64,000 bases of DNA from Salinisphaera sp. T31B1 (GTDB lineage: Bacteria > Pseudomonadota > Gammaproteobacteria > Nevskiales > Salinisphaeraceae), in assembly GCF_040361275.1 (NCBI RefSeq), contig NZ_APNH01000003.1, positions 124,001-188,000 of the forward strand, read 5' to 3'. The notes beneath the pieces are model-generated. The model did no database searches. It was given only the letters and a program-made list of their open reading frames with translations, and was not told where the DNA came from. This document shows, piece after piece, positions 1 to 64,000 of this stretch (positions within the stretch are counted from its first letter, which is position 1; every line of letters starts with the position of its first letter). A program made the translations under genes and the position numbers.

Positions 1-153
1 CGCCGCCTCGAGCACCGTGAGCATGATATCGATACGTTCGTTCTTGACCCCGCCGGCGGGGGCGATCAAGGCGATGCGCTGGCCGGCCAGCGGGCGCAGC
101 ACCTCGGCCAGCCGTGCGAGCGGGGCGCTCAGTTCGTGGGTGTCAGAGGTCAT
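1..153 (-). CDS. LD-carboxypeptidase (LdcA/MccF-like), N-terminal fragment
   Basis: Only the first 51 codons lie inside the window; the gene continues past the left edge. Reading leftward from ATG at 153, the peptide contains QRIALIAPAGGVKNERID, which resembles the N-terminal strand and glycine-containing turn of muramoyltetrapeptide LD-carboxypeptidases (peptidase family S66), which trim the tetrapeptide of recycled murein in the cytoplasm. The ATG lies inside the last codons of the upstream ATPase gene, whose stop is at 143-145, so the two overlap by 11 bases and are probably co-transcribed. The catalytic Ser-Glu-His residues lie beyond the window, so the family call rests on the N-terminus only. 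Confidence 0.55.
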   Translation of the reverse strand, partial: MTSDTHELSAPLARLAEVLRPLAGQRIALIAPAGGVKNERIDIMLTVLEAA

Positions 154-3100
154 GCGTGTGTACCCGCGGGCCCAACCGTTCGGTAGCCATATCGCGCAGA
201 TGCTGGTGATGGGTGAAGAACAACACCTGGGTCTTTTCGGCGAGCCCCGCCAGCGCGTCGAGCCCGGCCATGGCGCGTTCGTCGTCGAAGTTGATGAACA
301 GATCGTCGGCCACCACGGGCAGCGGCGCGGCGCGTTCCAGATAATCCTCGATCGCGGCGATACGCAGGGCGAGATACAGCTGGTCGCGCGTGCCTTCGCT
401 CATGCCGATGGGGGCCACGCGTGAGCCGTCCGGCCGTACGCCGACGATCTGCAGTTCGTCGCGCTCGTCAAATTCACCCGTGAGCCGTTCGAAGGAGCCG
501 CCGGTGAGCTGGTTCATGAGCGCGGAGCCGCGCTCGATCAATGGGCGCTGCTTGTCCATTGCATAACGCTGGCCGGCCCATTTGAGCAGCAGCGCGGCGG
601 TGCCCACGCGCAGGTAGCGCTCGGCGGCGTCCTCCATATCGGCGAGCGCGGTCTGGCGCTCGGCCGCGGCGGTTACGGCGCGATCGTCGCCGCCGATGGC
701 TTCGAATTCCGTGCGGGCTTCGTTGCGGGCATCGCGGGCGGGGCCGAGTTCGGTTTCGAGATCGGCCAGCTGGTCGGCCAGCGCATCGATCTGTTCGCGC
801 AGGGAATCGAGATCGCTGGCTTCGACCGCTGCGATGAGGTCTGCCACCGGCTGGCCGTCGCCCTGTTCGGCCAGTGTTTCTGCCGTAGCGGCGTGTTCGG
901 AGGCCAGCGCCTGGCGGCGTTCGGCGCGGGCGATGACGGTTTCCAGCGACTCGGGGTCGGCCACGCCGGCCTGGCGGGCGAGTGCGTCGAGCTGGCGTTC
1001 GGCCCCTTCGCGCGTGGCCTCGTGTTCGGCGATGCGTTCGCGATGGGCGGCGCGGTCGGCTGTACGAGTTTCGAGGCGGTCGTATTGCGACTGGGCCTCG
1101 CGCAGCGCGGCGGTGAGGCGCTGTACGGTCTGTTCGGCCGCCTCGCCTTCGCGGGCCTCGCGGCCGGTGGCTTCCAGCACCTGGGCGAGCCGGTCCTCGA
1201 AGCGGGCCTGGCGGTCCTGCTTGTCGCTGCGTTCGGCGGCCAGGTCGCGGCTTTGTCGGGCGCGTTCGTGGCCGGCGTCCAGTACGTCGAGCGCGGCCCG
1301 GCCGGCGGCGGCATCGAGTTCCGCACCCAGCCCCAGTTCGGCCAGCGCGGCGGCCCAATCGTGCTGCCAGTCGTCCAGTGCTGTCCTGGCTTCGTCGTAG
1401 TCGGCCTGCAGCTTGTCTATCCGTCGCGCCTGTTCGCTGCGTTCGCGTTGTAGACGCTGGCGTTCGTCGCGGCGCCGGTTTTCGCGCTCGACGAGCTGGC
1501 GGGCGTGTTCGATCAGCTCGGCAAGCGAGGCCTCGGCGAGCTGGCTTTCGTTGACGCCGAGTGCGGTGATCTGCGGCGTGGCGCGTTGCCGATGCTCGGC
1601 GATACGCGCGGCCAGCTCGTCGCGGGCGGCTTCGGCGTCGATGCGCTCGGCGCGCTTCTCGAGCACCGCATCGCGGCGATCGAGCCAGTCGCGCATGGCG
1701 GCGGGTCCGGTGGGTTGCAGTTCCGTGGCCAGCCAGAGCGTGGCCCATTCGGTGCGCAGGCCGTCCAGCCGAGCCTTGGCTTCATCGCGCCGGGCCGTGG
1801 CCTGTTCGAGCGCCTGTTCGCGTTCGGCGACCTGGCGCTGGCGCCCGGCGTCGTCGGCGATCGCCTCGGCCCGCTCGAAGCGGGTATCAGCCAGGTCGTC
1901 GGCCTCGCGGCTGGTGCGCTCGAAGGCGTCGACCGGATGCTTCTCGGCCGTCTTGTCGAGCTTCGGCGTATCGGCCGTGTCGAACAGATCGGGCTCGCGC
2001 TGTTCGACATAGCGACGGCGCACGAGCTGCCATGCCGCATCGCGTTGTGCGCGCGTCTCGGCCAGGGCTTCGGCGCTGGGCAGCGCGTCGTCGGCGCGGC
2101 GCCGGGCGAGGGCGTCGCGGGCGCGTTCCACTTCGTCGGCCAGTTCGTCGGCGCGCTGCGCATGGCGCTTGTAGGCCTCGTCGGCCTCGGCGATTTCAGC
2201 CTCGAATTCATCGATCCGATCGCGGGCCGGCACATGCAGCGCGGCCAGCGTGTCGCTGTCGGAAACCGCCGGCTTGAGATGTGCCAGCCGCCGCTCGATA
2301 TCGCGATTCAACCGGTCGACATCGCTCTGGGCACTGCGCCGCTCGGTTTCGAGATCGCCTTCGCGGGTGGCCGCAGCCAGCCAGGCTTCCAGTGCATCGG
2401 TGTCGGCCGCCATGCCCAGCGCCTCGGCTTCGGCGGCCTGTTTGGCATCGGCCTCGCGCGCGGCGTCCAGATTGGCCGCGGCGTGGTCGACGCTCTGGCG
2501 GCGGGTGGCTTCGTCGGCGGCGAGATGGCGGGCCCGGGCGAGGGCGGCCGCGGTGGGCCATTCGGCGGTCTCATCCGCCCAGCCCAGTTCGGCACGATCC
2601 TGGGCGAGGGCATGGGCCAGCCGGGCTTGTTCATCGTCGATCTCGGCGATGCGCTCGCGATCGGCAGCGATCTGGCCGCGTTGTTCGGCCAGGCGCTCGA
2701 TCGCCTCGTTTGCCTCGCGCAACGCCGGGTCGTCGGTGAGCGATTCGATTTCGCTCTCGAGTCGCGCAATCTGGTCTTCGATGGAGGCGATCGCCGCGCG
2801 GGTGGATTCGATGCGCTCACGCGCGGCCTCGAACGTCGGGCGCGCGTCGGCGTCCAGCGCCGGGGTGTCGCCGAGTTCGGCCAGCTCGGCATCAATCTCG
2901 CGATAACGCCGCGCCGGCTGGGCCACGCGCCGAATGCGTTCGAGTTCGCGCCATTGATGATTGAGCGCGCGGCGGCGTTCGGCCAGTTCCTCGTAGCGGG
3001 CTTCGGCGGCCTCGAACGCCTCGCGCCGGCGCTGCCAGTCGCCGACCGTGACTTCGTGTTCGCGGATATCGGTATCCGCCGTCTTCAGCCGAGCCTCGGC

Positions 3101-3658
3101 CTGGTAGTAGCGCCGGTTCTGCGAAGGGTTGGGTGACCACAGGCCGTCGGCCTCCGCTACCAGCGCCTCGCGTTCGGCGAGCACGTCGGCCAGCCCGGAG
3201 CCGGCCGATAGCAGCGCCGTATCGGCGTTCGCATCCGCCGCGGCCAGCGTCTCGCCGCCTTCGCGCAGACCTTCGTGATCGAGGCTGAACATGCGGGTGA
3301 AAAACGCCCGGTCGGCGCCGGCGAGCTGGCGTTCGAGATCGCTTTCGAGCGCGTTTGCGGCCTGGCCTTCGGCGTCGAGCAGCGTGTTCTTGCGGCCTTT
3401 CTTGCGGATCGCCTCGATCTCGGTGTCGCCCGTTTCGATACGCGCGCCAATGCGCAGCGCGTTGTAGGCATGCACGAAGTTCAGCGGCGTCTGGGTGGGA
3501 AAGCCGAACAGGAAATCGCCGATCGCGTTGCGGGCGGTGGATTTACCGGCCTCGTTGGCGCCGAAGACGATATGCAGATCGGTTTCGCCGCGCGTGAAGG
3601 CCAGCCGCCGATCGGTGAAATGGCCGTAGGCGAGCAGATTGAGGTCCGCGAACCTCAC
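143..3658 (-). CDS. YhaN-like AAA ATPase (Rad50/SbcC-type SMC protein)
   Basis: A 1171-residue protein of the Rad50/SbcC/SMC type. Walker A GANEAGKST is at residues 33-41. Several hundred residues rich in E, A, R and Q follow, as expected for long antiparallel coiled coils, and the C-terminal lobe carries the signature-like GMSEGTRDQLYLALR and Walker B LPVVADDLFINFDD. No obvious CxxC zinc hook is seen in the middle, which fits the bacterial YhaN branch better than SbcC. The start is GTG at 3658, overlapping the stop of the upstream phosphoesterase gene (GTGA), which indicates translational coupling. The pair probably forms a DNA-end-processing nuclease complex. The family is clear; the exact cellular role is inferred. 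Confidence 0.88.
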   Translation of the reverse strand: MRFADLNLLAYGHFTDRRLAFTRGETDLHIVFGANEAGKSTARNAIGDFLFGFPTQTPLNFVHAYNALRIGARIETGDTEIEAIRKKGRKNTLLDAEGQAANALESDLERQLAGADRAFFTRMFSLDHEGLREGGETLAAADANADTALLSAGSGLADVLAEREALVAEADGLWSPNPSQNRRYYQAEARLKTADTDIREHEVTVGDWQRRREAFEAAEARYEELAERRRALNHQWRELERIRRVAQPARRYREIDAELAELGDTPALDADARPTFEAARERIESTRAAIASIEDQIARLESEIESLTDDPALREANEAIERLAEQRGQIAADRERIAEIDDEQARLAHALAQDRAELGWADETAEWPTAAALARARHLAADEATRRQSVDHAAANLDAAREADAKQAAEAEALGMAADTDALEAWLAAATREGDLETERRSAQSDVDRLNRDIERRLAHLKPAVSDSDTLAALHVPARDRIDEFEAEIAEADEAYKRHAQRADELADEVERARDALARRRADDALPSAEALAETRAQRDAAWQLVRRRYVEQREPDLFDTADTPKLDKTAEKHPVDAFERTSREADDLADTRFERAEAIADDAGRQRQVAEREQALEQATARRDEAKARLDGLRTEWATLWLATELQPTGPAAMRDWLDRRDAVLEKRAERIDAEAARDELAARIAEHRQRATPQITALGVNESQLAEASLAELIEHARQLVERENRRRDERQRLQRERSEQARRIDKLQADYDEARTALDDWQHDWAAALAELGLGAELDAAAGRAALDVLDAGHERARQSRDLAAERSDKQDRQARFEDRLAQVLEATGREAREGEAAEQTVQRLTAALREAQSQYDRLETRTADRAAHRERIAEHEATREGAERQLDALARQAGVADPESLETVIARAERRQALASEHAATAETLAEQGDGQPVADLIAAVEASDLDSLREQIDALADQLADLETELGPARDARNEARTEFEAIGGDDRAVTAAAERQTALADMEDAAERYLRVGTAALLLKWAGQRYAMDKQRPLIERGSALMNQLTGGSFERLTGEFDERDELQIVGVRPDGSRVAPIGMSEGTRDQLYLALRIAAIEDYLERAAPLPVVADDLFINFDDERAMAGLDALAGLAEKTQVLFFTHHQHLRDMATERLGPRVHTHDL

Positions 3659-4962
3659 GTCGCGCGCTCGTCGGCGGCCAGACGCGAGAGCAGATAATCG
3701 CCCGCGCCGTGGATCAGCGTGGCCGTATCGCCGTCGATGGCCGCGCGTAGCAGGGCGTCGTCGGCGTGTTCGCGAATCTCGTGCGGCAGGCGTTCGGCCA
3801 GTCGGCGGACGTCCTTCTCGATCATCTCGCGGATATAGGGATCGTCCACGGCATCGTCCAGCAGGCGCTGCAGCTCGCCGAGCGCATCCTGGCGTTCGCG
3901 GCGGGTGGCGGCATCGAGCTGCGGCGCTGTGGCCAGTTTGATCTTCTCGACATAGACCTGGGCGGTGCCCAGCCCGGCGGCGGCCGCGCGTGCTTCGGCG
4001 AGCAGGCGTTCCGGGGCAGCGGCGAGCTGGTCGTGCAGGGCGGTGGTGCCCGTGAGATGCAGCCGCACGGCAAGCAGCCGGCCTTCTACCGCGTCCGCGC
4101 CGGTTTCGATCGCCCGGCGCATGGCGGCGATCACATCGTTGAAATCGTCGGCGGCGGAGACGTTGATCGACGTCTCCGCCCAACGGGCGACATCGCAATG
4201 AATCGGCCGCAGCGCGGCGACGCGCCCGTCTTCCACGATCACTTCATAGGCACTCTTGGCCCCGGTCTCGCGGATCGAGCGGCCCTGGAGGTTGCCGGAA
4301 AACACCACATGCGGGTGCTCGGCCAGCACCTCGGCGCCGTGGACATGGCCGAGCGCCCAGTAGTCGTAACCCTTGGCGGTGAGCTCGTCGAGCGAGCAGG
4401 GCGCATAGTTGGCATGCCCGCCGCGACCGCCCAGGCCGGTATGCAGCACGCCGATATTGAACACGCCGGCCACCGGCGCCGGGTAGCCGGGCACCAGATT
4501 GTCGGTCACCGCGCGTTCGGCATAGCTCATGCCGTGCAGGGCCACGTCGAGGTGTTCGATGGTCTTTGTTTCGGCCGCCTCAGGCGAGAACACGTGCACG
4601 TTGCCGGGCAGCGACAGGCTGCGTGTCATCTGGTTCTGGGCGTCGTGGTTGCCGTGGATCAGATAGACGGGGATCGATTCGCCGGCCAGCCGGTGCATCT
4701 GGCGCACGAAGAACACGCCGGTCTGATAATCGCGCCAGTCGCCGTCGTAGACATCGCCCGCGATGACGACGAAATCCACCGCGCGCTCGATGGCCGCATC
4801 CACCAGTGCGGTGAGTGCTTCGCGCGTGGCCAGCCGCAGCCGTTCGGCCACGCCGGGCACGTCATCCGACAGACCGCGCATGGGGCTGTCGAGATGAATA
4901 TCGGCGGTATGGATGAAGCGAAACGAGCGCAAGGACGAGCCGAGCCGGCGAACTGTGCGCAC
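3655..4962 (-). CDS. SbcD/YhaO-like metallophosphoesterase (DNA repair exonuclease)
   Basis: A 435-residue calcineurin-like phosphoesterase. The two-metal motifs appear in order: HTADIHLD (D21, H23), a GD motif in VIAGDVYDGD, HGNHD and GHVHG. This is the arrangement of SbcD/Mre11/YhaO nucleases that pair with Rad50-like ATPases. The following gene encodes such an ATPase and overlaps it by four bases. The C-terminal half is less conserved and probably contacts the ATPase. The start is taken as GTG 4962, but a TTG a few codons downstream, closer to the first beta strand, cannot be excluded. Nuclease polarity and physiological substrate cannot be read from sequence. Confidence 0.87.
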   Translation of the reverse strand: MRTVRRLGSSLRSFRFIHTADIHLDSPMRGLSDDVPGVAERLRLATREALTALVDAAIERAVDFVVIAGDVYDGDWRDYQTGVFFVRQMHRLAGESIPVYLIHGNHDAQNQMTRSLSLPGNVHVFSPEAAETKTIEHLDVALHGMSYAERAVTDNLVPGYPAPVAGVFNIGVLHTGLGGRGGHANYAPCSLDELTAKGYDYWALGHVHGAEVLAEHPHVVFSGNLQGRSIRETGAKSAYEVIVEDGRVAALRPIHCDVARWAETSINVSAADDFNDVIAAMRRAIETGADAVEGRLLAVRLHLTGTTALHDQLAAAPERLLAEARAAAAGLGTAQVYVEKIKLATAPQLDAATRRERQDALGELQRLLDDAVDDPYIREMIEKDVRRLAERLPHEIREHADDALLRAAIDGDTATLIHGAGDYLLSRLAADERAT

Positions 4963-5037
4963 ATCTTAGCCTCGCGGATCGGCTGGACCCAACGCCGGGT
5001 CTCGCATCCGCGGCGCGGCTCGGGCAGAGTCGCGTTC

Positions 5038-6150
5038 ATGTCGATTTCTGTTCGTATGCGTGCCGCGCGCACGGTGGTGGTTCTGAGCGCGCTGTGGCTG
5101 GCGGGCTGCGCGACGCTGCGTACGCCCGAGGTGCCGCGTCGCCCGGCCGACGAGGTGCGTGCCGAGCTGGTCTCGCTGATGCCGGCCAGCGTGGCCGATC
5201 GCGCCGGCTGGGCCGCGGATATCGAAACCGCGTTCGCCGCCCAGAACATCGAGGCGTCGACGCCCAACCTGTGCGCGACGCTGGCCGTGATCGCACAGGA
5301 ATCCAGCTATCGGGCCGACCCGGTGGTGCCGGGTTTGCCGCGTATCGCCCGGGGCGAGATCGAGCGCCGGGCGCGTGCGGCGCATATTCCCGACTTCCTG
5401 CTCGACAAGGCGCTGGGGCTGGAATCCTCCGACGGCCGGACCTACGACGAACGCCTGGACACCGTACGCACGGAGCATGACCTGAGCGATCTGTTCGAGG
5501 ATTTCATCGACCGCGTGCCGCTGGGCAGTACGCTCTTCGGCGGTTTCAATCCGGTGCATACCGGCGGGCCCATGCAGGTGGCGATCGATTTCGCCGAGCA
5601 GCACGGCGAGGATTATCCCTACGACGATGCGCAATCCGTGCGCGAGGAAGTATTCAGCCGCCGTGGCGGGCTGTATTTCGGTATTGCCCATCTACTCGGT
5701 TACGAAGTGGACTATCCGAGCCCGCTGTATCGCTTTGCCGACTACAACGCGGGTTGGTACGCCAGCCGCAACGCAGCCTTCCAGCGCGCGGTGAGCCAGC
5801 TCAGCGGCACCGATCTGGCGCTCGACGGCGATCTGATCGCCTACGGCGCGTTCTCGATCAGCAATACCGAACGCGCGACCAAATCGCTGCGGGATCGCCT
5901 GGATATGGACGAAGGCCCGATCCGGCGCGATCTCACCGAGGGCCACGGCCCGGACTTCGATCGCACGCGGTTATACAAGCGGGTTTACGCCCTGGCCGAT
6001 GAAGCGGCCGGCGCGCCGGTCGAGCGCGTGATTCTGCCTGGCATCGAACTGGAGAGCCCGAAGATCACGCGCAACCTCACCACCGCCTGGTTTGCCCAAC
6101 GGGTGTATGCGCGCTGGCAGGCCTGCATGCAGCGCGCCGCACCGCGTTGA
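5038..6150 (+). CDS. DUF1615-like lipoprotein
   Basis: A 370-residue predicted lipoprotein starting at ATG 5038. A hydrophobic signal ends in the lipobox LAGC with the lipidated Cys at about residue 23. The body contains an early AQESSY motif, reminiscent of the catalytic Glu and following Ser of lytic transglycosylases, then GGPMQVAID and a YFGIAHLLGY stretch. These fit the DUF1615 lipoproteins, which are thought to be transglycosylase-fold. It would act on the periplasmic face of an envelope membrane, possibly on murein. It diverges from the phosphoesterase gene and converges with the alkylsulfatase gene. Family membership is recalled from motif layout and enzymatic activity is unproven. 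Confidence 0.7.
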   Translation: MSISVRMRAARTVVVLSALWLAGCATLRTPEVPRRPADEVRAELVSLMPASVADRAGWAADIETAFAAQNIEASTPNLCATLAVIAQESSYRADPVVPGLPRIARGEIERRARAAHIPDFLLDKALGLESSDGRTYDERLDTVRTEHDLSDLFEDFIDRVPLGSTLFGGFNPVHTGGPMQVAIDFAEQHGEDYPYDDAQSVREEVFSRRGGLYFGIAHLLGYEVDYPSPLYRFADYNAGWYASRNAAFQRAVSQLSGTDLALDGDLIAYGAFSISNTERATKSLRDRLDMDEGPIRRDLTEGHGPDFDRTRLYKRVYALADEAAGAPVERVILPGIELESPKITRNLTTAWFAQRVYARWQACMQRAAPR

Positions 6151-6192
6151 TCGAGTGCGGGCGACCGCGGCTGGCTGCCGGTTGAACAAGGA

Positions 6193-6225
6193 ACGCCGCC
6201 GCGGCGAGAAAAACCGCGGCGGCGT
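6193..6225. terminator. 12-bp GC hairpin between convergent genes
   Basis: ACGCCGCCGCGG at 6193-6204 is perfectly complementary to CCGCGGCGGCGT at 6214-6225, with a nine-base A-rich loop. It lies in the 90-base gap between two convergent genes. There is no run of T on either side, so it is either a bidirectional RNA-stabilising or pausing hairpin or an atypical terminator. Confidence 0.45.
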
Positions 6226-6240
6226 GTCGGGCGGGCGTGG

Positions 6241-8223
6241 CTAGGGCGTGACGATGGCGAAGTCGCGATCGGGCGCCTGCAGCAGCGAGAAGAAGCGGCC
6301 GAGACTGGCGCGGTCGCCGTCGACCTTGAGCTGCTTCGGTGACAGCTTGCCGCCGATCAGTGCGAGCAGCGCCGGGTGGGTGAGATGCACGGTGGCGTTC
6401 GCATCGTCGGCGAGCGGGCGTTTCCAGTGGTGGAGCACGCCGTTCTCGATGGTCAGTACGTGATTCTCGCCGAGGTCCTTGAAGTCGAAGTTGATGGTGA
6501 GATCGCTCTTTGCGGCCTCGGGGCCGTTCAGCCGCGCGGCCATGGCATCGAAGAAGCGCTCGATCGGCACCTGGCGCAGCAAGCCGATGCCGCGCGACAT
6601 ATCCAGTGAGGTGCCCTGGGCGCCGTCGCGCAGTTCCTTGGCACCGGTGAGATAGACGTCACGCCACGGCCCGGATTGGGCGCGATAGCCGAGCTGGTCG
6701 TAGGTCTTGGCCAGAAGCGCTTTGGCGGCGTCGTTGTCCGGCTCGGCGAAGACCACCTGATTGAGCACCTCGGCGGTCCAGCGATACTCGCCCGCGTCGT
6801 AGGATTGCTGTGCCTTGTCGACGACGGCGTCTGCGCCGCCCATGAATTCCACGTACTTCTTCGCCGCTTCGGTCGGCGGCAGCGGGTCGAGATTGGCCGG
6901 GTTACCGTCGAACCAGCCGAAGTACCACTGGTAGACCGCTTTTGAATCGTGGCTGACCGTGCCGTAGTAGCCGCGGTTGTGGAACGGTTTGGCCAGGGAT
7001 TCGGGCAGGGTGAGCTGTTCGGCGATCTCGCGCGGCGTATAGCCGGCGTTGGCCATGCGCAGCGTCTGGTCGTGGATGTACTTGTAGGTGTCGCGCTGGA
7101 TCTTGAGATAGTTCACGATCGTGTCGTGGCCCCAGACCGGCCAGTGGTGGCTGTTGAACACCACCTCGGCCCGGTTGCCGTAAAGCTGTAGCGCCTCGTC
7201 GATATAGTCGCTCCACTTGAGCGCATCGCGCACCTTCGCGCCGCGCAGGGTATAGATGTTGTGCAGCGTGTGGCTGACGATTTCCGCGCCGCAGAAGGCC
7301 TTGACCTGGGGCAGATAGAAGGTCAGCTCGGCGGGCGCTTCGGATTCGGGCGCGTACTGGAAGTCGAACTCGAGGCCGTCGACGGTCAGCGTCTGGCCGG
7401 TGTGGTCGATGATGTCCGTGGGCGCGAGAATACTGAAATGACCCTTGGACGGCGCCTTGCCGAGCCCGGAATCCACATGCCCGCGCGGGCCGCGCGCCAG
7501 CGCGCCGCCGTACATATAGGTCGCACGCCGGCCCATCGCCGGCCCGGCCAGCAGGTTTTCGCTGGTCGATTCGGCCATGAACCCCTTGGGCGCGATGATG
7601 CGCACGTTGTCGCGTTTGGCCTGCTCCGCAGTGAGCACGCCCTCGATACCGCCGAAATGGTCGATATGGCTATGGGTGAAGATGACGGCGACGATCGGCT
7701 TGTCGCCCAGGATGTGGGCCTTGGCCATGCGCCAGCCCGCGGCGGCCGTTTCGGCGGTGGTCAGCGGGTCGACCACGATCCAGCCGCTGTCGCCCTCGAT
7801 CAGGGACATGTTCGACAGGTCGTAGCCGCGTAGCTGGTAGACGCGGTCGGTGACCTTGTACAGGCCATGCAGGTCGTTGAGCTTGGCCTGGCGCCAGAGG
7901 CTCGGGTTGACGGTATCCGGGGCGTCGCCTTCGATGAAGTCGTAGGCGGTCATGTCCCAGACCGTATGGCCGTCCGAGTCGGCGATCACGAGGTTCGGAT
8001 CGCGTGCGATCAGGCCGCGCTCGGCATCCTTGAAGTCGGCCCGGTCGTCGTCGGCCAGGCTCTTGGCAACCGCGGCGTTGGCCTGGCGGGTCGTCGCAGT
8101 CGCTGCGACCTGCCCTGCGCCGTCCTCGGGTTCAGCCTGGGTGGCGGGTTGGGCGCGCGCCAGTGGCAGGCCGCCGCTCAGCGCCAGTGCCGCGATTACG
8201 GCGACGGTGTATCCGGTTTTCAT
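6241..8223 (-). CDS. Secreted alkylsulfatase (SdsA1/Pisa1-like)
   Basis: A 660-residue class III (metallo-beta-lactamase fold) alkylsulfatase, which hydrolyses the sulfate ester of alkyl sulfates such as SDS. An N-terminal signal peptide of about 24 residues (ending ARAQ) predicts periplasmic or secreted location. The two-zinc motif THSHIDHFGG is at residues 183-192, further conserved segments are EIVSHTLHNIYTLRG and NSHHWPVWG, and the last ~120 residues resemble an SCP2-type sterol-carrier domain, as in Pseudomonas SdsA1. Length matches the family. The start ATG 8223 is preceded by AAGGAG. An AraC-type regulator is transcribed divergently 180 bases away and is the obvious candidate regulator. 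Whether the preferred substrate is a primary or secondary alkyl sulfate is not readable. Confidence 0.92.
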   Translation of the reverse strand: MKTGYTVAVIAALALSGGLPLARAQPATQAEPEDGAGQVAATATTRQANAAVAKSLADDDRADFKDAERGLIARDPNLVIADSDGHTVWDMTAYDFIEGDAPDTVNPSLWRQAKLNDLHGLYKVTDRVYQLRGYDLSNMSLIEGDSGWIVVDPLTTAETAAAGWRMAKAHILGDKPIVAVIFTHSHIDHFGGIEGVLTAEQAKRDNVRIIAPKGFMAESTSENLLAGPAMGRRATYMYGGALARGPRGHVDSGLGKAPSKGHFSILAPTDIIDHTGQTLTVDGLEFDFQYAPESEAPAELTFYLPQVKAFCGAEIVSHTLHNIYTLRGAKVRDALKWSDYIDEALQLYGNRAEVVFNSHHWPVWGHDTIVNYLKIQRDTYKYIHDQTLRMANAGYTPREIAEQLTLPESLAKPFHNRGYYGTVSHDSKAVYQWYFGWFDGNPANLDPLPPTEAAKKYVEFMGGADAVVDKAQQSYDAGEYRWTAEVLNQVVFAEPDNDAAKALLAKTYDQLGYRAQSGPWRDVYLTGAKELRDGAQGTSLDMSRGIGLLRQVPIERFFDAMAARLNGPEAAKSDLTINFDFKDLGENHVLTIENGVLHHWKRPLADDANATVHLTHPALLALIGGKLSPKQLKVDGDRASLGRFFSLLQAPDRDFAIVTP

Positions 8224-8336
8224 GGCGGTCTCCTTGTGGCGCGCCGGTCACCGTTCTCGTGTCGGCCGGGGCGCTGCAGCGCGTGTGACTCTGTGCTCAG
8301 AAATAACGATCCTCGCGCGGGAGGGAGCGGCGCGTA

Positions 8337-8364
8337 TTGACAGCGCATGCCAAATTTTTAACTT
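8337..8364 (+). promoter_or_regulatory. Candidate sigma-70 promoter for the AraC gene
   Basis: A perfect -35 box TTGACA (8337-8342) is followed after 16 bases by TAACTT (8359-8364), a poor -10 in a locally AT-rich stretch. It would start transcription about 35 bases before the chosen ATG 8406. The -35 is convincing and the -10 is weak. Confidence 0.35.
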
Positions 8365-8405
8365 TTGGTGACAGCGCCGTGCCGGCGCGCCTGAAGAGCA
8401 ATTCG

Positions 8406-9416
8406 ATGACGAGCCTGGTGCGTAACAGCGCGTTGGACGGTTTCGGCGCATTCGTACGACAACTCGGCGGCGAGCCCGAGCTGCTGCTTGCCCGATGCGA
8501 TATTCCGCCGGATATCGAGTCGCGACAGGATGCGTTCCTGTCGTACCGTTCCTTGATCCAACTGTTGGAAGAGTGCGCCGACCGTTTGTCCTGCCCGGAT
8601 TTCGGCATGCGCCTGGCCGGCACACAGGGCATCGGTATCCTCGGGCCGCTCGCTGTGGTGATCCGCCATTCGAGTACCGTCGCAGAGGCGATCGACCAGG
8701 CCGCCAGATATCTGCACGTGTTCAATCCGGGCCAGCGCGTGACGGCGCGCCGGGTGGGCAGCGCGCTCTGTCTGCGCTTCGAGATACTGCTCGAGCATCT
8801 GGCCTGTCCGCGGCAGGCCAACGAGCGCGCGCTGGTGTTTTTGAAACGGCTGACGGAACTGGGCGGCAACGCGCCGCTGCCCACCCGCATACTCTTCGCA
8901 CAGAGCCGACTCGCACCGATGCCTGCCTACAAGCGATTCTTCGGTGACACGAGTCTTTGCTTCGAGCAACCCGTGTGTGGTCTCGACATCGAGGCCCGCG
9001 CGATGCAGGCATCGCTGCGCCGTTCGGACCGGCATATCCGCTCCATGGCGATTGCGTTTCTCGAGCACAGTGATTGTGCCCGCGATCGGCCGATAACCGC
9101 CCGTGTCCGTGAGATCGTGCGCCGGTTGCTGCCGACCGGTCAGCTTGGGATCGACCTCGTCGCAGAATCACTCCATCTACAGCGTCGCACGCTGCAGCGG
9201 CGGCTGGACGGCGAAGACACGACCTTCGCCGTCGTGCTGGACGGCGTGCGCCGAGAGTTGGCCATCCGTTACCTCTCAGAGCACGATATGCCGTTCAGCC
9301 AGGTCGCGTCGTTGCTCGGTTATACCGAGCAGAGCGCCTTGAATCGCGCCTGCCAGCGCTGGTTCGAGACTACGCCGAGCCAGTACAGACGGCGTACGGT
9401 GAAGATGGATCATTGA
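8406..9416 (+). CDS. AraC-family transcriptional regulator
   Basis: A 336-residue regulator with an N-terminal Arabinose_bd_2-type ligand domain (roughly residues 10-190, containing DFGMRLAGTQGIGILGP) and a C-terminal double helix-turn-helix (about 230-330, with VAESLHLQRRTLQRRL and the second helix pair around SQVASLLGYTEQSALNRACQRW). ATG 8406 is chosen because AAGAG lies about nine bases upstream; an in-frame upstream extension from 8337 coincides with the promoter-like TTGACA and is unlikely to be translated. It is divergent from the alkylsulfatase gene, which suggests it controls that gene in response to a hydrophobic or sulfated substrate. Ligand unknown. Confidence 0.88.
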   Translation: MTSLVRNSALDGFGAFVRQLGGEPELLLARCDIPPDIESRQDAFLSYRSLIQLLEECADRLSCPDFGMRLAGTQGIGILGPLAVVIRHSSTVAEAIDQAARYLHVFNPGQRVTARRVGSALCLRFEILLEHLACPRQANERALVFLKRLTELGGNAPLPTRILFAQSRLAPMPAYKRFFGDTSLCFEQPVCGLDIEARAMQASLRRSDRHIRSMAIAFLEHSDCARDRPITARVREIVRRLLPTGQLGIDLVAESLHLQRRTLQRRLDGEDTTFAVVLDGVRRELAIRYLSEHDMPFSQVASLLGYTEQSALNRACQRWFETTPSQYRRRTVKMDH

Positions 9417-9973
9417 AGCGCCGTCGATAAGCGCGTGTTTCGAATTCGCTTGTACGCGTGCACTGCCCATGCGCGCACCGCGCGGCGGATCAGTCGGCGA
9501 ACCCGACGCCGGGCCGGACCGTTTAGCCGGCCGTGTTCTGCCCTGGGTATCGCGACTTGGCGCCGCGGTCGCTGAACACGGCCACGCCGCTGCCGCGGCG
9601 CGTGTACAGGATGATGTCGTGCCGCGTGGAGATCGGCAAAACGCGCTTGCACGCGCTGGCCGATGTCGCGGGCAGGCGGGGCGGCCCGATCGTTGGCGCC
9701 GGCGTTGGCCGCGAGAAGCGGATTCGTCGAGGCATGCAGTTGCCGCGCCAGCCAACGGGAATCCAAAGTGGTCGGTGGTGCGTGTATGCGTGCGGCCCGT
9801 CCGGCGACCGGGCGTCGCGGATGGCGCGCGGGGTCGGCTACGCTTGTGGGCGCCGGGACGGGTGCACTGAAACGCGCGATCTCGCCGGATCCGGCATCGT
9901 CAGGCCTGCTACAGTTCCCGCGCCTGGTAACCCGATGCCATGTTCGACGCCTGGCTATGCTGGAGTGATGCAA
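9417..9973. other. 557-base region with no convincing gene
   Basis: All frames here hold only short arginine- and proline-rich open frames, as expected by chance in GC-rich DNA. None has a good ribosome site or a recognisable domain. One 70-codon minus-strand frame (9523-9735) contains a less random stretch (HDIILYTRRGSGVAVFSDRG) and could be a small or decayed gene. No repeats or strong hairpins were noticed. Confidence 0.5.
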
Positions 9974-10789
9974 ATGTCGAAAAAGAGAATCCCGAACGGC
10001 CGAACCGCCCTCGTCGGTGCGGGCCTGATCGTCGCCACGCTGGCCGTTCACGCCGAACCCGGTGCGACGTCGGCCCCGGGCGATGTACCGCCCGTTCTGC
10101 AACAGGCGGTCGACGGCGGCACTCTCACCATCGTCAAGCAGTTCGAGACCGATGTGCCGGGCATGACCGGCTATGTGATCAAACGCGGTGGCAAGCATCA
10201 GATCGTCTACGGTGAAGGGGGTTATCTGTTCATGGGCCAGCTGGTCTCGCCGGAGGGCAAGAACCTCTCGGCCGACTATGCCGATCGGTATGTGCCCAAG
10301 CCCGATATCGCCAAGATAGTCGATCAGTTGAAGCAGACCGGCCAGCTCATCCAGCAAGGCCCGGACGATGCACCGCTGATGTACGTCTTCGCCGACCCGA
10401 ACTGCACCTACTGCCATCGGTTTTACGAGCAGGCCGCACCGCTGGTCGAAGCCGGTACGCTTCAGCTCCAGTGGGCCATGGTCGGTTTCGTCAAGAAGTC
10501 GAGCATCGGCCGTGCGGCTGCGATTCTGGCTGCCGACGATCCAGCATCGGCGCTGGCGAAGAACGAGGCCGGGTTCGACGAGTCGACCGAGGACGGCGGC
10601 ATCACCGCATTGGATCCGGTGCCGGCCGAGCTCGAAAAGACGCTCGATGCACACGCTCAGCAGATGGCCGCCGCCGGCGGGACCGGGACGCCGACGCTGC
10701 TCTATCGGAAAGACGGCCAATGGGTGGCCAAGGTCGGCGCGCCCGGCACCGCCTGGTTGCAGGCGTTCATCGACGAACAGAAGCACTAG
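9974..10789 (+). CDS. DsbC/DsbG-like periplasmic thiol:disulfide interchange protein
   Basis: A 271-residue exported thioredoxin-fold protein of the DsbC/DsbG family, which isomerises or reduces wrong disulfides or sulfenylated cysteines in the periplasm as a V-shaped dimer. A signal peptide (hydrophobic core ALVGAGLIVATLAVHA) is followed by a dimerisation-like N-domain, a linker helix and a thioredoxin domain. The active site is CTYC (Cys144, Cys147), unlike CGYC of DsbC and CPYC of DsbG. The cis-Pro loop is visible as GTPTL. ATG 9974 is preferred over ATG 9968 because GGAG lies eight bases before it but only two before the upstream one. The gene stands alone; no DsbD partner is in the window. 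Confidence 0.85.
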   Translation: MSKKRIPNGRTALVGAGLIVATLAVHAEPGATSAPGDVPPVLQQAVDGGTLTIVKQFETDVPGMTGYVIKRGGKHQIVYGEGGYLFMGQLVSPEGKNLSADYADRYVPKPDIAKIVDQLKQTGQLIQQGPDDAPLMYVFADPNCTYCHRFYEQAAPLVEAGTLQLQWAMVGFVKKSSIGRAAAILAADDPASALAKNEAGFDESTEDGGITALDPVPAELEKTLDAHAQQMAAAGGTGTPTLLYRKDGQWVAKVGAPGTAWLQAFIDEQKH

Positions 10790-11052
10790 TCGCTCCGAGC
10801 CGAGGCGGATCGATGTCTGTACGGGCGCACCATCATGCCCGGGCGGTGTTCATGCGGTTGAATCCGGCGCTTGTGGAATCGGCGTATCAGTCGTCAAAGA
10901 CCGAGAGTTCTCGGCCTAGCGCGCACATCGGTCGAACCGTCACGCGATTGGTCGGATAAAAGCTCGTCGGACGCCTGCCGATAGTGGGTCGGCTGCGGGG
11001 CGGTCCCGCGCGTGTGTTCATTGTGTCGGCTCTACGGGGCGGGTGGGGTGTC

Positions 11053-12870
11053 ATGGCTGAAGTGCTGAACGAAGCGGAGCGCTTGCAGGAACTGCGGTCG
11101 CTGGATCTGTTGGATACGCCCTCCGAAGAGCGTTTCGACCGGTATACGCGGCTGATCGCCTCGGTGCTCGAGGCCCCGATGGCACTGGTCACGTTGGTCG
11201 ATCGGCATCGTCAATGGTTCAAGTCGGCTCATGGCATCGATCGGTGCGAGACGTCGCGCGAGGACTCGTTCTGTACGCATGCGCTGGCCGACGGCTTTCT
11301 CGAGGTGGCCGATACGCGACGCGATGCTCGGTTCCGGAACACTCGGCTCGTGACCGGCCCGCCTCATATCCGTTCGTATGTCGGCGCCGTGCTGCGAGGG
11401 CGCACGGGCCAGCCGTTGGGTACGCTGTGCGTGCTCGATGTTCTGCCCAGACGCTATTCGGCGGTACAACGGTCGCATCTGAGAGCGTTTGCGCATCTTG
11501 TCGAAGAAGAGATCAACCGCCACGTACAGTTCGAGTCCTGGTCGCGTGCGCTGCAACGGCGCGCGCTGCGCGACGAGACCACGGGGTTGCCGGGCGTTGC
11601 GCTGTTCGAGGAACTGCTGACCAGCCTGGTCACACAGGCGATCTCTCAGACACGCCCCATCGGGCTGGTACATTTTCATCTGGCCAATTTCGAAGTGTTG
11701 CATGCGCTGGTAGGCCAGAGCGGCAGCGTGCGCGTGCTCCGGATCGTGGCGCGCCGGCTGCGCCAGAACGTACGCGCCGATGACCGGATCGGCATGCTCG
11801 GCCCCGATCGCCTGGGCCTGGCGATGACCGGCACCGGCCACCCCAGCGAATCGATCGAACGCGTGACGCGCCTGTGTCGCATTCTGAGTGCACCCATTCG
11901 TATCGACGGGGTCCGTCTACCCATCGATATCCGGGCCGGTATCAGCCGCGCCCCGGACGATTCGACGGACCCGCGCAGCCTGATCGGTCACGCGCGGACG
12001 GCCGCCGCCGCTGCGGCCGAGGTATCGTCGGCGGTGCGGGCGTACTCGCGTGACGCACACCGCACGACGACCCGTAATCACGAACGTCTGTACCGGTTGG
12101 CCGAAGCACTGAGTGTCGACGGACTGGACCAGGTCTATCAGCCGATCCTGGACGGCATGAGCGGCCGTATCGTGGGCGTGGAGGCACTCGCGCGCTGGAC
12201 CGACGGGCGCCACGGACCGGTCAGCCCGGCCGAGTTCATCCCGCTGGTTGAGGCTGAACCGGAGCTGCGCCGCCTGCTGACACGTCGTACGCTCGATCGC
12301 GCCTGCGCTCAGCTGGCGGACTGGAACAGCCATATTCTGACCCGCTCGCTGTATGTCGCGGTCAACGTCCCCGGGGCCGAGCTCTACTGCGACGACTTCA
12401 CCGAGCTGGTGCTGACGATCATCCGTGCGCACGGGATCGCACCCTCGCGGGTGGTGCTCGAAATCACCGAGAAGAGCGTGATCACCGACATCGATACCGC
12501 GGCACGTTCCATGCGCGCGCTGCGCGAACACGGGCTGCGATTCGCCGTCGACGATTTCGGGACCGGCTATTCGTCGCTGCGTTATCTCCAGCAGCTGCCC
12601 TTGGACATCCTCAAGATTGATCGAAGCTTCACCCAGCTGATCACGCACGACAAGACCAGCCATGACCTCACGGCCAGCATGCTGCAGATTGCGCGTACGC
12701 TTGGCCTGGCGGTGATCGTCGAAGGCGTGGAAACCACCGAGCAGTACGAGCTGCTGCAGCGTATGGGCGCGGACAATCTGCAGGGATATCTGTTCGGCCT
12801 GCCCGAGACCGCGGCGGCGCTGAGTCGGCAACTGGCCGGCCTCGCCGGGGTGGCGTCGTTCGCCGGCTGA
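11053..12870 (+). CDS. GAF-GGDEF-EAL protein (predicted c-di-GMP phosphodiesterase)
   Basis: A 605-residue cytoplasmic signalling protein: a GAF domain (about 25-165, with the FCTHAL segment common in this class), a GGDEF-like domain (about 175-335) and a C-terminal EAL domain (about 350-595). The cyclase motif is lost, with LGPDR in place of GGDEF, so synthesis of c-di-GMP is unlikely. The EAL domain keeps EALARW, VNVPG, EITE, DDFGTG, LKIDRSF, EGVET and the terminal Q of LQGYLF, so it should hydrolyse c-di-GMP to pGpG. The start ATG 11053 has a G-rich ribosome site; an in-frame upstream extension to 10984 looks non-coding. It is monocistronic and convergent with sbcB. Confidence 0.88.
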   Translation: MAEVLNEAERLQELRSLDLLDTPSEERFDRYTRLIASVLEAPMALVTLVDRHRQWFKSAHGIDRCETSREDSFCTHALADGFLEVADTRRDARFRNTRLVTGPPHIRSYVGAVLRGRTGQPLGTLCVLDVLPRRYSAVQRSHLRAFAHLVEEEINRHVQFESWSRALQRRALRDETTGLPGVALFEELLTSLVTQAISQTRPIGLVHFHLANFEVLHALVGQSGSVRVLRIVARRLRQNVRADDRIGMLGPDRLGLAMTGTGHPSESIERVTRLCRILSAPIRIDGVRLPIDIRAGISRAPDDSTDPRSLIGHARTAAAAAAEVSSAVRAYSRDAHRTTTRNHERLYRLAEALSVDGLDQVYQPILDGMSGRIVGVEALARWTDGRHGPVSPAEFIPLVEAEPELRRLLTRRTLDRACAQLADWNSHILTRSLYVAVNVPGAELYCDDFTELVLTIIRAHGIAPSRVVLEITEKSVITDIDTAARSMRALREHGLRFAVDDFGTGYSSLRYLQQLPLDILKIDRSFTQLITHDKTSHDLTASMLQIARTLGLAVIVEGVETTEQYELLQRMGADNLQGYLFGLPETAAALSRQLAGLAGVASFAG

Positions 12871-12874
12871 GTGC

Positions 12875-14317
12875 TTAGATCAGCGCGCGCAGCTTGCCGC
12901 TCCAGGCTTTCAGGTCCAGCAACAGCTGCAGCTTGGCCGGCTCGCCCTGGACGTGTTCCATCAGGCGCGCGATGACCTCGTCGTAGTCGTCCAGCGTCAG
13001 CCCGCCGTCCGGAGCGAATTCCAGACGCTTGGACAGCCAGTTATTCCAGTCGTCGCGTTCGGCATCAGCCAGTGTTTCGGGGTAGTGACGGGCGCGGTAG
13101 CGGAACAGCAGTTCGTTGAGGCGGTTGTCTGAGAATACGATCGCGCCCTCGGCCAGTTCGGCCGCCGAGGTACGGCGGACTTGGTCGGCGAGCTTGCGGT
13201 CGTCCTTGTCGACGAAGCCGTCGTAGAGGGCCGCCTCGGCGTCGCCGTCCGGCTCGAAGCGGTGCGCCTCGAACACGGCGGTGGCCTTGACTTCGACTTC
13301 CGCGAGCTGATCGTGGATCGCTTTCCAGTTGCGCCGGCACTGGTTGATATCCAGATGCAGGCGTTCGGCCTCGGCCTCGCGCATCATCTCGAACGGTGCG
13401 AGCACCGGGCATTTGTTCAGATGCACGCCCTTGAGCGCCACGCGCGGCGTGTCCTCGGGCAGATCGGCCGTCGGCGTGAAGATGCGCTCGTAGATCTCGT
13501 CGGGCGCCAGCTCCAGCAGCGGGGCCGGATCGACGCGCAGGTCGTAGACGATCACACAGTTCTTGTTGGTCGGGTGCGGCGCGATCGGCATCACCGGCGA
13601 CAAGCAGCCGTTGCTGGCCGGGAATTTGGACGACACATGCAGGGCGGGCTTGCGGCTGTCCATGTCCAGCAGCTTGCGGGCGCTGTGCTTGTCGCGATGG
13701 CTGACGACGTAGTCGTACAGCTTGGGCTGCTTGTCACGGATCAGCTTTGCCAGGCCGATGGTGGCGTGGACGTCCGACAGCGCGTCGTGGGCCCGTTCCT
13801 GGGCCAGGTTGTTGGCCGGGGCCAGCTGGTCGAGCTTGAAGCTCGGCGCGCCGTCCTCGCGCAGGGGCCACTCGATGCCGTCCGGGCGCAGCGCATAGGC
13901 CAGGCGCACCATGTTGATGATGTCCCAGCGCGAGCAGCCGTTCTGCCACTCGCGCCCGTACGGGTCGAAGAAGTTGCGCCAGAGGGTATGGCGGGTGACT
14001 TCGTCGTCGAAGGCCAGGCTGTTGTAGCCGACGCTGCAGGTGCCGGGCTCGGCCATCTCCGCCACGATGGTCTCGATGAACTCGGGCTCGGGCACGCCGC
14101 GCTCGAGTGCTGCCTGCGGCGTGATGCCGGTGATCAGCGTGGCCTCGGGGTGGCCGAGCATGTCGACCGGCGGCTGGCAGTAGAGCACCACCGGCTCGCC
14201 GATGATGTTGAAGTCGAGATCGGTGCGGATACCGGCGAACTGGGCCGGCTTGTCGCGCCGCGGGTCGGCGCCGAAGGTTTCGTAGTCGTGCCAGAAGTAG
14301 GTTTCGGTGGCCGCCAT
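12875..14317 (-). CDS. sbcB: Exodeoxyribonuclease I
   Basis: A 480-residue DEDDh 3'-5' exonuclease that degrades single-stranded DNA during recombination and mismatch repair. The ExoI motif is at the N-terminus, HDYETFG with D11 and E13, followed by the family-typical sequence around PRRDKPAQFAGIRTD. The nuclease lobe continues through the NSLAFDD and HDALSDVHATIGLA motifs, then the SH3-like and C-terminal helical domains of the ExoI family. Length matches E. coli ExoI (475 residues). ATG 14317 overlaps the stop of the upstream ABC-F gene in the arrangement TAATG, so translation is probably coupled. Confidence 0.95.
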   Translation of the reverse strand: MAATETYFWHDYETFGADPRRDKPAQFAGIRTDLDFNIIGEPVVLYCQPPVDMLGHPEATLITGITPQAALERGVPEPEFIETIVAEMAEPGTCSVGYNSLAFDDEVTRHTLWRNFFDPYGREWQNGCSRWDIINMVRLAYALRPDGIEWPLREDGAPSFKLDQLAPANNLAQERAHDALSDVHATIGLAKLIRDKQPKLYDYVVSHRDKHSARKLLDMDSRKPALHVSSKFPASNGCLSPVMPIAPHPTNKNCVIVYDLRVDPAPLLELAPDEIYERIFTPTADLPEDTPRVALKGVHLNKCPVLAPFEMMREAEAERLHLDINQCRRNWKAIHDQLAEVEVKATAVFEAHRFEPDGDAEAALYDGFVDKDDRKLADQVRRTSAAELAEGAIVFSDNRLNELLFRYRARHYPETLADAERDDWNNWLSKRLEFAPDGGLTLDDYDEVIARLMEHVQGEPAKLQLLLDLKAWSGKLRALI

Positions 14318-16215
14318 TACGCCGCGCTCGCTTTCTGAGCTTCGAGGGCCTCGGCGTTCTCCATCCACACGGCTTCGGCGGCGTCGAGCTGCTTGCGCAG
14401 CTTGCCCTGTTCCTGGGACAGGCGCGCGATTTCGGTCTTGTTGCCGTAGACGCTCGGCTTGGCCATCTCCTTCTCGATCGCCGTGATCTTGTCTTCCAGC
14501 CGGCCCATGTCGGCCTCGGCCTGCTTGATCGCCCGCCGCAGCGGTTTTTCCTTCTCGCGCTGGGCCGCCGCATCGCGCCGGTTGTCCGCGCCGCTGCCGC
14601 CGGCGGTGGTCGCCTTCTTCGGCTTGTCGCCGCCTTCGCGGGCCGCGTTCTGGCGCGTGAGCCACTTGGCGTAGTCGTCCAGATCGCCGTCGAAGGGGGC
14701 AAGCGAACCGTCGTCGACGCGCCAGAGCTGGTCGCAGGTGGCATCGATCAGGTGGCGATCATGGGCAATCATGATCACCGCGCCGGTATAGCCGGCCAGT
14801 GCCGTCTCCAGCGCGTGGCGCATGTCCAGGTCGAGATGGTTGGTCGGCTCGTCGAGCAGCAGCAGGTTGGGTTTCTCATAGACCACCAGCGCCAGCGCGA
14901 GCCGCGCCTTCTCGCCGCCGGAGAACGGGGCGATGGGTTCCAGCGCCTTGTCGCCGTGGAAATCGAAGCCGCCGAGGAAATCGCGGATCTCCTGTTCGGA
15001 GGCGCGCGGGGCCTGGCGCTGCAGGTGGGTGGCCGCACTGGCGTTGTCGTCGAGCACTTCGAGCTGGTGCTGGGCGAAATAGCCGATCTTGATGTACTTG
15101 TCGTGCTGGACGTCGCCGCCGATGGGGGCGAGCTCGCCGGCCAGCAGCTTCATGACCGTGGACTTGCCGGCGCCGTTGCGCCCGAGGATCGCCAGCCGGT
15201 CGCCGGGTACGACGCGCAGCTTGATGTCCGATACGAGCGGCACGCCGTCGTAGCCGGCCTCGGCGGCGTCCAGCCGCAGCAGCGTCTCGGGCAGGCGATC
15301 CGGTTGCCGGAAGGCGAACGAGAACGGCGTATCCCAGTGCGCCGCCTCGACCTTTTCCATGCGCTCCATCTGCTTGAGCTTGCTCTGCGCTTGGCGGGCC
15401 TTGGTGGCCTGGGCGCGGAACCGATCCACGAAGCCCTGCAGCTGGGCCAGCTTCTTCTGCTGGTTCTCGTAGGCCGCCTGCTGCTGCAGCTTGGCCTCGG
15501 CGCGCATGGTCTCGAACTCGGAATAGTTTCCGGTATAGAGCACCGCACGCCCGCCTTCCAGATGCAGCGTGTGGCTGGTCAGCGCGTCGAGGAAATCGCG
15601 GTCATGCGAGATGATGATCAGCGTGGCCGGATGAGAGGCCAGATATTCCTGCAGCCAGAACACCGCATCCATGTCGAGATGGTTGGTGGGCTCGTCGAGC
15701 AGCAGCAGGTCGCAGCGGCGCATGAGCGCGGCGGCCAGGTTCAGGCGCATGCGCCAGCCGCCGGAGAACGAGTCCAGCGGCGCGTAGTGGGTTTCGGGCG
15801 CAAAGCCCAGGCCGTGCAACAGGCGCGCGGCACGGGCGACGGCAGCATAGCCGTCGATCTCACCCAGGCGGCCGTGCAGTTCGGCCATGGCGTGGCCGTC
15901 GCCGTCTTCTTCGGCTCTGGCCAGTTTCGCTTCCACCGCGCGCAATTCGCTGTCGCCGTCGAGTACGAACTCGATCGCCGGCTGTTCGCCGGCGGGTGAG
16001 TGCTGGCGCACGGTGGCGATATCCAGGTTCGGCGGAATCTCGATGTCGCCGGAGTCGGCCGACAGCTCGCCGAGCATCAGCGCGAACAGGCTGGACTTGC
16101 CGGTGCCGTTCTGGCCGACGATGCCGATACGCTGTCCGGCCTGGAAACGTACGTTGACGTTTTCCAGCAGTTTGCGGGAGCCGCGGCGGAGTGTGAGGTT
16201 CTTGAGAGCGATCAT
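14317..16215 (-). CDS. ABC-F family ATPase (YheS-like)
   Basis: A 632-residue soluble protein with two ABC ATPase domains and no membrane segments. Walker A sites are GQNGTGKS (34-41) and GRNGAGKS (about 345); both domains carry an SGG signature (SFSGGWRMRLNLA, FSGGEKARLALAL) and LLLLDEPTNHLD. The linker between them is long and basic (KKLAQLQGFVDRFRAQATKARQAQ), the P-site tRNA-interaction motif of ABC-F proteins. A C-terminal coiled-coil tail follows a basic, glycine-rich segment. This order and length fit YheS (ABCF3-type), which acts on the ribosome and helps rescue stalled translation. It is co-directional and overlapping with sbcB. A gene symbol is not assigned because several ABC-F paralogs are similar. 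Confidence 0.9.
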   Translation of the reverse strand: MIALKNLTLRRGSRKLLENVNVRFQAGQRIGIVGQNGTGKSSLFALMLGELSADSGDIEIPPNLDIATVRQHSPAGEQPAIEFVLDGDSELRAVEAKLARAEEDGDGHAMAELHGRLGEIDGYAAVARAARLLHGLGFAPETHYAPLDSFSGGWRMRLNLAAALMRRCDLLLLDEPTNHLDMDAVFWLQEYLASHPATLIIISHDRDFLDALTSHTLHLEGGRAVLYTGNYSEFETMRAEAKLQQQAAYENQQKKLAQLQGFVDRFRAQATKARQAQSKLKQMERMEKVEAAHWDTPFSFAFRQPDRLPETLLRLDAAEAGYDGVPLVSDIKLRVVPGDRLAILGRNGAGKSTVMKLLAGELAPIGGDVQHDKYIKIGYFAQHQLEVLDDNASAATHLQRQAPRASEQEIRDFLGGFDFHGDKALEPIAPFSGGEKARLALALVVYEKPNLLLLDEPTNHLDLDMRHALETALAGYTGAVIMIAHDRHLIDATCDQLWRVDDGSLAPFDGDLDDYAKWLTRQNAAREGGDKPKKATTAGGSGADNRRDAAAQREKEKPLRRAIKQAEADMGRLEDKITAIEKEMAKPSVYGNKTEIARLSQEQGKLRKQLDAAEAVWMENAEALEAQKASAA

Positions 16216-16266
16216 GGGCGTAATTGTAAAGCAAGGGCGTGCGGCGGCCGGTCGCCGACCGCTTGT

Positions 16267-17154
16267 CTATGGGTTGGTCGGGCCTCGAAACGCCAGCAGC
16301 ATGCTCACGCCGACGGCCACCGCCGCAGTGCCGGCCAGCTGGGCCGCGCCGATGGAGGTGCCCAGCCAGGCCCAGCTGCCGATCATCACCACCACCGGCA
16401 ACCCGTTGAGACTGATGGCCGCTACCGTGGGCCCGACCGAGACCACGGCCCGGTTGTAGATGATGAACGCCACGAACGAGGGCCCGAGGCCCAGATAGGC
16501 CGCACCGGCGAGCGCGTCGTTCGATCCGTGCCATGGCATGCCAAGGACCGCGTGTTCGATCAGGGCCAGCGGCAGCAGGCAGATCACGGCCGAAGCGGTC
16601 AGCGGCACCATGGTGGAAAAGATCGGCAGCCCTGCCAGCCCGCGGCGGGCGAGTTGGGCATAGACGATCCACGCGCCGATCGCCGCCAGCATGAGGCCAT
16701 CGCCCACGGCCATATCGGCCAGAATCGTCCACGGCGCGCCGCGGGCGACCACGACCGACGCGCCTACCGCCGAAACGAGCACGCCCAGCCACGCACGCCG
16801 ACCGAGCCGCTCGCCGGCGAACAGCCACATCACCGACGCGGTGGCCACCGGAATCATCGCTTCCATGACCGCCACGCTGGTGGTATCGGTGGTATGCAAC
16901 GCCGCGTAGAGCAGCGCATTGAACAGCCCGATGCCGCTCGCGCCGATGACGAACAGACGTACGCCACGCGCATAAAAAAGCGCGCGATGACGCCAGGCGG
17001 CTGCACCGAAGCACAGGCTCGCCGCCAGACAGGCGATCATCGAGCGCGCCAGGGCCAGGGTGAACGGAGCCAGCGCATCCGCGGTAGCCTTGCCGACCAG
17101 GATATTGCCGGCAAACAGCATCACCACCACGATCAACAGCGCTGCCTCGCGCAT
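16267..17154 (-). CDS. EamA/DMT-family transporter
   Basis: A 295-residue integral inner-membrane protein with about ten hydrophobic helices in two homologous halves (EamA repeats), the drug/metabolite transporter fold. The first helix starts right after ATG 17154 (MREAALLIVVVMLFAGNIL), and this start gives the usual family length; the longer frame upstream adds an arginine-rich leader with no membrane character. The second half contains NRAVVSVGPTVAAISLNGLPV. Family members export amino acids, purines or metabolites; the substrate here is not inferable. It is flanked by the ABC-F gene downstream and rhlE upstream, all on the minus strand. Confidence 0.88.
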   Translation of the reverse strand: MREAALLIVVVMLFAGNILVGKATADALAPFTLALARSMIACLAASLCFGAAAWRHRALFYARGVRLFVIGASGIGLFNALLYAALHTTDTTSVAVMEAMIPVATASVMWLFAGERLGRRAWLGVLVSAVGASVVVARGAPWTILADMAVGDGLMLAAIGAWIVYAQLARRGLAGLPIFSTMVPLTASAVICLLPLALIEHAVLGMPWHGSNDALAGAAYLGLGPSFVAFIIYNRAVVSVGPTVAAISLNGLPVVVMIGSWAWLGTSIGAAQLAGTAAVAVGVSMLLAFRGPTNP

Positions 17155-17246
17155 TGGATCCGACCTATGCGACGTGTCTCGCCCGACGATCGGCCCGGCC
17201 GTTCGGCCGGCCGCGCCGTCGATCATCCGCCGCTAACGGGTGGCCC

Positions 17247-18578
17247 CTAGTTGGCACCACCGCCCGAACGCTGGCCGCCGCGCTTGCCGCGACGCGGCTT
17301 GCGGCGGCGCCCGGCCGGATTGGCCTTGGGCGCTTCGCCGCCGGCGTTGGCTCGGTTGGGGCCACCGCGACCGCCGCCGCGCTTGGGCGGGCGATTGCCG
17401 CCGCCGTTGTCGCGCCGCGGGGGCCGATCGTCTTCGGGCTCGTCGTGGCCGGCCGAACGGAGATCGATACCTTCGACGACCATGCGCTCGATAGAGCTGC
17501 CGATCAGCTTCTCGATGTCCTTGAGATACTTGCGTTCGTCGGGGCCGACCAGCGAGACCGCTTCGCCGGCCGAGCCGGCACGGCCGGTACGGCCAATACG
17601 ATGCACGTAATCCTCCGGCACGTTCGGCAACTCGTAGTTGACGACATGAGGCAGGGCGTCGATATCGATGCCGCGGGCGGCGATATCGGTGGCCACGAGG
17701 ACACGCAGCGTGCCGGCCTTGAAGCCGTCAAGCGCCTTGGTCCGAGCGTTCTGCGACTTGTTGCCGTGCAGGGCGGCCGCACTCAAACCATCGGTCTCGA
17801 GTTGTTTGACCAGTCGGTTGGCGCCGTGCTTGGTCCGCGTGAACACCAGCACCTGCGACCAGTCACCGGTACCAATGAGATGGCTGAGCAGCGCGCGCTT
17901 GCGCGACTTCTCGACCATCACGACCTTCTGATCGATACGGTCGGCTGTGGCGTTGCGCGGGGCGACGTCGATCTCGACGGGCTTGTGCAGCAGGCTTGCG
18001 GCCAGCTTGCGAATATCCTTGGAGAAGGTCGCCGAGAACAGTAGCGTCTGCCGCTTGGCCGGCACATGCTTGAGCACGCGCTTGATGTCGTGGATAAAGC
18101 CCATGTCGAGCATGCGGTCGGCTTCGTCGAGCACCAGGGTTTCCAGACCCGACAGATCCACGTTGCCCTGCTGAAGATGGTCCAGCAGCCGGCCGGGCGT
18201 GGCGACGATGATGTCCACGCCCTTGCGGAAGGCCGAGATCTGCGGCTGGTAGCCCACGCCGCCGAAGATCACGGTGCTGCGCAGGTGGCCGCCGCGGCCG
18301 TAGGTCTTGACCGACTGTTCCACCTGCGCGGCGAGTTCGCGGGTCGGCGTGAGCACGAGCACGCGCGGCTTGGTGGCCGTGTCCTGGCCGAGTCGGTGCA
18401 ACAGCGGGAGCGTGAAGGCGGCGGTCTTGCCGGTGCCCGTCTGGGCGGCGGCGAGTACGTCCTGGCCTTCGAGAACGGCCGGTATGGCCTTGGCCTGGAT
18501 CGGCGTGGGCGTGCTGTAGCCCTCGGCGGCGACCGCCTCGAGAAGCGACGGCGCCAGGCCGAGTTGATCGAACGACAT
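17247..18578 (-). CDS. rhlE: DEAD-box RNA helicase, RhlE type
   Basis: A 443-residue DEAD-box ATP-dependent RNA helicase acting in ribosome assembly or RNA turnover. Motifs in order: the Q motif (F-x-x-L-G-L with STPTPIQ), motif I AQTGTGKT (45-52), [19 protein letters not shown] in [10 protein letters not shown] (about 150), SAT in [30 protein letters not shown] and [10 protein letters not shown]. The last ~65 residues form a basic Arg/Gly/Pro tail ([21 protein letters not shown]), typical of RhlE and used for RNA binding. The start MSFDQLGL at ATG 18578 has AGGAA upstream and matches the family; the longer frame upstream is not helicase-like. Confidence 0.92.
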
Positions 18579-18874
18579 AAGAGTTCCTGATTTGACTGCG
18601 GCGATTCGTGAATCACGACACCGGCTGCCGCATGGCATGATGGCGTGGCAGACGCAGTCGAAACCGGGACACTTCATGTAGCCGGGCACTGCGACGGGGT
18701 GTGGTGGTGGCCGCCGGTTGGCGCAGGATGCGCGACAAGGGTTGGCCAAGCCGATCAGTATACGCGCCGGGCCGACGCTTGGACAGCCGGGGTCGAACCG
18801 AACGCCGTCGGGTCTGTCTCATTTGTTCGTATCGTGCGCGTCGGCGCGCGATCCACCGTCAATCCGGATGCTTC

Positions 18875-19963
18875 ATGCTGCTGCTGTTCTTCTATCTGTT
18901 TCTTGCCCTGGGCGTATCGTTCTTGTGTTCGATTCTCGAGGCGGTGCTGCTGTCGATCACCCCGTCGTATATCACGCTCGTCGAACAGAACCATCCGCGT
19001 GTGGGTGCACGGCTGAAGACGCTCAAGGACGACGTGGATCGACCGCTGTCGGCGTTGCTGAGCCTCAACACTATTGCCCACACCGTCGGCGCGGCGGGCG
19101 TGGGGGCACAGTCGCAGGTGCTGTTCGGCAGCGGCTATCTGGCGATTACCTCGGCACTGGTCACGCTCGGTATCCTGGTGGTCTCCGAAATCATCCCGAA
19201 AACGCTGGGGGCGACCTACTGGCGCGGGTTGGCACCGTTCGCGGCGGTGGTGTTGCGCTGGATGGTGATCGGGCTGTATCCGTTGGTGGTGCTGTCGATG
19301 GGCATCACCCGGCTGCTTACGCCGAGCGAGCGCGAACCGGCATTCTCGCGCGCTGAATTCGCGGCCATGGCCGATCAGGGGGAAGCCGAGGGCGTGTTCG
19401 CGGTCGAGGAGTCGCAGATCCTGCGCAATCTGCTGCATTTCGAATCGCTGCGGGTCAAGGATGTGCTTACCCCCAGGGTGGTGATGGTCGCCTTCCATGA
19501 ATCGGCCACCGTCACCGAGGTCTTCGATACCCTCGGACGCCGCCGGATCTCGCGTCTGCCGGTGTTTTCCGACGAGAACGAGGACATCACCGGCTTCGTG
19601 CTGTTGTCCGAGGTGCTCATCGAGATCGCACGCGATCGGCACGATACGCCGCTGTCGGCGATCAAGCACGATGTGCTGGTGGTGCCGGAGACGCTGTCGC
19701 TCTATGGGCTGTTCCGGAATCTGCTCGAACGCCAGCAGCAGCTGGCCGTAGTGGTCGACGAATACGGCGGCATCGTGGGCGTGGCAACCATGGAAGACAT
19801 CGTCGAGACCATGCTTGGCATGGAAATCATGGACGAAGGCGATGCCGTGGAGGACATGCGCGTCATGGCACGCCAACGCTGGCTCAAGCGCGCACGAAAA
19901 CTCGGGCTGGTCAGCGAAGACGACGAGCGTATCGAACGCGCGGCCGGCCGCGCGCCGGGTTAG
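18875..19963 (+). CDS. DUF21 (CNNM) + CBS-pair membrane protein, CorC/HlyC-like
   Basis: A 362-residue inner-membrane protein: a CNNM/DUF21 domain with about three to four membrane helices (roughly 1-170, including VSEIIPKTLGA, a conserved family segment) and a cytoplasmic CBS pair (roughly 200-325, with VLTPRVVMVAF and VVDEYGGIVGVATMEDIVE). Family members are linked to magnesium/cobalt homeostasis. The small CorC_HlyC C-terminal domain appears to be missing, as in the shorter subgroup. ATG 18875 begins directly at the first membrane helix; the upstream open frame is arginine-rich and unlikely to be translated. It is divergent from rhlE and convergent with the next LysR gene. Confidence 0.85.
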   Translation: MLLLFFYLFLALGVSFLCSILEAVLLSITPSYITLVEQNHPRVGARLKTLKDDVDRPLSALLSLNTIAHTVGAAGVGAQSQVLFGSGYLAITSALVTLGILVVSEIIPKTLGATYWRGLAPFAAVVLRWMVIGLYPLVVLSMGITRLLTPSEREPAFSRAEFAAMADQGEAEGVFAVEESQILRNLLHFESLRVKDVLTPRVVMVAFHESATVTEVFDTLGRRRISRLPVFSDENEDITGFVLLSEVLIEIARDRHDTPLSAIKHDVLVVPETLSLYGLFRNLLERQQQLAVVVDEYGGIVGVATMEDIVETMLGMEIMDEGDAVEDMRVMARQRWLKRARKLGLVSEDDERIERAAGRAPG

Positions 19964-19981
19964 CGCGGCCCGGTACGCATA

Positions 19982-20944
19982 TCACGACTGAGCGGAATCG
20001 TCGGGCGTCGCGTCGATCGGCCGTATCGAGGCCCGGTCCTCGGGGCTGCGTTGGCGGATATCGGCTACGGCTTCGCGCATGCAGTCGACGAATAGCCGGG
20101 CGGCCGGCGACAGCCCGTCGCGCTCGGTATGGACATAGCCGAACGAGACCCAGCGTTCGGGTGTCAGCGGCCGCATCACCGCGCCGGTCATGTCGATAGA
20201 CGGCGCGCATAGCCGGTCGAGCACGGCTACGCCGGCGCCATCGCGAGCCATCTGACAGGCCAGTAGCGACGAGCTGCTCTGTACTGCATGGCGTGCTTCC
20301 ACACCGCCGGCCTGCAGGAAGTTATCGATATGGTCGCGCCAGACCTGGCCGCGACCGAGCCCGAGCATGGGTTGGCTGGCCAGGTCTCCGGCGCTGATCT
20401 CGGCCCGGGCGGCCAGCGGATGATCGGCGGCCATGAGCGCTTCGGCACGGACCATCACCAGGGGCCGGGCGACGATCTCGAGTAACGAATGCGCCACGGG
20501 CAGCGAGATTACGCCCAGATCGTAGATGCCGACACCGAGCTGTTTTTCGAGCTGGGTACGCGAATAGACATCCACCTGAATCTCCATGTCGGGGTGGTGT
20601 CGGCGCATGCGCACCAGCGCGGGCGCAACCAGCCCCTGACCGATGCGCGCCGCCGTGATCACCCGGAACCGCTGGGCGCGCCGCGTGCGTATGTCGGCGG
20701 CGATCCGTGGTATTTCATCCAGACCGGAGACGATGTGCTCGGCTTCACGGAAGAAGCGTTCGCCTTCCTCGGTGAGCAGCAGGCGGCGCCGCGAACGATG
20801 AAACAGGGCAATACGAACTTCGGCCTCGAGCTGCGAGATCAGGCGGCTGGCGGCTGGCTGGCTGATATGCAGCGACTGCGCCGCCGCCGACAGCGACCCC
20901 TGGATGACGATCTGGCGAAACAGACGAAGGGCCTTGATATTCAT
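19982..20944 (-). CDS. LysR-family transcriptional regulator (cluster A)
   Basis: A 320-residue LysR-type regulator. The winged helix-turn-helix is at residues 1-60 (NIKALRLFRQIVIQGSLSAA, then QSLHISQPAASRLISQLE), followed by a periplasmic-binding-protein-like effector domain (about 90-295). It is transcribed away from the porin/ABC transporter cluster that starts 200 bases to its right, the classic divergent arrangement for a LysR activator of that cluster. Its effector is probably the imported compound or a metabolite of it, but that is inference. Confidence 0.9.
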   Translation of the reverse strand: MNIKALRLFRQIVIQGSLSAAAQSLHISQPAASRLISQLEAEVRIALFHRSRRRLLLTEEGERFFREAEHIVSGLDEIPRIAADIRTRRAQRFRVITAARIGQGLVAPALVRMRRHHPDMEIQVDVYSRTQLEKQLGVGIYDLGVISLPVAHSLLEIVARPLVMVRAEALMAADHPLAARAEISAGDLASQPMLGLGRGQVWRDHIDNFLQAGGVEARHAVQSSSSLLACQMARDGAGVAVLDRLCAPSIDMTGAVMRPLTPERWVSFGYVHTERDGLSPAARLFVDCMREAVADIRQRSPEDRASIRPIDATPDDSAQS

Positions 20945-21007
20945 CGTTCATACCTCCGGCAACCCGCGGCGCTCACGCAAAAAAACAACGAATGATCCGA
21001 TAATCGC

Positions 21008-21017
21008 ATCAATTGAT
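21008..21017. promoter_or_regulatory. Candidate LysR operator (dyad ATCAATTGAT)
   Basis: In the 200-base divergent gap between the LysR gene and the hydrolase gene, a locally AT-rich stretch (about 20980-21055) contains the perfect palindrome ATCAATTGAT flanked by further partial symmetry (AATCGC on the left, CGACTATT on the right). LysR-type activators bind T-N11-A dyads in just this position. No good -35/-10 pair was identified. Confidence 0.35.
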
Positions 21018-21144
21018 CGACTATTTCTATTTCTGAAATGAAAAGGGCTTTGCTAGCGTCCGAACATCGCGACGGCCCGGGCAGTCGCCGAGGGAATAAC
21101 AAGCCGTCCTGCCGCGGCGGTGCGAACGACAAAGGGGAGAACGC

Positions 21145-22074
21145 ATGAAACGTGTCTTGTATGCACTGCTGCTGTGCCTGACCGCGCCCTGGGCGCTGGC
21201 CGCCTCGGCCGGGGGGCTGGCCACGGGGGCCGGCCAGTACCAGTACCAGGATCCGGCCACTCAACGGCCGGTAACGGTCTACTACTACAAGCCGGCAGGC
21301 TATCGTCCCGACACGCCGGTGGTATTCGTGATGCACGGCTTGCGCCGCAATGCCGCCGAATATCGTGACAGCTGGGCCGGCTATGCCGAGCAGAACGGTC
21401 TGATGGTGTTGGTGCCCTTGTTCACCCGTGACCCCTATCGGGGCGCCGCCGGCTACAACCTCGGCAACGTCTTCCACCCGACCAACAGTCTGGAGGCCCG
21501 TGGCCGAGCCAAGCCCGAACGGCTCAATCCGCGGCCGCTGTGGGCGTTCACGCTCGTCGAGCGCCTGTTCACCGATTTCAAGGCCCAGCGCGAGGTCAAC
21601 GACAACCCGCGCTATTACCTGTATGGCCACGGGGCCGGCGCCCAGTTCGCGCATCGCTTCGCGCTGTTCATGCCGAACGCACACGCCGAGCAGATCATCG
21701 TGGCCAATTCCGGCTGGTACACCATGCCGGATGCCTCGATCGAATGGCCATACGGCATCGGCGGTGTGCCGTTCATCGACCAGGCCATGCTTAAGTCCTT
21801 CTACGGCCAGCATGTGCTGTTGCTGTCGGGCGGCGCGGATACGGCGACCTCGAATACCGTGATGCGCCAGAACCGCTTCACCAACGCGCAGGGCCCGCAC
21901 CGCCTGGCTCGGGCCAAGAACTATTACGCGTTTGCCCGGGATCGGGCCGCCGCCTTGAATACACCGTTCAACTGGCAGCAGTGGACCGTGCCGGGCGTGG
22001 GCCACAGCGACAGCCAGATGGCCCCGTTCGCTGCCCGCTATATCGCCACCATGGCGAACATGAGCGCCAACTAG
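21145..22074 (+). CDS. Exported alpha/beta-hydrolase homologue lacking the nucleophile serine
   Basis: A 309-residue exported protein with an N-terminal signal (MKRVLYALLLCLTAPWALAA), similar to PHB-depolymerase-like esterases. The oxyanion region VVFVMHGLRRNA and the late GVGHSDSQMAPF segment with the general-base histidine are present, and GGADT may hold the acid residue. The nucleophile elbow, normally GHSAG, reads GHGAG (codons GGC CAC GGG GCC GGC at about 21625-21639). GGG is two substitutions from any serine codon, so a single read error cannot explain it. The protein may be a binding-only pseudoenzyme or use another residue. It is the first gene of cluster A, with the porin and ABC importer downstream on the same strand. 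Confidence 0.8.
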   Translation: MKRVLYALLLCLTAPWALAASAGGLATGAGQYQYQDPATQRPVTVYYYKPAGYRPDTPVVFVMHGLRRNAAEYRDSWAGYAEQNGLMVLVPLFTRDPYRGAAGYNLGNVFHPTNSLEARGRAKPERLNPRPLWAFTLVERLFTDFKAQREVNDNPRYYLYGHGAGAQFAHRFALFMPNAHAEQIIVANSGWYTMPDASIEWPYGIGGVPFIDQAMLKSFYGQHVLLLSGGADTATSNTVMRQNRFTNAQGPHRLARAKNYYAFARDRAAALNTPFNWQQWTVPGVGHSDSQMAPFAARYIATMANMSAN

Positions 22075-22155
22075 CCGAGCCGTTCGTCGCGTCGGCCCGC
22101 GCCGGCGTGCCGGGTCACCGAAATACAATAGCGCCCACAGGGGCAAGGGGAGAGC

Positions 22156-23715
22156 ATGTCCGAACTTCACCCGATTCGTACACGACGGGCCTGGCCGCTG
22201 GCCGCCGCTGCCGTACTCACGCTGGCGCCTGGCGTCTGGGCCGGTGCCCACGCCGCCACCAACGACGAACTGGCCGAACTGGTTCGCCAGCAGTCGGCCA
22301 TGCTCAAGCAGCAGGCCGCCCAGATCGAGAATCTCCAGCAGCGACTGGACAACGTCGAGCACAGCCAGGATATCGTCGAGCACACGAGCCCGGCACCGGC
22401 TGTTGCCGAATCCACGCCGGGCGAGCGCATGCCCCGCACCGCCGCTGCCGATACACCGGCCACCGGCCAGGACGAAGACGAATCGCTGCGCGCATTGCGT
22501 AGCCGCGTCGCGTTGCTGGAGGCCGGCAATGCCAGCCAGTCGGGTATCGACTGGTCCGAAGGCGCGCCGGAATTCATCAGCCCGGACGGCGAGCGCAGCT
22601 TCCGTCTCGGCGGCCGGCTCATGTTCGATGCCTCGACCACCCATGGGTCGCGGTTCGACGACGTCGACGCCGATCGCAACATCAGCGGCACGGAGGCGCG
22701 TCGACTGCGTATCGATGCGTCGGGCCGGCTGGCGCGGTGGCTCGGCTACAAGCTCGAGTACGACCTGGCCAACAACAGTGCCAGCGTGCGCGATGCCTTC
22801 CTGTCGACCGGTTTCTCGCTGGGCAGCAACGACGTGAAGCTGTATCTGGGCAACAAGTACGACGACCGCACCCTGGACGGCGCAACCTCATCCAACAAGA
22901 CCTGGTTCATGGAGCGCAGTCTGGTCAACGAAGCCGTGGCGCCGGATCGCGGCAGCTACGGGCTGGGCGTCAAGGGCAAGATCTACGACGGCGGCCGCAA
23001 CTGGCACGGATCGTTCGCGATCACCAGCGGTGAGATCGGCCGCGACAACGATACCTCGGACAACGTCACCTATATGTCGCGTGTGCACTGGAACCCGTGG
23101 CGTTCCGGAGAGAACATGGTGCACTTGGGAACCTGGGGTTTCTACGAAGACTTCGATCAGACCGACGGCACCGTCTACAAGCGGACCCGGATCGCCGATC
23201 ACTTCAACGACAACGTGCGCGTGCGCAGCCGTGCGATCCGCGATCCGGACAACAGCACGGCCTACGGTTTCGAGCTGGCCACGTCGCTGGGCTCGTTCGC
23301 GGCCGCGGCCGAATACGGAGAGCGAACCGTCGATCAGCGCGAGGACCGGGGCGACGAATCGCTGCGCTACGACGCCTACAGCCTTCAGGCCGGCTATTTC
23401 CTGACCGGCGAGCATCACGGCTATTCCCACAAGTCGGGTGTCTGGAAGTTTCCCGAGGTCAAGCGGCCGGTATCGGCCGGTGGTATCGGCGCGTTCGAGG
23501 TCGCGGCCCGGTATCAGGCGCTGGATTATTACGATGCGCCGGACTACCCGGGCGGCAACGGCCGCTCGCGCACGCTCGGGCTGAACTGGTATCCCAACGG
23601 TTGGTCGCGGCTGATGCTCAACTACACGCTGTGGGATACGAACAATCGCAGCGGCGATTTCCAGGGGCCGGATGACGGCAACACGCTGTCGGCCCGGGCA
23701 CAGGTCATCTTCTGA
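22156..23715 (+). CDS. Outer-membrane porin, OprO/OprP-like (cluster A)
   Basis: A 519-residue outer-membrane protein. A signal region (AAAAVLTLAPGVWAGAHA) is followed by a short coiled coil (about 38-70, QQSAMLKQQAAQIENLQQRL), a disordered linker, and a beta-barrel of alternating aromatic strands ending in the terminal Phe typical of barrel assembly (AQVIF). Motifs such as YLGNKYDDRTLDGATS and GYGFELA-like strands are also found in the porin at 53139-54638, which is a clear paralogue. It probably supplies the outer-membrane pore for the substrate of the ABC importer that starts one base overlapping its stop codon (TGATG). A GGGGAG ribosome site precedes ATG 22156. Confidence 0.88.
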   Translation: MSELHPIRTRRAWPLAAAAVLTLAPGVWAGAHAATNDELAELVRQQSAMLKQQAAQIENLQQRLDNVEHSQDIVEHTSPAPAVAESTPGERMPRTAAADTPATGQDEDESLRALRSRVALLEAGNASQSGIDWSEGAPEFISPDGERSFRLGGRLMFDASTTHGSRFDDVDADRNISGTEARRLRIDASGRLARWLGYKLEYDLANNSASVRDAFLSTGFSLGSNDVKLYLGNKYDDRTLDGATSSNKTWFMERSLVNEAVAPDRGSYGLGVKGKIYDGGRNWHGSFAITSGEIGRDNDTSDNVTYMSRVHWNPWRSGENMVHLGTWGFYEDFDQTDGTVYKRTRIADHFNDNVRVRSRAIRDPDNSTAYGFELATSLGSFAAAAEYGERTVDQREDRGDESLRYDAYSLQAGYFLTGEHHGYSHKSGVWKFPEVKRPVSAGGIGAFEVAARYQALDYYDAPDYPGGNGRSRTLGLNWYPNGWSRLMLNYTLWDTNNRSGDFQGPDDGNTLSARAQVIF

Positions 23716-25319
23716 TGGCTCTCGCGCCCGCCAGGCGCAGCGACGGGGTGCCGGCATGGGCCGGTATCCTGCTCGCCGGCGTGATTGCGGTGGCCGGCCT
23801 GACCGGCTGTACCGACGAAACCGCCGGCGACGACGTGCTCGACGTCGCCTTCCAGGAGCAGATCAGCAATCTGGATCGCACGTTCACCACCAAGCGCGAA
23901 TACATCATCCTGTCGCAGCTGATCGACGATTTTCTGTTCGCGGTCGACCCGGATACCCTCGACTACGAGCCGCTGCTGGCCGAGTCCTACGATTTCATCG
24001 ACGACACCACCCTGGACGTCACCCTGCGTCCGGGCGTGCACTTTCACGACGGCTCGGTGCTGTCCGCCGACGATGTGGTCTATACCTATCGCTTCGTCAT
24101 CGATCCGGCCAACGGCGCAAGGGCCCAGCAGCATATCGCCAAGTGGCTGGATTCGGTGGAGAAGACCGGTCCGCGCTCGGTCCGCTTCCATCTGAAATAC
24201 GCTTATCCGCTGACCCTGCGCGATATGGCCGTGACCGTGCCGATCCGCAAGGCGGGCAGCTATGAACGCGATGGCGTGCTGGACAAGTCGACGCTCGTCA
24301 CCCGCGAGAACGGTCTGGGGCCGTACAAGGTGGTGCAGTTCGATCCCGGCCGGGAAGTGCGGCTGAAGCGCTTCGACGACTACTACGACGGCTCGCCCAA
24401 GGGCCGGCCGGCCATCGAGACCATTCGGATCCATACCGTATCCGACTGGGGCTCTCAGCAGGCCGGTTTGCTCAGCGGGGAGCTGGACTGGCTCTACAAC
24501 GTGCCCGGCGATATCGCCGAGAACCTTGCGGCGTCGGGGTTCGCCAAGCGCGAGGTCGGCACGTCCATGCGGATCGGTTTCGTCGTGCTCGATGCCAAGG
24601 GGATCACCGGTGCCGACAATCCGCTGACCAAGCTCAAGGTCCGGCGCGGAATCAATCATGCGATCAACCGGACCTCGATCGTGGACAACATCGTCCGCGG
24701 CGGAGCGCAGGTCGTGGATGCGTCTTGTCACCCGGTGCAATTCGGCTGCGATACCGATGTGCGCCACTACGATTTCGACCCGGATCGGGCACGCGAACTG
24801 TTTGCCGAGGCCGGCTACCCGAACGGGTTTCCCATGCAGCTATGGGCCTATCGCAACCCCTACGTGGCAGAAGCCATGGCCCAGGACCTGCGCAACGTCG
24901 GCGTCGATGTGGATCTGCGCTATGTCAAGCTGCCGGTACTCAACAAGGCGCGATCCGGCGGACGGATCCAGTCGTATTTCGGCACTTGGGGGGCCGGCGG
25001 TACGCCCGATGTCGATGCCACCCTCAGCGTGCTGTGGAATGCCGATACCGACCGCAATTTCAGCGGCGATGCCGAGGTATCCGCGAAAGTCGCCGAGGCG
25101 TCCCAGACCCGCGACAAGGCTCTGCGAAAGAGACTCTACAGCCAGGTGCTCAAGCGCATCGCCGACCAGGCCTACTACGTGCCGCTATACGCCTTCCCAC
25201 AGAACTATGTGCTCTCCAAGCGGCTCGTCTTCCCGGCACCCAAGGACGGCATGCCGCGGTTGTACCGGGCGCACTGGGCGCAGTCGTCGGAGCCGGCCGA
25301 CGGCGCCGTCACGGAGTAG
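23715..25319 (+). CDS. Peptide-type ABC substrate-binding lipoprotein (cluster A)
   Basis: A 534-residue SBP_bac_5 (DppA/OppA/NikA-type) binding protein. A hydrophobic signal ends in the lipobox LTGC (Cys about residue 35), so the mature protein is membrane-anchored in the periplasm. Family features include LTLR-type strand TLRPGVHFHDGSVLSADDVVYTY and the later INHAINRTSIVDNI segment. ATG 23715 overlaps the porin stop codon by one base. With the two permeases and the fused ATPase that follow, it forms a complete importer. Family members take peptides, nickel chelates, opines or other organic solutes; the ligand is not inferable. Confidence 0.92.
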   Translation: MALAPARRSDGVPAWAGILLAGVIAVAGLTGCTDETAGDDVLDVAFQEQISNLDRTFTTKREYIILSQLIDDFLFAVDPDTLDYEPLLAESYDFIDDTTLDVTLRPGVHFHDGSVLSADDVVYTYRFVIDPANGARAQQHIAKWLDSVEKTGPRSVRFHLKYAYPLTLRDMAVTVPIRKAGSYERDGVLDKSTLVTRENGLGPYKVVQFDPGREVRLKRFDDYYDGSPKGRPAIETIRIHTVSDWGSQQAGLLSGELDWLYNVPGDIAENLAASGFAKREVGTSMRIGFVVLDAKGITGADNPLTKLKVRRGINHAINRTSIVDNIVRGGAQVVDASCHPVQFGCDTDVRHYDFDPDRARELFAEAGYPNGFPMQLWAYRNPYVAEAMAQDLRNVGVDVDLRYVKLPVLNKARSGGRIQSYFGTWGAGGTPDVDATLSVLWNADTDRNFSGDAEVSAKVAEASQTRDKALRKRLYSQVLKRIADQAYYVPLYAFPQNYVLSKRLVFPAPKDGMPRLYRAHWAQSSEPADGAVTE

Positions 25320-25322
25320 ACC

Positions 25323-26240
25323 ATGCTGCGCTATGCGATGAAACGTTTCGTACTGGCGATTGCGGTGGCGTTCACCGTGTCGGTCGGCGCGTTCCTGGCC
25401 CTGCACCTGGCCACCGATCCAGCCCGTGCGATCGCCGGCGAGGACGCCGAGCCCCAGGTGGTCGAACAGATCCGGCTCGAGTATGGCCTGGACCGACCGC
25501 TACTGACCCAGTACGGCGACTGGATAACCGGGCTGGCCCAGGGCGATCTCGGCGAAAGCTACTACTGGCACCAGTCGGTGGCCCATCTGATCGTCGAAGC
25601 GGCGCCGACCACGCTGCGCCTGGCGGGCTTTGCGCTGTTGATCACGATCGTCGTCGCGATTCCGCTGGGGGCGCTGGCTGCGATCAATGCCAATACCTGG
25701 ATCGACCGAACCGCGCTGTCGGTCGCGGTCTCGGCCCAGGCCATTCCCAGCTTCTGGCTCGGCCTGGTGATGATCGTGCTGTTCGCCGTCGAACTGCGCT
25801 GGTTCCCGGTCTCGGGCGGCGGCAGCTGGGCACACTTCGTGTTGCCGGCGTTCGTGCTGGGCATGCGCTCGGTCCCTGCGGTCATGCGTCTGACGCGTGC
25901 CGGACTGATCGAAGTCTATGAATCGGACTATATCCGCACCGCCCGTGCCAAGGGCTTCCGGGGCCGCAAGCTGCTCACGGCCCAGGCGCTGCGCAACGCG
26001 TTGCTGCCGGTGGTGAGCGTGCTGGCTGTCCAGCTCGGCCACAAACTCGGCGGCTCGATCATCATCGAATCGGTGTTCGCCATGCGCGGGCTCGGCCGGC
26101 TTGCGCTGGACTCGATCCTGGGCGGGGATATTCCCACCGTGCAGATGCTCGTTTTCCTGTTCGCGCTGACCTTCGTGTTTCTGACGTTCCTGTCGGACCT
26201 GATCAACGCGTGGATCGATCCGCGCCTGCGGCTGAGGTAG
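25323..26240 (+). CDS. Peptide-type ABC permease, DppB-like (cluster A)
   Basis: A 305-residue inner-membrane permease with about six hydrophobic helices. The N-terminal helix (RFVLAIAVAFTVSVGAFLALHL), the extended periplasmic segment ending near GDLGESYYW, and the BPD_transp_1 domain with the EAA-like cytoplasmic loop (YIRTARAKGFRGRKLLTAQALRNALLP) match DppB/OppB proteins. It starts three bases after the binding-protein stop and is followed four bases later by its partner permease, so the operon is tightly packed. Confidence 0.93.
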   Translation: MLRYAMKRFVLAIAVAFTVSVGAFLALHLATDPARAIAGEDAEPQVVEQIRLEYGLDRPLLTQYGDWITGLAQGDLGESYYWHQSVAHLIVEAAPTTLRLAGFALLITIVVAIPLGALAAINANTWIDRTALSVAVSAQAIPSFWLGLVMIVLFAVELRWFPVSGGGSWAHFVLPAFVLGMRSVPAVMRLTRAGLIEVYESDYIRTARAKGFRGRKLLTAQALRNALLPVVSVLAVQLGHKLGGSIIIESVFAMRGLGRLALDSILGGDIPTVQMLVFLFALTFVFLTFLSDLINAWIDPRLRLR

Positions 26241-26244
26241 GCCC

Positions 26245-27174
26245 ATGAGTACGACACCCGAGGCATTGACCGAACGCCAGTCCACGCACGACGTCTCCGC
26301 CGACGAGGCGCTGGCGCCGCTGACCCCGCGCCAGCTGCTACGCCGGCGGGCCCTGTCGCACTGGGGATTGATGATCGGGGCCGGCCTGATTTTGTGTCTG
26401 GTGCTGGCGGCGGTCTTCGGCCCCATGCTCGTGCCCCACGACGCGTATGCCCAGGATCTGGCCGGGCGGCTGGCGCCGCCGGTATGGGCCGGTGGCAGCT
26501 GGACGCATCCGTTGGGCACCGATCATGTCGGCCGCGACTATCTGGCCCGGCTGCTGGTCGGTGCGCGTATCTCGCTTACGGTGGGCTTCTTCGCGGCCAT
26601 CGTCGGCAGCGTCATCGGCGTCGGGCTGGGCATCTGTGCCGGCTATTTCGGCGGCCGGGTCGATCAGGTGGTGTCCTATCTGCTGACCTGTCAGCTGGCT
26701 CTGCCACAGATCCTGCTGGCCATGGCGCTGGTGTTCCTGATCGGCCCATCGATGATCGTGGTCATCGGCGTGATCGGGGTTCTGCACTGGAGCTACTACC
26801 TGGTCGTGTCGCGTTCGGCGGCCATGCGTATCCGTGAACTGGATTACGTGGCCTCGGCACGGGCGATCGGCAGCTCCACCTCTTCGATCCTGTGGCACGA
26901 AGTACTGCCGAACCTTCGCAGCCAGGTGATCGTGATCTTCACCATCGAGATGGGCACGGCGATTCTGTCCGAGGCGGCCCTGTCGTTTCTCGGGGTGGGC
27001 ATCCAGTCGCCCACGCCGTCCTGGGGGCTGATGATCGCTGAAGGCCGTCAGTCCATGTTCTTCGATCCGTGGCTGACCATCCTGCCGGGGATCGGTCTGT
27101 TCGTGCTGGTCATGGGTGTGAACCTGTTCGGCGACGGATTGCGCGACGTCCTGTCGCCGGAGGGCAAGAACTAG
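26245..27174 (+). CDS. Peptide-type ABC permease, DppC-like (cluster A)
   Basis: A 309-residue inner-membrane permease of the DppC/OppC type: a cytoplasmic N-terminal segment of about 45 residues, a first membrane helix (LMIGAGLILCLVLAAVFGPML), the HPLGTDHVGRDYLARLL motif that marks this subunit, then the BPD_transp_1 helices with the EAA loop (ARAIGSSTSSILWHEVLPNL). It ends immediately before the ATG of the ATPase gene, with no spacer. It forms the channel heterodimer with the DppB-like subunit. Confidence 0.93.
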   Translation: MSTTPEALTERQSTHDVSADEALAPLTPRQLLRRRALSHWGLMIGAGLILCLVLAAVFGPMLVPHDAYAQDLAGRLAPPVWAGGSWTHPLGTDHVGRDYLARLLVGARISLTVGFFAAIVGSVIGVGLGICAGYFGGRVDQVVSYLLTCQLALPQILLAMALVFLIGPSMIVVIGVIGVLHWSYYLVVSRSAAMRIRELDYVASARAIGSSTSSILWHEVLPNLRSQVIVIFTIEMGTAILSEAALSFLGVGIQSPTPSWGLMIAEGRQSMFFDPWLTILPGIGLFVLVMGVNLFGDGLRDVLSPEGKN

Positions 27175-29055
27175 ATGTCTGATCTGACCCCTTTGTTGTC
27201 CGTCGATCGCCTGTCGGTCGAACTGTCGCTGCCCCAGGGCGGGGTGGTGCGGCCGGTACGCGATGTGAGTTTCGAACTGGCCCGCGGCCAGGCGCTGGGC
27301 ATCGTCGGCGAGTCCGGCTCCGGCAAGTCGATGGCCATGCTTGCCCTGATGGGCCTGTTGCCGCACAACGCCCAGCGCAGCGCGACCCGGCTGACCCTGG
27401 GCGAGACCGATCTGCTGGCATTGCCCGATGCACAGTTCGCGCGTCAGGTTGCCGGCAAGCGTATCGGCATGATCTTTCAGGAGCCGATGACCTCGTTGAA
27501 TCCGGTCTATTCGATCGGACGACAGCTGACCGAAACCATGACCCTGCACGGGCAGGCCACGGCCCGGGTCGCACGGGGCCGCGCCCTGGAATTGCTGGAG
27601 CGAGTGGGCGTGCCCGAACCCGAGCTGCGGCTGCGCCAGTACCCGCACCAGCTCTCCGGCGGGCTGCGCCAGCGGGTGATGATCGCCATGGCGCTGATGA
27701 ATTCGCCCGAGCTGATCATCGCCGACGAACCGACCACTGCGCTGGATGTGACCATCAAGGCACAGATACTCGACCTGCTCGCCGAGCTGCGTAAAGAGCT
27801 CGGTACGGCGATGATTCTGGTCAGCCACGATATCGCCGCGGTATCGCGCGCGGTCGACCGCGTGGGGGTGATGTATGCGGGGACGTTCGTCGAGCAGGGC
27901 CCGCTCGACGCCGTGCTGGGCGCACCGCTGCACCCCTATACGCAAGGGCTGTTGCGCTGCGCACCGCGAGCGCTCGCTCCCAGAGGCGGCGGCCGGCTCG
28001 GTTCCATCGCCGGCAGCGTGCCCCGGCCGTTCGCACGGCTTTCTCGCTGTGGCTTTGTCGATCGCTGCCCGCTGGCACACGACGCCTGTCGCGACGGCGA
28101 GCCGGGCATGAGCGCGGCCGACGACCAGCGTTATCGCTGTGTGCTCGGCGCCGATCGGCTGCGCGACTTCGATTGGGCGGACACCACGGCCGCTGCTGCG
28201 TCAGACGGGTCGGCCGAGGATGCCTCGAGGCATCCGGCCGCCAACGACATGCCGGTGCTGTCGCTGGAATCGGTCAGCTGTGAATTCATCACGCGTCGCG
28301 GCGTGTTCGGCCGGGCGCATCGCTTGCGCGCGGTCGACGATGCCACTCTGGGTTTGCATCGCGGCGAGATTCTCGCGGTGGTCGGCGAGTCGGGCTCCGG
28401 CAAGACGACCATGGCGCGCATGCTGCTCGGACTGCAGAACCCGACGGATGGCATCGTGCGCTTCGAGGGTCGACCACTGGCCGATACCGGCGCCCGCGAA
28501 CGCGCCCGCCGTATCCAGCCGGTGTTCCAGGATCCGTATTCGTCACTCAATCCGTTGCGCACGGTGGCCGATGCCATTGGCCGGCCGCTGGTGGTACACG
28601 GCATCGGCGACGCACGCACACGACGCGAACGCGTGCGTGAGGTGATGGATCTGGTGGGACTCGATGCGCGTTTTCACGACAGCTATCCGGGCCAGATGTC
28701 CGGCGGGCAGCGCCAGCGCGTGGCCGTGGCGCGCGCGTTGGCACTGGAGCCGGAGGTGCTGGTATGCGACGAGCCGACCTCGGCGCTGGATATCTCCGTA
28801 CAGGCACAGATTCTCAATCTGCTGCTGGACCTGCAGGCACGGCTGAACCTGACCTATTTCATCATCACCCACGACCTGGCTGTGGTGCGTTACATGGCCA
28901 GTCGCGTGGCGGTGATGCAGCGCGGGCGCATCGTCGAGCGCGGGCCGACCGAGCGTGTCTACACCGCGCCGGAGCATGCCTATACGCGCGAGCTGCTCGC
29001 CTCCATGACGGATGCGCCGGGCGACCGTTCGGCCGCTGGCGCGGCGCCGGCATGA
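27175..29055 (+). CDS. Fused double ATP-binding subunit of peptide-type ABC importer (DppD-DppF fusion)
   Basis: A 626-residue protein carrying both nucleotide-binding domains of the importer in one chain. Walker A sites are GESGSGKS in the first half and GESGSGKT in the second; signatures are [15 protein letters not shown] and [15 protein letters not shown]; both Walker B motifs are intact ([26 protein letters not shown]). The first domain is followed by the oligopeptide-transporter C-terminal segment with cysteine-containing [14 protein letters not shown], typical of an Fe-S or metal-binding loop in this family. GsiA and YejF show the same architecture. It contrasts with cluster B, where the two ATPases are separate genes. 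It starts directly at the base after the permease stop. Confidence 0.93.
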
Positions 29056-29083
29056 ATCCTTCGAAAGCAGAGTACTTATATCC

Positions 29084-30424
29084 ATGATCGATCCGTCAAG
29101 TGCCGAGGCCGTGCGAGGCTTGTTCAGCACGACTGCCCGCCACCAGTCCTGGCTAGATGTCGAGGCCGCGCTGGCGCTGGCCGAGGCCGAGCTGAACATG
29201 ATTCCGGCTGCCGCGGCACAGGAGATCGCCCGACACGCCCGGCTCGAAGCCATCGACTGCCAGGCATTCAGTGATCTGGCCGCGCGCAATCGTGCGCCGG
29301 TGCTCGCGCTGGTCGAGACGCTGGCGGCCGCCTGTTCTGCCGAGGCCGGCGCCTATGTGCACTGGGGTGGCACGACTCAGAACATCATCCAGACCGCGCG
29401 CATCGTGCAGATGAAAAAAGCACATGGCGCGCTGCTTGGCCGGCTGGGCTCGGTGTTCGACAAGCTGGCGACCATGGCCGATACCAGTGCTCAGATGATC
29501 GTGGCCGGCCGCTCGAACCGCCGCCAGGGGTTGCCCATCACCTTCGGTTTCAAGGTGGCGGCCTGGATCGACGAGCTGCTGCGCCACGAGCAGCGCCTGA
29601 CCGGAGCCGAACCGCGGGTGTTCATGTCGCAGTTCGGCGGTGCGCTCGGCGCCATGCATGCGTTCGGCGAAAAGGGCCCGGCGTTGAACACGGCAGTCTC
29701 CGCACGGCTCGGCCTGTACCCCGCCGCGGTGCCGGTGCGTTCGGCACTGGATCATATCGCCGAGTACATGCAGCTGCTCGCGCTGCTGGGCAGCACCTGC
29801 GCCAAGATCGCCGGCGAGTTCTATACGCTGATGACCGATGAAATCGGCGAGGTGATCGAGGAACTCGAAGGCGCGGTGGGCAGTAGCACTATGCCCCAGA
29901 AGGTCAACTCCAAGATCGCGGTCAAGGTGATCGCCCACGCCACCCGTCTGCGGGGTTATGCCACCAGTACGCTGGACGCCATGCAGCCGTCCCACGAAGG
30001 CGATGCGGCTTCGAACATGGTCATGTACAGCGCGATCGACGAGGCGGTGCCACTGTCTTACGAACTGTTGTGTCTGTTCGACGAACTGCTGGCCAGTATC
30101 CGTCTCATACCCGAGCACATGCGTCGCAACCTCGAGGCCTCGGACGGACTGATCGTTGCGGAAAAGGCGATGATGCTGCTGGCCACGCACGTCGGGCGCT
30201 CGCAGGCACATCACATGGTTCAGGACAGCGTGGCCGACGCACGCGCCCGCGGCGGCGGCCTGGCAGACGCGCTGGCCGCCCATCGGGATCTGCCTGAGGC
30301 GATCGATTCCGGCCGACTGATCGCCGAACTGCGCCCGGAAGCCTACACCGGCCAGAGCGTGCCCATGGCGCGCGCAGCGATCGGCCGGGCGCGTGCAGCG
30401 GCCGAGCGGTTGCGGTCGGGCTGA
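29084..30424 (+). CDS. Fumarase/aspartase-superfamily lyase (adenylosuccinate lyase / PcaB-like)
   Basis: A 446-residue all-helical enzyme of the fumarase/aspartase superfamily. The superfamily signature GSSTMPQKVNSK (about residues 266-277) with the mobile catalytic-serine loop is present, as are HWGGTTQNI (usually HWGATTQDI) and the C-terminal helical domain. Members beta-eliminate fumarate from succinyl amines or cycloisomerise 3-carboxymuconate. The start ATG 29084 fits the family N-terminus (IDPSSAEAVRGLFSTTARHQSW). It closes the cluster A operon 28 bases after the ATPase gene. Its link with an importer suggests it cleaves the imported solute, but whether it is a PcaB, a purine-type lyase or a C-N lyase for a xenobiotic cannot be decided here. 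Confidence 0.82.
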   Translation: MIDPSSAEAVRGLFSTTARHQSWLDVEAALALAEAELNMIPAAAAQEIARHARLEAIDCQAFSDLAARNRAPVLALVETLAAACSAEAGAYVHWGGTTQNIIQTARIVQMKKAHGALLGRLGSVFDKLATMADTSAQMIVAGRSNRRQGLPITFGFKVAAWIDELLRHEQRLTGAEPRVFMSQFGGALGAMHAFGEKGPALNTAVSARLGLYPAAVPVRSALDHIAEYMQLLALLGSTCAKIAGEFYTLMTDEIGEVIEELEGAVGSSTMPQKVNSKIAVKVIAHATRLRGYATSTLDAMQPSHEGDAASNMVMYSAIDEAVPLSYELLCLFDELLASIRLIPEHMRRNLEASDGLIVAEKAMMLLATHVGRSQAHHMVQDSVADARARGGGLADALAAHRDLPEAIDSGRLIAELRPEAYTGQSVPMARAAIGRARAAAERLRSG

Positions 30425-30500
30425 GATCTGACGGCTCCGCGCTCGCCGCCAGACTGTGGCATCGTGGGCGGCTTAGCCGTTCACCCTGCGAGCATACGCC

Positions 30501-31022
30501 ATGGGCCATTCAACCGAGTTCGTGCCGCTGCATGTCGCAGTGCTCACCGTTTCGGATACCCGCGACGAGGCCACCGATAAATCCGGTCGTTTGCTGGCCG
30601 ATCGTGTCGAATCCGCCGGCCATGTGCTGCATGCGAAGACGATCTGCCGCGACGATGTCTACGAACTGCGTGCGCGCGTGTCGCGCTGGATTGCCGACGA
30701 CCGGCCGGACGTGGTGATCACCACCGGCGGTACCGGTCTGACCGGGCGCGATGTCACCCCGCAGGCGCTAGAGATTCTCTTCGATCGGCGGATCGACGGG
30801 TTCGGCGAGATGTTCCGGGTGCTGTCCTACGACACGATCGGCACTTCGACGTTGCAGTCACGTGCGATTGCCGGTGTGGCCAAGGCCACGTTCATCTTCT
30901 GTCTGCCGGGCTCGTCCGGTGCCTGTGCCGATGGCTGGGACAAACTGATCGCCGCCCAGATCGATGCCCGGACCCAGCCCTGCAATCTGCACGAGCTGCT
31001 GCCGAGACTGACCGAACGTTGA
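30501..31022 (+). CDS. moaB: Molybdenum cofactor biosynthesis protein MoaB
   Basis: A 173-residue MogA/MoaB-fold protein. The molybdopterin-binding fold shows the strand VAVLTVSDTRD with the conserved Ser-Asp, the TTGGTGLTGRDVTP loop, and PGSSGACADGWD near the end, all MoaB hallmarks. MoaB/MogA proteins adenylylate molybdopterin before molybdate insertion. It stands alone between the two catabolic clusters, and no other moa or moe gene is in the window. An 11-base-pair hairpin follows the stop codon. Confidence 0.93.
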   Translation: MGHSTEFVPLHVAVLTVSDTRDEATDKSGRLLADRVESAGHVLHAKTICRDDVYELRARVSRWIADDRPDVVITTGGTGLTGRDVTPQALEILFDRRIDGFGEMFRVLSYDTIGTSTLQSRAIAGVAKATFIFCLPGSSGACADGWDKLIAAQIDARTQPCNLHELLPRLTER

Positions 31023-31028
31023 GACCCC

Positions 31029-31057
31029 GTGCCGTCGGCGCGTGCGGCCGGCGGCAC
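31029..31057. terminator. 11-bp hairpin downstream of moaB
   Basis: GTGCCGTCGGC (31029-31039) pairs with GCCGGCGGCAC (31047-31057), including one G-T wobble, around a seven-base loop. It sits between moaB and the convergent PEP-CTERM-like gene, with no T tract on either strand, so it is a probable bidirectional terminator or mRNA-end hairpin. Confidence 0.45.
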
Positions 31058-31073
31058 GAGTCCATAGCGAACT

Positions 31074-31691
31074 TCAGCTGCGTGCGCGGCGGCGCATGCC
31101 CCAGCCGATGAACACCAGCGCGATGGCGAACAGCGCCAGCGGGGCCGGTTCGGCCACGTCGGTCGGCGGATCGATGCTCGGCGGCACGCGCAGATCGGTA
31201 TCGAGCTGGCCCCAGATCAGGCCACTCAGCCAGGGATTGCAGAAATCCTTGACCAGAGCGATGAAGCCAGTCTGGCTGCTGGTGAGACCGACCGTGCAGT
31301 TCTCGCAGTTCGGCATGCTCACGAACAGTGAGCCCAGCTCGAACGAACTCAGCGCACTGCCATCGTCGGCGATGCGCCCGCTGAACAGGCTGGTGGACAG
31401 TGCGGACTGGGTGAAATCGACCGAGCCGATCGACAATCCCCAGCCCAGCAGATCGCTGTTATCGAAGCGGGCGCCGGGCTGAGCGGCCGCGTCGTCGATC
31501 TCCAGATAGCCGGTCAATGCATCGCCGGCATGGAACGGTGCCGGCATCGAGCCGAACAGTGTGCTGCCGCCCTTGATCGAGCCCGAGAAATCGATGAACG
31601 CGGCCTGGGCTGTCAGCGGTGCGATGGCCAGCAACACGATCACTACGGTGGTGCGGCGAGCCAGTCGTTTGAAATTGAACGTCTTCTTCAT
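31074..31691 (-). CDS. Exported protein with PEP-CTERM-like sorting signal
   Basis: A 205-residue protein with an N-terminal signal (RTTVVIVLLAIAPLTAQA) and a C-terminal tail consisting of a Glu-Pro-Ala-Pro motif (VAEPAPLALF), one hydrophobic helix (ALFAIALVFIGW) and a basic end (GMRRRARS). That tripartite tail is the PEP-CTERM sorting signal recognised by exosortases, which anchor or process exported proteins made by EPS-producing bacteria. The central part, with FSGSIKGGSTLFG and PNCENCTV, matches nothing I recognise, though beta-rich PEP-CTERM proteins often look like this. ATG 31691 is preferred because the preceding in-frame residues are not signal-like. No exosortase gene is in the window. 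Confidence 0.72.
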   Translation of the reverse strand: MKKTFNFKRLARRTTVVIVLLAIAPLTAQAAFIDFSGSIKGGSTLFGSMPAPFHAGDALTGYLEIDDAAAQPGARFDNSDLLGWGLSIGSVDFTQSALSTSLFSGRIADDGSALSSFELGSLFVSMPNCENCTVGLTSSQTGFIALVKDFCNPWLSGLIWGQLDTDLRVPPSIDPPTDVAEPAPLALFAIALVFIGWGMRRRARS

Positions 31692-31900
31692 GATTGGAAT
31701 GTGCCTGAAAGTAGTCCCCGATCCATCGGAAAGCATGGAACATGCCAATCGTTTTAAGTCTTTAACGTCAATGCGTTGAGAATTTCATACGTCGCGGGTG
31801 ACCTGATTTGTCAGGAAAATCGACACCGGAGCCGCGATGACGCGCGACAAACGCGTGCCGCTGTAAGCACCACCGACGTCTGCCCGCCGACACAAGCGTC

Positions 31901-32878
31901 CTAATGGCCGGTGTGCGCGGCCGCCAGAACGATCGGCTGTTCGGTGTCGGCGGTGGACGGCGTGAAGCGCATGCCGAAGCCTTCGACGGTATCGCGGGCC
32001 TCGCGTTCGATCCAGTCGCACACCAGCGCGACATGGCTGTCGGCCAGGCGCTTGTGCGTGGTACTCATCCAGATGTCGGCCGCCCGTCGCAGCGCGGTGT
32101 CGAACGGCATGACCAACCGCCCGCTGGCCAGTTCGTTTTCGATCAGCAGCCTCTGTGCGATGGCCACGCCCAGCCCCTGGGAGGCTGCCTGATTGGCCAG
32201 TCCCGATTCCCGGAAGGTGATCTCCTGACGTGGAGACAGCGACTCCGCGCCGGCGACTTTCAGCCAGTTCGGCCAGTCCAGGCGCCGATACCGCGATCGC
32301 AGCAGCGTGTGGTGGACCAGGTTGTCTATCGGGGGCAGCGGATGACGTGAGCTGCGCGCCAGCGTCGGGCTGCAGGCCGGCACGACGATATCCGGCAGGA
32401 TGGCGCGGCTGAAATGATCGTCGCGCGGTTCGTTGCCGTATTTGATCGTGATGTCGGCATGGGCGTCTTCGAACTCCTGCGGCTTGGCCGCCGACATCAG
32501 GTTGAGATCGATCTCGGGATGGGCGTCGCGAAAACGGCCGAGCCTCGGGATCAGCCAGTGCATCAGAAAGCCCTGATAAGTGCACAGGCTCACCACGGTC
32601 GCACCGTTGCGCGGAATCAGGCGCGCGCCTTCGTCGAGCATGTCCAGAGCGGCGGTGATCGAGGGCAGCAGGGCAGCGCCGTCGTGGGTCAACTCGATGA
32701 CGTTGGCGTGCCGGATGAACAACGGTTTTCCGAAATACTCCTCCAGGACAAGCACTTGACGGCTCACTGCGGCCGGCGTGACGTGCAGCTCTGCTGCCGC
32801 TCGCGCGAAACTGCCACAGCGCGCCGCGGCTTCGAAATTACGCAACGGGTTCAGGGGCGGCAGGCGTCGTCTGGGCAT
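31901..32878 (-). CDS. LysR-family transcriptional regulator, GcvA-like (cluster B)
   Basis: A 325-residue LysR regulator with the N-terminal segment LPPLNPLRNFEAAARCGSFA and helix-turn-helix LHVTPAAVSRQVLVLEEYFG, the GcvA/AmpR-type subgroup, and an effector-binding domain (about 95-300). ATG 32878 begins the canonical N-terminus; the longer upstream frame overlaps the promoter region and is not LysR-like. It is divergent from the acyl-CoA dehydrogenase genes 170 bases away and is the likely regulator of the large cluster B operon. Confidence 0.9.
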   Translation of the reverse strand: MPRRRLPPLNPLRNFEAAARCGSFARAAAELHVTPAAVSRQVLVLEEYFGKPLFIRHANVIELTHDGAALLPSITAALDMLDEGARLIPRNGATVVSLCTYQGFLMHWLIPRLGRFRDAHPEIDLNLMSAAKPQEFEDAHADITIKYGNEPRDDHFSRAILPDIVVPACSPTLARSSRHPLPPIDNLVHHTLLRSRYRRLDWPNWLKVAGAESLSPRQEITFRESGLANQAASQGLGVAIAQRLLIENELASGRLVMPFDTALRRAADIWMSTTHKRLADSHVALVCDWIEREARDTVEGFGMRFTPSTADTEQPIVLAAAHTGH

Positions 32879-32923
32879 GAACGCAGCATAACAAAAAGTT
32901 TGTCTAGGCTTATTTATTGCCGC

Positions 32924-32953
32924 TTTCAGGCGCTTCGACGCGATGGTTATAGT
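32924..32953 (+). promoter_or_regulatory. Candidate promoter of cluster B
   Basis: TATAGT (32948-32953) is a good -10 hexamer in the LysR/acyl-CoA-dehydrogenase divergent gap. The best upstream match is TTTCAG (32924-32929) at 18 bases, a weak -35, as expected for an activator-dependent promoter. Transcription would begin near 32960, leaving a leader of about 90 bases before ATG 33049. Confidence 0.35.
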
Positions 32954-33048
32954 CGATCGGCAGGCCACACCAACGACGAACATAACGCTCGGGTGGCTGC
33001 AGCTTGGGCCGGTCCCCGGTTCGAGAGGCATGAGGAGAGGTTCTAAAG

Positions 33049-34200
33049 ATGCATTCGTTTCGATTCGATCCGGTCGAGTTGCCGGCATCGGCTCTATCCT
33101 TTCGCGACGACGCACGTGCGTTTCTGGCCGACGAGATCGCCCAGGATCGGTTCACGCCACATCGCAATTCCTGGAATACGTTCGACCCGGACTTCAGCCG
33201 TCGTTCGGGCGCGGCCGGTTTCATCGGCATGCATTGGCCCAAACGCTATGGCGGCCGCGAGGCCAGTGCTCTCGATCGTTTCGTGGTGATCGAGGAGATG
33301 CTCGCCGCGGGTGCGCCGCTGGGCGCCCACTGGGTCGCCGACCGCCAGAGCGGCAACAACATTCTGGCCAACGGATCGCAGGCCGCCCGCGACGATATCC
33401 TGCCGCGTATCGCTGCCGGCGAGTGCTATTTCGCGATCGGCATGAGCGAGCCGAACTCCGGCTCCGACCTGGCCTCGGTCGGCATGCGCGCCACGCGCGG
33501 CGACGGCGGCTGGATCCTCAACGGCACCAAGATCTGGACCAGCAGCGCCCACCGCGCCCATTACCTGATTGCCCTGGCCCGCAGCGCGCCGCTGGGCGAC
33601 GACCGACACGCTGGCCTGACCCAGTTCATCGTCGATCTGGGCGAAGGCAAGGGTGTAACCACGCGCCCGATCTACAACCTCTACGGCGGCCATGATTTCA
33701 ACGAAGTGTTCTTCGACGATGTGTTCGTGGCCGACGACATGCTCATCGGCGACGAAGGCGGCGGTTGGCAGATGGTCACCGGTGAACTGGCCTTCGAACG
33801 AAGCGGTCCGGACCGGATTCTGAGCACGTTCCAGCTGCTGCGCCAGTTGATCGAGAAGATCGCGCAGCACGCCGACGAGCGTCGCCAGATTGCGGTGGGC
33901 CGGCTGATCTCGCATCTCGTGTCGCTGCGCCAGATGTCGCTGTCGGTCGCCGGAATGCTCGAGAAAGGCGAATCGCCCGAGCTCGAGGCGGCCGCGGTCA
34001 AGGATGTCGGCACCGCCTTTGAGCAGGAGATTCCCGAGATCGCCCGTCTGTTGGTCGATATCGAGCCGTCGGCCGACAGCAACGACCCGTATATCGAATC
34101 GCTGGCGCTTGGTGTGTTATCGGCGCCTAGTTTTTCCATTCGCGGCGGAACGCGCGAGATCCTGCGAGGCATTATCGCGAAAGGGCTGGGGCTACGATGA
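33049..34200 (+). CDS. Acyl-CoA dehydrogenase, probable catalytic subunit
   Basis: A 383-residue acyl-CoA dehydrogenase: an N-terminal helical domain, the beta domain with GMSEPNSGSDLASV and KIWTSSAHRAHYLI (FAD and substrate contacts), and the C-terminal helical domain ending IRGGTREILRGIIAKGLGL. A Glu in ELAFERSGPDR (about residue 250) sits where isovaleryl-CoA dehydrogenase keeps its catalytic base, while the usual Glu before the GT motif is Gly. It oxidises an acyl-CoA to the 2-enoyl-CoA with electron transfer to ETF. GAGGAGAGG precedes ATG 33049. Its stop overlaps the start of a second dehydrogenase (ATGA), which suggests a heteromeric complex. Confidence 0.88.
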   Translation: MHSFRFDPVELPASALSFRDDARAFLADEIAQDRFTPHRNSWNTFDPDFSRRSGAAGFIGMHWPKRYGGREASALDRFVVIEEMLAAGAPLGAHWVADRQSGNNILANGSQAARDDILPRIAAGECYFAIGMSEPNSGSDLASVGMRATRGDGGWILNGTKIWTSSAHRAHYLIALARSAPLGDDRHAGLTQFIVDLGEGKGVTTRPIYNLYGGHDFNEVFFDDVFVADDMLIGDEGGGWQMVTGELAFERSGPDRILSTFQLLRQLIEKIAQHADERRQIAVGRLISHLVSLRQMSLSVAGMLEKGESPELEAAAVKDVGTAFEQEIPEIARLLVDIEPSADSNDPYIESLALGVLSAPSFSIRGGTREILRGIIAKGLGLR

Positions 34201-35261
34201 ACGACGATATTCGCGACATGGTGCTCGATACGGCCGCCCGGCTGTTCTCCGATCGGGTCGACCGTGATCTATGGCAGGCCAGCGAAGCCGGCGGCTTTTC
34301 CGAGGATGCATGGTCGGCGGTCACCGATATGGGGCTGGCCAGCATGCTGCTGTCCGAAGCACAGGGCGGCACCGGGCTCGATGCGGCTGACGGGCTGGCC
34401 CTGGCCGAGCTTGCCGGCTATCACGCCCTGCCGCTGCCGCTGGCGGAGTCGTTCGTGGGGCTGATGTTGTTGGCAGGCGCCCGCGATCTCGAAGGCGATG
34501 AAGTCGTTGCGCTGGCCGGCGCACATAATCTCGACGACGTGACGCTGGACCGGCGCAACGACGGCTGGGTTTGCCGCGGACGGCTGCACCGCGTCGCCTG
34601 GGGGCGGCACGCGCGTTACGTGCTGCTCGATCTGCCGGGCGACGACGGCATGACCCGACGGGTCACCATTGCCGCGGACCGGGTGTCCTGGCAGCAGGGC
34701 ACCAGCCTGGCCGGCGAGGCGCGCGACAGCGCCGAACTGGATGCGCTGGCGATCCTGGACGACGATGTCCGCCAACTCCCTGCATCCCACCTTGGAATCA
34801 CGGAATGGGGCGCGCTGATACGTTCGTTGCAGATGGCGGGTGCCATGCGGCGCGCGCTCGAGCTGTCCGTCGAGCATGCCAACGAACGCAAACAGTTCGG
34901 TCGGCCGATCGCCAAGTTCCAGGCGATCCAGCAGCAGCTCGCCGCGATGGCCGGACAGGTAGCGACCGCCGGCGCGGCGGCCGCTGCCGCCAGTCGTGCG
35001 GTCGACGGCGACAATGCCGCCTTCATGATCTCGGTGGCCAAGGCGAGGGTTAGCGAAGCGGCCTGTGCAACGACGGCCATCGCCCATCAGGTGCATGCCG
35101 CCATGGGCTTCACGCGCGAACACACGCTGCACTACTACACCCGTCGTCTGTGGTCCTGGCGCGACGAATTCGGCGCCGAACCCTATTGGCAGAAGCAGGT
35201 GGGCGAGCGTGCCTGCGAGGCCGGCCGTGATGGTCTGTGGCCGTTTCTGAGCGCGCTCTGA
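34197..35261 (+). CDS. Acyl-CoA dehydrogenase-like protein, second subunit
   Basis: A 354-residue acyl-CoA dehydrogenase-family protein, shorter than its neighbour and overlapping it by four bases. Family features are VTDMGLASMLLSEAQGGTG, the ERKQFGRPIAKFQAIQQQLA helix and the C-terminal HQVHAAMGFTREHTLHYYTRR segment. I see no Glu at either of the two known catalytic-base positions: the isovaleryl-type position reads GALIRSLQMAG and no YEGT-type motif is present. The pair resembles heteromeric acyl-CoA dehydrogenases of steroid side-chain degradation, where one subunit carries the base. This is inference from motif reading, not alignment. Confidence 0.83.
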   Translation: MNDDIRDMVLDTAARLFSDRVDRDLWQASEAGGFSEDAWSAVTDMGLASMLLSEAQGGTGLDAADGLALAELAGYHALPLPLAESFVGLMLLAGARDLEGDEVVALAGAHNLDDVTLDRRNDGWVCRGRLHRVAWGRHARYVLLDLPGDDGMTRRVTIAADRVSWQQGTSLAGEARDSAELDALAILDDDVRQLPASHLGITEWGALIRSLQMAGAMRRALELSVEHANERKQFGRPIAKFQAIQQQLAAMAGQVATAGAAAAAASRAVDGDNAAFMISVAKARVSEAACATTAIAHQVHAAMGFTREHTLHYYTRRLWSWRDEFGAEPYWQKQVGERACEAGRDGLWPFLSAL

Positions 35262-35354
35262 TTTCATGAATACGTGCGTGCGGTTGTCGTCATCAGCCCT
35301 GTCGGCTGCGACGTCTGCCGTGGCGATCGATCGCCATTTCGAACGGAGCCCGCG

Positions 35355-36146
35355 ATGACGACCATGCTTGCCAAGGACACGTTCGCCGGACGGGTCGCCC
35401 TGGTGACCGGCGGCGGCAGCGGTATCGGCTATGAGATCGCCCGTACGCTCGGACGGCTGGGTGCCAGTGTCGTCATCGGCAGCCGGCGTCGGGACGTCAT
35501 CGAGCAGGCCGCGGATGAGCTGCGCGCCGACGGCTCCGAGGCGCTGGCCGTGCCGCTTGACGTACGCGAACCCGACCAGGTCGAGGCCTTCATGAACGCC
35601 GCCGAGACGGAGTACGGACGGCTCGACATGCTCGTCAATGCCGCGGCCGGCAACTTCCGGGTCAAGGCCGAGGACATGTCGGTCAATGCCTGGCGCGCGG
35701 TCGTCTCGATCGTGCTCGATGGCACATGGTTCTGCACACAGGCGGCCGGACGCCGGATGATTGCCGCCGGCGGCGGTTCGATTCTCAACGTCGGCACGGT
35801 GGGGGCGTTTCATGGCGGGCCGCTGGCGGTCCACTCGGCCAGCGCCAAGGCCGGCGTGCTGGCGATGACCCGGACGCTGGCCGTCGAGTGGGGCGCCCAT
35901 AACGTGCGCGTGAACGTGGTCACGCCCGGTTCGACCAACGATACCGGGGCCGTGACTCAGCTGTTTCCGACGGACGCCGATCGCAAGCGCATCCTGCGCA
36001 ACGTGCCGCGTGGACGGTTCGCCGAACGGATCGAGATCGCCAACGCCGCCGCATATCTGCTCAGCGACTATGCCGATTTCATTACTGGCGAGAATCTGGT
36101 GATCGACGGGGGCCGCTGGCTCGGGCGCGGGCATCTGGAGAATTGA
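35355..36146 (+). CDS. SDR oxidoreductase of the 2,4-dienoyl-CoA reductase type
   Basis: A 263-residue short-chain dehydrogenase/reductase. The cofactor motif TGGGSGIG is at residues 18-25, and NAAAGNF, VLDGTWF and HSASAKAGVLAMTRTLAVEWG follow. The last replaces the usual YxxxK: the Tyr position holds a non-Tyr residue and Lys is kept. The same pattern (AAGNF plus SASAKAG) characterises mammalian and bacterial 2,4-dienoyl-CoA reductases, which remove conjugated double bases produced during breakdown of unsaturated acyl-CoAs using NADPH. ATG 35355 has GGAG seven bases upstream. Position among acyl-CoA genes supports a role in unsaturated acyl degradation; another enoyl-CoA-reducing role is possible. 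Confidence 0.82.
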   Translation: MTTMLAKDTFAGRVALVTGGGSGIGYEIARTLGRLGASVVIGSRRRDVIEQAADELRADGSEALAVPLDVREPDQVEAFMNAAETEYGRLDMLVNAAAGNFRVKAEDMSVNAWRAVVSIVLDGTWFCTQAAGRRMIAAGGGSILNVGTVGAFHGGPLAVHSASAKAGVLAMTRTLAVEWGAHNVRVNVVTPGSTNDTGAVTQLFPTDADRKRILRNVPRGRFAERIEIANAAAYLLSDYADFITGENLVIDGGRWLGRGHLEN

Positions 36147-36217
36147 GCGTCCGTGGCGGCCGATAGCGCAGCCGTATGCGTGATTTTTCGCAGAACATCC
36201 AAGGATCGAGGTTTTCT

Positions 36218-38440
36218 ATGCATCAGGCCGGGCGAGACAGTGGCATCGACAGCAGACGCCGTGCGACACAGGCGCCACGCAACGACGACGCCCAAGCAAA
36301 CGAGCGTGACCTGATGGCCGCTGACGCGCCGCGACGCCCCCTCGAGCGCATGTTCAGACCGCGTGCGGTGGCACTGGTCGGGGCGTCCGGGCGTGCCGAC
36401 AGCGCCATGGCACGGCCGCTTCGCTATCTGCAGGAACACGGATTCACGGGTGAGATCTATCCGGTCAATCCAAACTACGACGAGCTGGGCGGACGGCGCT
36501 GCTACCCGACGTTGACCAGCGTGCCCACGCCGGTCGACCTGGTGCTGGTGATGGTGCCGGCAGCGCATGCTGCACAGACCGTCCGCGATGCGGGCGCGGT
36601 CGGCGCCGTGGCCGCGATCGTGTTCGCCTCCGGTTTTGCCGAGGTCGGCGCCGAAGGCGCGACGCATCAGGCCGAACTGGTCAAGGCCGGCCGTGAGGCC
36701 GGCGTACGCGTGCTCGGCCCGAACTGCCAGGGCGTGCTGTACACCCCGATCGGGTTGTCGGCGACTTTCACCGCAGCAGCTGACCGGCCATTGAATTTCC
36801 ACGGCAGCGGCGGCGCCTATGTCGGCCAGAGCGGCGCGGTCGGCGGCTCGATTCTCGACCTGTCGATGGAGATGGGCCTGGGGCTGACGGCCTGGGTGAG
36901 CACCGGCAACCAGGCCGATCTGAACCTGTACGAGATCGCCGAAGAGCTGCTGGAAGAGCCTGACGTCCGCTTTCTGATGCTCTATGTCGAGGCTGTGGCC
37001 GACGGCCAGACCTACGCCCGCCTGGCCCGCAAGGCCCGGTCGCTGTCCAAGCCGATCGTATTACTGCAGTGCGGGCGCTCCGAGGCGGGCCGACGGGCTG
37101 CCGCCTCGCACACCGGCGCCATGCTCAGCGAAAACATCGCCTTTACGCTGGTATCCCGCCAGTACGGGGTCAATCTTGTCAACGATATCAGCGAGCTGTT
37201 GTCGGTGGCCGCCGTGCTCGCTGCCATGCCCAGGGCCTCGGGCCGTCGCATGGGCGTGGTCACCAGTTCCGGCGGTGCCGGCAGTCTGGCCGCCGACCAG
37301 GGCGAGAAATACGACATAGGCTTGCCGGAACTCGATGCTGCGACACAGACCGCGCTGGCGCCGATGATCCCTGCCTTCGGGGCGCTGGCCAACCCCGTGG
37401 ACGTCACCGCCCAGCTGTTCAATCAGGGCGCCGATGCGTTCGGCCGTGTCTGCCAGCTGGTGGCTGATGACCCCAATATCGATGTGGTCGCGGTACTGCT
37501 GACCATGGTCACCGGCCGTGCCGCCGCGGAACTCGCCCGTGACATCGTGCATACCGCGCAATCGCTGTCCAAGCCGCTGCTCGTGGCCTGGATGGCCGGC
37601 CACGAGCTGACCGCCGAGGCGCGCGAGATCCTCAAGGCCGCCGGGATGCCGGTGTTCCATTCGGTCGGTGAGCTGACACGCACGGCAAGCCTGATCATGC
37701 CCGCGATGACCCCGCAGTCGATGCCGGAATCGTTGAAGCCGGCCGCCGAGATCACTGCGGCACAGATCGAGTCCTGGCTGGCCGCCAACGACGACACCGG
37801 CATGGCGCTGCTCGATACGATCGGTATTTCACGGCCCCGGTCGTGCGTGGTGCACGACGCTGCCCAGGCCGCAGACGCCGTCGCCGGCCTGCGCGGGGGC
37901 GCGGCGATGAAGCTGCAGGCACATACCCTGGCGCACAAGTCGGACGTGGGCGGCGTACGTCTGGACGTGGATGCCAATGACGCCGCGCGCGTCTACGACG
38001 AACTCGTCGCGAGTGCGAAGACCCACGGCGTGACCGACGTGGACGGCGTGCTGGTCCAGCCGATGGTCCCGTCGGGTGTGGAGTTGATTCTGGCGACCAC
38101 CGCCGGGCGCGACGGCTATCCGCCGGTGGTGACCGTCGGCCTGGGCGGGGTGACCACCGAGATCTACCGCGACGTTGCCTCGGGTCTGGCGCCGCTGTCG
38201 CCGGGCGAGGCCTACGACATGTTACGCAGCCTGCGCGCCTGGCCACTGTTGGCCGGTTTTCGCGGCGCGGCGGCCTGCGACGTGGCCGCCGTGGTCGATG
38301 CCATGGTGCGGCTGAGTCAGGCCGCGGCGCTGGCCGGCGCGCGTCTGGGCGAATTCGAGATCAATCCGATCATCGTCGCGGCCGAGGGCCGGGGGGCGAT
38401 GGCGGTCGATGTACTGATGCGAATCGATGGTCAGGCCTAG
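36218..38440 (+). CDS. NDP-forming acyl-CoA synthetase (acetate-CoA ligase/FerA-like)
   Basis: A 740-residue fused acyl-CoA synthetase of the ADP-forming superfamily: CoA-binding domain (about 40-135, with ALVGASGR), two succinyl-CoA-synthetase-like ligase domains with the phosphohistidine motif SHTGAML (about residues 296-302), and a C-terminal ATP-grasp domain (about 515-735, with MKLQAHTLAHKSDVGGVRLD and EFEINPIIV). It joins a carboxylate to CoA with ATP or GTP cleaved to NDP and phosphate. ATG 36218 is preferred because GAGG lies six bases upstream; starts at 36176 and 36314 are possible. Feruloyl-CoA synthetase FerA has this architecture, and a hydratase-family gene follows as in ferAB. 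It probably activates the imported acid of cluster B. Confidence 0.88.
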   Translation: MHQAGRDSGIDSRRRATQAPRNDDAQANERDLMAADAPRRPLERMFRPRAVALVGASGRADSAMARPLRYLQEHGFTGEIYPVNPNYDELGGRRCYPTLTSVPTPVDLVLVMVPAAHAAQTVRDAGAVGAVAAIVFASGFAEVGAEGATHQAELVKAGREAGVRVLGPNCQGVLYTPIGLSATFTAAADRPLNFHGSGGAYVGQSGAVGGSILDLSMEMGLGLTAWVSTGNQADLNLYEIAEELLEEPDVRFLMLYVEAVADGQTYARLARKARSLSKPIVLLQCGRSEAGRRAAASHTGAMLSENIAFTLVSRQYGVNLVNDISELLSVAAVLAAMPRASGRRMGVVTSSGGAGSLAADQGEKYDIGLPELDAATQTALAPMIPAFGALANPVDVTAQLFNQGADAFGRVCQLVADDPNIDVVAVLLTMVTGRAAAELARDIVHTAQSLSKPLLVAWMAGHELTAEAREILKAAGMPVFHSVGELTRTASLIMPAMTPQSMPESLKPAAEITAAQIESWLAANDDTGMALLDTIGISRPRSCVVHDAAQAADAVAGLRGGAAMKLQAHTLAHKSDVGGVRLDVDANDAARVYDELVASAKTHGVTDVDGVLVQPMVPSGVELILATTAGRDGYPPVVTVGLGGVTTEIYRDVASGLAPLSPGEAYDMLRSLRAWPLLAGFRGAAACDVAAVVDAMVRLSQAAALAGARLGEFEINPIIVAAEGRGAMAVDVLMRIDGQA

Positions 38441-38517
38441 CGAGAACGGCTTGGCGGTCGAGCAGGCCCGATCGGGCCAACCCTGTCGAAGACAAGTCTG
38501 AGTAAGGAGAACGGTTG

Positions 38518-39255
38518 ATGGGACAGATACTGATGGAACGCCGCGAAGGCGTTGCGTTGATCACGATCGATTCGGTCGAGGTCAAGAACGGGCTTACCCC
38601 GGAGATGGGGCGCCAGCTCGCCGATTTCTGCGACGAGATCGATGCCGATGAGTCGCTGGGCGCGGCGGTGATCCAGGGCGCCGGGGGTACCTTCTGCTCC
38701 GGCGCGGATCGGCGGCGCTGGCAGCCCGGCGCAGACCAGGCTGAGGACAAGACCTACCGCGAAACCGGCCTGATCTACGGCGCGTTCATGCGAGTGGGCT
38801 CGCTCAAGGTGCCTACCATTGCCGCAGTTCGCGGGGCCGCGGTCGGGGCGGGCATCAATCTGATGCTGGCCACCGACCTGCGCATCGTCGCCGACAACGC
38901 CCGTATTCTGTCGGGCTTTCTGCGTATCGGCCTGCACCCCGGGGGCGGGTTCTTCACGATCGCCGGGCGTACCGCCGGCCGTGAGGCGACATCGGCCATG
39001 GGGCTGTTCAGCGAAGAGCTCGACGGCAAACGTGCCGAAGCCGTCGGCATGGCCTGGCGATCATTGCCGGACGACCAGGTCGAGGATTTCGCCATGGAAC
39101 TGGCACGCCGGCCGGCCAAGGATCCGGCCCTGGCCCGGGAAGCCACGCGCTCGTTCCGTACCGAACTCGGCCCGCCCGGCATCGGCTGGGAGAACGCGCT
39201 GCAATTCGAACGTGCCACACAGATGTGGTCCCAACGCAGACGAAATGAATCATGA
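38518..39255 (+). CDS. Enoyl-CoA hydratase/isomerase-family protein
   Basis: A 245-residue crotonase-fold protein. The first oxyanion-hole strand is GGTFCSGADRRRW and the second is AAVRGAAVGAGINLMLATDLRIV. The first catalytic Glu of hydratases, normally in a PE-x-x-x-G motif, is not visible: the segment reads RILSGFLRIGLHPGGG. A later Glu (GREATSAMGL) is near the second position. It may therefore be an isomerase, a lyase or a hydratase with a different base. AAGGAG precedes ATG 38518. It sits 77 bases after the acyl-CoA synthetase and is followed by the ABC importer genes. Confidence 0.82.
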   Translation: MGQILMERREGVALITIDSVEVKNGLTPEMGRQLADFCDEIDADESLGAAVIQGAGGTFCSGADRRRWQPGADQAEDKTYRETGLIYGAFMRVGSLKVPTIAAVRGAAVGAGINLMLATDLRIVADNARILSGFLRIGLHPGGGFFTIAGRTAGREATSAMGLFSEELDGKRAEAVGMAWRSLPDDQVEDFAMELARRPAKDPALAREATRSFRTELGPPGIGWENALQFERATQMWSQRRRNES

Positions 39256-39379
39256 TCGATAACTAGATCGCCCGAGGGCGTCTTCCGAAACATAGACCGG
39301 CATCAGATCGGCATTCGGAAGTGCGCTCCGGCAGCGGTCGACAACGAATGAGCTCGGCAACTAGGTTTGAGGAGGCCTT

Positions 39380-41053
39380 ATGACGACAATCATCAGAAAG
39401 TCGGGTTGGATGTGTGCGAGTGCGGCCGCTGTGCTGCTTTTGGCCAGTATCCAGGGTTGTGGCAACGGTAACGACAACGGCGGTGACAAGGTTCAGGTCG
39501 CCAACGGGGGCGGGAGTGCGGCCGGCTCCGAGGCGGCGGCCTCGAGCGCTGGTCAGGGCAAGCCGACCGAGGTGAACGATCCGCGTTGTCCCGAGCTCAC
39601 CGACGGTATCGATCAGTCGAAGACCTTCACCTGGATGTACAGCGTCGGCAACACCAGCTTCGATCCGGACAAGATCAATACCAACAACAGCCAGATGTAT
39701 CTGTTCCCGATCTACGACAGCCTTGTGTATGTCGACGACTCGGGCAAGCCGCAGCCGATGCTGGCCACCTCCTGGAAGCTCACCGACGAGGGCAAGACGC
39801 TCGAATTCAAGCTGCGCGAGAACTGGACCTACCACGACGGCACGCCGTTCGATGCGGCGTCGGTCAAGGCCAATATCGAGCGCTCCAAGACGCTGCCCGG
39901 TTCGTTCAACGCCAACTCGCTGGAGTCGGTCCAGTCGGTCGAGGTGGTCGATGCCCATACGGTACGGCTGCATACCGACGGCGGTGCCGGCGCGCTGGTC
40001 GGCGTACTGGGCGGCTCGGCGGGCATGATGATGAGCCCGGCTGCCTTCGACAAGTCCGGAGAGGATATCAAGCCGACCGGCGGTTCCGGGCCGTACCGGA
40101 TGACCAGTTATCAGCCGGGCAACAAGGTCGAATACACCGCGGTCGACAACTACTGGGATGACGACGCCCAGAACGTCGCCAAGATGGTGTTTCTGATCTC
40201 CGGTGACGACAACGCACGGCTCAACGCGGTGATCACCGGCGCGGCGGACTCGACGTTTTTGCGAGCGAGCATGTACGAGCCGGCCAAGCAGGCGGGGCTG
40301 GTGGTCTGTCAGCGCCCGAGCCTGTCGAGCTACAACGTCAAGCTCAACACCAAGCGCTCCGAGTTCGACGACAAACGCGTGCGGCAGGCGATCAGCTACG
40401 CGATCAACCGGGAATCGGTCAAGCAGGTCACCGACGGATTCTGCGAGCCGTCGCGCCAGCTGTTCCCGCCGTCCTATTTCGCCTCCAACCCCGAGATCGA
40501 CAACGAAAAACTCTACGATCCGGACAAGGCCAAGCAGCTGCTCAAGGACGCCGGGCTGGCCGACGGTTTCTCGTTCGATCTGGAGGTGATCAATCTGTCG
40601 CTGTATCAGCAGATCGCCGAGATCATTCAGTACAACCTGGCCCAGGTCGGCATCAAGATGTCGATCACACCCAAGAGCATCGGGCTGCTGTCCGAGAACT
40701 TTTCGGTCAAGAAGTCGGCTGATGCCGTACTCGAAGAGCAGAAGGCGTCCTCGGATCCGAGCATTCTGACCTCCGAGTATTACCTGGCCGACGGCTTCAG
40801 TAATCCGGGCGGCTACACCACCGATGAGATCACGCGTCTCAACAGCGAGGCCATGAACAGTGCCGATGCCAACAAGCGGGCACCGATCTACGCCAAGCTG
40901 TTCAAGGCGGTCGCCGAAGAAGCGTATCCGAATATCACCTTGTGCCATCTGACCACGCCGTTCGTGATGAACAAGACCGTGGTAGGCCTGAATATCCATA
41001 CCGACGGCGCACGCGAGTTCCGCGGCGTGGGTATCGATCCGGGCCGCAAGTAA
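39380..41053 (+). CDS. Peptide-type ABC substrate-binding lipoprotein (cluster B)
   Basis: A 557-residue SBP_bac_5 binding protein with a signal sequence and a probable lipidation Cys in ASIQGCGNG (about residue 27), followed by a Gly/Asn/Ala-rich linker. Hallmarks include LEFKLRENWTYHDGTPFDAASVKANI and the later VRQAISYAINRESVKQVTDG. GAGGAGG lies upstream of ATG 39380. The protein is clearly of the same family as the one in cluster A, but sequence similarity is limited to family features, so a different ligand is likely. Four genes of the rest of the importer follow. Confidence 0.92.
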   Translation: MTTIIRKSGWMCASAAAVLLLASIQGCGNGNDNGGDKVQVANGGGSAAGSEAAASSAGQGKPTEVNDPRCPELTDGIDQSKTFTWMYSVGNTSFDPDKINTNNSQMYLFPIYDSLVYVDDSGKPQPMLATSWKLTDEGKTLEFKLRENWTYHDGTPFDAASVKANIERSKTLPGSFNANSLESVQSVEVVDAHTVRLHTDGGAGALVGVLGGSAGMMMSPAAFDKSGEDIKPTGGSGPYRMTSYQPGNKVEYTAVDNYWDDDAQNVAKMVFLISGDDNARLNAVITGAADSTFLRASMYEPAKQAGLVVCQRPSLSSYNVKLNTKRSEFDDKRVRQAISYAINRESVKQVTDGFCEPSRQLFPPSYFASNPEIDNEKLYDPDKAKQLLKDAGLADGFSFDLEVINLSLYQQIAEIIQYNLAQVGIKMSITPKSIGLLSENFSVKKSADAVLEEQKASSDPSILTSEYYLADGFSNPGGYTTDEITRLNSEAMNSADANKRAPIYAKLFKAVAEEAYPNITLCHLTTPFVMNKTVVGLNIHTDGAREFRGVGIDPGRK

Positions 41054-41130
41054 TCCGGGGCAGTGGCCGGCGTGGGCGAATGGCCCGCGTCGGCCGGCTC
41101 GACGCAGATTAATCGGACAAGGCGTGTTTC

Positions 41131-42069
41131 ATGCTCAAGATTCTGATTTCCCGCATAGCCGCGGCCGTCCCGCTACTGGCGATCATCAGTTTTCTGATCT
41201 TCAGTCTGATCGTGCTCATTCCCGGCGATCCGGCCGTCAGCCTGGCCGGGCAGAATCCCACGCCGGCGCAGATTGCCGCCATTCGCGACACTCTGGGCTT
41301 GAACGAACCCTTTCTGGTGCGCTACTGGCACTGGGTGAGCGGGCTGCTGCAGGGCGACCTCGGCCATTCGCTGTTCAGCAGCCAGCCGGTCTGGGTCGAT
41401 ATCACCGCACGGTTGCCGACCACTGTATCGCTGGTCGGATTGTGCATGCTCATCGCGGTGGTGCTGGGTGTGGCCTTGGGTGCGGTCGCCGGGCTGCGCG
41501 CCGGTAGCTGGATGGATCGTGCGGCTACGGTGCTGGCCAGCATCGGCGTGGCCGTACCGTATTTCTGGGTCGGGATGCTGCTGATCATGACGTTGTCGGT
41601 CACCTATCCGCTGTTTCCCTCGGTCGGCTACGTGCCGCTGACCCAGGATCCGTGGCAGTGGTTTCGTCATCTGGCACTGCCTGCGTTCGCGCTGTCGCTC
41701 ACGCCCTCGGCGATCATCGCCCGTCAGACTCGGGCGTCGCTGGTGACGGTCATGTCAGAGGACTACATCCGTACCGCGCGGGCCAAGGGGCTCAGCCCGG
41801 TCCGGATCGTGGTCAAGCACGCGCTCAAGAACGCTGCCCTGCCGGTGATCACGGTCTTCGGCATCGAGATGAGCCGGCTGCTGGGCAGTACGGTCGTCAT
41901 CGAGCAGCTGTTCTCGTTGCCGGGGATCGGCAAGCTCGCCTACGACGCCGTGTTCAACCGCGACTTCCCGGTCGTCCAGGGCGTGGTGCTGGTCGCGGCG
42001 GGCATGGTGATCTTCATCAATATTCTCGTCGATGTCTCGTATGCTTATTTCAATCCGAGGGTCCGCTAG
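41131..42069 (+). CDS. Peptide-type ABC permease, DppB-like (cluster B)
   Basis: A 312-residue inner-membrane permease. The first helix (ISRIAAAVPLLAIISFLIFSLIVLIPGDPA), the NPTPAQIAAIRDTLGLNEPFLVRY segment, the GDLGHSLFS motif and the EAA loop (YIRTARAKGLSPVRIVVKHALKNAALPV) mark it as DppB/OppB/NikB type. It follows the binding-protein gene at about 77 bases and abuts its partner permease. Confidence 0.93.
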   Translation: MLKILISRIAAAVPLLAIISFLIFSLIVLIPGDPAVSLAGQNPTPAQIAAIRDTLGLNEPFLVRYWHWVSGLLQGDLGHSLFSSQPVWVDITARLPTTVSLVGLCMLIAVVLGVALGAVAGLRAGSWMDRAATVLASIGVAVPYFWVGMLLIMTLSVTYPLFPSVGYVPLTQDPWQWFRHLALPAFALSLTPSAIIARQTRASLVTVMSEDYIRTARAKGLSPVRIVVKHALKNAALPVITVFGIEMSRLLGSTVVIEQLFSLPGIGKLAYDAVFNRDFPVVQGVVLVAAGMVIFINILVDVSYAYFNPRVR

Positions 42070-42071
42070 CC

Positions 42072-42998
42072 ATGAACAACGGACAGACGGAATCGATCGC
42101 CGATACCGGCGCCTCGAGTGGCACGACGCCGGTGCCCAAATCGCGATCGCGTGAGACGACCCTGCGGCGATTCGTTCGCCGCTTTTGTGCCAACCGGATC
42201 GCGCTGGCCGCCCTGGTGGTGCTCGTGGCCCTGATCGGTGCCGCGATCGCAGCCCCCTGGCTGTCGCCCTACAGCCCGGATGCAATCGACGTGGTCAACC
42301 GGCTCTCGGGGCCCTCGGCAGCCCATTGGCTGGGCACCGACTCACTGGGCCGCGACACGTTCAGCCGTATCATCTATGCCGGCCGGGCATCGCTGTTCGC
42401 CGCGGGCTTCGCGGTCACGGTGGCGGTGATACTGGGCGTGCCGTCCGGGCTTATCGCCGGCTATTTCGGCGGCTGGGTCGACTGGCTGCTCGGACGTACA
42501 GCCGATGTGCTGATGACGTTTCCGGCGCTGATCCTGGCGGTGGCCATCATCGCCTCTACCGGTCCGGGCCTGGTCAAGGCCATGAGTGCGATCGGGCTGG
42601 TCTATGCCCCAAGGCTGTTCCGCGTCGTACGCAGTGCGGCGCTGTCGGTGCGCGCCGAGACCTATATCGAAGCGTCGGTGAGCATCGGCACGCCCGCCGC
42701 CACGATCATCTTCCGCCGCGTGCTGCCCAATATCCTGTCGCCGCTGCTGGTCCAGGTCTCGTTGCTGCTGGCGTCGGCCTTGCTGGCCGAAGCGGCGCTG
42801 AGCCTGCTCGGTCTGGGGGTGATTCCGCCGACGCCAAGCTGGGGGAACATGCTGGGCCGCGGCTTTCCCGAGATCCGCTCCACCCCCGGGCTGGTGTTCT
42901 GGCCGGGGCTGGCGATCGCCATCGCCACGCTGTCTTTCAATCTGCTCGGCGACGGTCTTCGCGACGCGTTGGGCCGTGAAATACGCAAGGGGGACTGA
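42072..42998 (+). CDS. Peptide-type ABC permease, DppC-like (cluster B)
   Basis: A 308-residue inner-membrane permease. The N-terminal cytoplasmic tail is about 40 residues, the first membrane helix is ALAALVVLVALIGAAIAAPWL, and HWLGTDSLGRDTFSRII identifies the DppC/OppC subunit. The EAA loop is in EASVSIGTPAATIIFRRVLPNIL. The ATG at 42072 is two bases past the upstream stop; the much longer frame to its left reads through the previous permease in a different frame and is not coding. Confidence 0.93.
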   Translation: MNNGQTESIADTGASSGTTPVPKSRSRETTLRRFVRRFCANRIALAALVVLVALIGAAIAAPWLSPYSPDAIDVVNRLSGPSAAHWLGTDSLGRDTFSRIIYAGRASLFAAGFAVTVAVILGVPSGLIAGYFGGWVDWLLGRTADVLMTFPALILAVAIIASTGPGLVKAMSAIGLVYAPRLFRVVRSAALSVRAETYIEASVSIGTPAATIIFRRVLPNILSPLLVQVSLLLASALLAEAALSLLGLGVIPPTPSWGNMLGRGFPEIRSTPGLVFWPGLAIAIATLSFNLLGDGLRDALGREIRKGD

Positions 42999-43000
42999 TC

Positions 43001-44047
43001 ATGTCGATTAAGACCGCAACCTGCCCGCGCGCTGGGCACGACAACGCGTCAGAGTCCGCCGATCCGCTGCTGAAGATCGATGGGCTGTCGGTCGACTTCG
43101 CCACCGGTCACGGCTGGGCGAACGTGGTCAACGACGTCAGCTTCGATATCGGGCAGCACGAGATCCTGGGTCTGGTAGGCGAGTCCGGCTCAGGCAAGAC
43201 CGTCACCGGGCTGTCGATCCTGGGCCTGGTGCCGATGCCGCCCGGACGGCTCGCCGGCGGCCATGTCTGGTTCGAGGATCGCGATCTGCTGACCCTGTCG
43301 GAGCGCCAGCGGCGGGATATTCGTGGCAACGATATCTCCATGATCTTTCAGGAGCCGATGACCAGCCTCAATCCGGCGTTCACGATCGGCGACCAGATCA
43401 GCGAGACGGTACTGCGTCATCGCGGCGGCAGCCGGCGCGCGGCTCGACGGCGGGCGATCGAGGTGCTGGACCTGGTCGGCATTCCCAAAGCCGACAAGCG
43501 CATCGCCGATTATCCGCACGAATTTTCCGGGGGCATGCGTCAACGCGCGATGATCGCCATGGCATTGAGCTGCGAGCCCAAGCTGCTGCTGGCCGATGAG
43601 CCGACCACCGCGCTCGACGTCACGATCCAGGCACAGATTCTGGAGCTACTGGCCTCGATGCGCGACGAAATCGGCATGTCGATCCTCATGATCACCCACG
43701 ATCTGGGCGTGGTCGCCGAAATCTGCGATCGGGTAGTGGTGATGTATGCCGGGCAGGTGGTCGAGCGCGCGCCGGCCATTCCGCTGTTCGAAACGCCTGG
43801 GATGCCCTACACCGAAGGGTTGCTGCGCTCGATGCCCCAGCTCGGGCCGGCCTCGGGACGACTGGCATCGATCCCGGGCAATACGCCCGAACCCTGGAAT
43901 ATGCCCGCGGGCTGTCGGTTCCACCCGCGCTGCCCCTATGGCCAGCCCGAATGCACCGATCGGCCCATCGAACTGCGCTCGACCGGGCCTGAGCAGGTCA
44001 GCCGCTGCATCCGCACCGCCGAACTTCAACTGCGGGGTATCACGTGA
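43001..44047 (+). CDS. Peptide-type ABC ATP-binding protein, DppD-like (cluster B)
   Basis: A 348-residue ATPase: Walker [10 protein letters not shown]-loop in [15 protein letters not shown], signature [15 protein letters not shown], Walker [14 protein letters not shown], and the C-terminal oligopeptide-transporter extension with a cysteine pair in [14 protein letters not shown]. It overlaps the next ATPase gene by four bases (GTGA). It supplies one of the two nucleotide-binding subunits of the cluster B importer. Confidence 0.94.
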
Positions 44048-45156
44048 AACACGTCGAGCATGATTCGAACGAGGAACCGCAGGCGCCGCTGCTTTCGGTC
44101 GAGCGCCTGACAGTCACCTTCCGCAAACACTCGCTGTTTGGCGGCCCTCGCGTGGTGCGGGCCGTGAACGACGTCAGCCTGCAAATCGCGCCCGGCGAGA
44201 CCCTGGGGCTGGTCGGCGAGTCCGGCTCCGGCAAATCCACGACCGGGCGCGCGATTCTCAAGCTGGTGCCGATCGATTCCGGAACCGTGCGTATGGAAGG
44301 CCACGATATCGCGCCGATCCGCGGTCGTGCCCTGCGTCGCGTGCGTGCACAGATGCAGATGGTCTTTCAGGATCCGTATTCGTCGCTCGACCCGTCCTCA
44401 ACCATTGGCGCAAGCATCGCCGAGCCGTTGCGGGTGCACCGTTCGATGAGCCGGGCAGCGATACGCGAGCGCGTGGAGGAACTGCTGGATCTGGTCGGTC
44501 TGCGCGCAAGCCATGCCGATCGTTACCCTTACGAGTTCTCCGGTGGCCAGCGTCAACGTGTAGTGATCGCACGGGCGCTGGCGCTCGACCCACGGCTGAT
44601 CGTCTGCGACGAGGCGGTGTCCGCGCTGGATGTCTCGACCCAGAACCAGGTGATCAACCTGTTGGCCGACATTCGCGAGAAGCGATCGCTGTCGTATCTG
44701 TTCATCGCCCACGATCTGGCGGTCGTGCGCCATATCTCGCATCGCGTGGCGGTGATGTATCTCGGCCATATCGTCGAGTCGGGGCCAACCCAGCGTCTGT
44801 ATCGCGCGCCGGCCCATCCGTATACCCAGGCGCTGCTCTCGGCCATCCCGGTGCCCGACCCGCGCAAGCGCAATCAACCGCATCGCGTGATTCTCAAGGG
44901 GGGCATACCCGACCCGTCCAATCCGCCGCCGGGGTGCCCGTTCCATACCCGATGCCCGTATGTGATGGACGTCTGCCGTGAACGCATGCCGGAAATGACG
45001 CCGCTCGACGGTGGCGGCGAGGTGGCCTGTCACCTGCAGACCAGCGGGCCGATGCTGGCCGGGCGTGGGCTGGAGACGCTCGCCGGCGGCGATAAGCCGA
45101 CGGCGTGCGAATCGACCCCTGCCGCGGTCGGCGACGCGCGCGCCCTGGCTTATTGA
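44044..45156 (+). CDS. Peptide-type ABC ATP-binding protein, DppF-like (cluster B)
   Basis: A 370-residue ATPase with Walker [10 protein letters not shown], signature [15 protein letters not shown], Walker B LIVCDEAVSALDVS (Ala-Val in place of the commoner Pro-Thr), and a C-terminal extension with CPFHTRCPYVMDVC, followed by a further tail of about 35 residues. It starts at GTG 44044 inside the stop of the DppD-like gene. Importer assembly is thus encoded by five consecutive genes, 39380-45156. Confidence 0.92.
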   Translation: MKHVEHDSNEEPQAPLLSVERLTVTFRKHSLFGGPRVVRAVNDVSLQIAPGETLGLVGESGSGKSTTGRAILKLVPIDSGTVRMEGHDIAPIRGRALRRVRAQMQMVFQDPYSSLDPSSTIGASIAEPLRVHRSMSRAAIRERVEELLDLVGLRASHADRYPYEFSGGQRQRVVIARALALDPRLIVCDEAVSALDVSTQNQVINLLADIREKRSLSYLFIAHDLAVVRHISHRVAVMYLGHIVESGPTQRLYRAPAHPYTQALLSAIPVPDPRKRNQPHRVILKGGIPDPSNPPPGCPFHTRCPYVMDVCRERMPEMTPLDGGGEVACHLQTSGPMLAGRGLETLAGGDKPTACESTPAAVGDARALAY

Positions 45157-45183
45157 TCGAATATCCGTTCACCGAGGCGAGCC

Positions 45184-46449
45184 ATGTCCGGACCTTTTGC
45201 CGATATTACCGTGGTCGAATTCGGCCAGTTCGTGGTCGCACCGTTCTGTGCCCAGATGCTGGCCGATGCCGGTGCCCGCGTGATCAAGGTCGAGCCGCCG
45301 ACCGGCGATTCCTATCGATCCCGCGAAGATCCGCTCGCCCCGGGTGAAACGCGTCAATTCATGATCAAGAACCGGGGCAAGCAGAGCATTGCGATCGATC
45401 TGGCACATCCCGATGCCCGACCGGTGATCCGAGGCCTGGTCGAGGCCGCAGACGTGGTGCTGGTCAACCTGAGTCCGTCGGCGGTGCAGCGGCGCGGGCT
45501 GGATTATGCGTCGCTGGCCGCGCTCAACCCGCGCCTGATCTACGGCGCGGTGACCGCCTACGGCCAGGTCGGCCCCGAAGCCGGCCTGCCGGGCATGGAC
45601 GTGGTGGTTCAGGCCCGATCGGGGCTGATGAATTCGCTGGCGGCCGAAAAGGAAGGCCTGGCGTTCCATAGCGAGGTGCAGGCCGCCGACTACAGCGCTG
45701 CGCTGCTGCTGTTCGGCGGTATCTCGGCGGCGCTGTATGCCCGCGAACGCACCGGCGAAGGTCAGCGGGTCGACACCTCTCTGCTCGGGGGCGCGCTGGC
45801 GCTGCAGAACAACGCCCTGGCGCATGCCTACGGCGCCGACGACTGGCGCCGCGAGTTCGTCGAGCAGAGATTGCCGGCGCTGCGTCGCGATCGCGCGTCG
45901 CATACGCAGATCGAAGCCGTTCGTCACGGCATGCGCCCGGACCCGCCCACGCATACCGCGCACTATGGCGTGTTCCGAACGGCCGACGGCAGTGTCGCCC
46001 TCGGGGCCGGCAGTGCGCCGGCGCGTAAACGACTCGCCGAGGCCACCGGGCTGGACCCGGCGATCGCGGCCACCGATGCCACGCGCTTCGGCGCGGATCT
46101 CAAGACACTGATGCCGTCGCGTACCAGCGCAGAATGGGTCGATCTGCTGCGCGCCTGTGACGTACCCGTGGCCGAAGTCCGTCATGTCGACGAAATGTTC
46201 TTCGATCCGCATGTCGCCGCCGAAGGGCTGCTCGTGGATTACGAACATGAAACCGCGGGGCGGTATCGGGCACTGGGTGCACCGATCCGTATGAGTGGCA
46301 CCCCCTTCGATGCCACACGCGCCTCGCCCGGGTTCGGCCAGCACACGGCCGCGATTCTCACCGAACTCGGCTTCGATGCCGACGCGGTGGCCGGTCTGTG
46401 CCGGAGCGGCGCCGTGGTGGCGGCCGAGCCGCCGTCGGACCGTCAATGA
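45184..46449 (+). CDS. CaiB/BaiF-family (type III) CoA transferase
   Basis: A 421-residue family III CoA transferase, which moves CoA between carboxylates through an aspartyl anhydride. Features are EFGQFVVAPFCAQMLADAGARVIKVEPPTGD, the NRGKQSIAIDL segment and GLPGMDVVVQARSG, whose Asp (about residue 139) is at the catalytic position. It would let the cell activate the incoming acid at the expense of another acyl-CoA, complementing the ATP-dependent synthetase at 36218. It begins 27 bases after the DppF-like gene and is followed by an enoyl-CoA hydratase, as in carnitine-type operons, though carnitine itself is only one possibility. Confidence 0.9.
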   Translation: MSGPFADITVVEFGQFVVAPFCAQMLADAGARVIKVEPPTGDSYRSREDPLAPGETRQFMIKNRGKQSIAIDLAHPDARPVIRGLVEAADVVLVNLSPSAVQRRGLDYASLAALNPRLIYGAVTAYGQVGPEAGLPGMDVVVQARSGLMNSLAAEKEGLAFHSEVQAADYSAALLLFGGISAALYARERTGEGQRVDTSLLGGALALQNNALAHAYGADDWRREFVEQRLPALRRDRASHTQIEAVRHGMRPDPPTHTAHYGVFRTADGSVALGAGSAPARKRLAEATGLDPAIAATDATRFGADLKTLMPSRTSAEWVDLLRACDVPVAEVRHVDEMFFDPHVAAEGLLVDYEHETAGRYRALGAPIRMSGTPFDATRASPGFGQHTAAILTELGFDADAVAGLCRSGAVVAAEPPSDRQ

Positions 46450-46537
46450 CACCGGCCAGGCCATGTCTGGCGATACCCGCGCGCGGACACAGCCGCGCGG
46501 CGGCCCGGAATTTTCACAACGCACATCGGAGCATGTC

Positions 46538-47326
46538 ATGGCCAGTACGCCCAATGGTTTGGCGGTCGAGATCGTCGATCGAATCGCCCACGTCACCCTG
46601 GATCGTCCCGAGCGACTCAATGCGCTGAGTACCGGGCTGATCGCCGAGCTGATCGAGGCGTTCGATCGCTTCAGCGCCGATGACGATGTCTGGGCAGTAT
46701 TGCTGACCGGTCGCGGCGAACGGGCGTTCTCGGCCGGTATCGATCTCAAGGAGATGAACGAGGCCGACCAGTCGCAGCGGGCGCCGACGCTGCCGATGCG
46801 CGGCGTCCAGCGAAACGTCTTCGAAGTGATTCTGGAGTGCACCAAGCCGGTGGTGGCCGCGCTTAACGGTGTTGCGGTGGGCGGCGGATGCGAGGTCGCG
46901 CTGGCCTGCGATATCCGGTTCGCTGCCGATCATGTCCGTATCGGACTCCCGGAAGCCAAGCGCGGACTGGGCGCGAACTTCGGCTGCCAGCTGCTGCCAC
47001 GGCTGATTCCGCGCGGAATCGCGTATGAGCTGCTCTATAGCGGCGAACTGATCAGCGCCGAGCAAGCTCAGCGTTGGGGGCTGGTCAACCGGGTGATGCC
47101 GGCCGACGTGCTGATGGAACAGGCGACGGATTTCTGTCGCCAGCTGGTCGCCAACGCGCCGCTGACGCTGCGCCGCTACAAGGCCATGATCGGCAAGGGC
47201 GCCGAGCTGCCGCTGGCCGCCGCGCTGCGCCTGCACGTGGGGCCCAACCCTTATCACAGCGAAGACCGGGCCGAAGGCGTGGCCGCCTTTCTGGAAAAAC
47301 GGCCCCCCGTCTGGCAAGCCAGATGA
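46538..47326 (+). CDS. Enoyl-CoA hydratase-family protein, CaiD-like
   Basis: A 262-residue crotonase-fold enzyme. The oxyanion strands are RAFSAGIDLKEM and ALNGVAVGGGCEVALACDI, and a PE motif is present in GLPEAKRGLGANFG, giving a plausible first catalytic Glu, in contrast to the other crotonase gene of the cluster. The tail ENPYHSEDRAEGVAAFLEKRPP-type segment (PNPYHSEDRAEG) is common in this family. GGAG lies six bases before ATG 46538. It probably hydrates the enoyl-CoA from the acyl-CoA dehydrogenase. Its stop overlaps the following MFS gene by four bases. Confidence 0.88.
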   Translation: MASTPNGLAVEIVDRIAHVTLDRPERLNALSTGLIAELIEAFDRFSADDDVWAVLLTGRGERAFSAGIDLKEMNEADQSQRAPTLPMRGVQRNVFEVILECTKPVVAALNGVAVGGGCEVALACDIRFAADHVRIGLPEAKRGLGANFGCQLLPRLIPRGIAYELLYSGELISAEQAQRWGLVNRVMPADVLMEQATDFCRQLVANAPLTLRRYKAMIGKGAELPLAAALRLHVGPNPYHSEDRAEGVAAFLEKRPPVWQAR

Positions 47327-48531
47327 ACACCGCCTGCGACACGGCGATGGCCTCCGCGCTGCTGCGCCCCAGTGCGGGCGCGGTGGCGGTGGCCACACTG
47401 ACCGTGTTGCCCCTGTTCATGGTCGGCGCGCTCGGGCTGCAGCTCAGCGAAGATATCGGCGTGTCGGTCAGTGCGTTGGGCATCGCCTCGGCGGCGTTCT
47501 TCGGCGCCGGCGCGCTGGCCTCGTCGCTGGCCGGCCGCGTGGCCGCGACCTGCGGCGTACGCACCACGATGCGCGCGGCCCTGGTGGCGGTGATCGTGGT
47601 GCTGCTCTATCTCGCGTTCGGCGTGCAGTCGCTGTTCGGCCTGGTGGTGATACTGGCGATCGGCGGCATCGCCAACGCCCTGGCGCAGCCGTCGGTGAAT
47701 CTGTACCTGGCCGAACGCATATCGCGCAGCCGCCAGGGCACCGCCTACGGCATCAAGCAGTCGGCGATTCCGGTGGCCGGCATGCTGGCCGGTCTGACCG
47801 TGCCGGCGATCGGATTGACCATCGGCTGGCGCTGGGCCTTTGCTCTGTTCATCATTCCGCCGGCCGTGCTGTCGATCTATATGCCCAATGCGCGCGTGAT
47901 CGTGGACACGGCACATAGTCGGGAAACCGCCACTCAGGCGTCCCGTTCCATGCTGGGCCTGATTGCTCTGGCCGCCGGACTGGGCATGGCTGCGGGCAGT
48001 TCGCTGGGGATCTTCATCGTGCCCGGGGCGGTGGCAGCCGGGTGGAGCCCCGGCCAGGCCGGTCTGGTATTCGCCGCGACCAGCGTGATCGGCGTGCTCG
48101 GACGGCTCGTGTGCGGTATTCAGGCCGATCGCCGCTGTGGCGGCCACCTGCGTGCTGTCGCCCTCATGGTGCTGGTCGGGTCGTTCGGTTTCGTCGCGCT
48201 GGTCTTGTCGAACCCGGTGTCGTTCGTGATCGGCGCATCGATCGCCTTCGGCTTCGGCTGGGGCTGGACCGGCCTGCTGATTCATGCGGTAGTGCGGCTG
48301 AGTCCGGCCGCACCCGCGGCATCCACCGGCCTGGTACAGATCGGCTCGTCGTCTGGGGCGGTCGTCGGCCCGCTGTTATTCGGCTACCTCGTCGAACATG
48401 GGTCGTATTCCGTGGCGTGGGCGACGGCAGGCGTCGAACTGTTGCTATCGAGCGGCCTGTTCATCGTTGCCGCGGCTCTGACCCGTCAATTACGCCCCAT
48501 AACGCCCACGATCAACGGCCGGAGGCCCTAA
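47323..48531 (+). CDS. MFS transporter
   Basis: A 402-residue major facilitator with about twelve hydrophobic helices. The loop between helices 2 and 3 region shows AGRVAATCGVRTTMRAAL, and the first half ends in a charged cytoplasmic loop (VDTAHSRETATQASRS). ATG 47323 overlaps the hydratase stop (ATGA). The substrate is not inferable, but its position inside the operon points to uptake or efflux of the pathway substrate or an intermediate. Confidence 0.88.
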   Translation: MNTACDTAMASALLRPSAGAVAVATLTVLPLFMVGALGLQLSEDIGVSVSALGIASAAFFGAGALASSLAGRVAATCGVRTTMRAALVAVIVVLLYLAFGVQSLFGLVVILAIGGIANALAQPSVNLYLAERISRSRQGTAYGIKQSAIPVAGMLAGLTVPAIGLTIGWRWAFALFIIPPAVLSIYMPNARVIVDTAHSRETATQASRSMLGLIALAAGLGMAAGSSLGIFIVPGAVAAGWSPGQAGLVFAATSVIGVLGRLVCGIQADRRCGGHLRAVALMVLVGSFGFVALVLSNPVSFVIGASIAFGFGWGWTGLLIHAVVRLSPAAPAASTGLVQIGSSSGAVVGPLLFGYLVEHGSYSVAWATAGVELLLSSGLFIVAAALTRQLRPITPTINGRRP

Positions 48532-48944
48532 TGAGCAGCCACTACGACCAGGTGACCCGTTATTTTCATGCCTGTTCGCACGAGTCGGCCGAGGCGATCG
48601 CAGCCTGTTTCTGCCCGGAGGCGGTGGTCTACGACAACAACCATCGGCCGGTTCGCGGCGCCCAGGCAATCGGCGCGTTCTATGTGACGGTCCGTGACCG
48701 GTGGCAGGGCGCGAGCTGGCATGTGGACACATTCCTGGATGGGCCCGCCGCCGCGGCCAGCGAATGGACGATGCGCGCGCAGGTCAACGGCACGACAGCG
48801 ATGGTGCGTGGCTCCGAGCACTATGAATTCGAAGGCGATCTCATTCGCCAGATCCGCCAGTACTGGCGTTTCGATCCCGATACCGTGGCCACCGGGCTGA
48901 TCGATTACCCCTACGACGCCGACTCTCGGTTCACACGGGAGTAA
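48531..48944 (+). CDS. SnoaL/NTF2-like protein
   Basis: A 137-residue protein of the NTF2-like cone fold: an N-terminal helix (YDQVTRYFHACSHESAEAIAACF) and a curved sheet with EAVVYDNNHRPVRGAQAIGAFY. These small proteins serve as dehydratases, isomerases or cyclases, or as binding domains. ATG 48531 shares one base with the MFS stop codon. Its function is unassigned; the location suggests a small pathway step such as isomerisation or dehydration of a hydroxyacyl derivative. Confidence 0.75.
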   Translation: MSSHYDQVTRYFHACSHESAEAIAACFCPEAVVYDNNHRPVRGAQAIGAFYVTVRDRWQGASWHVDTFLDGPAAAASEWTMRAQVNGTTAMVRGSEHYEFEGDLIRQIRQYWRFDPDTVATGLIDYPYDADSRFTRE

Positions 48945-48995
48945 CCGGTATGGACGACCCAGGGGTGAGGGCGTCACGACAAGCCGAATGACGAA

Positions 48996-49011
48996 CGCCG
49001 CGAGCGCGGCG
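48996..49011. other. 6-bp GC hairpin between the NTF2-like gene and dctP
   Basis: CGCCGC (48996-49001) and GCGGCG (49006-49011) enclose the tetraloop GAGC in the 128-base gap before the TRAP genes. No T run follows. It could stabilise an mRNA end or set a processing site that separates expression of upstream and downstream parts of cluster B. Confidence 0.3.
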
Positions 49012-49072
49012 CACAGAAAGCGAGCTGGAACGGTTCAGCAAGTGTTTTCGATCACAACAGGAGGAGTCAGCG

Positions 49073-50065
49073 ATGTGGACCAAAAAGAAATCGCGTCTGG
49101 GGATATGGGCCGGTGTGTGCTTGTGTGTGGCGAGTGCGACAGCCGGCGCGGCGAGCTGGAACGCCTACAGCTATATCAATACCCCGGTCATGACCGCGGG
49201 CACGATGATGCAGCAGATCAGCCAACAGATCACCGAGGGCAGCGACGGCGCGCTGACTGTGCGCATGCATTTCGGCGGCTCGCTGCCGATTCAGGCTACG
49301 AACATCACGCAGTCGGTCAGCCAGGGCGGCACCATCAAACTGGCCGACGATGGTTTTCCCTACGGCAACGTCCCGATCGCCGGCATTCTGAACCTGCCGA
49401 TGCTCCTCACCGATGAAAAGGAGTTCGAAACCGCTGTCGATGTCATGCGCGCTGCGCTGGACGCCGCGTTCGACCAGCGGGGGATCAAGATCCTGGCCAT
49501 CTACCATTACCCCCAACAGGTGGCCTGGTCGAGCAAGAAGTTGACGTCGTTCGCCGATCTCAAGGGCGCCAAGATGCGGGTGACATCACCCCAGCAGGCG
49601 GCTTTCGTTCAGGCTTTCGGCGGCACGCCGGTGACCATCGGTACGCCGGAAGTCGCCCCGGCGCTCCAGCGCGGCGTGGTTGACGGTGTATTCACGGCCA
49701 GTTCCGGTGGTGCGCGTACTTGGCAAGACCTGCTCGACTATACCTATCGGCTCGGCCCCAACTATTTCGCCTCCTTCATTCTGGTCAATAAGAGAGCCTT
49801 CGCCGGGCTCGATCCGAAGGTGCAGCAGACCGTGACCGACATCGCGCAGAAGAATGCAGTTTGGGCAACCCGGCAAATGAAGGACGAAGAGCAGACGCTC
49901 ACCGACCAGATGAAAGCCGACGGTATGACGGTGACCACCGCCGACGCGGCGGCGGTCGAGGAGGGCGTGGCGAAGTTGTCCCCCTATTGGGAACAGTGGG
50001 CAAGCGAACAAGGCCCGGAAACACAGGCGCTGCTGGCCAAAGTGCGCTCGGCGATCGGCAAGTGA
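49073..50065 (+). CDS. TRAP transporter substrate-binding protein (DctP)
   Basis: A 330-residue periplasmic solute receptor of the DctP family with an N-terminal signal (IWAGVCLCVASATAGAA). Typical segments are GTMMQQISQQITEGSDGALTVRMHFGGSLP, LKGAKMRVTSPQQAAFVQAFGGTPV and PEVAPALQRGVVDGVFTA; the Arg of KMRV is the residue that normally salt-bridges a carboxylate ligand. AGGAGGAG precedes ATG 49073. Together with the next two genes it forms a sodium-dependent TRAP importer, so the ligand is probably an organic acid. Confidence 0.92.
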   Translation: MWTKKKSRLGIWAGVCLCVASATAGAASWNAYSYINTPVMTAGTMMQQISQQITEGSDGALTVRMHFGGSLPIQATNITQSVSQGGTIKLADDGFPYGNVPIAGILNLPMLLTDEKEFETAVDVMRAALDAAFDQRGIKILAIYHYPQQVAWSSKKLTSFADLKGAKMRVTSPQQAAFVQAFGGTPVTIGTPEVAPALQRGVVDGVFTASSGGARTWQDLLDYTYRLGPNYFASFILVNKRAFAGLDPKVQQTVTDIAQKNAVWATRQMKDEEQTLTDQMKADGMTVTTADAAAVEEGVAKLSPYWEQWASEQGPETQALLAKVRSAIGK

Positions 50066-50073
50066 GGTGAACC

Positions 50074-50631
50074 GTGACTGATACCCAAGGCAGCGACTCC
50101 GGTGCAGGCTCGGCCATGGCACGGGCGTGCCGGGCCGGTGAGACGGTCATCGCCGCGGTGTGCGGCGTGGGATGCGCCGCAGCACTGAGTGCGATGGCTC
50201 TCGGCATCGTTGCAGAGATTGTTGCCCGTAATCTGTTCGATTACTCGTTCATGAGCGTCGACGAGATCTCGGGTTATCTGCTCGTGGCCGTGATGTTTCT
50301 TGGCCTGGTGGTGGCCATCCACGACAACGCGCTGTTCCGGGTCGAACTGGTCACCGACCGGTTATCGGTACGTCATCGATACGTATTCGATCTGGCTCTG
50401 TCACTCGTGTTCATTGGTTTTCTGCTGGTGTTGGCCTATCAGTGCTTTTTGCTGGCGAAAGACTCGTTCGATGGCGGATATACCGCGCCCACACTGCTGG
50501 CGACCCCGCTGTACCTCCCGCAGATGCTCATTCCGCTCGGTCTGACGGCGTCCGCGGTGCTGCTTGGCCTGCGCGTGCTGCGGTTGTTCGTCGAGCCTGG
50601 CGCAGCCAGCGATAAGAAGACACGGCCGTGA
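50074..50631 (+). CDS. TRAP transporter small permease (DctQ)
   Basis: A 185-residue protein with four hydrophobic segments (around IAAVCGVGCAAALSAMALGIVAEI, SGYLLVAVMFLGLVVAI, LALSLVFIGFLLVLAYQC and LPQMLIPLGLTASAVLLGL), the size and helix count of DctQ. It starts at GTG 50074, eight bases after the DctP stop, and overlaps the large permease gene by four bases. Confidence 0.9.
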   Translation: MTDTQGSDSGAGSAMARACRAGETVIAAVCGVGCAAALSAMALGIVAEIVARNLFDYSFMSVDEISGYLLVAVMFLGLVVAIHDNALFRVELVTDRLSVRHRYVFDLALSLVFIGFLLVLAYQCFLLAKDSFDGGYTAPTLLATPLYLPQMLIPLGLTASAVLLGLRVLRLFVEPGAASDKKTRP

Positions 50632-51935
50632 CGATCGTCGTCGAAGTCTGTTTTCTGTTCGGGGTGTTTCTGTGCCTGTTGTTGCTGGGGGTCTGGGTGC
50701 CGCTGGCGATCGGCCTGGCCGGCCTGGCCAATCTGTGGATGACCAGCGGCCTGGACAGCTTCCAGGGGGTGGCGCTCGCCCTTTGGGGTGGGACCAACAG
50801 CTTCACCCTGACCGCCATACCGCTGTTCATACTGATGGCGGAGTTCCTGTTGCAGGCGGGGCTGAGTCTGCGGGTCTATCGAGGTCTGGCCCATCTGGTC
50901 AAGCGTCTGCCGGGCGGGCTGCTGCAGACCAACATCGCCGGCTGCGCGGTATTTGCCGCGATCACCGGTTCGAGCGTGGCGACCGCGGCCAGTATCGGCA
51001 CTGTCGGCATTCCGGAACTGCTCAAGCGAGACTACGACCGGCCCCTGTCGGTGGGTACGATCGCCGCCGGGGGCACTCTGGGCATACTGATTCCGCCCAG
51101 TATCGCGATGATCATCTACGGCTCGTTCACCAATCTGTCGGTTGCGAAACTGTTCATGGCCGGCCTGATACCGGGGATCGGCCTGGCGATGCTGTTCATG
51201 CTCTATGTCGGGGTCCGGGCGGTGCTCAATCCGGCGTTGGCACCGGAGACAAGCGATGCCATCGAGCCTGGCGAGCAAGGCTACGGTGCGCTGGCGCTGG
51301 TCAACGATCTGCTGCCTTTTTTCGTGCTCATCAGCGTGGTGCTGGGGTCTTTGTATTTGGGGTATGCCACGCCCACGGAGTCGGCCGCACTGGGTGCTGT
51401 GCTGAGTGCGATCATCGCTGTGATCTGGGGACAGATGAGCGGCGCCCGTTTCTATACCGTGTTCCGTCGTACGATCAGCGTCAGCGCCTCGATCCTGGCG
51501 ATCGTGTTCGCGGCCTATATCTTTTCCTACAGCGTCAGCCTGTCCGGCCTGGGCAGCGATCTCGCGAGCTGGCTCGGTGCACTCGAACTCACGCGCATCG
51601 AATTCATTCTGCTGCTGTTCGTGTTCTTCACCATCCTGGGCTGCCTGGTCGACAGCATCAGCATGATCGTGATGACGATCCCTGTCCTCTATCCGGTGCT
51701 GGGTGTCTACGGCTTCGACGGCATCTGGTTCGGGGTAATCCTGGTGCTGCTTATCGAACTCGGACAGATCACCCCGCCGATGGGCTTGAACCTGTTCGTC
51801 ATCCAGGGCGTCTGGGACGGCCGCCTGCAAGAAGTCGTACGTGGTGTCATCCCGTTTTACGGGTTGATCATTCTCATGATTTTTCTCGTCACGCTCGTGC
51901 CGTCGCTGGCGCTGTGGTTGCCGTCACAGATGTGA
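50628..51935 (+). CDS. TRAP transporter large permease (DctM)
   Basis: A 435-residue integral membrane protein with about twelve hydrophobic helices. Family motifs are LTAIPLFILMAEFLL, ANIAGCAVFAAITGSSVATAASIGTVGIPEL (written as LLQTNIAGCAVFAAITGSS) and PPSIAMIIYG. GTG 50628 overlaps the DctQ stop (GTGA). DctM is the transmembrane carrier that couples solute uptake to the sodium gradient, which fits a marine or halophilic lifestyle. Confidence 0.94.
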   Translation: MTIVVEVCFLFGVFLCLLLLGVWVPLAIGLAGLANLWMTSGLDSFQGVALALWGGTNSFTLTAIPLFILMAEFLLQAGLSLRVYRGLAHLVKRLPGGLLQTNIAGCAVFAAITGSSVATAASIGTVGIPELLKRDYDRPLSVGTIAAGGTLGILIPPSIAMIIYGSFTNLSVAKLFMAGLIPGIGLAMLFMLYVGVRAVLNPALAPETSDAIEPGEQGYGALALVNDLLPFFVLISVVLGSLYLGYATPTESAALGAVLSAIIAVIWGQMSGARFYTVFRRTISVSASILAIVFAAYIFSYSVSLSGLGSDLASWLGALELTRIEFILLLFVFFTILGCLVDSISMIVMTIPVLYPVLGVYGFDGIWFGVILVLLIELGQITPPMGLNLFVIQGVWDGRLQEVVRGVIPFYGLIILMIFLVTLVPSLALWLPSQM

Positions 51936-51964
51936 CAGGCTCGATCTGCCGTAAGGAGTTGACG

Positions 51965-52897
51965 ATGTTCGCACCGCCGAAAAGAATCGAGACCGACGTG
52001 TTCGCCCGCCTGCCGGATCGCTATCGTCGTGGCCAGACGGCCACCGCCTGGGGCACGGCCCAGCGTCCCGGCCATGTGTTCGACAGTTTCCTCGAAGGGC
52101 CGTCGTTCGATCGCGCCGGCAATCTGTATGTGGTCGATATTCCGTTCGGACGCGTTTTCCGGATATCCCCCGAGGGCACGTTCGAGCTGGTCACCGAGTA
52201 TGACGGTGAGCCGAACGGTCTCAAGATTCATTCGGACGGCCGTATCTTCATTGCCGACTATCGCCACGGCATCATGCAGCTGGAGCCCGAGACCGGCACG
52301 GTAACCACGCTCATCGATCGTCGTTATGCCGAGCGGTTCAAGGGCGTGAACGATCTCGTACTGGCGGCCAACGGCGATCTGTATTTCACCGATCAGGGCC
52401 AGACCGGCCTGCACGACCCGAGCGGCCGTGTCTATCGCCTGACTGCGGCAGGGCGTCTGGAACGCCTGCTGGATAACGTGCCCAGCCCCAACGGTATCGC
52501 CCTGTCGCTCGACGAAAAGGTCCTCTACGTGGCCGTGACCCGTGGCAATTGCGTCTGGCGAGTACCGCTGCAACCCGATGGCGGGACGTCGAAGGTGGGT
52601 CTGTTCATTCAGCTATCGGGCGGCTGGGGGGGGCCAGACGGCCTGGCACTGGATGCCGACGGCGGCCTGGTCGTCGCGCATGCGGGTCTGGGCTCGGCCT
52701 GGCATTTCAGCCCGCTGGGCGAGCCGTTGCATCGAATTGTCAGCTGCGAGGGACTGGCGACGACCAATATCGCGTTCGGCGGGCCCGGCAACCGTCAGTT
52801 GTTCATTACCGAGTCCGAAAGCGGGTGCGTGCTCAGGGCGCAACTGCCGGTCGCGGGTCATCCAATGCTTTCACATCGCGGCGCCGAGCGTGACTGA
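51965..52897 (+). CDS. SMP-30/gluconolactonase-like beta-propeller protein
   Basis: A 310-residue SMP-30/gluconolactonase/LRE-like six-bladed propeller. Metal-site segments are visible: a Glu early in SFLEGPSFDRAGNLYVVD, an Asn in GVNDLVLAANGDLYFTDQG, PNGIALSLDEKVLYVA, and the Asp in GGPDGLALDADGGL. Such enzymes hydrolyse lactones. AAGGAG lies seven bases before ATG 51965 and the gene follows DctM by 29 bases. No signal peptide is seen, so the reaction is cytoplasmic. A lactone intermediate in the pathway served by cluster B is a reasonable inference. Confidence 0.85.
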   Translation: MFAPPKRIETDVFARLPDRYRRGQTATAWGTAQRPGHVFDSFLEGPSFDRAGNLYVVDIPFGRVFRISPEGTFELVTEYDGEPNGLKIHSDGRIFIADYRHGIMQLEPETGTVTTLIDRRYAERFKGVNDLVLAANGDLYFTDQGQTGLHDPSGRVYRLTAAGRLERLLDNVPSPNGIALSLDEKVLYVAVTRGNCVWRVPLQPDGGTSKVGLFIQLSGGWGGPDGLALDADGGLVVAHAGLGSAWHFSPLGEPLHRIVSCEGLATTNIAFGGPGNRQLFITESESGCVLRAQLPVAGHPMLSHRGAERD

Positions 52898-53069
52898 CGC
52901 CACGTCGGCCGGCCCGGCTCGCTTGAGAAACCGCGATTCCGCATGTATGGGACAAGACGTCGGCGCCCGCCGGCGGCTCTTACGACCGTCGGTACAGTCG
53001 TTTCGCGCGCAGTCGCAACAATGCCAGCGCTAGGTAATGACCGCGCCACAACGGATCGCGTAATCGCGC

Positions 53070-53098
53070 TTGTCATCGGCCCGAGGGGTGCTTGTAAT
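53070..53098 (+). promoter_or_regulatory. Sigma-70-like promoter of the second porin gene
   Basis: TTGTCA (53070-53075), a 17-base spacer and TGTAAT (53093-53098), each one mismatch from consensus, lie 40 bases before the porin ATG at 53139. This suggests the porin is also transcribed on its own. Confidence 0.55.
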
Positions 53099-53138
53099 AT
53101 GCAATCGTAGCTTGGGGCCATGCATATCAGGGAGCATC

Positions 53139-54638
53139 ATGAAATTGGACAAATATTGGCGTGCAAGCGTCATGACGGCGGTGGTGGCCAGCGCCAGCGT
53201 GTATGTGCCGTCAGCCTGGGCTCAGCAGCCCAGCAATGCGGAACTGGCCGATCTGGTACGCCAGCAAGCGGCACAGATCCAGCGTCTCGAGCAGCGTATT
53301 CAGGCGCTGGAAAGCGACAAGCGGCCGGCCGCCCAAGCCTCGGCCGCCGCAGCGCCGGACCAGCCGAGCCGACCGGCGACCCGCGCGGGCAAATCGGCTC
53401 CATCCGAGCCGTCGGTGGCGGCACTGCGAAAGGATGTCGACCAACTCAAGAACAACAGCGTTCAGGTCAACTGGAAGAGCGGTTCGCCGGAGTTTTCCAG
53501 CCGCGACGGCGAGTTCACCTTCGCCCCGCTCGGGCGTATCCAGTACGACTATTCGACCACCAGCGGCTCGCGGTTTCCCCAACGCGAGATCGACGGCAGC
53601 GAATTTCGCCGTCTGCGCCTGGGTGTCCAGGGGCAGCTCATGGAGCCGATCCTCTACAAGCTGGAGTTCGACTTTGCCGGCAGCGATGTCGCCATCCGGG
53701 ATGCCTATATCGCAGGCAAGAGGGATTTCGAACTGGGCCAGGGCGTGGTCTATCTGGGTAACAAGTTCAACGATCGCAGTCTCAGTGGCGCGACCTCGTC
53801 GAAATACATCTGGTTTCTAGAGCGCAACACGGTCGCGGATGCAGTCATTCCCGAGACTGGTTCCTACTATCTCGGTGGCACCACGGCGTTCTACGGCGAG
53901 CAGAACTACCATCTGTCGCTGGCCGTGGCCAAGGGCTCGCTCGACGGCGGCAATACCGATTCAGACAATCTGACCGTGCTTTCGCGCGGTCATTTCAATC
54001 CGTGGCTCTCCGACCGCGGCATGCTTCATATCGGTGCCTGGGGTTTCTACGAGGACTTCAGCCGCGGTCGGATCGACTCGCTGACCGACAACTACCGCGT
54101 GGCTTCGCATTTCAACGACAACACGCGGATCTATGCCGATACCGTAACGCTGCCCGAGACCAGCACCGGCTACGGCTTCGAGCTGGCAGGGCTGGCCGGA
54201 CGTTTCGCCGCCGCGGCCGAATACGGTCGGCGCGATATCGACAGTCGCGTAGATGACGATACGCACTACGATGCCTATTCCGGCCAGGTCGGGTTCTCGC
54301 TGACCGGCGAGCCGTTCGGTTATTCCGCCAAGAGCGGTGTCTGGAACGCCCCGAAGGTGGATCGTCCCGTCGGCCACGGCGGCTGGGGCGCCTGGCAGGT
54401 AATGGCGCGTTACGATGCCCTGGATTACGACAACAGCGGCGCCTATGCCGGCGGTACCGGTTATGCAACGACGCTGGGCATGAGCTGGTGGTTGAACGAC
54501 TACACGCGCTTCATGCTCAACTATATCGACTGGAACACGAACAACCGGATTCCGATCGCCGGTGCCGCCGATGGTCGTGACTTCACCGGCGCCGATGACG
54601 GGCAGACGATCAGTGCCCGTGCCCAGGTGATTTTCTAG
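53139..54638 (+). CDS. Outer-membrane porin, OprO/OprP-like (cluster B)
   Basis: A 499-residue outer-membrane porin. A signal (SVMTAVVASASVYVPSAWAQ) is followed by a coiled coil (about 28-60, LADLVRQQAAQIQRLEQRIQALE), a linker and a beta-barrel ending in Phe (AQVIF). It shares many segments with the porin of cluster A: GSRF, a YLGNKFNDRSLSGATSSK block, GFYEDF, HFNDN, GYGFELAGL and FAAAAEYG, so the two are paralogues from a duplication. AGGGAG precedes ATG 53139. It ends the long same-strand run of cluster B and probably provides outer-membrane passage for the substrate. Confidence 0.9.
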   Translation: MKLDKYWRASVMTAVVASASVYVPSAWAQQPSNAELADLVRQQAAQIQRLEQRIQALESDKRPAAQASAAAAPDQPSRPATRAGKSAPSEPSVAALRKDVDQLKNNSVQVNWKSGSPEFSSRDGEFTFAPLGRIQYDYSTTSGSRFPQREIDGSEFRRLRLGVQGQLMEPILYKLEFDFAGSDVAIRDAYIAGKRDFELGQGVVYLGNKFNDRSLSGATSSKYIWFLERNTVADAVIPETGSYYLGGTTAFYGEQNYHLSLAVAKGSLDGGNTDSDNLTVLSRGHFNPWLSDRGMLHIGAWGFYEDFSRGRIDSLTDNYRVASHFNDNTRIYADTVTLPETSTGYGFELAGLAGRFAAAAEYGRRDIDSRVDDDTHYDAYSGQVGFSLTGEPFGYSAKSGVWNAPKVDRPVGHGGWGAWQVMARYDALDYDNSGAYAGGTGYATTLGMSWWLNDYTRFMLNYIDWNTNNRIPIAGAADGRDFTGADDGQTISARAQVIF

Positions 54639-54660
54639 ACCGGCGTGTCGCGCGGCCTAG

Positions 54661-54693
54661 AAAAAGCCACCGGCCCGGGCGGGTCGGTGGCTT
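54661..54693 (-). terminator. Intrinsic terminator of ppa
   Basis: AAGCCACCG (54664-54672) pairs with CGGTGGCTT (54685-54693). Read on the minus strand, the stem is followed by TTTTT, making it a standard terminator for ppa, about 50 bases past its stop. The plus-strand side lacks a T run but may also help end the porin transcript. Confidence 0.7.
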
Positions 54694-54742
54694 CAAAAGC
54701 GGACGGTCGGCCTGAAGTGCTCGTGCCGACACGCCGTGCTGA

Positions 54743-55276
54743 TCAGCCCTTGTTGTAGGCCTCGATCGATTTGGTGATTTCGGCCTTGGCCTTTTCGGCC
54801 CCTTCCCAGCCGGTGATCTTCACCCACTTGCCTTTTTCGTGATCCTTGTAGTGCTCGAAGAAGTGCTGGATCTTGTTCTTCAGGCGCTCGTCGACGTCGT
54901 CGAGATCCTTGATGTCCTTATAGTAATCGGTGGCGATCTTGTCGGTCGGTACACACAGGATCTTGGCGTCGAGGCCGGATTCGTCCTCAGTGCCGAGCAC
55001 GGCCACGGGGCGCGCCTTGATTACACAGCCCGGCACGATCGGCTCGGGGGTGAGCACGAGCACGTCCACGGGATCGCCGTCGTCGTACAGTGTCTGGGGC
55101 ACGAAGCCATAATTGGCCGGATAGTGCATCGCCACGTTCATGAAGCGATCGACCATCAGACAGTTGGTGTCCTTATCGACTTCATACTTGACCGCGCTCG
55201 AGCCTTCTACGATCTCGATGACGACGTTGACTTCCTCGGGCGCCTTCTTGCCCGGTGTGATGGCTTCAAAGCCCAT
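54743..55276 (-). CDS. ppa: Inorganic pyrophosphatase (family I)
   Basis: A 177-residue soluble family I pyrophosphatase, which hydrolyses PPi to two phosphates with Mg. The signature DDGDPVDVLVL carries the metal-binding Asp residues; KYEVDKDTN, YPANYGFVPQT and the C-terminal KWVKITGW segment are typical, and the length matches E. coli Ppa. It is on the same strand as, and downstream of, a PPi-type phosphofructokinase gene, with an 82-base gap. A terminator follows. Confidence 0.96.
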   Translation of the reverse strand: MGFEAITPGKKAPEEVNVVIEIVEGSSAVKYEVDKDTNCLMVDRFMNVAMHYPANYGFVPQTLYDDGDPVDVLVLTPEPIVPGCVIKARPVAVLGTEDESGLDAKILCVPTDKIATDYYKDIKDLDDVDERLKNKIQHFFEHYKDHEKGKWVKITGWEGAEKAKAEITKSIEAYNKG

Positions 55277-55358
55277 TGCGAAACCCCTTCCAAAGGTGAA
55301 TGTTCGATATCGCGCGCCAGTGTAACCGATGCGCCGACGCGCTCGCCGCCGGTGGCGG

Positions 55359-56621
55359 CTAGATCTTGAACGGCGTATCGAGTTTCTTGGCTACCGCCAC
55401 TTTCTTCAGTCGGGCGTACTGCGGCAGACCGTCGGCGTAGGGCGGGTAGGCCTCACCGGCGATCAGCGGCTTGAGATAACGACGCGCGGCGTCGGTGATA
55501 TGAAAACCGTCCTCGGTGATGAACTCACGCGGCATCATCTTCTCGACGTTGGCGACCTCGTCCAGAGGCGCTTCGCCGATCGACCATTCATAGGGCTCGT
55601 CGGACTCGCGCACGATCGAGACCATGATGCCGGACTTGCCGGCGACCGCGTATTCCACCGCCGCGCGGCCGACCGCATAGGCCTGGTCGACGTCGGTCTG
55701 GGAGGCGATATGACGTGCCGCGCGCATCAGATAGTCGGCGATCGCATAGTGGTACTTGTAGCCGAGCTTGCTCTGAATCAGTTCGGCCAGCGTCGGCGCC
55801 ATGCCGCCGAGCTGCTTGTGTCCGAAGGCGTCTGTATTGCCGGCGTCCGACAGGAATTCGCCGTCGGCGTTGCGTACGCCTTCGGAGGCGACGATCGTGC
55901 AGTAGCCATGGCGTTTGACGGTCTCGTCGACTCGGGCCAGGAATTTCTCCTCGTCGAACGTGATCTCGGGGAACAGCAGCACGTGCGGATCCTGGCCCTC
56001 GGCTTCGCTGGCCAGCCCGCCCGCGGCCGCGGTCCAGCCGGCATGTCGACCCATGACTTCGAGTATGAAGACCTTGGTCGAGGTCTTGCACATGCTGGCC
56101 AGGTCGAAACCGGCCTCGCGGATGGAAACGGCCGTGTACTTGGCCACGCTGCCGAAACCGGGCGAACAGTCGGTATGCGGCAGGTCGTTGTCCATGGTCT
56201 TGGGCACGTGGATCGCCTGGATCGGATAGCCCATCTTTTCGGAGAGCTGGCTGATCTTCAGGCAGGTGTCGGCGGAATCGCCGCCGCCGTTGTAGAAGAA
56301 ATAGCCGATATCGTGGGCCTTGAAGACCTCGATCAGGCGTTCGTACTGTTCGCGGTTGTCTTCGAGGCCTTTGAGCTTGTAGCGCGCGGAGCCGAATGCA
56401 CCGGCCGGCGTGTGCTTGAGCGCTGCGATTGCCCCTGCGGACTCGGCGGAGGTATCGATGAGGTCCTCGGTCAGCGCGCCGACGATGCCGTCTCGGCCTG
56501 CGTAGACGGTGCCGATCTTGTCGGGATGTTCGCGCGCGGCTTCGATCACGCCGGCAGCGGAGGCATTGATGACGGCGGTCACTCCACCGCTCTGGGCATA
56601 AAAGGCGTTTTTCTTGCTCAT
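55359..56621 (-). CDS. PPi-dependent 6-phosphofructokinase
   Basis: A 420-residue phosphofructokinase-family enzyme. The phosphoryl-donor determinants read GGGDS (112-116) and PKTMDND (140-146). Lys141 in the latter, where ATP-PFKs have Gly, and Asp in the GGxDS motif, are the established signs of pyrophosphate dependence. The enzyme interconverts fructose 6-phosphate and fructose 1,6-bisphosphate using PPi or phosphate, reversibly. ATG 56621 starts the family N-terminus MSKKNAFYAQSGGVTAVINA, with AGGTG upstream; an upstream in-frame extension to 56657 has no support. The pyrophosphatase downstream would compete for the same PPi pool. Confidence 0.92.
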   Translation of the reverse strand: MSKKNAFYAQSGGVTAVINASAAGVIEAAREHPDKIGTVYAGRDGIVGALTEDLIDTSAESAGAIAALKHTPAGAFGSARYKLKGLEDNREQYERLIEVFKAHDIGYFFYNGGGDSADTCLKISQLSEKMGYPIQAIHVPKTMDNDLPHTDCSPGFGSVAKYTAVSIREAGFDLASMCKTSTKVFILEVMGRHAGWTAAAGGLASEAEGQDPHVLLFPEITFDEEKFLARVDETVKRHGYCTIVASEGVRNADGEFLSDAGNTDAFGHKQLGGMAPTLAELIQSKLGYKYHYAIADYLMRAARHIASQTDVDQAYAVGRAAVEYAVAGKSGIMVSIVRESDEPYEWSIGEAPLDEVANVEKMMPREFITEDGFHITDAARRYLKPLIAGEAYPPYADGLPQYARLKKVAVAKKLDTPFKI

Positions 56622-56683
56622 CGAATCACCTGGCGAGACGGGATGACGGCAGAGCATACGTCACACGGCCCGTATTGATAAAA

Positions 56684-56712
56684 TTGACTTGCCTTATGCG
56701 AATCATTAACGT
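56684..56712 (+). promoter_or_regulatory. Candidate promoter of adk
   Basis: TTGACT (56684-56689), a 17-base spacer and TAACGT (56707-56712) lie in the AT-rich centre of the 171-base divergent gap between the phosphofructokinase and adk. The -35 is good, the -10 moderate. Confidence 0.35.
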
Positions 56713-56792
56713 CGAGCGTCTGTTTGTGCGCGCCCCGGTGCGGGGTCTGGCGCGCCCTTCCTTTCTATACCAATGCCTTTCGCGGGGAAATC

Positions 56793-57350
56793 ATGCTGAA
56801 AATCGTGCTGCTGGGTGCGCCCGGCTCGGGCAAGGGAACGCAGAGTGAAAAGCTGGTGGCCGAATACGGGGTGCCGCAGATATCCACGGGCGACCTGTTG
56901 CGTAGCGCGGTGTCAAAACAGACCGAACTGGGTCAGAAGGCCAAGGCGGCGATGGACGCCGGTGAGCTGGTCTCCGATGACATCGTCGTCGGCATGATCC
57001 GTGAGCGACTGAATGAGCCGGATGCCGAAAACGGGTTCATCCTGGACGGCTTTCCGCGCAGTCTGTCGCAGGCCGAGGCGCTCGATGGGCTGCTGAACGA
57101 ACTCGACCGGCCGCTGCAGGGCGTGATTCATATCAAGGTCGATAACGAAGAGATCGTGCAGCGGCTCATGGCCCGCGGCCGAGCCGATGACAACGAGGAA
57201 ACCATCCGCAACCGGCTCAAGGTGTTCCAGGAACAGACCCAGCCGCTGGTGTCCTATTACGAGGACAAGGGCCTGCTGTCGGCAGTCGCCGGCGTCGGCG
57301 ATATCGACGAGATCTACGCTCGTATCAAGGCAGCGCTCCCGGCCGGCTGA
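56793..57350 (+). CDS. adk: Adenylate kinase (short form)
   Basis: A 185-residue adenylate kinase interconverting ATP + AMP and 2 ADP. The P-loop GAPGSGKGT is at residues 8-16, followed by ISTGDLLR and ILDGFPRSLSQAEAL (AMP and Arg contacts). The LID is reduced to a few residues (MARGRADDNEETIRNRL), so this is the short variant without a zinc-type lid. ATG 56793 has GGGGA upstream; an upstream in-frame extension to 56724 would add a non-homologous leader. Confidence 0.96.
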   Translation: MLKIVLLGAPGSGKGTQSEKLVAEYGVPQISTGDLLRSAVSKQTELGQKAKAAMDAGELVSDDIVVGMIRERLNEPDAENGFILDGFPRSLSQAEALDGLLNELDRPLQGVIHIKVDNEEIVQRLMARGRADDNEETIRNRLKVFQEQTQPLVSYYEDKGLLSAVAGVGDIDEIYARIKAALPAG

Positions 57351-57378
57351 CAGCGCGCCGCAATCGCGCGATTCCGGT

Positions 57379-58542
57379 CTACGGGTTCGATACGTCGGAG
57401 CAGCTTGCTGCTTCGGCGTTTTTTATGGCGTCGAGAACAGCCTCGCCGGCGGCCTGGCGTCGCCAGCCGGTCAGCAAGCGAAGATCGCGTTCGCCGTCGA
57501 CCATGGCCGCGACCTCCTTGCGGCTGGCGATGGCGGCAGCGGGAATATTCAACGTTTCGGCGCGCTCGGTCAGCCGATCCATCCCTGCCCGAATCCGTTT
57601 TTTCTGGGATGCGGTGGGCGGCTGCGGTGTCGCTGCGAGCGGCGTCGTGCCGCGGGCCAGACCGGCCTGCACCCGAACGAGAAGATCGTCGCCGTGACGC
57701 GCCGCGGTCTTGGCCGGTAGCGCGTCGATCGTCTCCAGCGCCGCCCGATCGGCCGGGCATGCCCGTGCGATGGCATAGACGGCGTCGTCCGGCAGCACCC
57801 ACTTTCGCGGGCGGTCCGAGGCCATGGCCTGACGTTCACGCCAGTCCGCCAGTTCCGCCAGTACCTGTTGTCCGGCCGGTGGCAGGCGATGCCACTGCTT
57901 GAGCCGCCGCCAGACGCTGCGGGTGTCGACCTCGAAACGCGCGGGATCGGCCAGTGCGGCCAGATCATCGTCCAGCCAGTCGCCTCGGTCGAGTTCGTCC
58001 AGCCGCTGGCGGATCACCGTATAGGCCACGACCAGGTAGCGCACATCGTCGGCAGCGTAGTCGAGCGCACCCTCGGGTAGCGGCCGGCGGCTCCAGTCGG
58101 TGCGGGTATGTCCCTTGGCCAGGTCGATATCCAGCAGTGCGGAGATCAGTCGGGCATAGCCCATCTGATCGTCCTGGCCAATGAGCGCGGCGGCCAACTG
58201 GGTATCGAACAACGGTGCCGGCATTCTGCCGAAGCGCTGGGACAGGACCTCGAGATCCTGTTCGGCCGAATGAAACACCTTGCAGACGCGGTCATCGACG
58301 AGCAGTCCGGCCAGCGCCGACAGGTCGTCGATGGCAAGCACGTCGATCAGGCCGATCTCATGGCTGTCGGCGATCTGTACCAGGCAGAGCTTGGGGTAGT
58401 ACGTCGATTCGCGCAGAAATTCGGTATCCACGGCGATCCAGTCGCAACCGGCCATGCGCGTACAGAACTCGACGAGAGCCGCGCGGTCTGTGATCGTCGC
58501 GACGGGCTGGGGCGGCTTCGGTATCATGCCGGCTGTTGTCAT
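57379..58542 (-). CDS. rnd: Ribonuclease D
   Basis: A 387-residue DEDDy 3'-5' exoribonuclease trimming tRNA and other stable RNA precursors. Exo motif I is AVDTEFLRE (D39, E41), motif II is in KVFHSAEQDLEVL, and motif III is YAADDVRYL. One HRDC domain is apparent (about 205-285, starting near LADWRERQAMASDRPRKWVL). ATG 58542 has GAAGG eight bases upstream and is preferred over a TTG fifteen bases earlier. The 3' end overlaps the likely terminator of the convergent adk gene. Confidence 0.93.
   Translation of the reverse strand: MTTAGMIPKPPQPVATITDRAALVEFCTRMAGCDWIAVDTEFLRESTYYPKLCLVQIADSHEIGLIDVLAIDDLSALAGLLVDDRVCKVFHSAEQDLEVLSQRFGRMPAPLFDTQLAAALIGQDDQMGYARLISALLDIDLAKGHTRTDWSRRPLPEGALDYAADDVRYLVVAYTVIRQRLDELDRGDWLDDDLAALADPARFEVDTRSVWRRLKQWHRLPPAGQQVLAELADWRERQAMASDRPRKWVLPDDAVYAIARACPADRAALETIDALPAKTAARHGDDLLVRVQAGLARGTTPLAATPQPPTASQKKRIRAGMDRLTERAETLNIPAAAIASRKEVAAMVDGERDLRLLTGWRRQAAGEAVLDAIKNAEAASCSDVSNP
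57397..57424 (+). terminator. adk terminator lying inside the rnd 3' coding end
   Basis: GGAGCAG (57397-57403), loop CTTG, CTGCTTC (57408-57414) with one G-T pair, then GGCG and TTTTTT (57419-57424). It would end adk transcripts, but it is encoded within the last codons of rnd on the other strand. Confidence 0.5.
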
Positions 58543-58572
58543 GGGCTTGGCCTTCAAGAGGATGCGCTGCTG

Positions 58573-59103
58573 ATGGACTTTGCGCGCCGGGTAATCGAAC
58601 TGATGCTGTTACGTCGTGGGCCGCAGGATATGCCCGGCGACCAGACGGCGCTTGTCGGCAGCGCCGCGGCCTATTGTATCCTGCTGTTTCTTCAGGTCGG
58701 GCTGATCGCGCCGGCGGGGCGCGCTTTGTTCCAGGCGGTCGTGGCGACAGTGCTGCTCGTTTTGTACGTGCACAGTGTGCTGCGCATCCGCAAACTGTCC
58801 AATCGGTTTGCCCAGACCGCCACGGCGCTGTTCGCATCCGGCGCGGTGCTAACCCTGGTCATGCTGGCGCCGACCCACGTCATGGCCCCCTATTTGCAGG
58901 CGATCAGTCAGGCGAGCGACCCTCAGAGCGTCACGATGCCGCCTGCGCTGGTGACGTTCGCCTACGTGGCAATGGGCTTCTGGGGGCTGGCGATCTATAC
59001 CCATATCTATCGACATGCATTGAACGCCGGTCTCTGGTTGGGCTTCGGCGCGGCCATGGCCTTCGAAATCCTCCTGTTGTTCGTCTTTTCGATCCTCGGC
59101 TGA
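58573..59103 (+). CDS. Small integral membrane protein, unknown function
   Basis: A 176-residue protein that I do not recognise. Hydrophobic segments are around residues 30-47 (SAAAYCILLFLQVGLIA), 52-68, 86-103 (FASGAVLTLVMLAPT), 130-150 (FAYVAMGFWGLAIYT) and 158-175 (GLWLGFGAAMAFEILLLFVFSI), so about five membrane helices, somewhat like Yip1-type proteins. No signal peptide or catalytic motif is seen. It starts 30 bases from the divergent rnd start and is followed by mpl 106 bases downstream. ATG 58573 is the first start compatible with the helix pattern. Confidence 0.7.
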   Translation: MDFARRVIELMLLRRGPQDMPGDQTALVGSAAAYCILLFLQVGLIAPAGRALFQAVVATVLLVLYVHSVLRIRKLSNRFAQTATALFASGAVLTLVMLAPTHVMAPYLQAISQASDPQSVTMPPALVTFAYVAMGFWGLAIYTHIYRHALNAGLWLGFGAAMAFEILLLFVFSILG

Positions 59104-59209
59104 GGTCGCCGGCGAGACCCGATGCTCGCGCTTTCGCGAGCGCGCGCGGGTCGTGATCCTGCTAGACCGCTGCGGCGGACGAAGCCGACAAACGCATGAG
59201 AGTGAATTG

Positions 59210-60568
59210 ATGCACGTACATATTCTCGGTATCGGCGGTACGTTCATGGCCGGCGTTGCCTTGCTGGCGCGTGCCGCTGGCCATCGCGTCACCGGCTCGG
59301 ATGCGGGCGTCTATCCGCCGATGAGCACCCAGCTCGCCGAGGCCGGTATCGAGGTGATGGAAGGCTATTCCCCCGAGCATCTGGTTCCGGCGCCCGACCA
59401 GGTGATCGTCGGCAACGCGATGACACGGGGCAACCCGGCCGTCGAGCATGTCCTGGACACCGGGTTGCACTATGTTTCCGGGCCGCAGTGGCTGGCCGAG
59501 CAGGTGCTGGCCGATCGGTGGGTTCTGGCCGTGGCCGGCACGCACGGCAAGACCACCACCTCGAGCATGCTTGCGCATATTCTCAGCCACGCCGGTATGG
59601 CGCCGGGTTATCTCATCGGCGGTATCGCCGCGGATCTGGGCCAGTCGGCGTCGCTCGGTGGCAGCGATTTTTTCGTTGTCGAGGCCGACGAATACGACAC
59701 CGCCTTTTTCGACAAGCGCTCCAAGTTCGTCCATTACCGTCCGCGTACGCTGATTCTCAATAACCTGGAGTTCGATCACGCGGATATCTTCGACGACCTC
59801 GAGGCCATCAAGCGTCAGTTTCATCATCTGGTGCGGACGGTTCCGGCAAGCGGCCAGATCGTCTGTCATGCCGACGATGCGGCCCTGAACGATGTGTTGA
59901 GACGTGGCTGCTGGACGCCGACGGTATTCTTCGACGGCCCGGCGGCCGCCTGGCAGGCGCGGCCGATCGCCGCCGATTGCAGCCGATTCGACGTACTTCG
60001 GGACGGCCAGGTCGTCGGCGAGCTCGCCTGGCGCATGACCGGCCGACACAACCTGGCCAACGCGCTGGCCGCGCTGGCCGCTGCACGTCATGTCGGTATC
60101 ACCGCCGAGGTCGCGCTGGAAGCGCTGGCCGGTTTCACGGGCGTCAAACGCCGGATGGAGCTGCGCGGCACGCCCGGCGGCGTGTCTGTTTACGACGATT
60201 TCGCCCACCACCCAACCGCGATCCACAGTACCCTGGCAGGTCTGAAAGCCGGTGAAGCCGACGCCTCGGGCCGCATTCTGGCGGTATTCGAGCCGCGCTC
60301 GAATACCATGCGGCGGGGCGTGCACGCCGACACGCTTGCGGCCAGCTTTGCCGATGCCGACCGGGTTTTTGTCTATGACGCCGAGCTCGACTGGGACGCC
60401 GGCGTGGTGTTCTCGGCCTTGGGCGAGCGATGCAGTCGGCATGACGAGCTGGGCGATCTCGTGGCTGCGGTCGCGGCCTTTGCGCGATCCGGCGATCGAA
60501 TCGTGGTGATGAGCAATGGCGGCTTCGGTGGCGTGCACGAGCGATTGCTCGCAGCACTGTCCGACTAG
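59210..60568 (+). CDS. mpl: UDP-N-acetylmuramate:L-Ala-gamma-D-Glu-meso-DAP ligase
   Basis: A 452-residue Mur-ligase-family enzyme that reattaches recycled murein tripeptide to UDP-MurNAc. The N-terminal UDP-binding Rossmann motif GIGGTFMAGVALLARAAGH, the ATP site GTHGKTTTSSML (about 109-120), the DEYDTAFFDKRSKF segment typical of Mpl, NNLEFDHADIF, and the C-terminal DDFAHHPTAI and EPRSNTMRRGVH motifs are all present. DDFAHHP and EPRSNTM separate Mpl from MurC. Length matches the E. coli enzyme. ATG 59210 follows the short gap after the membrane protein gene. Cytoplasmic. Confidence 0.95.
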   Translation: MHVHILGIGGTFMAGVALLARAAGHRVTGSDAGVYPPMSTQLAEAGIEVMEGYSPEHLVPAPDQVIVGNAMTRGNPAVEHVLDTGLHYVSGPQWLAEQVLADRWVLAVAGTHGKTTTSSMLAHILSHAGMAPGYLIGGIAADLGQSASLGGSDFFVVEADEYDTAFFDKRSKFVHYRPRTLILNNLEFDHADIFDDLEAIKRQFHHLVRTVPASGQIVCHADDAALNDVLRRGCWTPTVFFDGPAAAWQARPIAADCSRFDVLRDGQVVGELAWRMTGRHNLANALAALAAARHVGITAEVALEALAGFTGVKRRMELRGTPGGVSVYDDFAHHPTAIHSTLAGLKAGEADASGRILAVFEPRSNTMRRGVHADTLAASFADADRVFVYDAELDWDAGVVFSALGERCSRHDELGDLVAAVAAFARSGDRIVVMSNGGFGGVHERLLAALSD

Positions 60569-60686
60569 CCGCGCAGGCTGGCGGGAATTCGCCGTGGGCG
60601 AAACGGATCGCCGGCGCCGTCGGCATGTACGGTAAGTCTGGCCTTGCTGGCCCAGGCTCGACCCGGGCATGTCGCCGTGAAACGAC

Positions 60687-60713
60687 AAAAAAAAGACCGC
60701 CGTAGCGGTCTTT
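60687..60713 (-). terminator. Leftward intrinsic terminator with UACG tetraloop
   Basis: AAAGACCGC (60692-60700) and GCGGTCTTT (60705-60713) form a perfect 9-bp stem. On the minus strand the loop is TACG closed by C-G, a UNCG-type stable tetraloop, and the stem runs into eight T (complement of the A tract 60687-60694). It therefore terminates leftward transcripts, six bases past the three-copy array. On the plus strand only three T follow, so it is a weaker terminator for mpl. Confidence 0.75.
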
Positions 60714-60718
60714 GAAGG

Positions 60719-60789
60719 TTCGCACTGACCGGTCCGTACCACGTCGAGGCACGAGGGGGGACCGGGAGACGCCGGGCCGGTCAGGCGAA
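60719..60789. repeat. Tandem stem-core element, copy 1
   Basis: Outer stem TTCGC (60719-60723) with GCGAA (60785-60789); inner stem GACCGGTCCG (60727-60736) with CGGGCCGGTC (60773-60782), ten pairs including one G-T. The conserved core spans 60738-60770 and contains CGAGGCACGAGGGGGG and ACCGGGAGAC. It has T at the sixth-to-seventh core base where the other copies have C. Confidence 0.75.
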
Positions 60790-60819
60790 AACCACGAGTG
60801 AATCAACTCGCCGTGAAAA

Positions 60820-60893
60820 TTTCGCTGGAGCCGAGTCGTACCACGCCGAGGCACGAGGGGGGACCGGGGAGACGACGACCCGACCCAGCGAAA
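60820..60893. repeat. Tandem stem-core element, copy 2
   Basis: Outer stem TTTCGCTGG (60820-60828) with CCAGCGAAA (60885-60893); inner stem CGAGTCGT (60832-60839) with ACGACCCG (60875-60882), with a single A-C mismatch. The core is at 60840-60873, one G longer than copy 1 (GGGG before AGAC). Unit spacing from copy 1 is 101 bases. Confidence 0.75.
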
Positions 60894-60923
60894 GAGTGGA
60901 CAGCCATGACTGCCGCTTGGAAA

Positions 60924-60997
60924 TTTCGCTCGAATCGAGCCGCACCACGCCGAGGCACGAGGGGGGGACCGGGAGACAACGGCCCGATCGAGCGAAA
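60924..60997. repeat. Tandem stem-core element, copy 3
   Basis: Outer stem TTTCGCTCGA (60924-60933) with TCGAGCGAAA (60988-60997), ten perfect pairs; inner stem TCGAGCCG (60935-60942) with CGGCCCGA (60980-60987), with an A-C mismatch at the same place as copy 2. The core is at 60944-60977 with seven G instead of six. Spacing from copy 2 is 104 bases. Confidence 0.75.
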
Positions 60998-61003
60998 CAG
61001 GGT

Positions 61004-61019
61004 GGCGGGCGGACCCGCC
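61004..61019. other. 6-bp hairpin between the EF-hand stop and the array
   Basis: GGCGGG (61004-61009) pairs with CCCGCC (61014-61019) around CGGA, 18 bases beyond the EF-hand stop on the minus strand. No T tract follows, so read-through into the three-copy array is expected. Confidence 0.4.
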
Positions 61020-61036
61020 GAATTCGTATCAGATTG

Positions 61037-61333
61037 TTAGGTGTCCGAATCGCCGGACTGTTCGATCTCCTGTGTCTTCTTCATTGCCTTCATGTAGGCG
61101 CCGAACTCCTGCTTTGTCACCTTGCCGTCGCCGTTCGCGTCCATAGCATCGAACTTGTCTTCCCATGGCGTGGCGGCGACCTCTTCCGGTGTGAGTGCAC
61201 CATCGGCGTTCGCATCCATCGTGGCCCACGACGCCGAGGCCTGGTTGGCGACATCGGTATCGCTGGCGGCGAACGCGCCGCTCATCGGAAGGCTCAGCGC
61301 CATGCCTGCGATCACTGCATACCGTCTTCTCAT
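61037..61333 (-). CDS. Exported EF-hand protein
   Basis: A 98-residue secreted or periplasmic protein: signal peptide (YAVIAGMALSLPMSGAFAA) then two canonical EF-hand loops, DANADGALTPEE (40-51) and DANGDGKVTKQE (65-76), each with Asp at positions 1 and 5, Asn at 3 and Glu at 12, so both should bind calcium. A short charged tail ends the protein. Bacterial proteins of this kind are usually calcium buffers or sensors, function unknown. The gene is flanked by an unusual three-copy RNA-like array on its 3' side. AT-rich sequence 61385-61435 upstream may hold its promoter, but no clear hexamer pair was found. Confidence 0.82.
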   Translation of the reverse strand: MRRRYAVIAGMALSLPMSGAFAASDTDVANQASASWATMDANADGALTPEEVAATPWEDKFDAMDANGDGKVTKQEFGAYMKAMKKTQEIEQSGDSDT

Positions 61334-61620
61334 GCGTCGAACGAACCGGCTAAAGCGTATCTTGCGTCGAACTAGAGCAACCCGCGTGCCAGGTTGATAA
61401 AAATTATGTAAATCAGCAGGTTAAGAAGATACTAGCAGCGGGTTTGGCATCGCTTGAGACGTTCGGCCCTGAGCAGCCGACGGAAGCGTTGCCTGTAGAC
61501 GACACATACCGACGACAGCTGCCAAGTGGTTAACGCAACGACAAAAAATATGTCGCCTATCAGCGACACCCGGAGGGTTTGGACGGTCTTCGCACGTCGC
61601 CGATGAGCAACACCGACGAA

Positions 61621-62982
61621 TCAGCCCTTGTAGAGCGCGGGGTCGATCTCGTGTCGATTGAGCAGCTTGTAGAACTCGGTGCGATTGCGCTTGGCCAGGC
61701 GTGCGCTACGTGCCACGTTGCCATCGGCGATACGCAGCAGCTGGATCAGATAATCGCGCACGAACGCATCCCTGGCTTCGGCCAGCGGCTTGAGGCTCTG
61801 GGCACGTTCACGGCGGCCGGCCTGCCCAGCCAAGGCTTTTTCGACTGCCTGCCGGGAAATGATGTGGCCGCGGGTCAGTGCCACGTTCTGTTCGACCACG
61901 TTGGATAGCTGGCGAATATTGCCCGGCCAGTCGTGGGCGCACAGCATCTCCATCGCCTCCGGCGCATAGACCTTGGTACGCCGGCCGTTGCGGCGGGCGA
62001 TGGTCTCCAGGAAGTGGCGCGCCAGCGGTGCGATGTCCTCCGGGCGCTCGCGCAGGCAGGGCAGCCCCAGCGTGACGACAGCCAGCCGGTAGTAGAGATC
62101 TTCACGGAACTGTTCGTTCTCGATCGCGGTGCCCAGGTTGCGATGGGTCGCCGAGATGACACGGACATCCACTGGCAACGCCCGGGCCGACCCCACGGGA
62201 CGAACTTCGCGCTCCTGGAGAACCCGCAGCAGCTTGACCTGGAGTGCCAGCGGCATGTCGCCAATTTCGTCGAGAAAGATCGTGCCGCCTTCGGCGCTGC
62301 GGAACAGCCCTTGCTGGGCGTGCTTGGCATCGGTGAATGCGCCTTTCTCGTGGCCGAACAGTTCGGATTCGAGCAGCTGCTCGGGCATGGCACCACAGTT
62401 GATGGCCACGAACGGCGCAGCGCGCCGCGGACTGGCGTCATGGAGCGCGCGCGCGAGCACTTCCTTGCCGGTACCGGACTCGCCGGTCACCAGTACGCTG
62501 GTATCGCTGTCGGCCACCAGGCGCGCTTCCTCGAGCAGCCGCTGCATGACCGGAGACCGCGTGACGATGCGGTCGTGCCAGACCTCGCGCCAGTGGTTGC
62601 CGGCCATGCCGGTCTGGCCTAGCGCCTGGTCGATCCGCTCCAGCAGAACATCCTTGTCGACCGGTTTCGACAGGAAATCCAGCGCACCGCGCTGGGTGGC
62701 GGTCACGGCCTCGGGAATCGTGCCGTGGGCGGTCAAAAGGATGACTGGCAGCGTCGGATACTTGTCGGTCAGCCGTTCCAGCAGGGCGATACCGTCCATC
62801 CCGTCCATGCGCAGATCGGTAATCACGCAGTCCGCGCTGAATTCGTCGAGCCGGTGCAGGGCGGCCTGACCGCTGTCGGCGGTTTCCACCCGATGGCCGG
62901 CGCCCTCGATACGAAGCGCGAGCAGACGGCGCAGACTCGGGTCGTCGTCGACCAGCAGGATATGGCCTATTCGTTTGCTCAT
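61621..62982 (-). CDS. Sigma-54-dependent response regulator, GlrR/QseF-like
   Basis: A 453-residue NtrC-class activator: receiver domain (about 5-120; acidic DDD at 12-14, phospho-acceptor D56 in VITDLRMDG, Lys in LSKPVD), AAA+ domain (about 140-370; Walker A GESGTGKE, Walker B FLDEIGD, R-finger region FREDLYYRL) and a C-terminal Fis-type helix-turn-helix (GNVARSARLAKRNRTEFYKLL). The sigma-54 contact loop, normally GAFTGA, reads GAFTDA. Operon order kinase - lipoprotein - regulator matches glrK-qseG-glrR. The ATG overlaps the stop of the lipoprotein gene (CCATGAGC). Confidence 0.92.
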   Translation of the reverse strand: MSKRIGHILLVDDDPSLRRLLALRIEGAGHRVETADSGQAALHRLDEFSADCVITDLRMDGMDGIALLERLTDKYPTLPVILLTAHGTIPEAVTATQRGALDFLSKPVDKDVLLERIDQALGQTGMAGNHWREVWHDRIVTRSPVMQRLLEEARLVADSDTSVLVTGESGTGKEVLARALHDASPRRAAPFVAINCGAMPEQLLESELFGHEKGAFTDAKHAQQGLFRSAEGGTIFLDEIGDMPLALQVKLLRVLQEREVRPVGSARALPVDVRVISATHRNLGTAIENEQFREDLYYRLAVVTLGLPCLRERPEDIAPLARHFLETIARRNGRRTKVYAPEAMEMLCAHDWPGNIRQLSNVVEQNVALTRGHIISRQAVEKALAGQAGRRERAQSLKPLAEARDAFVRDYLIQLLRIADGNVARSARLAKRNRTEFYKLLNRHEIDPALYKG

Positions 62983-63623
62983 GGTCTGACGTCGCCCAGC
63001 CGTTCTTCGAGGTTGGCCAGTTCACGCAGCTTGCGGTGCGCTTCGTCGAGTTCGGCCTGCAGCCGTGCGATATGTGCCTGCTGCGCCTCAAGAGACGCCG
63101 TGTCGCCCGCGCTGGGCTCGGGCGATGGGTCCATGCCCGGCACGTCGTCCCGGGCCTCGCGTGGTGCGGTGTCGGAAGAAGTATCGGGCTTGGTCAGCTG
63201 GGTGTAGAGCCGCGCGTAGTCGGTTAGATACTGGCGTGCGGCCGGGCTCCACCTCGCGTCGTCGGCCTCGAGCGCGCGCTGGGCGTAGCGGGCCGCCTCG
63301 TCGGGCGTGTAGCGCCGCTGACCGGGCGTACCGTAGGCCAGCGCGAGATTGGCGTAGCTGTAGGCACCGGGCGTGTCCTGCGCAGCCTTGCGGGCCGCCA
63401 CGACCGCGTCCGCCCGTTGTTGCGGGGTGGCCGCGTGCAGTTCGTGGGCGAAGTTCAGCAGGGCGACGGCCGGGTCGCTCGGCGCGATGATCTGCGCGGC
63501 GACGCCACTCTGGCGCGACGGTGTCTGACGCGGCGTTTCATGCACACAGCCGGCGAGCAGGCACAGACCCAGCCCCAGCAGCCCGATCTGCGACAAAGAG
63601 TGTACCGGGACCCTACAGCGCAT
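62979..63623 (-). CDS. QseG/YfhG-like lipoprotein
   Basis: A 214-residue lipoprotein: signal with lipobox LLAGC (Cys about residue 23), an alpha-helical body (FAHELHAATPQQRADAVVAARKA, YSYANLALAYGTPG) resembling tetratricopeptide-like helices, and a C-terminal coiled coil (about 175-210, AQQAHIARLQAELDEAHRKLREL). Its position between a sensor kinase and a GlrR-like regulator is that of QseG, an outer-membrane lipoprotein that modulates the kinase. ATG 63623 overlaps the kinase stop; its own stop overlaps the regulator start. Sequence similarity to QseG is inferred from context more than motif. Confidence 0.72.
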   Translation of the reverse strand: MRCRVPVHSLSQIGLLGLGLCLLAGCVHETPRQTPSRQSGVAAQIIAPSDPAVALLNFAHELHAATPQQRADAVVAARKAAQDTPGAYSYANLALAYGTPGQRRYTPDEAARYAQRALEADDARWSPAARQYLTDYARLYTQLTKPDTSSDTAPREARDDVPGMDPSPEPSAGDTASLEAQQAHIARLQAELDEAHRKLRELANLEERLGDVRP

Positions 63624-64000
63624 GACGGTCCGGAATCTGCACGGTGAACAGCGCGCCGCCGCCGGGCGACTCATCGACACGGATGCTGCCGCCGTGGGCT
63701 TCCACGCACTCACGCACCACCGACAGCCCGATGCCCGTGCCACGCACGCCGCCGCTGGCCACGCGCTGACTGTCGCGGCTCTGGTAGAAGGCATCGAAGA
63801 TGGCGGCGCGTTCGTCGGCTGCCACGCCCGGGCCCTGGTCGGCCACGCGCACGCTCGTTGCCTGGTCGAGCCGACTGGCGTCCAGCGTGATGATGCCGCC
63901 CGCTGGCGAGAACTTCACCGCGTTGGCAAGCAGATTGTCGATGATCAGATGCATACGGTCCCGATCAGCGGTGATCGCGAATGCCTTGCCGGGCGTCACG
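63613..64000 (-). CDS. Sensor histidine kinase, C-terminal fragment (GlrK/QseE-like)
   Basis: The gene enters from the right edge. The visible 129 codons encode a HATPase_c domain: N box NLLANAVKFSP, G1 box DQGPGV, F box IFDAFYQS, G2 box GTGIGLSVVRE, and a short tail ending PDRHAL. The H box, dimerisation helices, HAMP and sensor domains lie outside the window. It overlaps the lipoprotein gene by 11 bases and would phosphorylate the GlrR-like regulator. Confidence 0.88.
   Translation of the reverse strand, partial: VTPGKAFAITADRDRMHLIIDNLLANAVKFSPAGGIITLDASRLDQATSVRVADQGPGVAADERAAIFDAFYQSRDSQRVASGGVRGTGIGLSVVRECVEAHGGSIRVDESPGGGALFTVQIPDRHAL

Follow-up and report, generated by a model that had tools for sequence, protein, structure and literature searches.

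The window, a 64,000-nt stretch of the genome of Salinisphaera sp. T31B1 (genus Salinisphaera, order Salinisphaerales, class Gammaproteobacteria), contained an array of three hairpins of 76–77 nt each at positions 60716–60998, and these were almost certainly repeated hairpins of one real, conserved RNA. The locus was best explained by a multi-hairpin decoy RNA that would be driven by GlrR and sigma54 and would fulfil a GlmY-like role that arose by convergence, and a probability of about 0.6 was given to this statement as a whole. The structure and strand of the RNA, the terminator, the promoter, and the GlrR-type boxes were read from the DNA, while activation by GlrR was carried over from the E. 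coli system.

Unit u1 (60922–60998, minus strand, 77 nt) was the 5'-most hairpin of the RNA and was assigned to repeat family D1, with a loop carrying a CGGUYCCCCC-UCGUGCC core. Units u2 (60818–60894) and u3 (60716–60791) followed on the same strand. The three units scored 91.8, 93.1, and 83.3 bits, respectively, in a cmsearch with model R1, which itself included each of them. The units were separated by small variable hairpins, which were recognized by reading the minus strand. One of these (61004–61019) was located 5' of u1 in a 42-nt spacer with a minimum free energy of −12.7 kcal/mol, and the others were located between u1 and u2 (60899–60914, spacer −6.9 kcal/mol) and between u2 and u3 (60795–60810, spacer −9.7 kcal/mol), both with approximate ends.

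When up to three mismatches were allowed, a 22-nt pattern of the core matched exactly the three units of the window, with 0.00 matches expected by chance, which bore out the near-identical core described in the initial annotation. The three units and cores were also found where that annotation had placed them, but the cores were spaced by 102 and 104 nt and not by 101 and 104 nt. Over the whole 4.36-Mb genome, the three units of the array were the only matches to a 21-nt pattern of the core at up to three mismatches, and the reversed control of this pattern gave one match in the same genome. The arms of each copy folded as had been described. Shuffle z-scores for the minus strand were −3.2, −3.2, and −3.6, compared with −3.1, −1.9, and −2.4 for the plus strand.

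When 38 units were aligned by plain MAFFT and scored over 19 stem pairs and three inner pairs, both-side changes were observed in 10 of the 22 pairs (a number reached by 38 of 500 shuffles), and all ten belonged to the stem. The both-side changes amounted to 47 cells, compared with 20.7 in shuffles (reached by 0/500), and the covariation score was equalled by none of the 500 shuffles. In the alignment fitted to the model, which covered 39 units of 15 genomes and is biased towards structure, both-side changes were present in 11 of 19 pairs (1/500 shuffles) and in 60 cells versus 22.3 (0/500 shuffles), and 91.7% of the cells were paired. When the partner columns of this alignment were shifted by 1–3 positions, pairing fell to 22–56%. 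The covariation of the stems, which had been proposed from the three copies of the window, was present in the units of the relatives in both alignments.

The stem cells of 38 distinct units, read on the minus strand, held 82 GU or UG pairs versus 5 AC or CA pairs. The minus strand was therefore taken as the RNA strand, and an RNA from the plus strand was ruled out by the same asymmetry. The conserved A–C mismatch that had been noted between the arms was indeed present, but on the minus strand it was a G–U wobble pair. A G-quadruplex had also been considered for the G runs of the core; the loop of the minus-strand RNA is C-rich, so a quadruplex is irrelevant to it. The covariance model gave weak matches on the opposite strand in some arrays and in a genome from another genus of the family (G014), of up to 25.8 and 29.3 bits, as is expected of hairpins.

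The loop was conserved far above the stems. Its C-G-G-U, four C's of the C run, and U-C-G-U were identical in 39/39 units, and each letter of the G-C-C-U-C-G after U-C-G-U was kept in at least 38 of the 39. Two possible inner helices of the loop (columns 25–28/55–58 and 35–37/50–52) were compatible with the alignment, with almost no covariation.

No match at the gathering score was obtained with Rfam 15 in the window or in the loci of the 14 relatives, and the best E value over positions 60560–61120 of the window was 1.1. This search agreed with the initial annotation, in which no Rfam-type family had been recognized, and its description of a structured RNA with a fixed core, covarying stems, and tandem copies was upheld by the alignments and by the lack of an Rfam match. 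Judged by its covarying hairpins and the empty Rfam search, the array RNA looks like an undescribed RNA. Among the literature titles collected on GlmY, GlmZ, GlrR, and RapZ, on Salinisphaera small RNA, and on tandem sRNAs, a set covering few subscription papers, none named the array RNA.

On the minus strand, the locus was ordered as part of a probable glrK, a probable qseG, glrR, the promoter, an EF-hand gene, the three hairpins, and a terminator. The glrR (qseF) gene (61621–62982, minus strand) encoded a sigma54-dependent response regulator for which GlrR was the best NCBIfam model, with 604 bits against 424 for the next model and below the curated cut-off of 763. Over an alignment of 452 positions, the product shared 56% identity with E. 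coli GlrR. The probable qseG (62979–63794, minus strand) had no NCBIfam match and was assigned solely from its location, flanked by glrR and by a histidine kinase, the C-terminal part of which (63613–63999, minus strand; HATPase_c, E 5.7e-27) was taken as the probable glrK. The mpl gene for the murein peptide ligase (59153–60568, plus strand; TIGR01081, 667 bits, above the cut-off) converged on the array.

An intrinsic terminator with a poly-U end (60692–60713, minus strand) followed the last unit. By the criteria used here, such a terminator was present after the last unit in 14/14 Salinisphaera genomes and absent between units. The initial annotation had suggested a riboswitch, and a metabolite-binding aptamer array that terminates or senses in cis would share the nearly invariant loop and the covarying stem. 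The array did not lie upstream of a gene on the same strand, however; in 14/14 genomes it was preceded by a sigma54 promoter that had GlrR-type boxes, and it was followed by its terminator and then, in the window, by the converging mpl, with no regulated gene downstream. Rfam gave no riboswitch match either, and an aptamer array was considered very improbable.

The EF-hand gene (61037–61333, minus strand) encoded a protein of 98 residues (Pfam PF13202, E 1.2e-10). A recognizable EF-hand ORF was located between the promoter and the array in 9/14 genomes, and the array lay 3' of it on the same presumed transcript, as it would if the hairpins were a cis-acting 3'UTR element that stabilizes or controls the EF-hand mRNA. 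The other five genomes lacked a recognizable ORF but kept the promoter, the array, and the terminator, which counts against such an element and left it improbable. Because these five genomes retained the promoter and the array, the array and not the EF-hand protein was regarded as the constant product of the locus. In G013, what looks by eye like the remnant of a decayed EF-hand gene lay upstream of the array. In three stretches without the EF-hand gene (L056, L062, and L060), only about 150 nt separated the promoter from the first core, and the array would then form a stand-alone RNA of about 340 nt.

The sigma54 promoter of the window, TGGCACG-N4-TTGC (61377–61391, minus strand), matched 11/11 consensus letters. 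A sigma54 element with 10–11 of the 11 letters was located upstream of the array in all 14 Salinisphaera genomes, 150–428 nt before the first core, and in 13 of them the glrR stop codon preceded the element by 211–277 nt. The exception was G007, where no glrR end was found in the 0.36 kb of contig before the promoter, a length that would show the stop at its usual distance. This contig (L061:1–180) may be misassembled or rearranged near the promoter.

A perfect GlrR-type box, TGTC-N10-GACA (61551–61568, minus strand), preceded the promoter element of the window by 177 nt. Two degenerate boxes on the same strand, at about −221 (61595–61612) and −113 (61487–61504), failed the pattern TGT-N12-ACA. 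In the genus, full boxes were located at −216 to −223 in 9/14 genomes, at −175 to −178 in 10/14, and at −112 or −113 in 3/14, and G007 had a stray TGT-N12-ACA box at −54. All three positions were full in G013 only, compared with one perfect and two degenerate boxes in the window. At least one TGT-N12-ACA box was present within 300 nt upstream of the sigma54 element in 14/14 genomes, whereas 0.02–0.08 were expected from mononucleotide shuffles, and some of the Salinisphaera boxes were near-copies of the E. coli glmY boxes. Control of the array RNA by GlrR and sigma54 is very probable.

In E. coli K-12, the sigma54 element of glmY matched 9/11 letters at −27 from the start, and the boxes were located at −230, −197, and −134 from the start, that is, at −203, −170, and −107 from the sigma54 element. 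QseF/GlrR is reported to bind three upstream TGTN12ACA sites and to trigger the sigma54 promoter of glmY, and the stimulus of GlrK/GlrR (QseE/QseF) is there called unknown (PMC6075780). The array RNA shared with GlmY a sigma54 promoter, upstream GlrR-type boxes at nearly equal spacing, a position adjoining glrK-qseG-glrR, and several stem-loops with a terminator. However, the array followed glrR (13/14 genomes), whereas E. coli glmY lies immediately before glrK. The Salinisphaera array also differed from GlmY in consisting of two to five repeated units with one repeated C-rich loop and in its probable co-transcription with the EF-hand gene in 9/14 genomes.

The GlmY model RF00128 gave no match above its cut-off in the 14 genomes, with weak matches in three (best E 0.19–0.34), and the GlmZ model RF00083 likewise gave none, with weak matches in two (E 0.21–0.31). 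The E. coli controls were above the cut-off with both models. The array RNA appears to occupy the regulatory slot of GlmY with an RNA that is, as far as these comparisons go, unrelated in sequence. The resemblance to GlmZ consisted of an envelope-linked neighbourhood and a loose parallel to paralogous stem-loop pairs, whereas the loop of the array had no complementarity to glmS above that of shuffles.

CsrB/RsmZ and CrcZ are sponges that offer multiple sites to a protein. The array resembled these RNAs in its several hairpins with one repeated motif, but the GGA of the Csr/Rsm system occurred in 0/39 Salinisphaera loops, and a Csr/Rsm sponge RNA was ruled out on this ground. The AbcR1/2 and Neisseria sibling sRNAs are likewise tandem related RNAs. 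The Salinisphaera array differed from them in having no internal terminators, so a single RNA carrying repeated units is expected.

In response to a signal related to the envelope, GlrK/GlrR would, together with sigma54, switch on the array RNA. The transcript would consist of the EF-hand mRNA and the array in nine species and of the array only in five. Each hairpin would then show one C-rich loop, and the two to five copies would together titrate a single partner that is most likely a protein. This titration is suggested by the anatomy of the array, in which one loop is presented repeatedly to one partner. In the regulatory slot of GlmY, the array RNA would probably have come to play a role like that of GlmY by convergence. 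Taken by itself, action as a protein decoy was held at slightly less than even odds. Protein binding is the preferred though tentative reading.

The main rival is an antisense RNA, that is, a base-pairing sRNA under GlrR/sigma54 control in which the C-rich loop pairs with G-rich translation starts and the copies raise the dose. Antisense RNAs are known to use C-rich single-stranded loops, and the conservation of the loop far above the stems and the poly-U end of the terminator would suit such an RNA. The exact complement of a loop 11-mer was found 11 times outside the arrays of the 14 genomes, compared with 3 times for the reversed control. However, when all 11 sites were read, none was shared except between G003 and G004, two sister genomes with 94% identity over these stretches, and a long conserved 11-mer target was rejected.

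The leaders of glmS (13 genomes) and mpl (12/14 genomes) also paired with the loop no better than with mononucleotide-shuffled loops. In tests made with the loop only, at least 48% of the shuffled loops did as well with the glmS leader in every genome, and all 13 glmS leaders were weaker than the shuffle mean. For the mpl leaders, at least 32% of the shuffled loops did as well in every genome. The glmS set left out G007, in which glmS was split over contigs, and the mpl set left out G001 and G010, in which no start of mpl was found. Both genes were set aside as loop-pairing targets, and a base-pairing sRNA was judged somewhat unlikely.

RapZ was considered as a candidate protein partner. It was encoded in 17/17 genomes of the family. 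In 11/14 Salinisphaera genomes its gene and the array shared a contig and were 9–11 kb apart, and in 3/14 the gene was on another contig. The genes adjoining it in G000 and G010 were recognized by eye and are presumably rpoN, hpf, and ptsN. Residues Lys170, Arg184, Arg196, Arg238, and Lys251 of RapZ and the pocket were kept in 14/14 Salinisphaera genomes. In contrast, no basic residue was present at the positions of Lys194, Lys203, and Arg211, and Phe208 was replaced by His; the basic tail was also absent, the last 19 residues holding 2–4 Lys or Arg residues, compared with 8 in E. coli. Eight basic residues of RapZ are named as contacting GlmZ, and the RapZ tetramer is reported to bind two GlmZ stem-loops (PMC9841335). 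RNA binding by RapZ has been tied to its basic tail (PMC5737377), and the RNA-binding tail has been described as restricted to Enterobacteriaceae having GlmY/GlmZ (PMC7073468). Every Salinisphaera array had at least two hairpins, a minimum that fits a RapZ tetramer holding two GlmZ stem-loops and proves nothing. Binding of the array RNA by RapZ would be possible but is not supported by the sequence of the protein, and RapZ is an unlikely partner.

The array was found in 14/14 Salinisphaera genomes, with 2–5 copies each and 38 units in all (3, 2, 2, 3, 3, 3, 2, 5, 2, 4, 2, 2, 3, and 2 per genome). A pattern scan of named genomes gave 16 stretches, 12 of which had at least two matches, and 10 of these 12 were in Salinisphaera records. 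The array-bearing named members of the genus were S. orenii, S. japonica, S. shabanensis, S. halophila, and S. hydrothermalis, along with strains and MAGs. The array was also present in records titled 'Lysobacterales' MAG and 'Endozoicomonas sp. G2_2', the latter of which is probably misnamed. The remaining 4 of the 16 stretches (L071, L073, L079, and L083) each held one match, came from unrelated bins, and were put down to chance, with covariance-model scores of at most 22.9 bits.

Outside the genus, the core pattern matched none of the three genomes from other genera of the family, and the covariance model recovered one unit at 44 bits in one of them (G014). An order-wide search with this model matched 15/85 genomes, namely the 14 Salinisphaera genomes and G014, with none of the 68 genomes from other families of the order passing the strict filters. 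In the class sample, 3/369 genomes matched under strict filters, all three Salinisphaera; the filters of the order and class searches were stricter, and divergent relatives may be missed by them. The unit of G014 (L114:7594–7664, minus strand) lay between a probable qseG and mpl, with no glrR at that place, and the best GlrR match of this genome was on a different contig. By eye, a GlrR-type box and a sigma54-like site were seen downstream of the unit, that is, the unit lies upstream of the site.

The inverted arms and tandem copies would also suit a DNA-level or mobile element, such as a REP-like repeat or a transposon end, and a terminal repeat of this kind had been named beforehand as a finding that would overturn the RNA reading. 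Dispersed copies of the REP or transposon type were looked for and none was found in the T31B1 genome, in which the array was a single locus. The array adjoined glrR in 13/14 genomes and showed the wobble-pair asymmetry between strands, and searches of phages, plasmids, and viral contigs gave no match. All of these observations argue against a mobile element, which was regarded as extremely improbable.

The copy number varied from 2 to 5 while the loop was almost fixed and the stems drifted. In a tree of the units, the u1 copies of seven two-unit genomes clustered together, as did the u2 copies, with supports of 94/95 and 92/96 that were both just below the strong-support mark of the program. 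Strong support was obtained on only 4 of the 32 inner branches of this tree. In G007 and G009, near-identical extra copies adjoined older ones.

For 15 genomes from outside the genus, the best GlrR match was scanned together with its 1.5-kb flanks. Boxes and a promoter followed the best GlrR match in 2/15 genomes, G018 from another family (L168) and G075 (L173), and the trait may be traceable through these two further genomes of the order. Passages of PMC7073468 and another source assign GlmY/GlmZ and the RNA-binding tail of RapZ to Enterobacteriaceae and treat the original role of RapZ as speculative. One scenario is that the GlrK/GlrR–sigma54 circuit predates GlmY and that Salinisphaera combines a closely similar promoter layout with an unrelated RNA of repeated C-loop hairpins. 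This RNA would sequester, as a multivalent decoy, some envelope-control protein that binds RNA (RapZ or another), and the regulator would have retained an RNA as its output, the RNA having been replaced or independently invented. This scenario is tentative, with the odds leaning against it. A promoter of the GlrR/sigma54 type before an unrelated multi-hairpin RNA would mean that the RNA output of GlrK/GlrR is not an enteric invention, or that it arose twice. In the array, a defined RNA with a nearly invariant loop is at hand, for which a partner can be sought.

In L168 (2847–3255), two perfect GlrR-type boxes and a sigma54 promoter with 11/11 consensus letters directly followed the best GlrR match of G018. 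The promoter was followed by a long hairpin, with z-scores of −4.85 for 106 nt and −2.27 for 236 nt, and the tip of the hairpin read UCGUGCC, seven letters of the Salinisphaera core, with GUGCC paired in the predicted fold. Model R2 gave this hairpin only 13.4 bits; it is perhaps a distant relative of the array or, perhaps, a second GlrR-driven RNA. In L173 (reverse strand, from about 1520 down to 180), the layout was followed by a gene for a small secreted peptide, with no RNA array. The genes after the peptide, assigned by eye, are presumably BON-domain-like and CsbD-like genes of the envelope-stress type.
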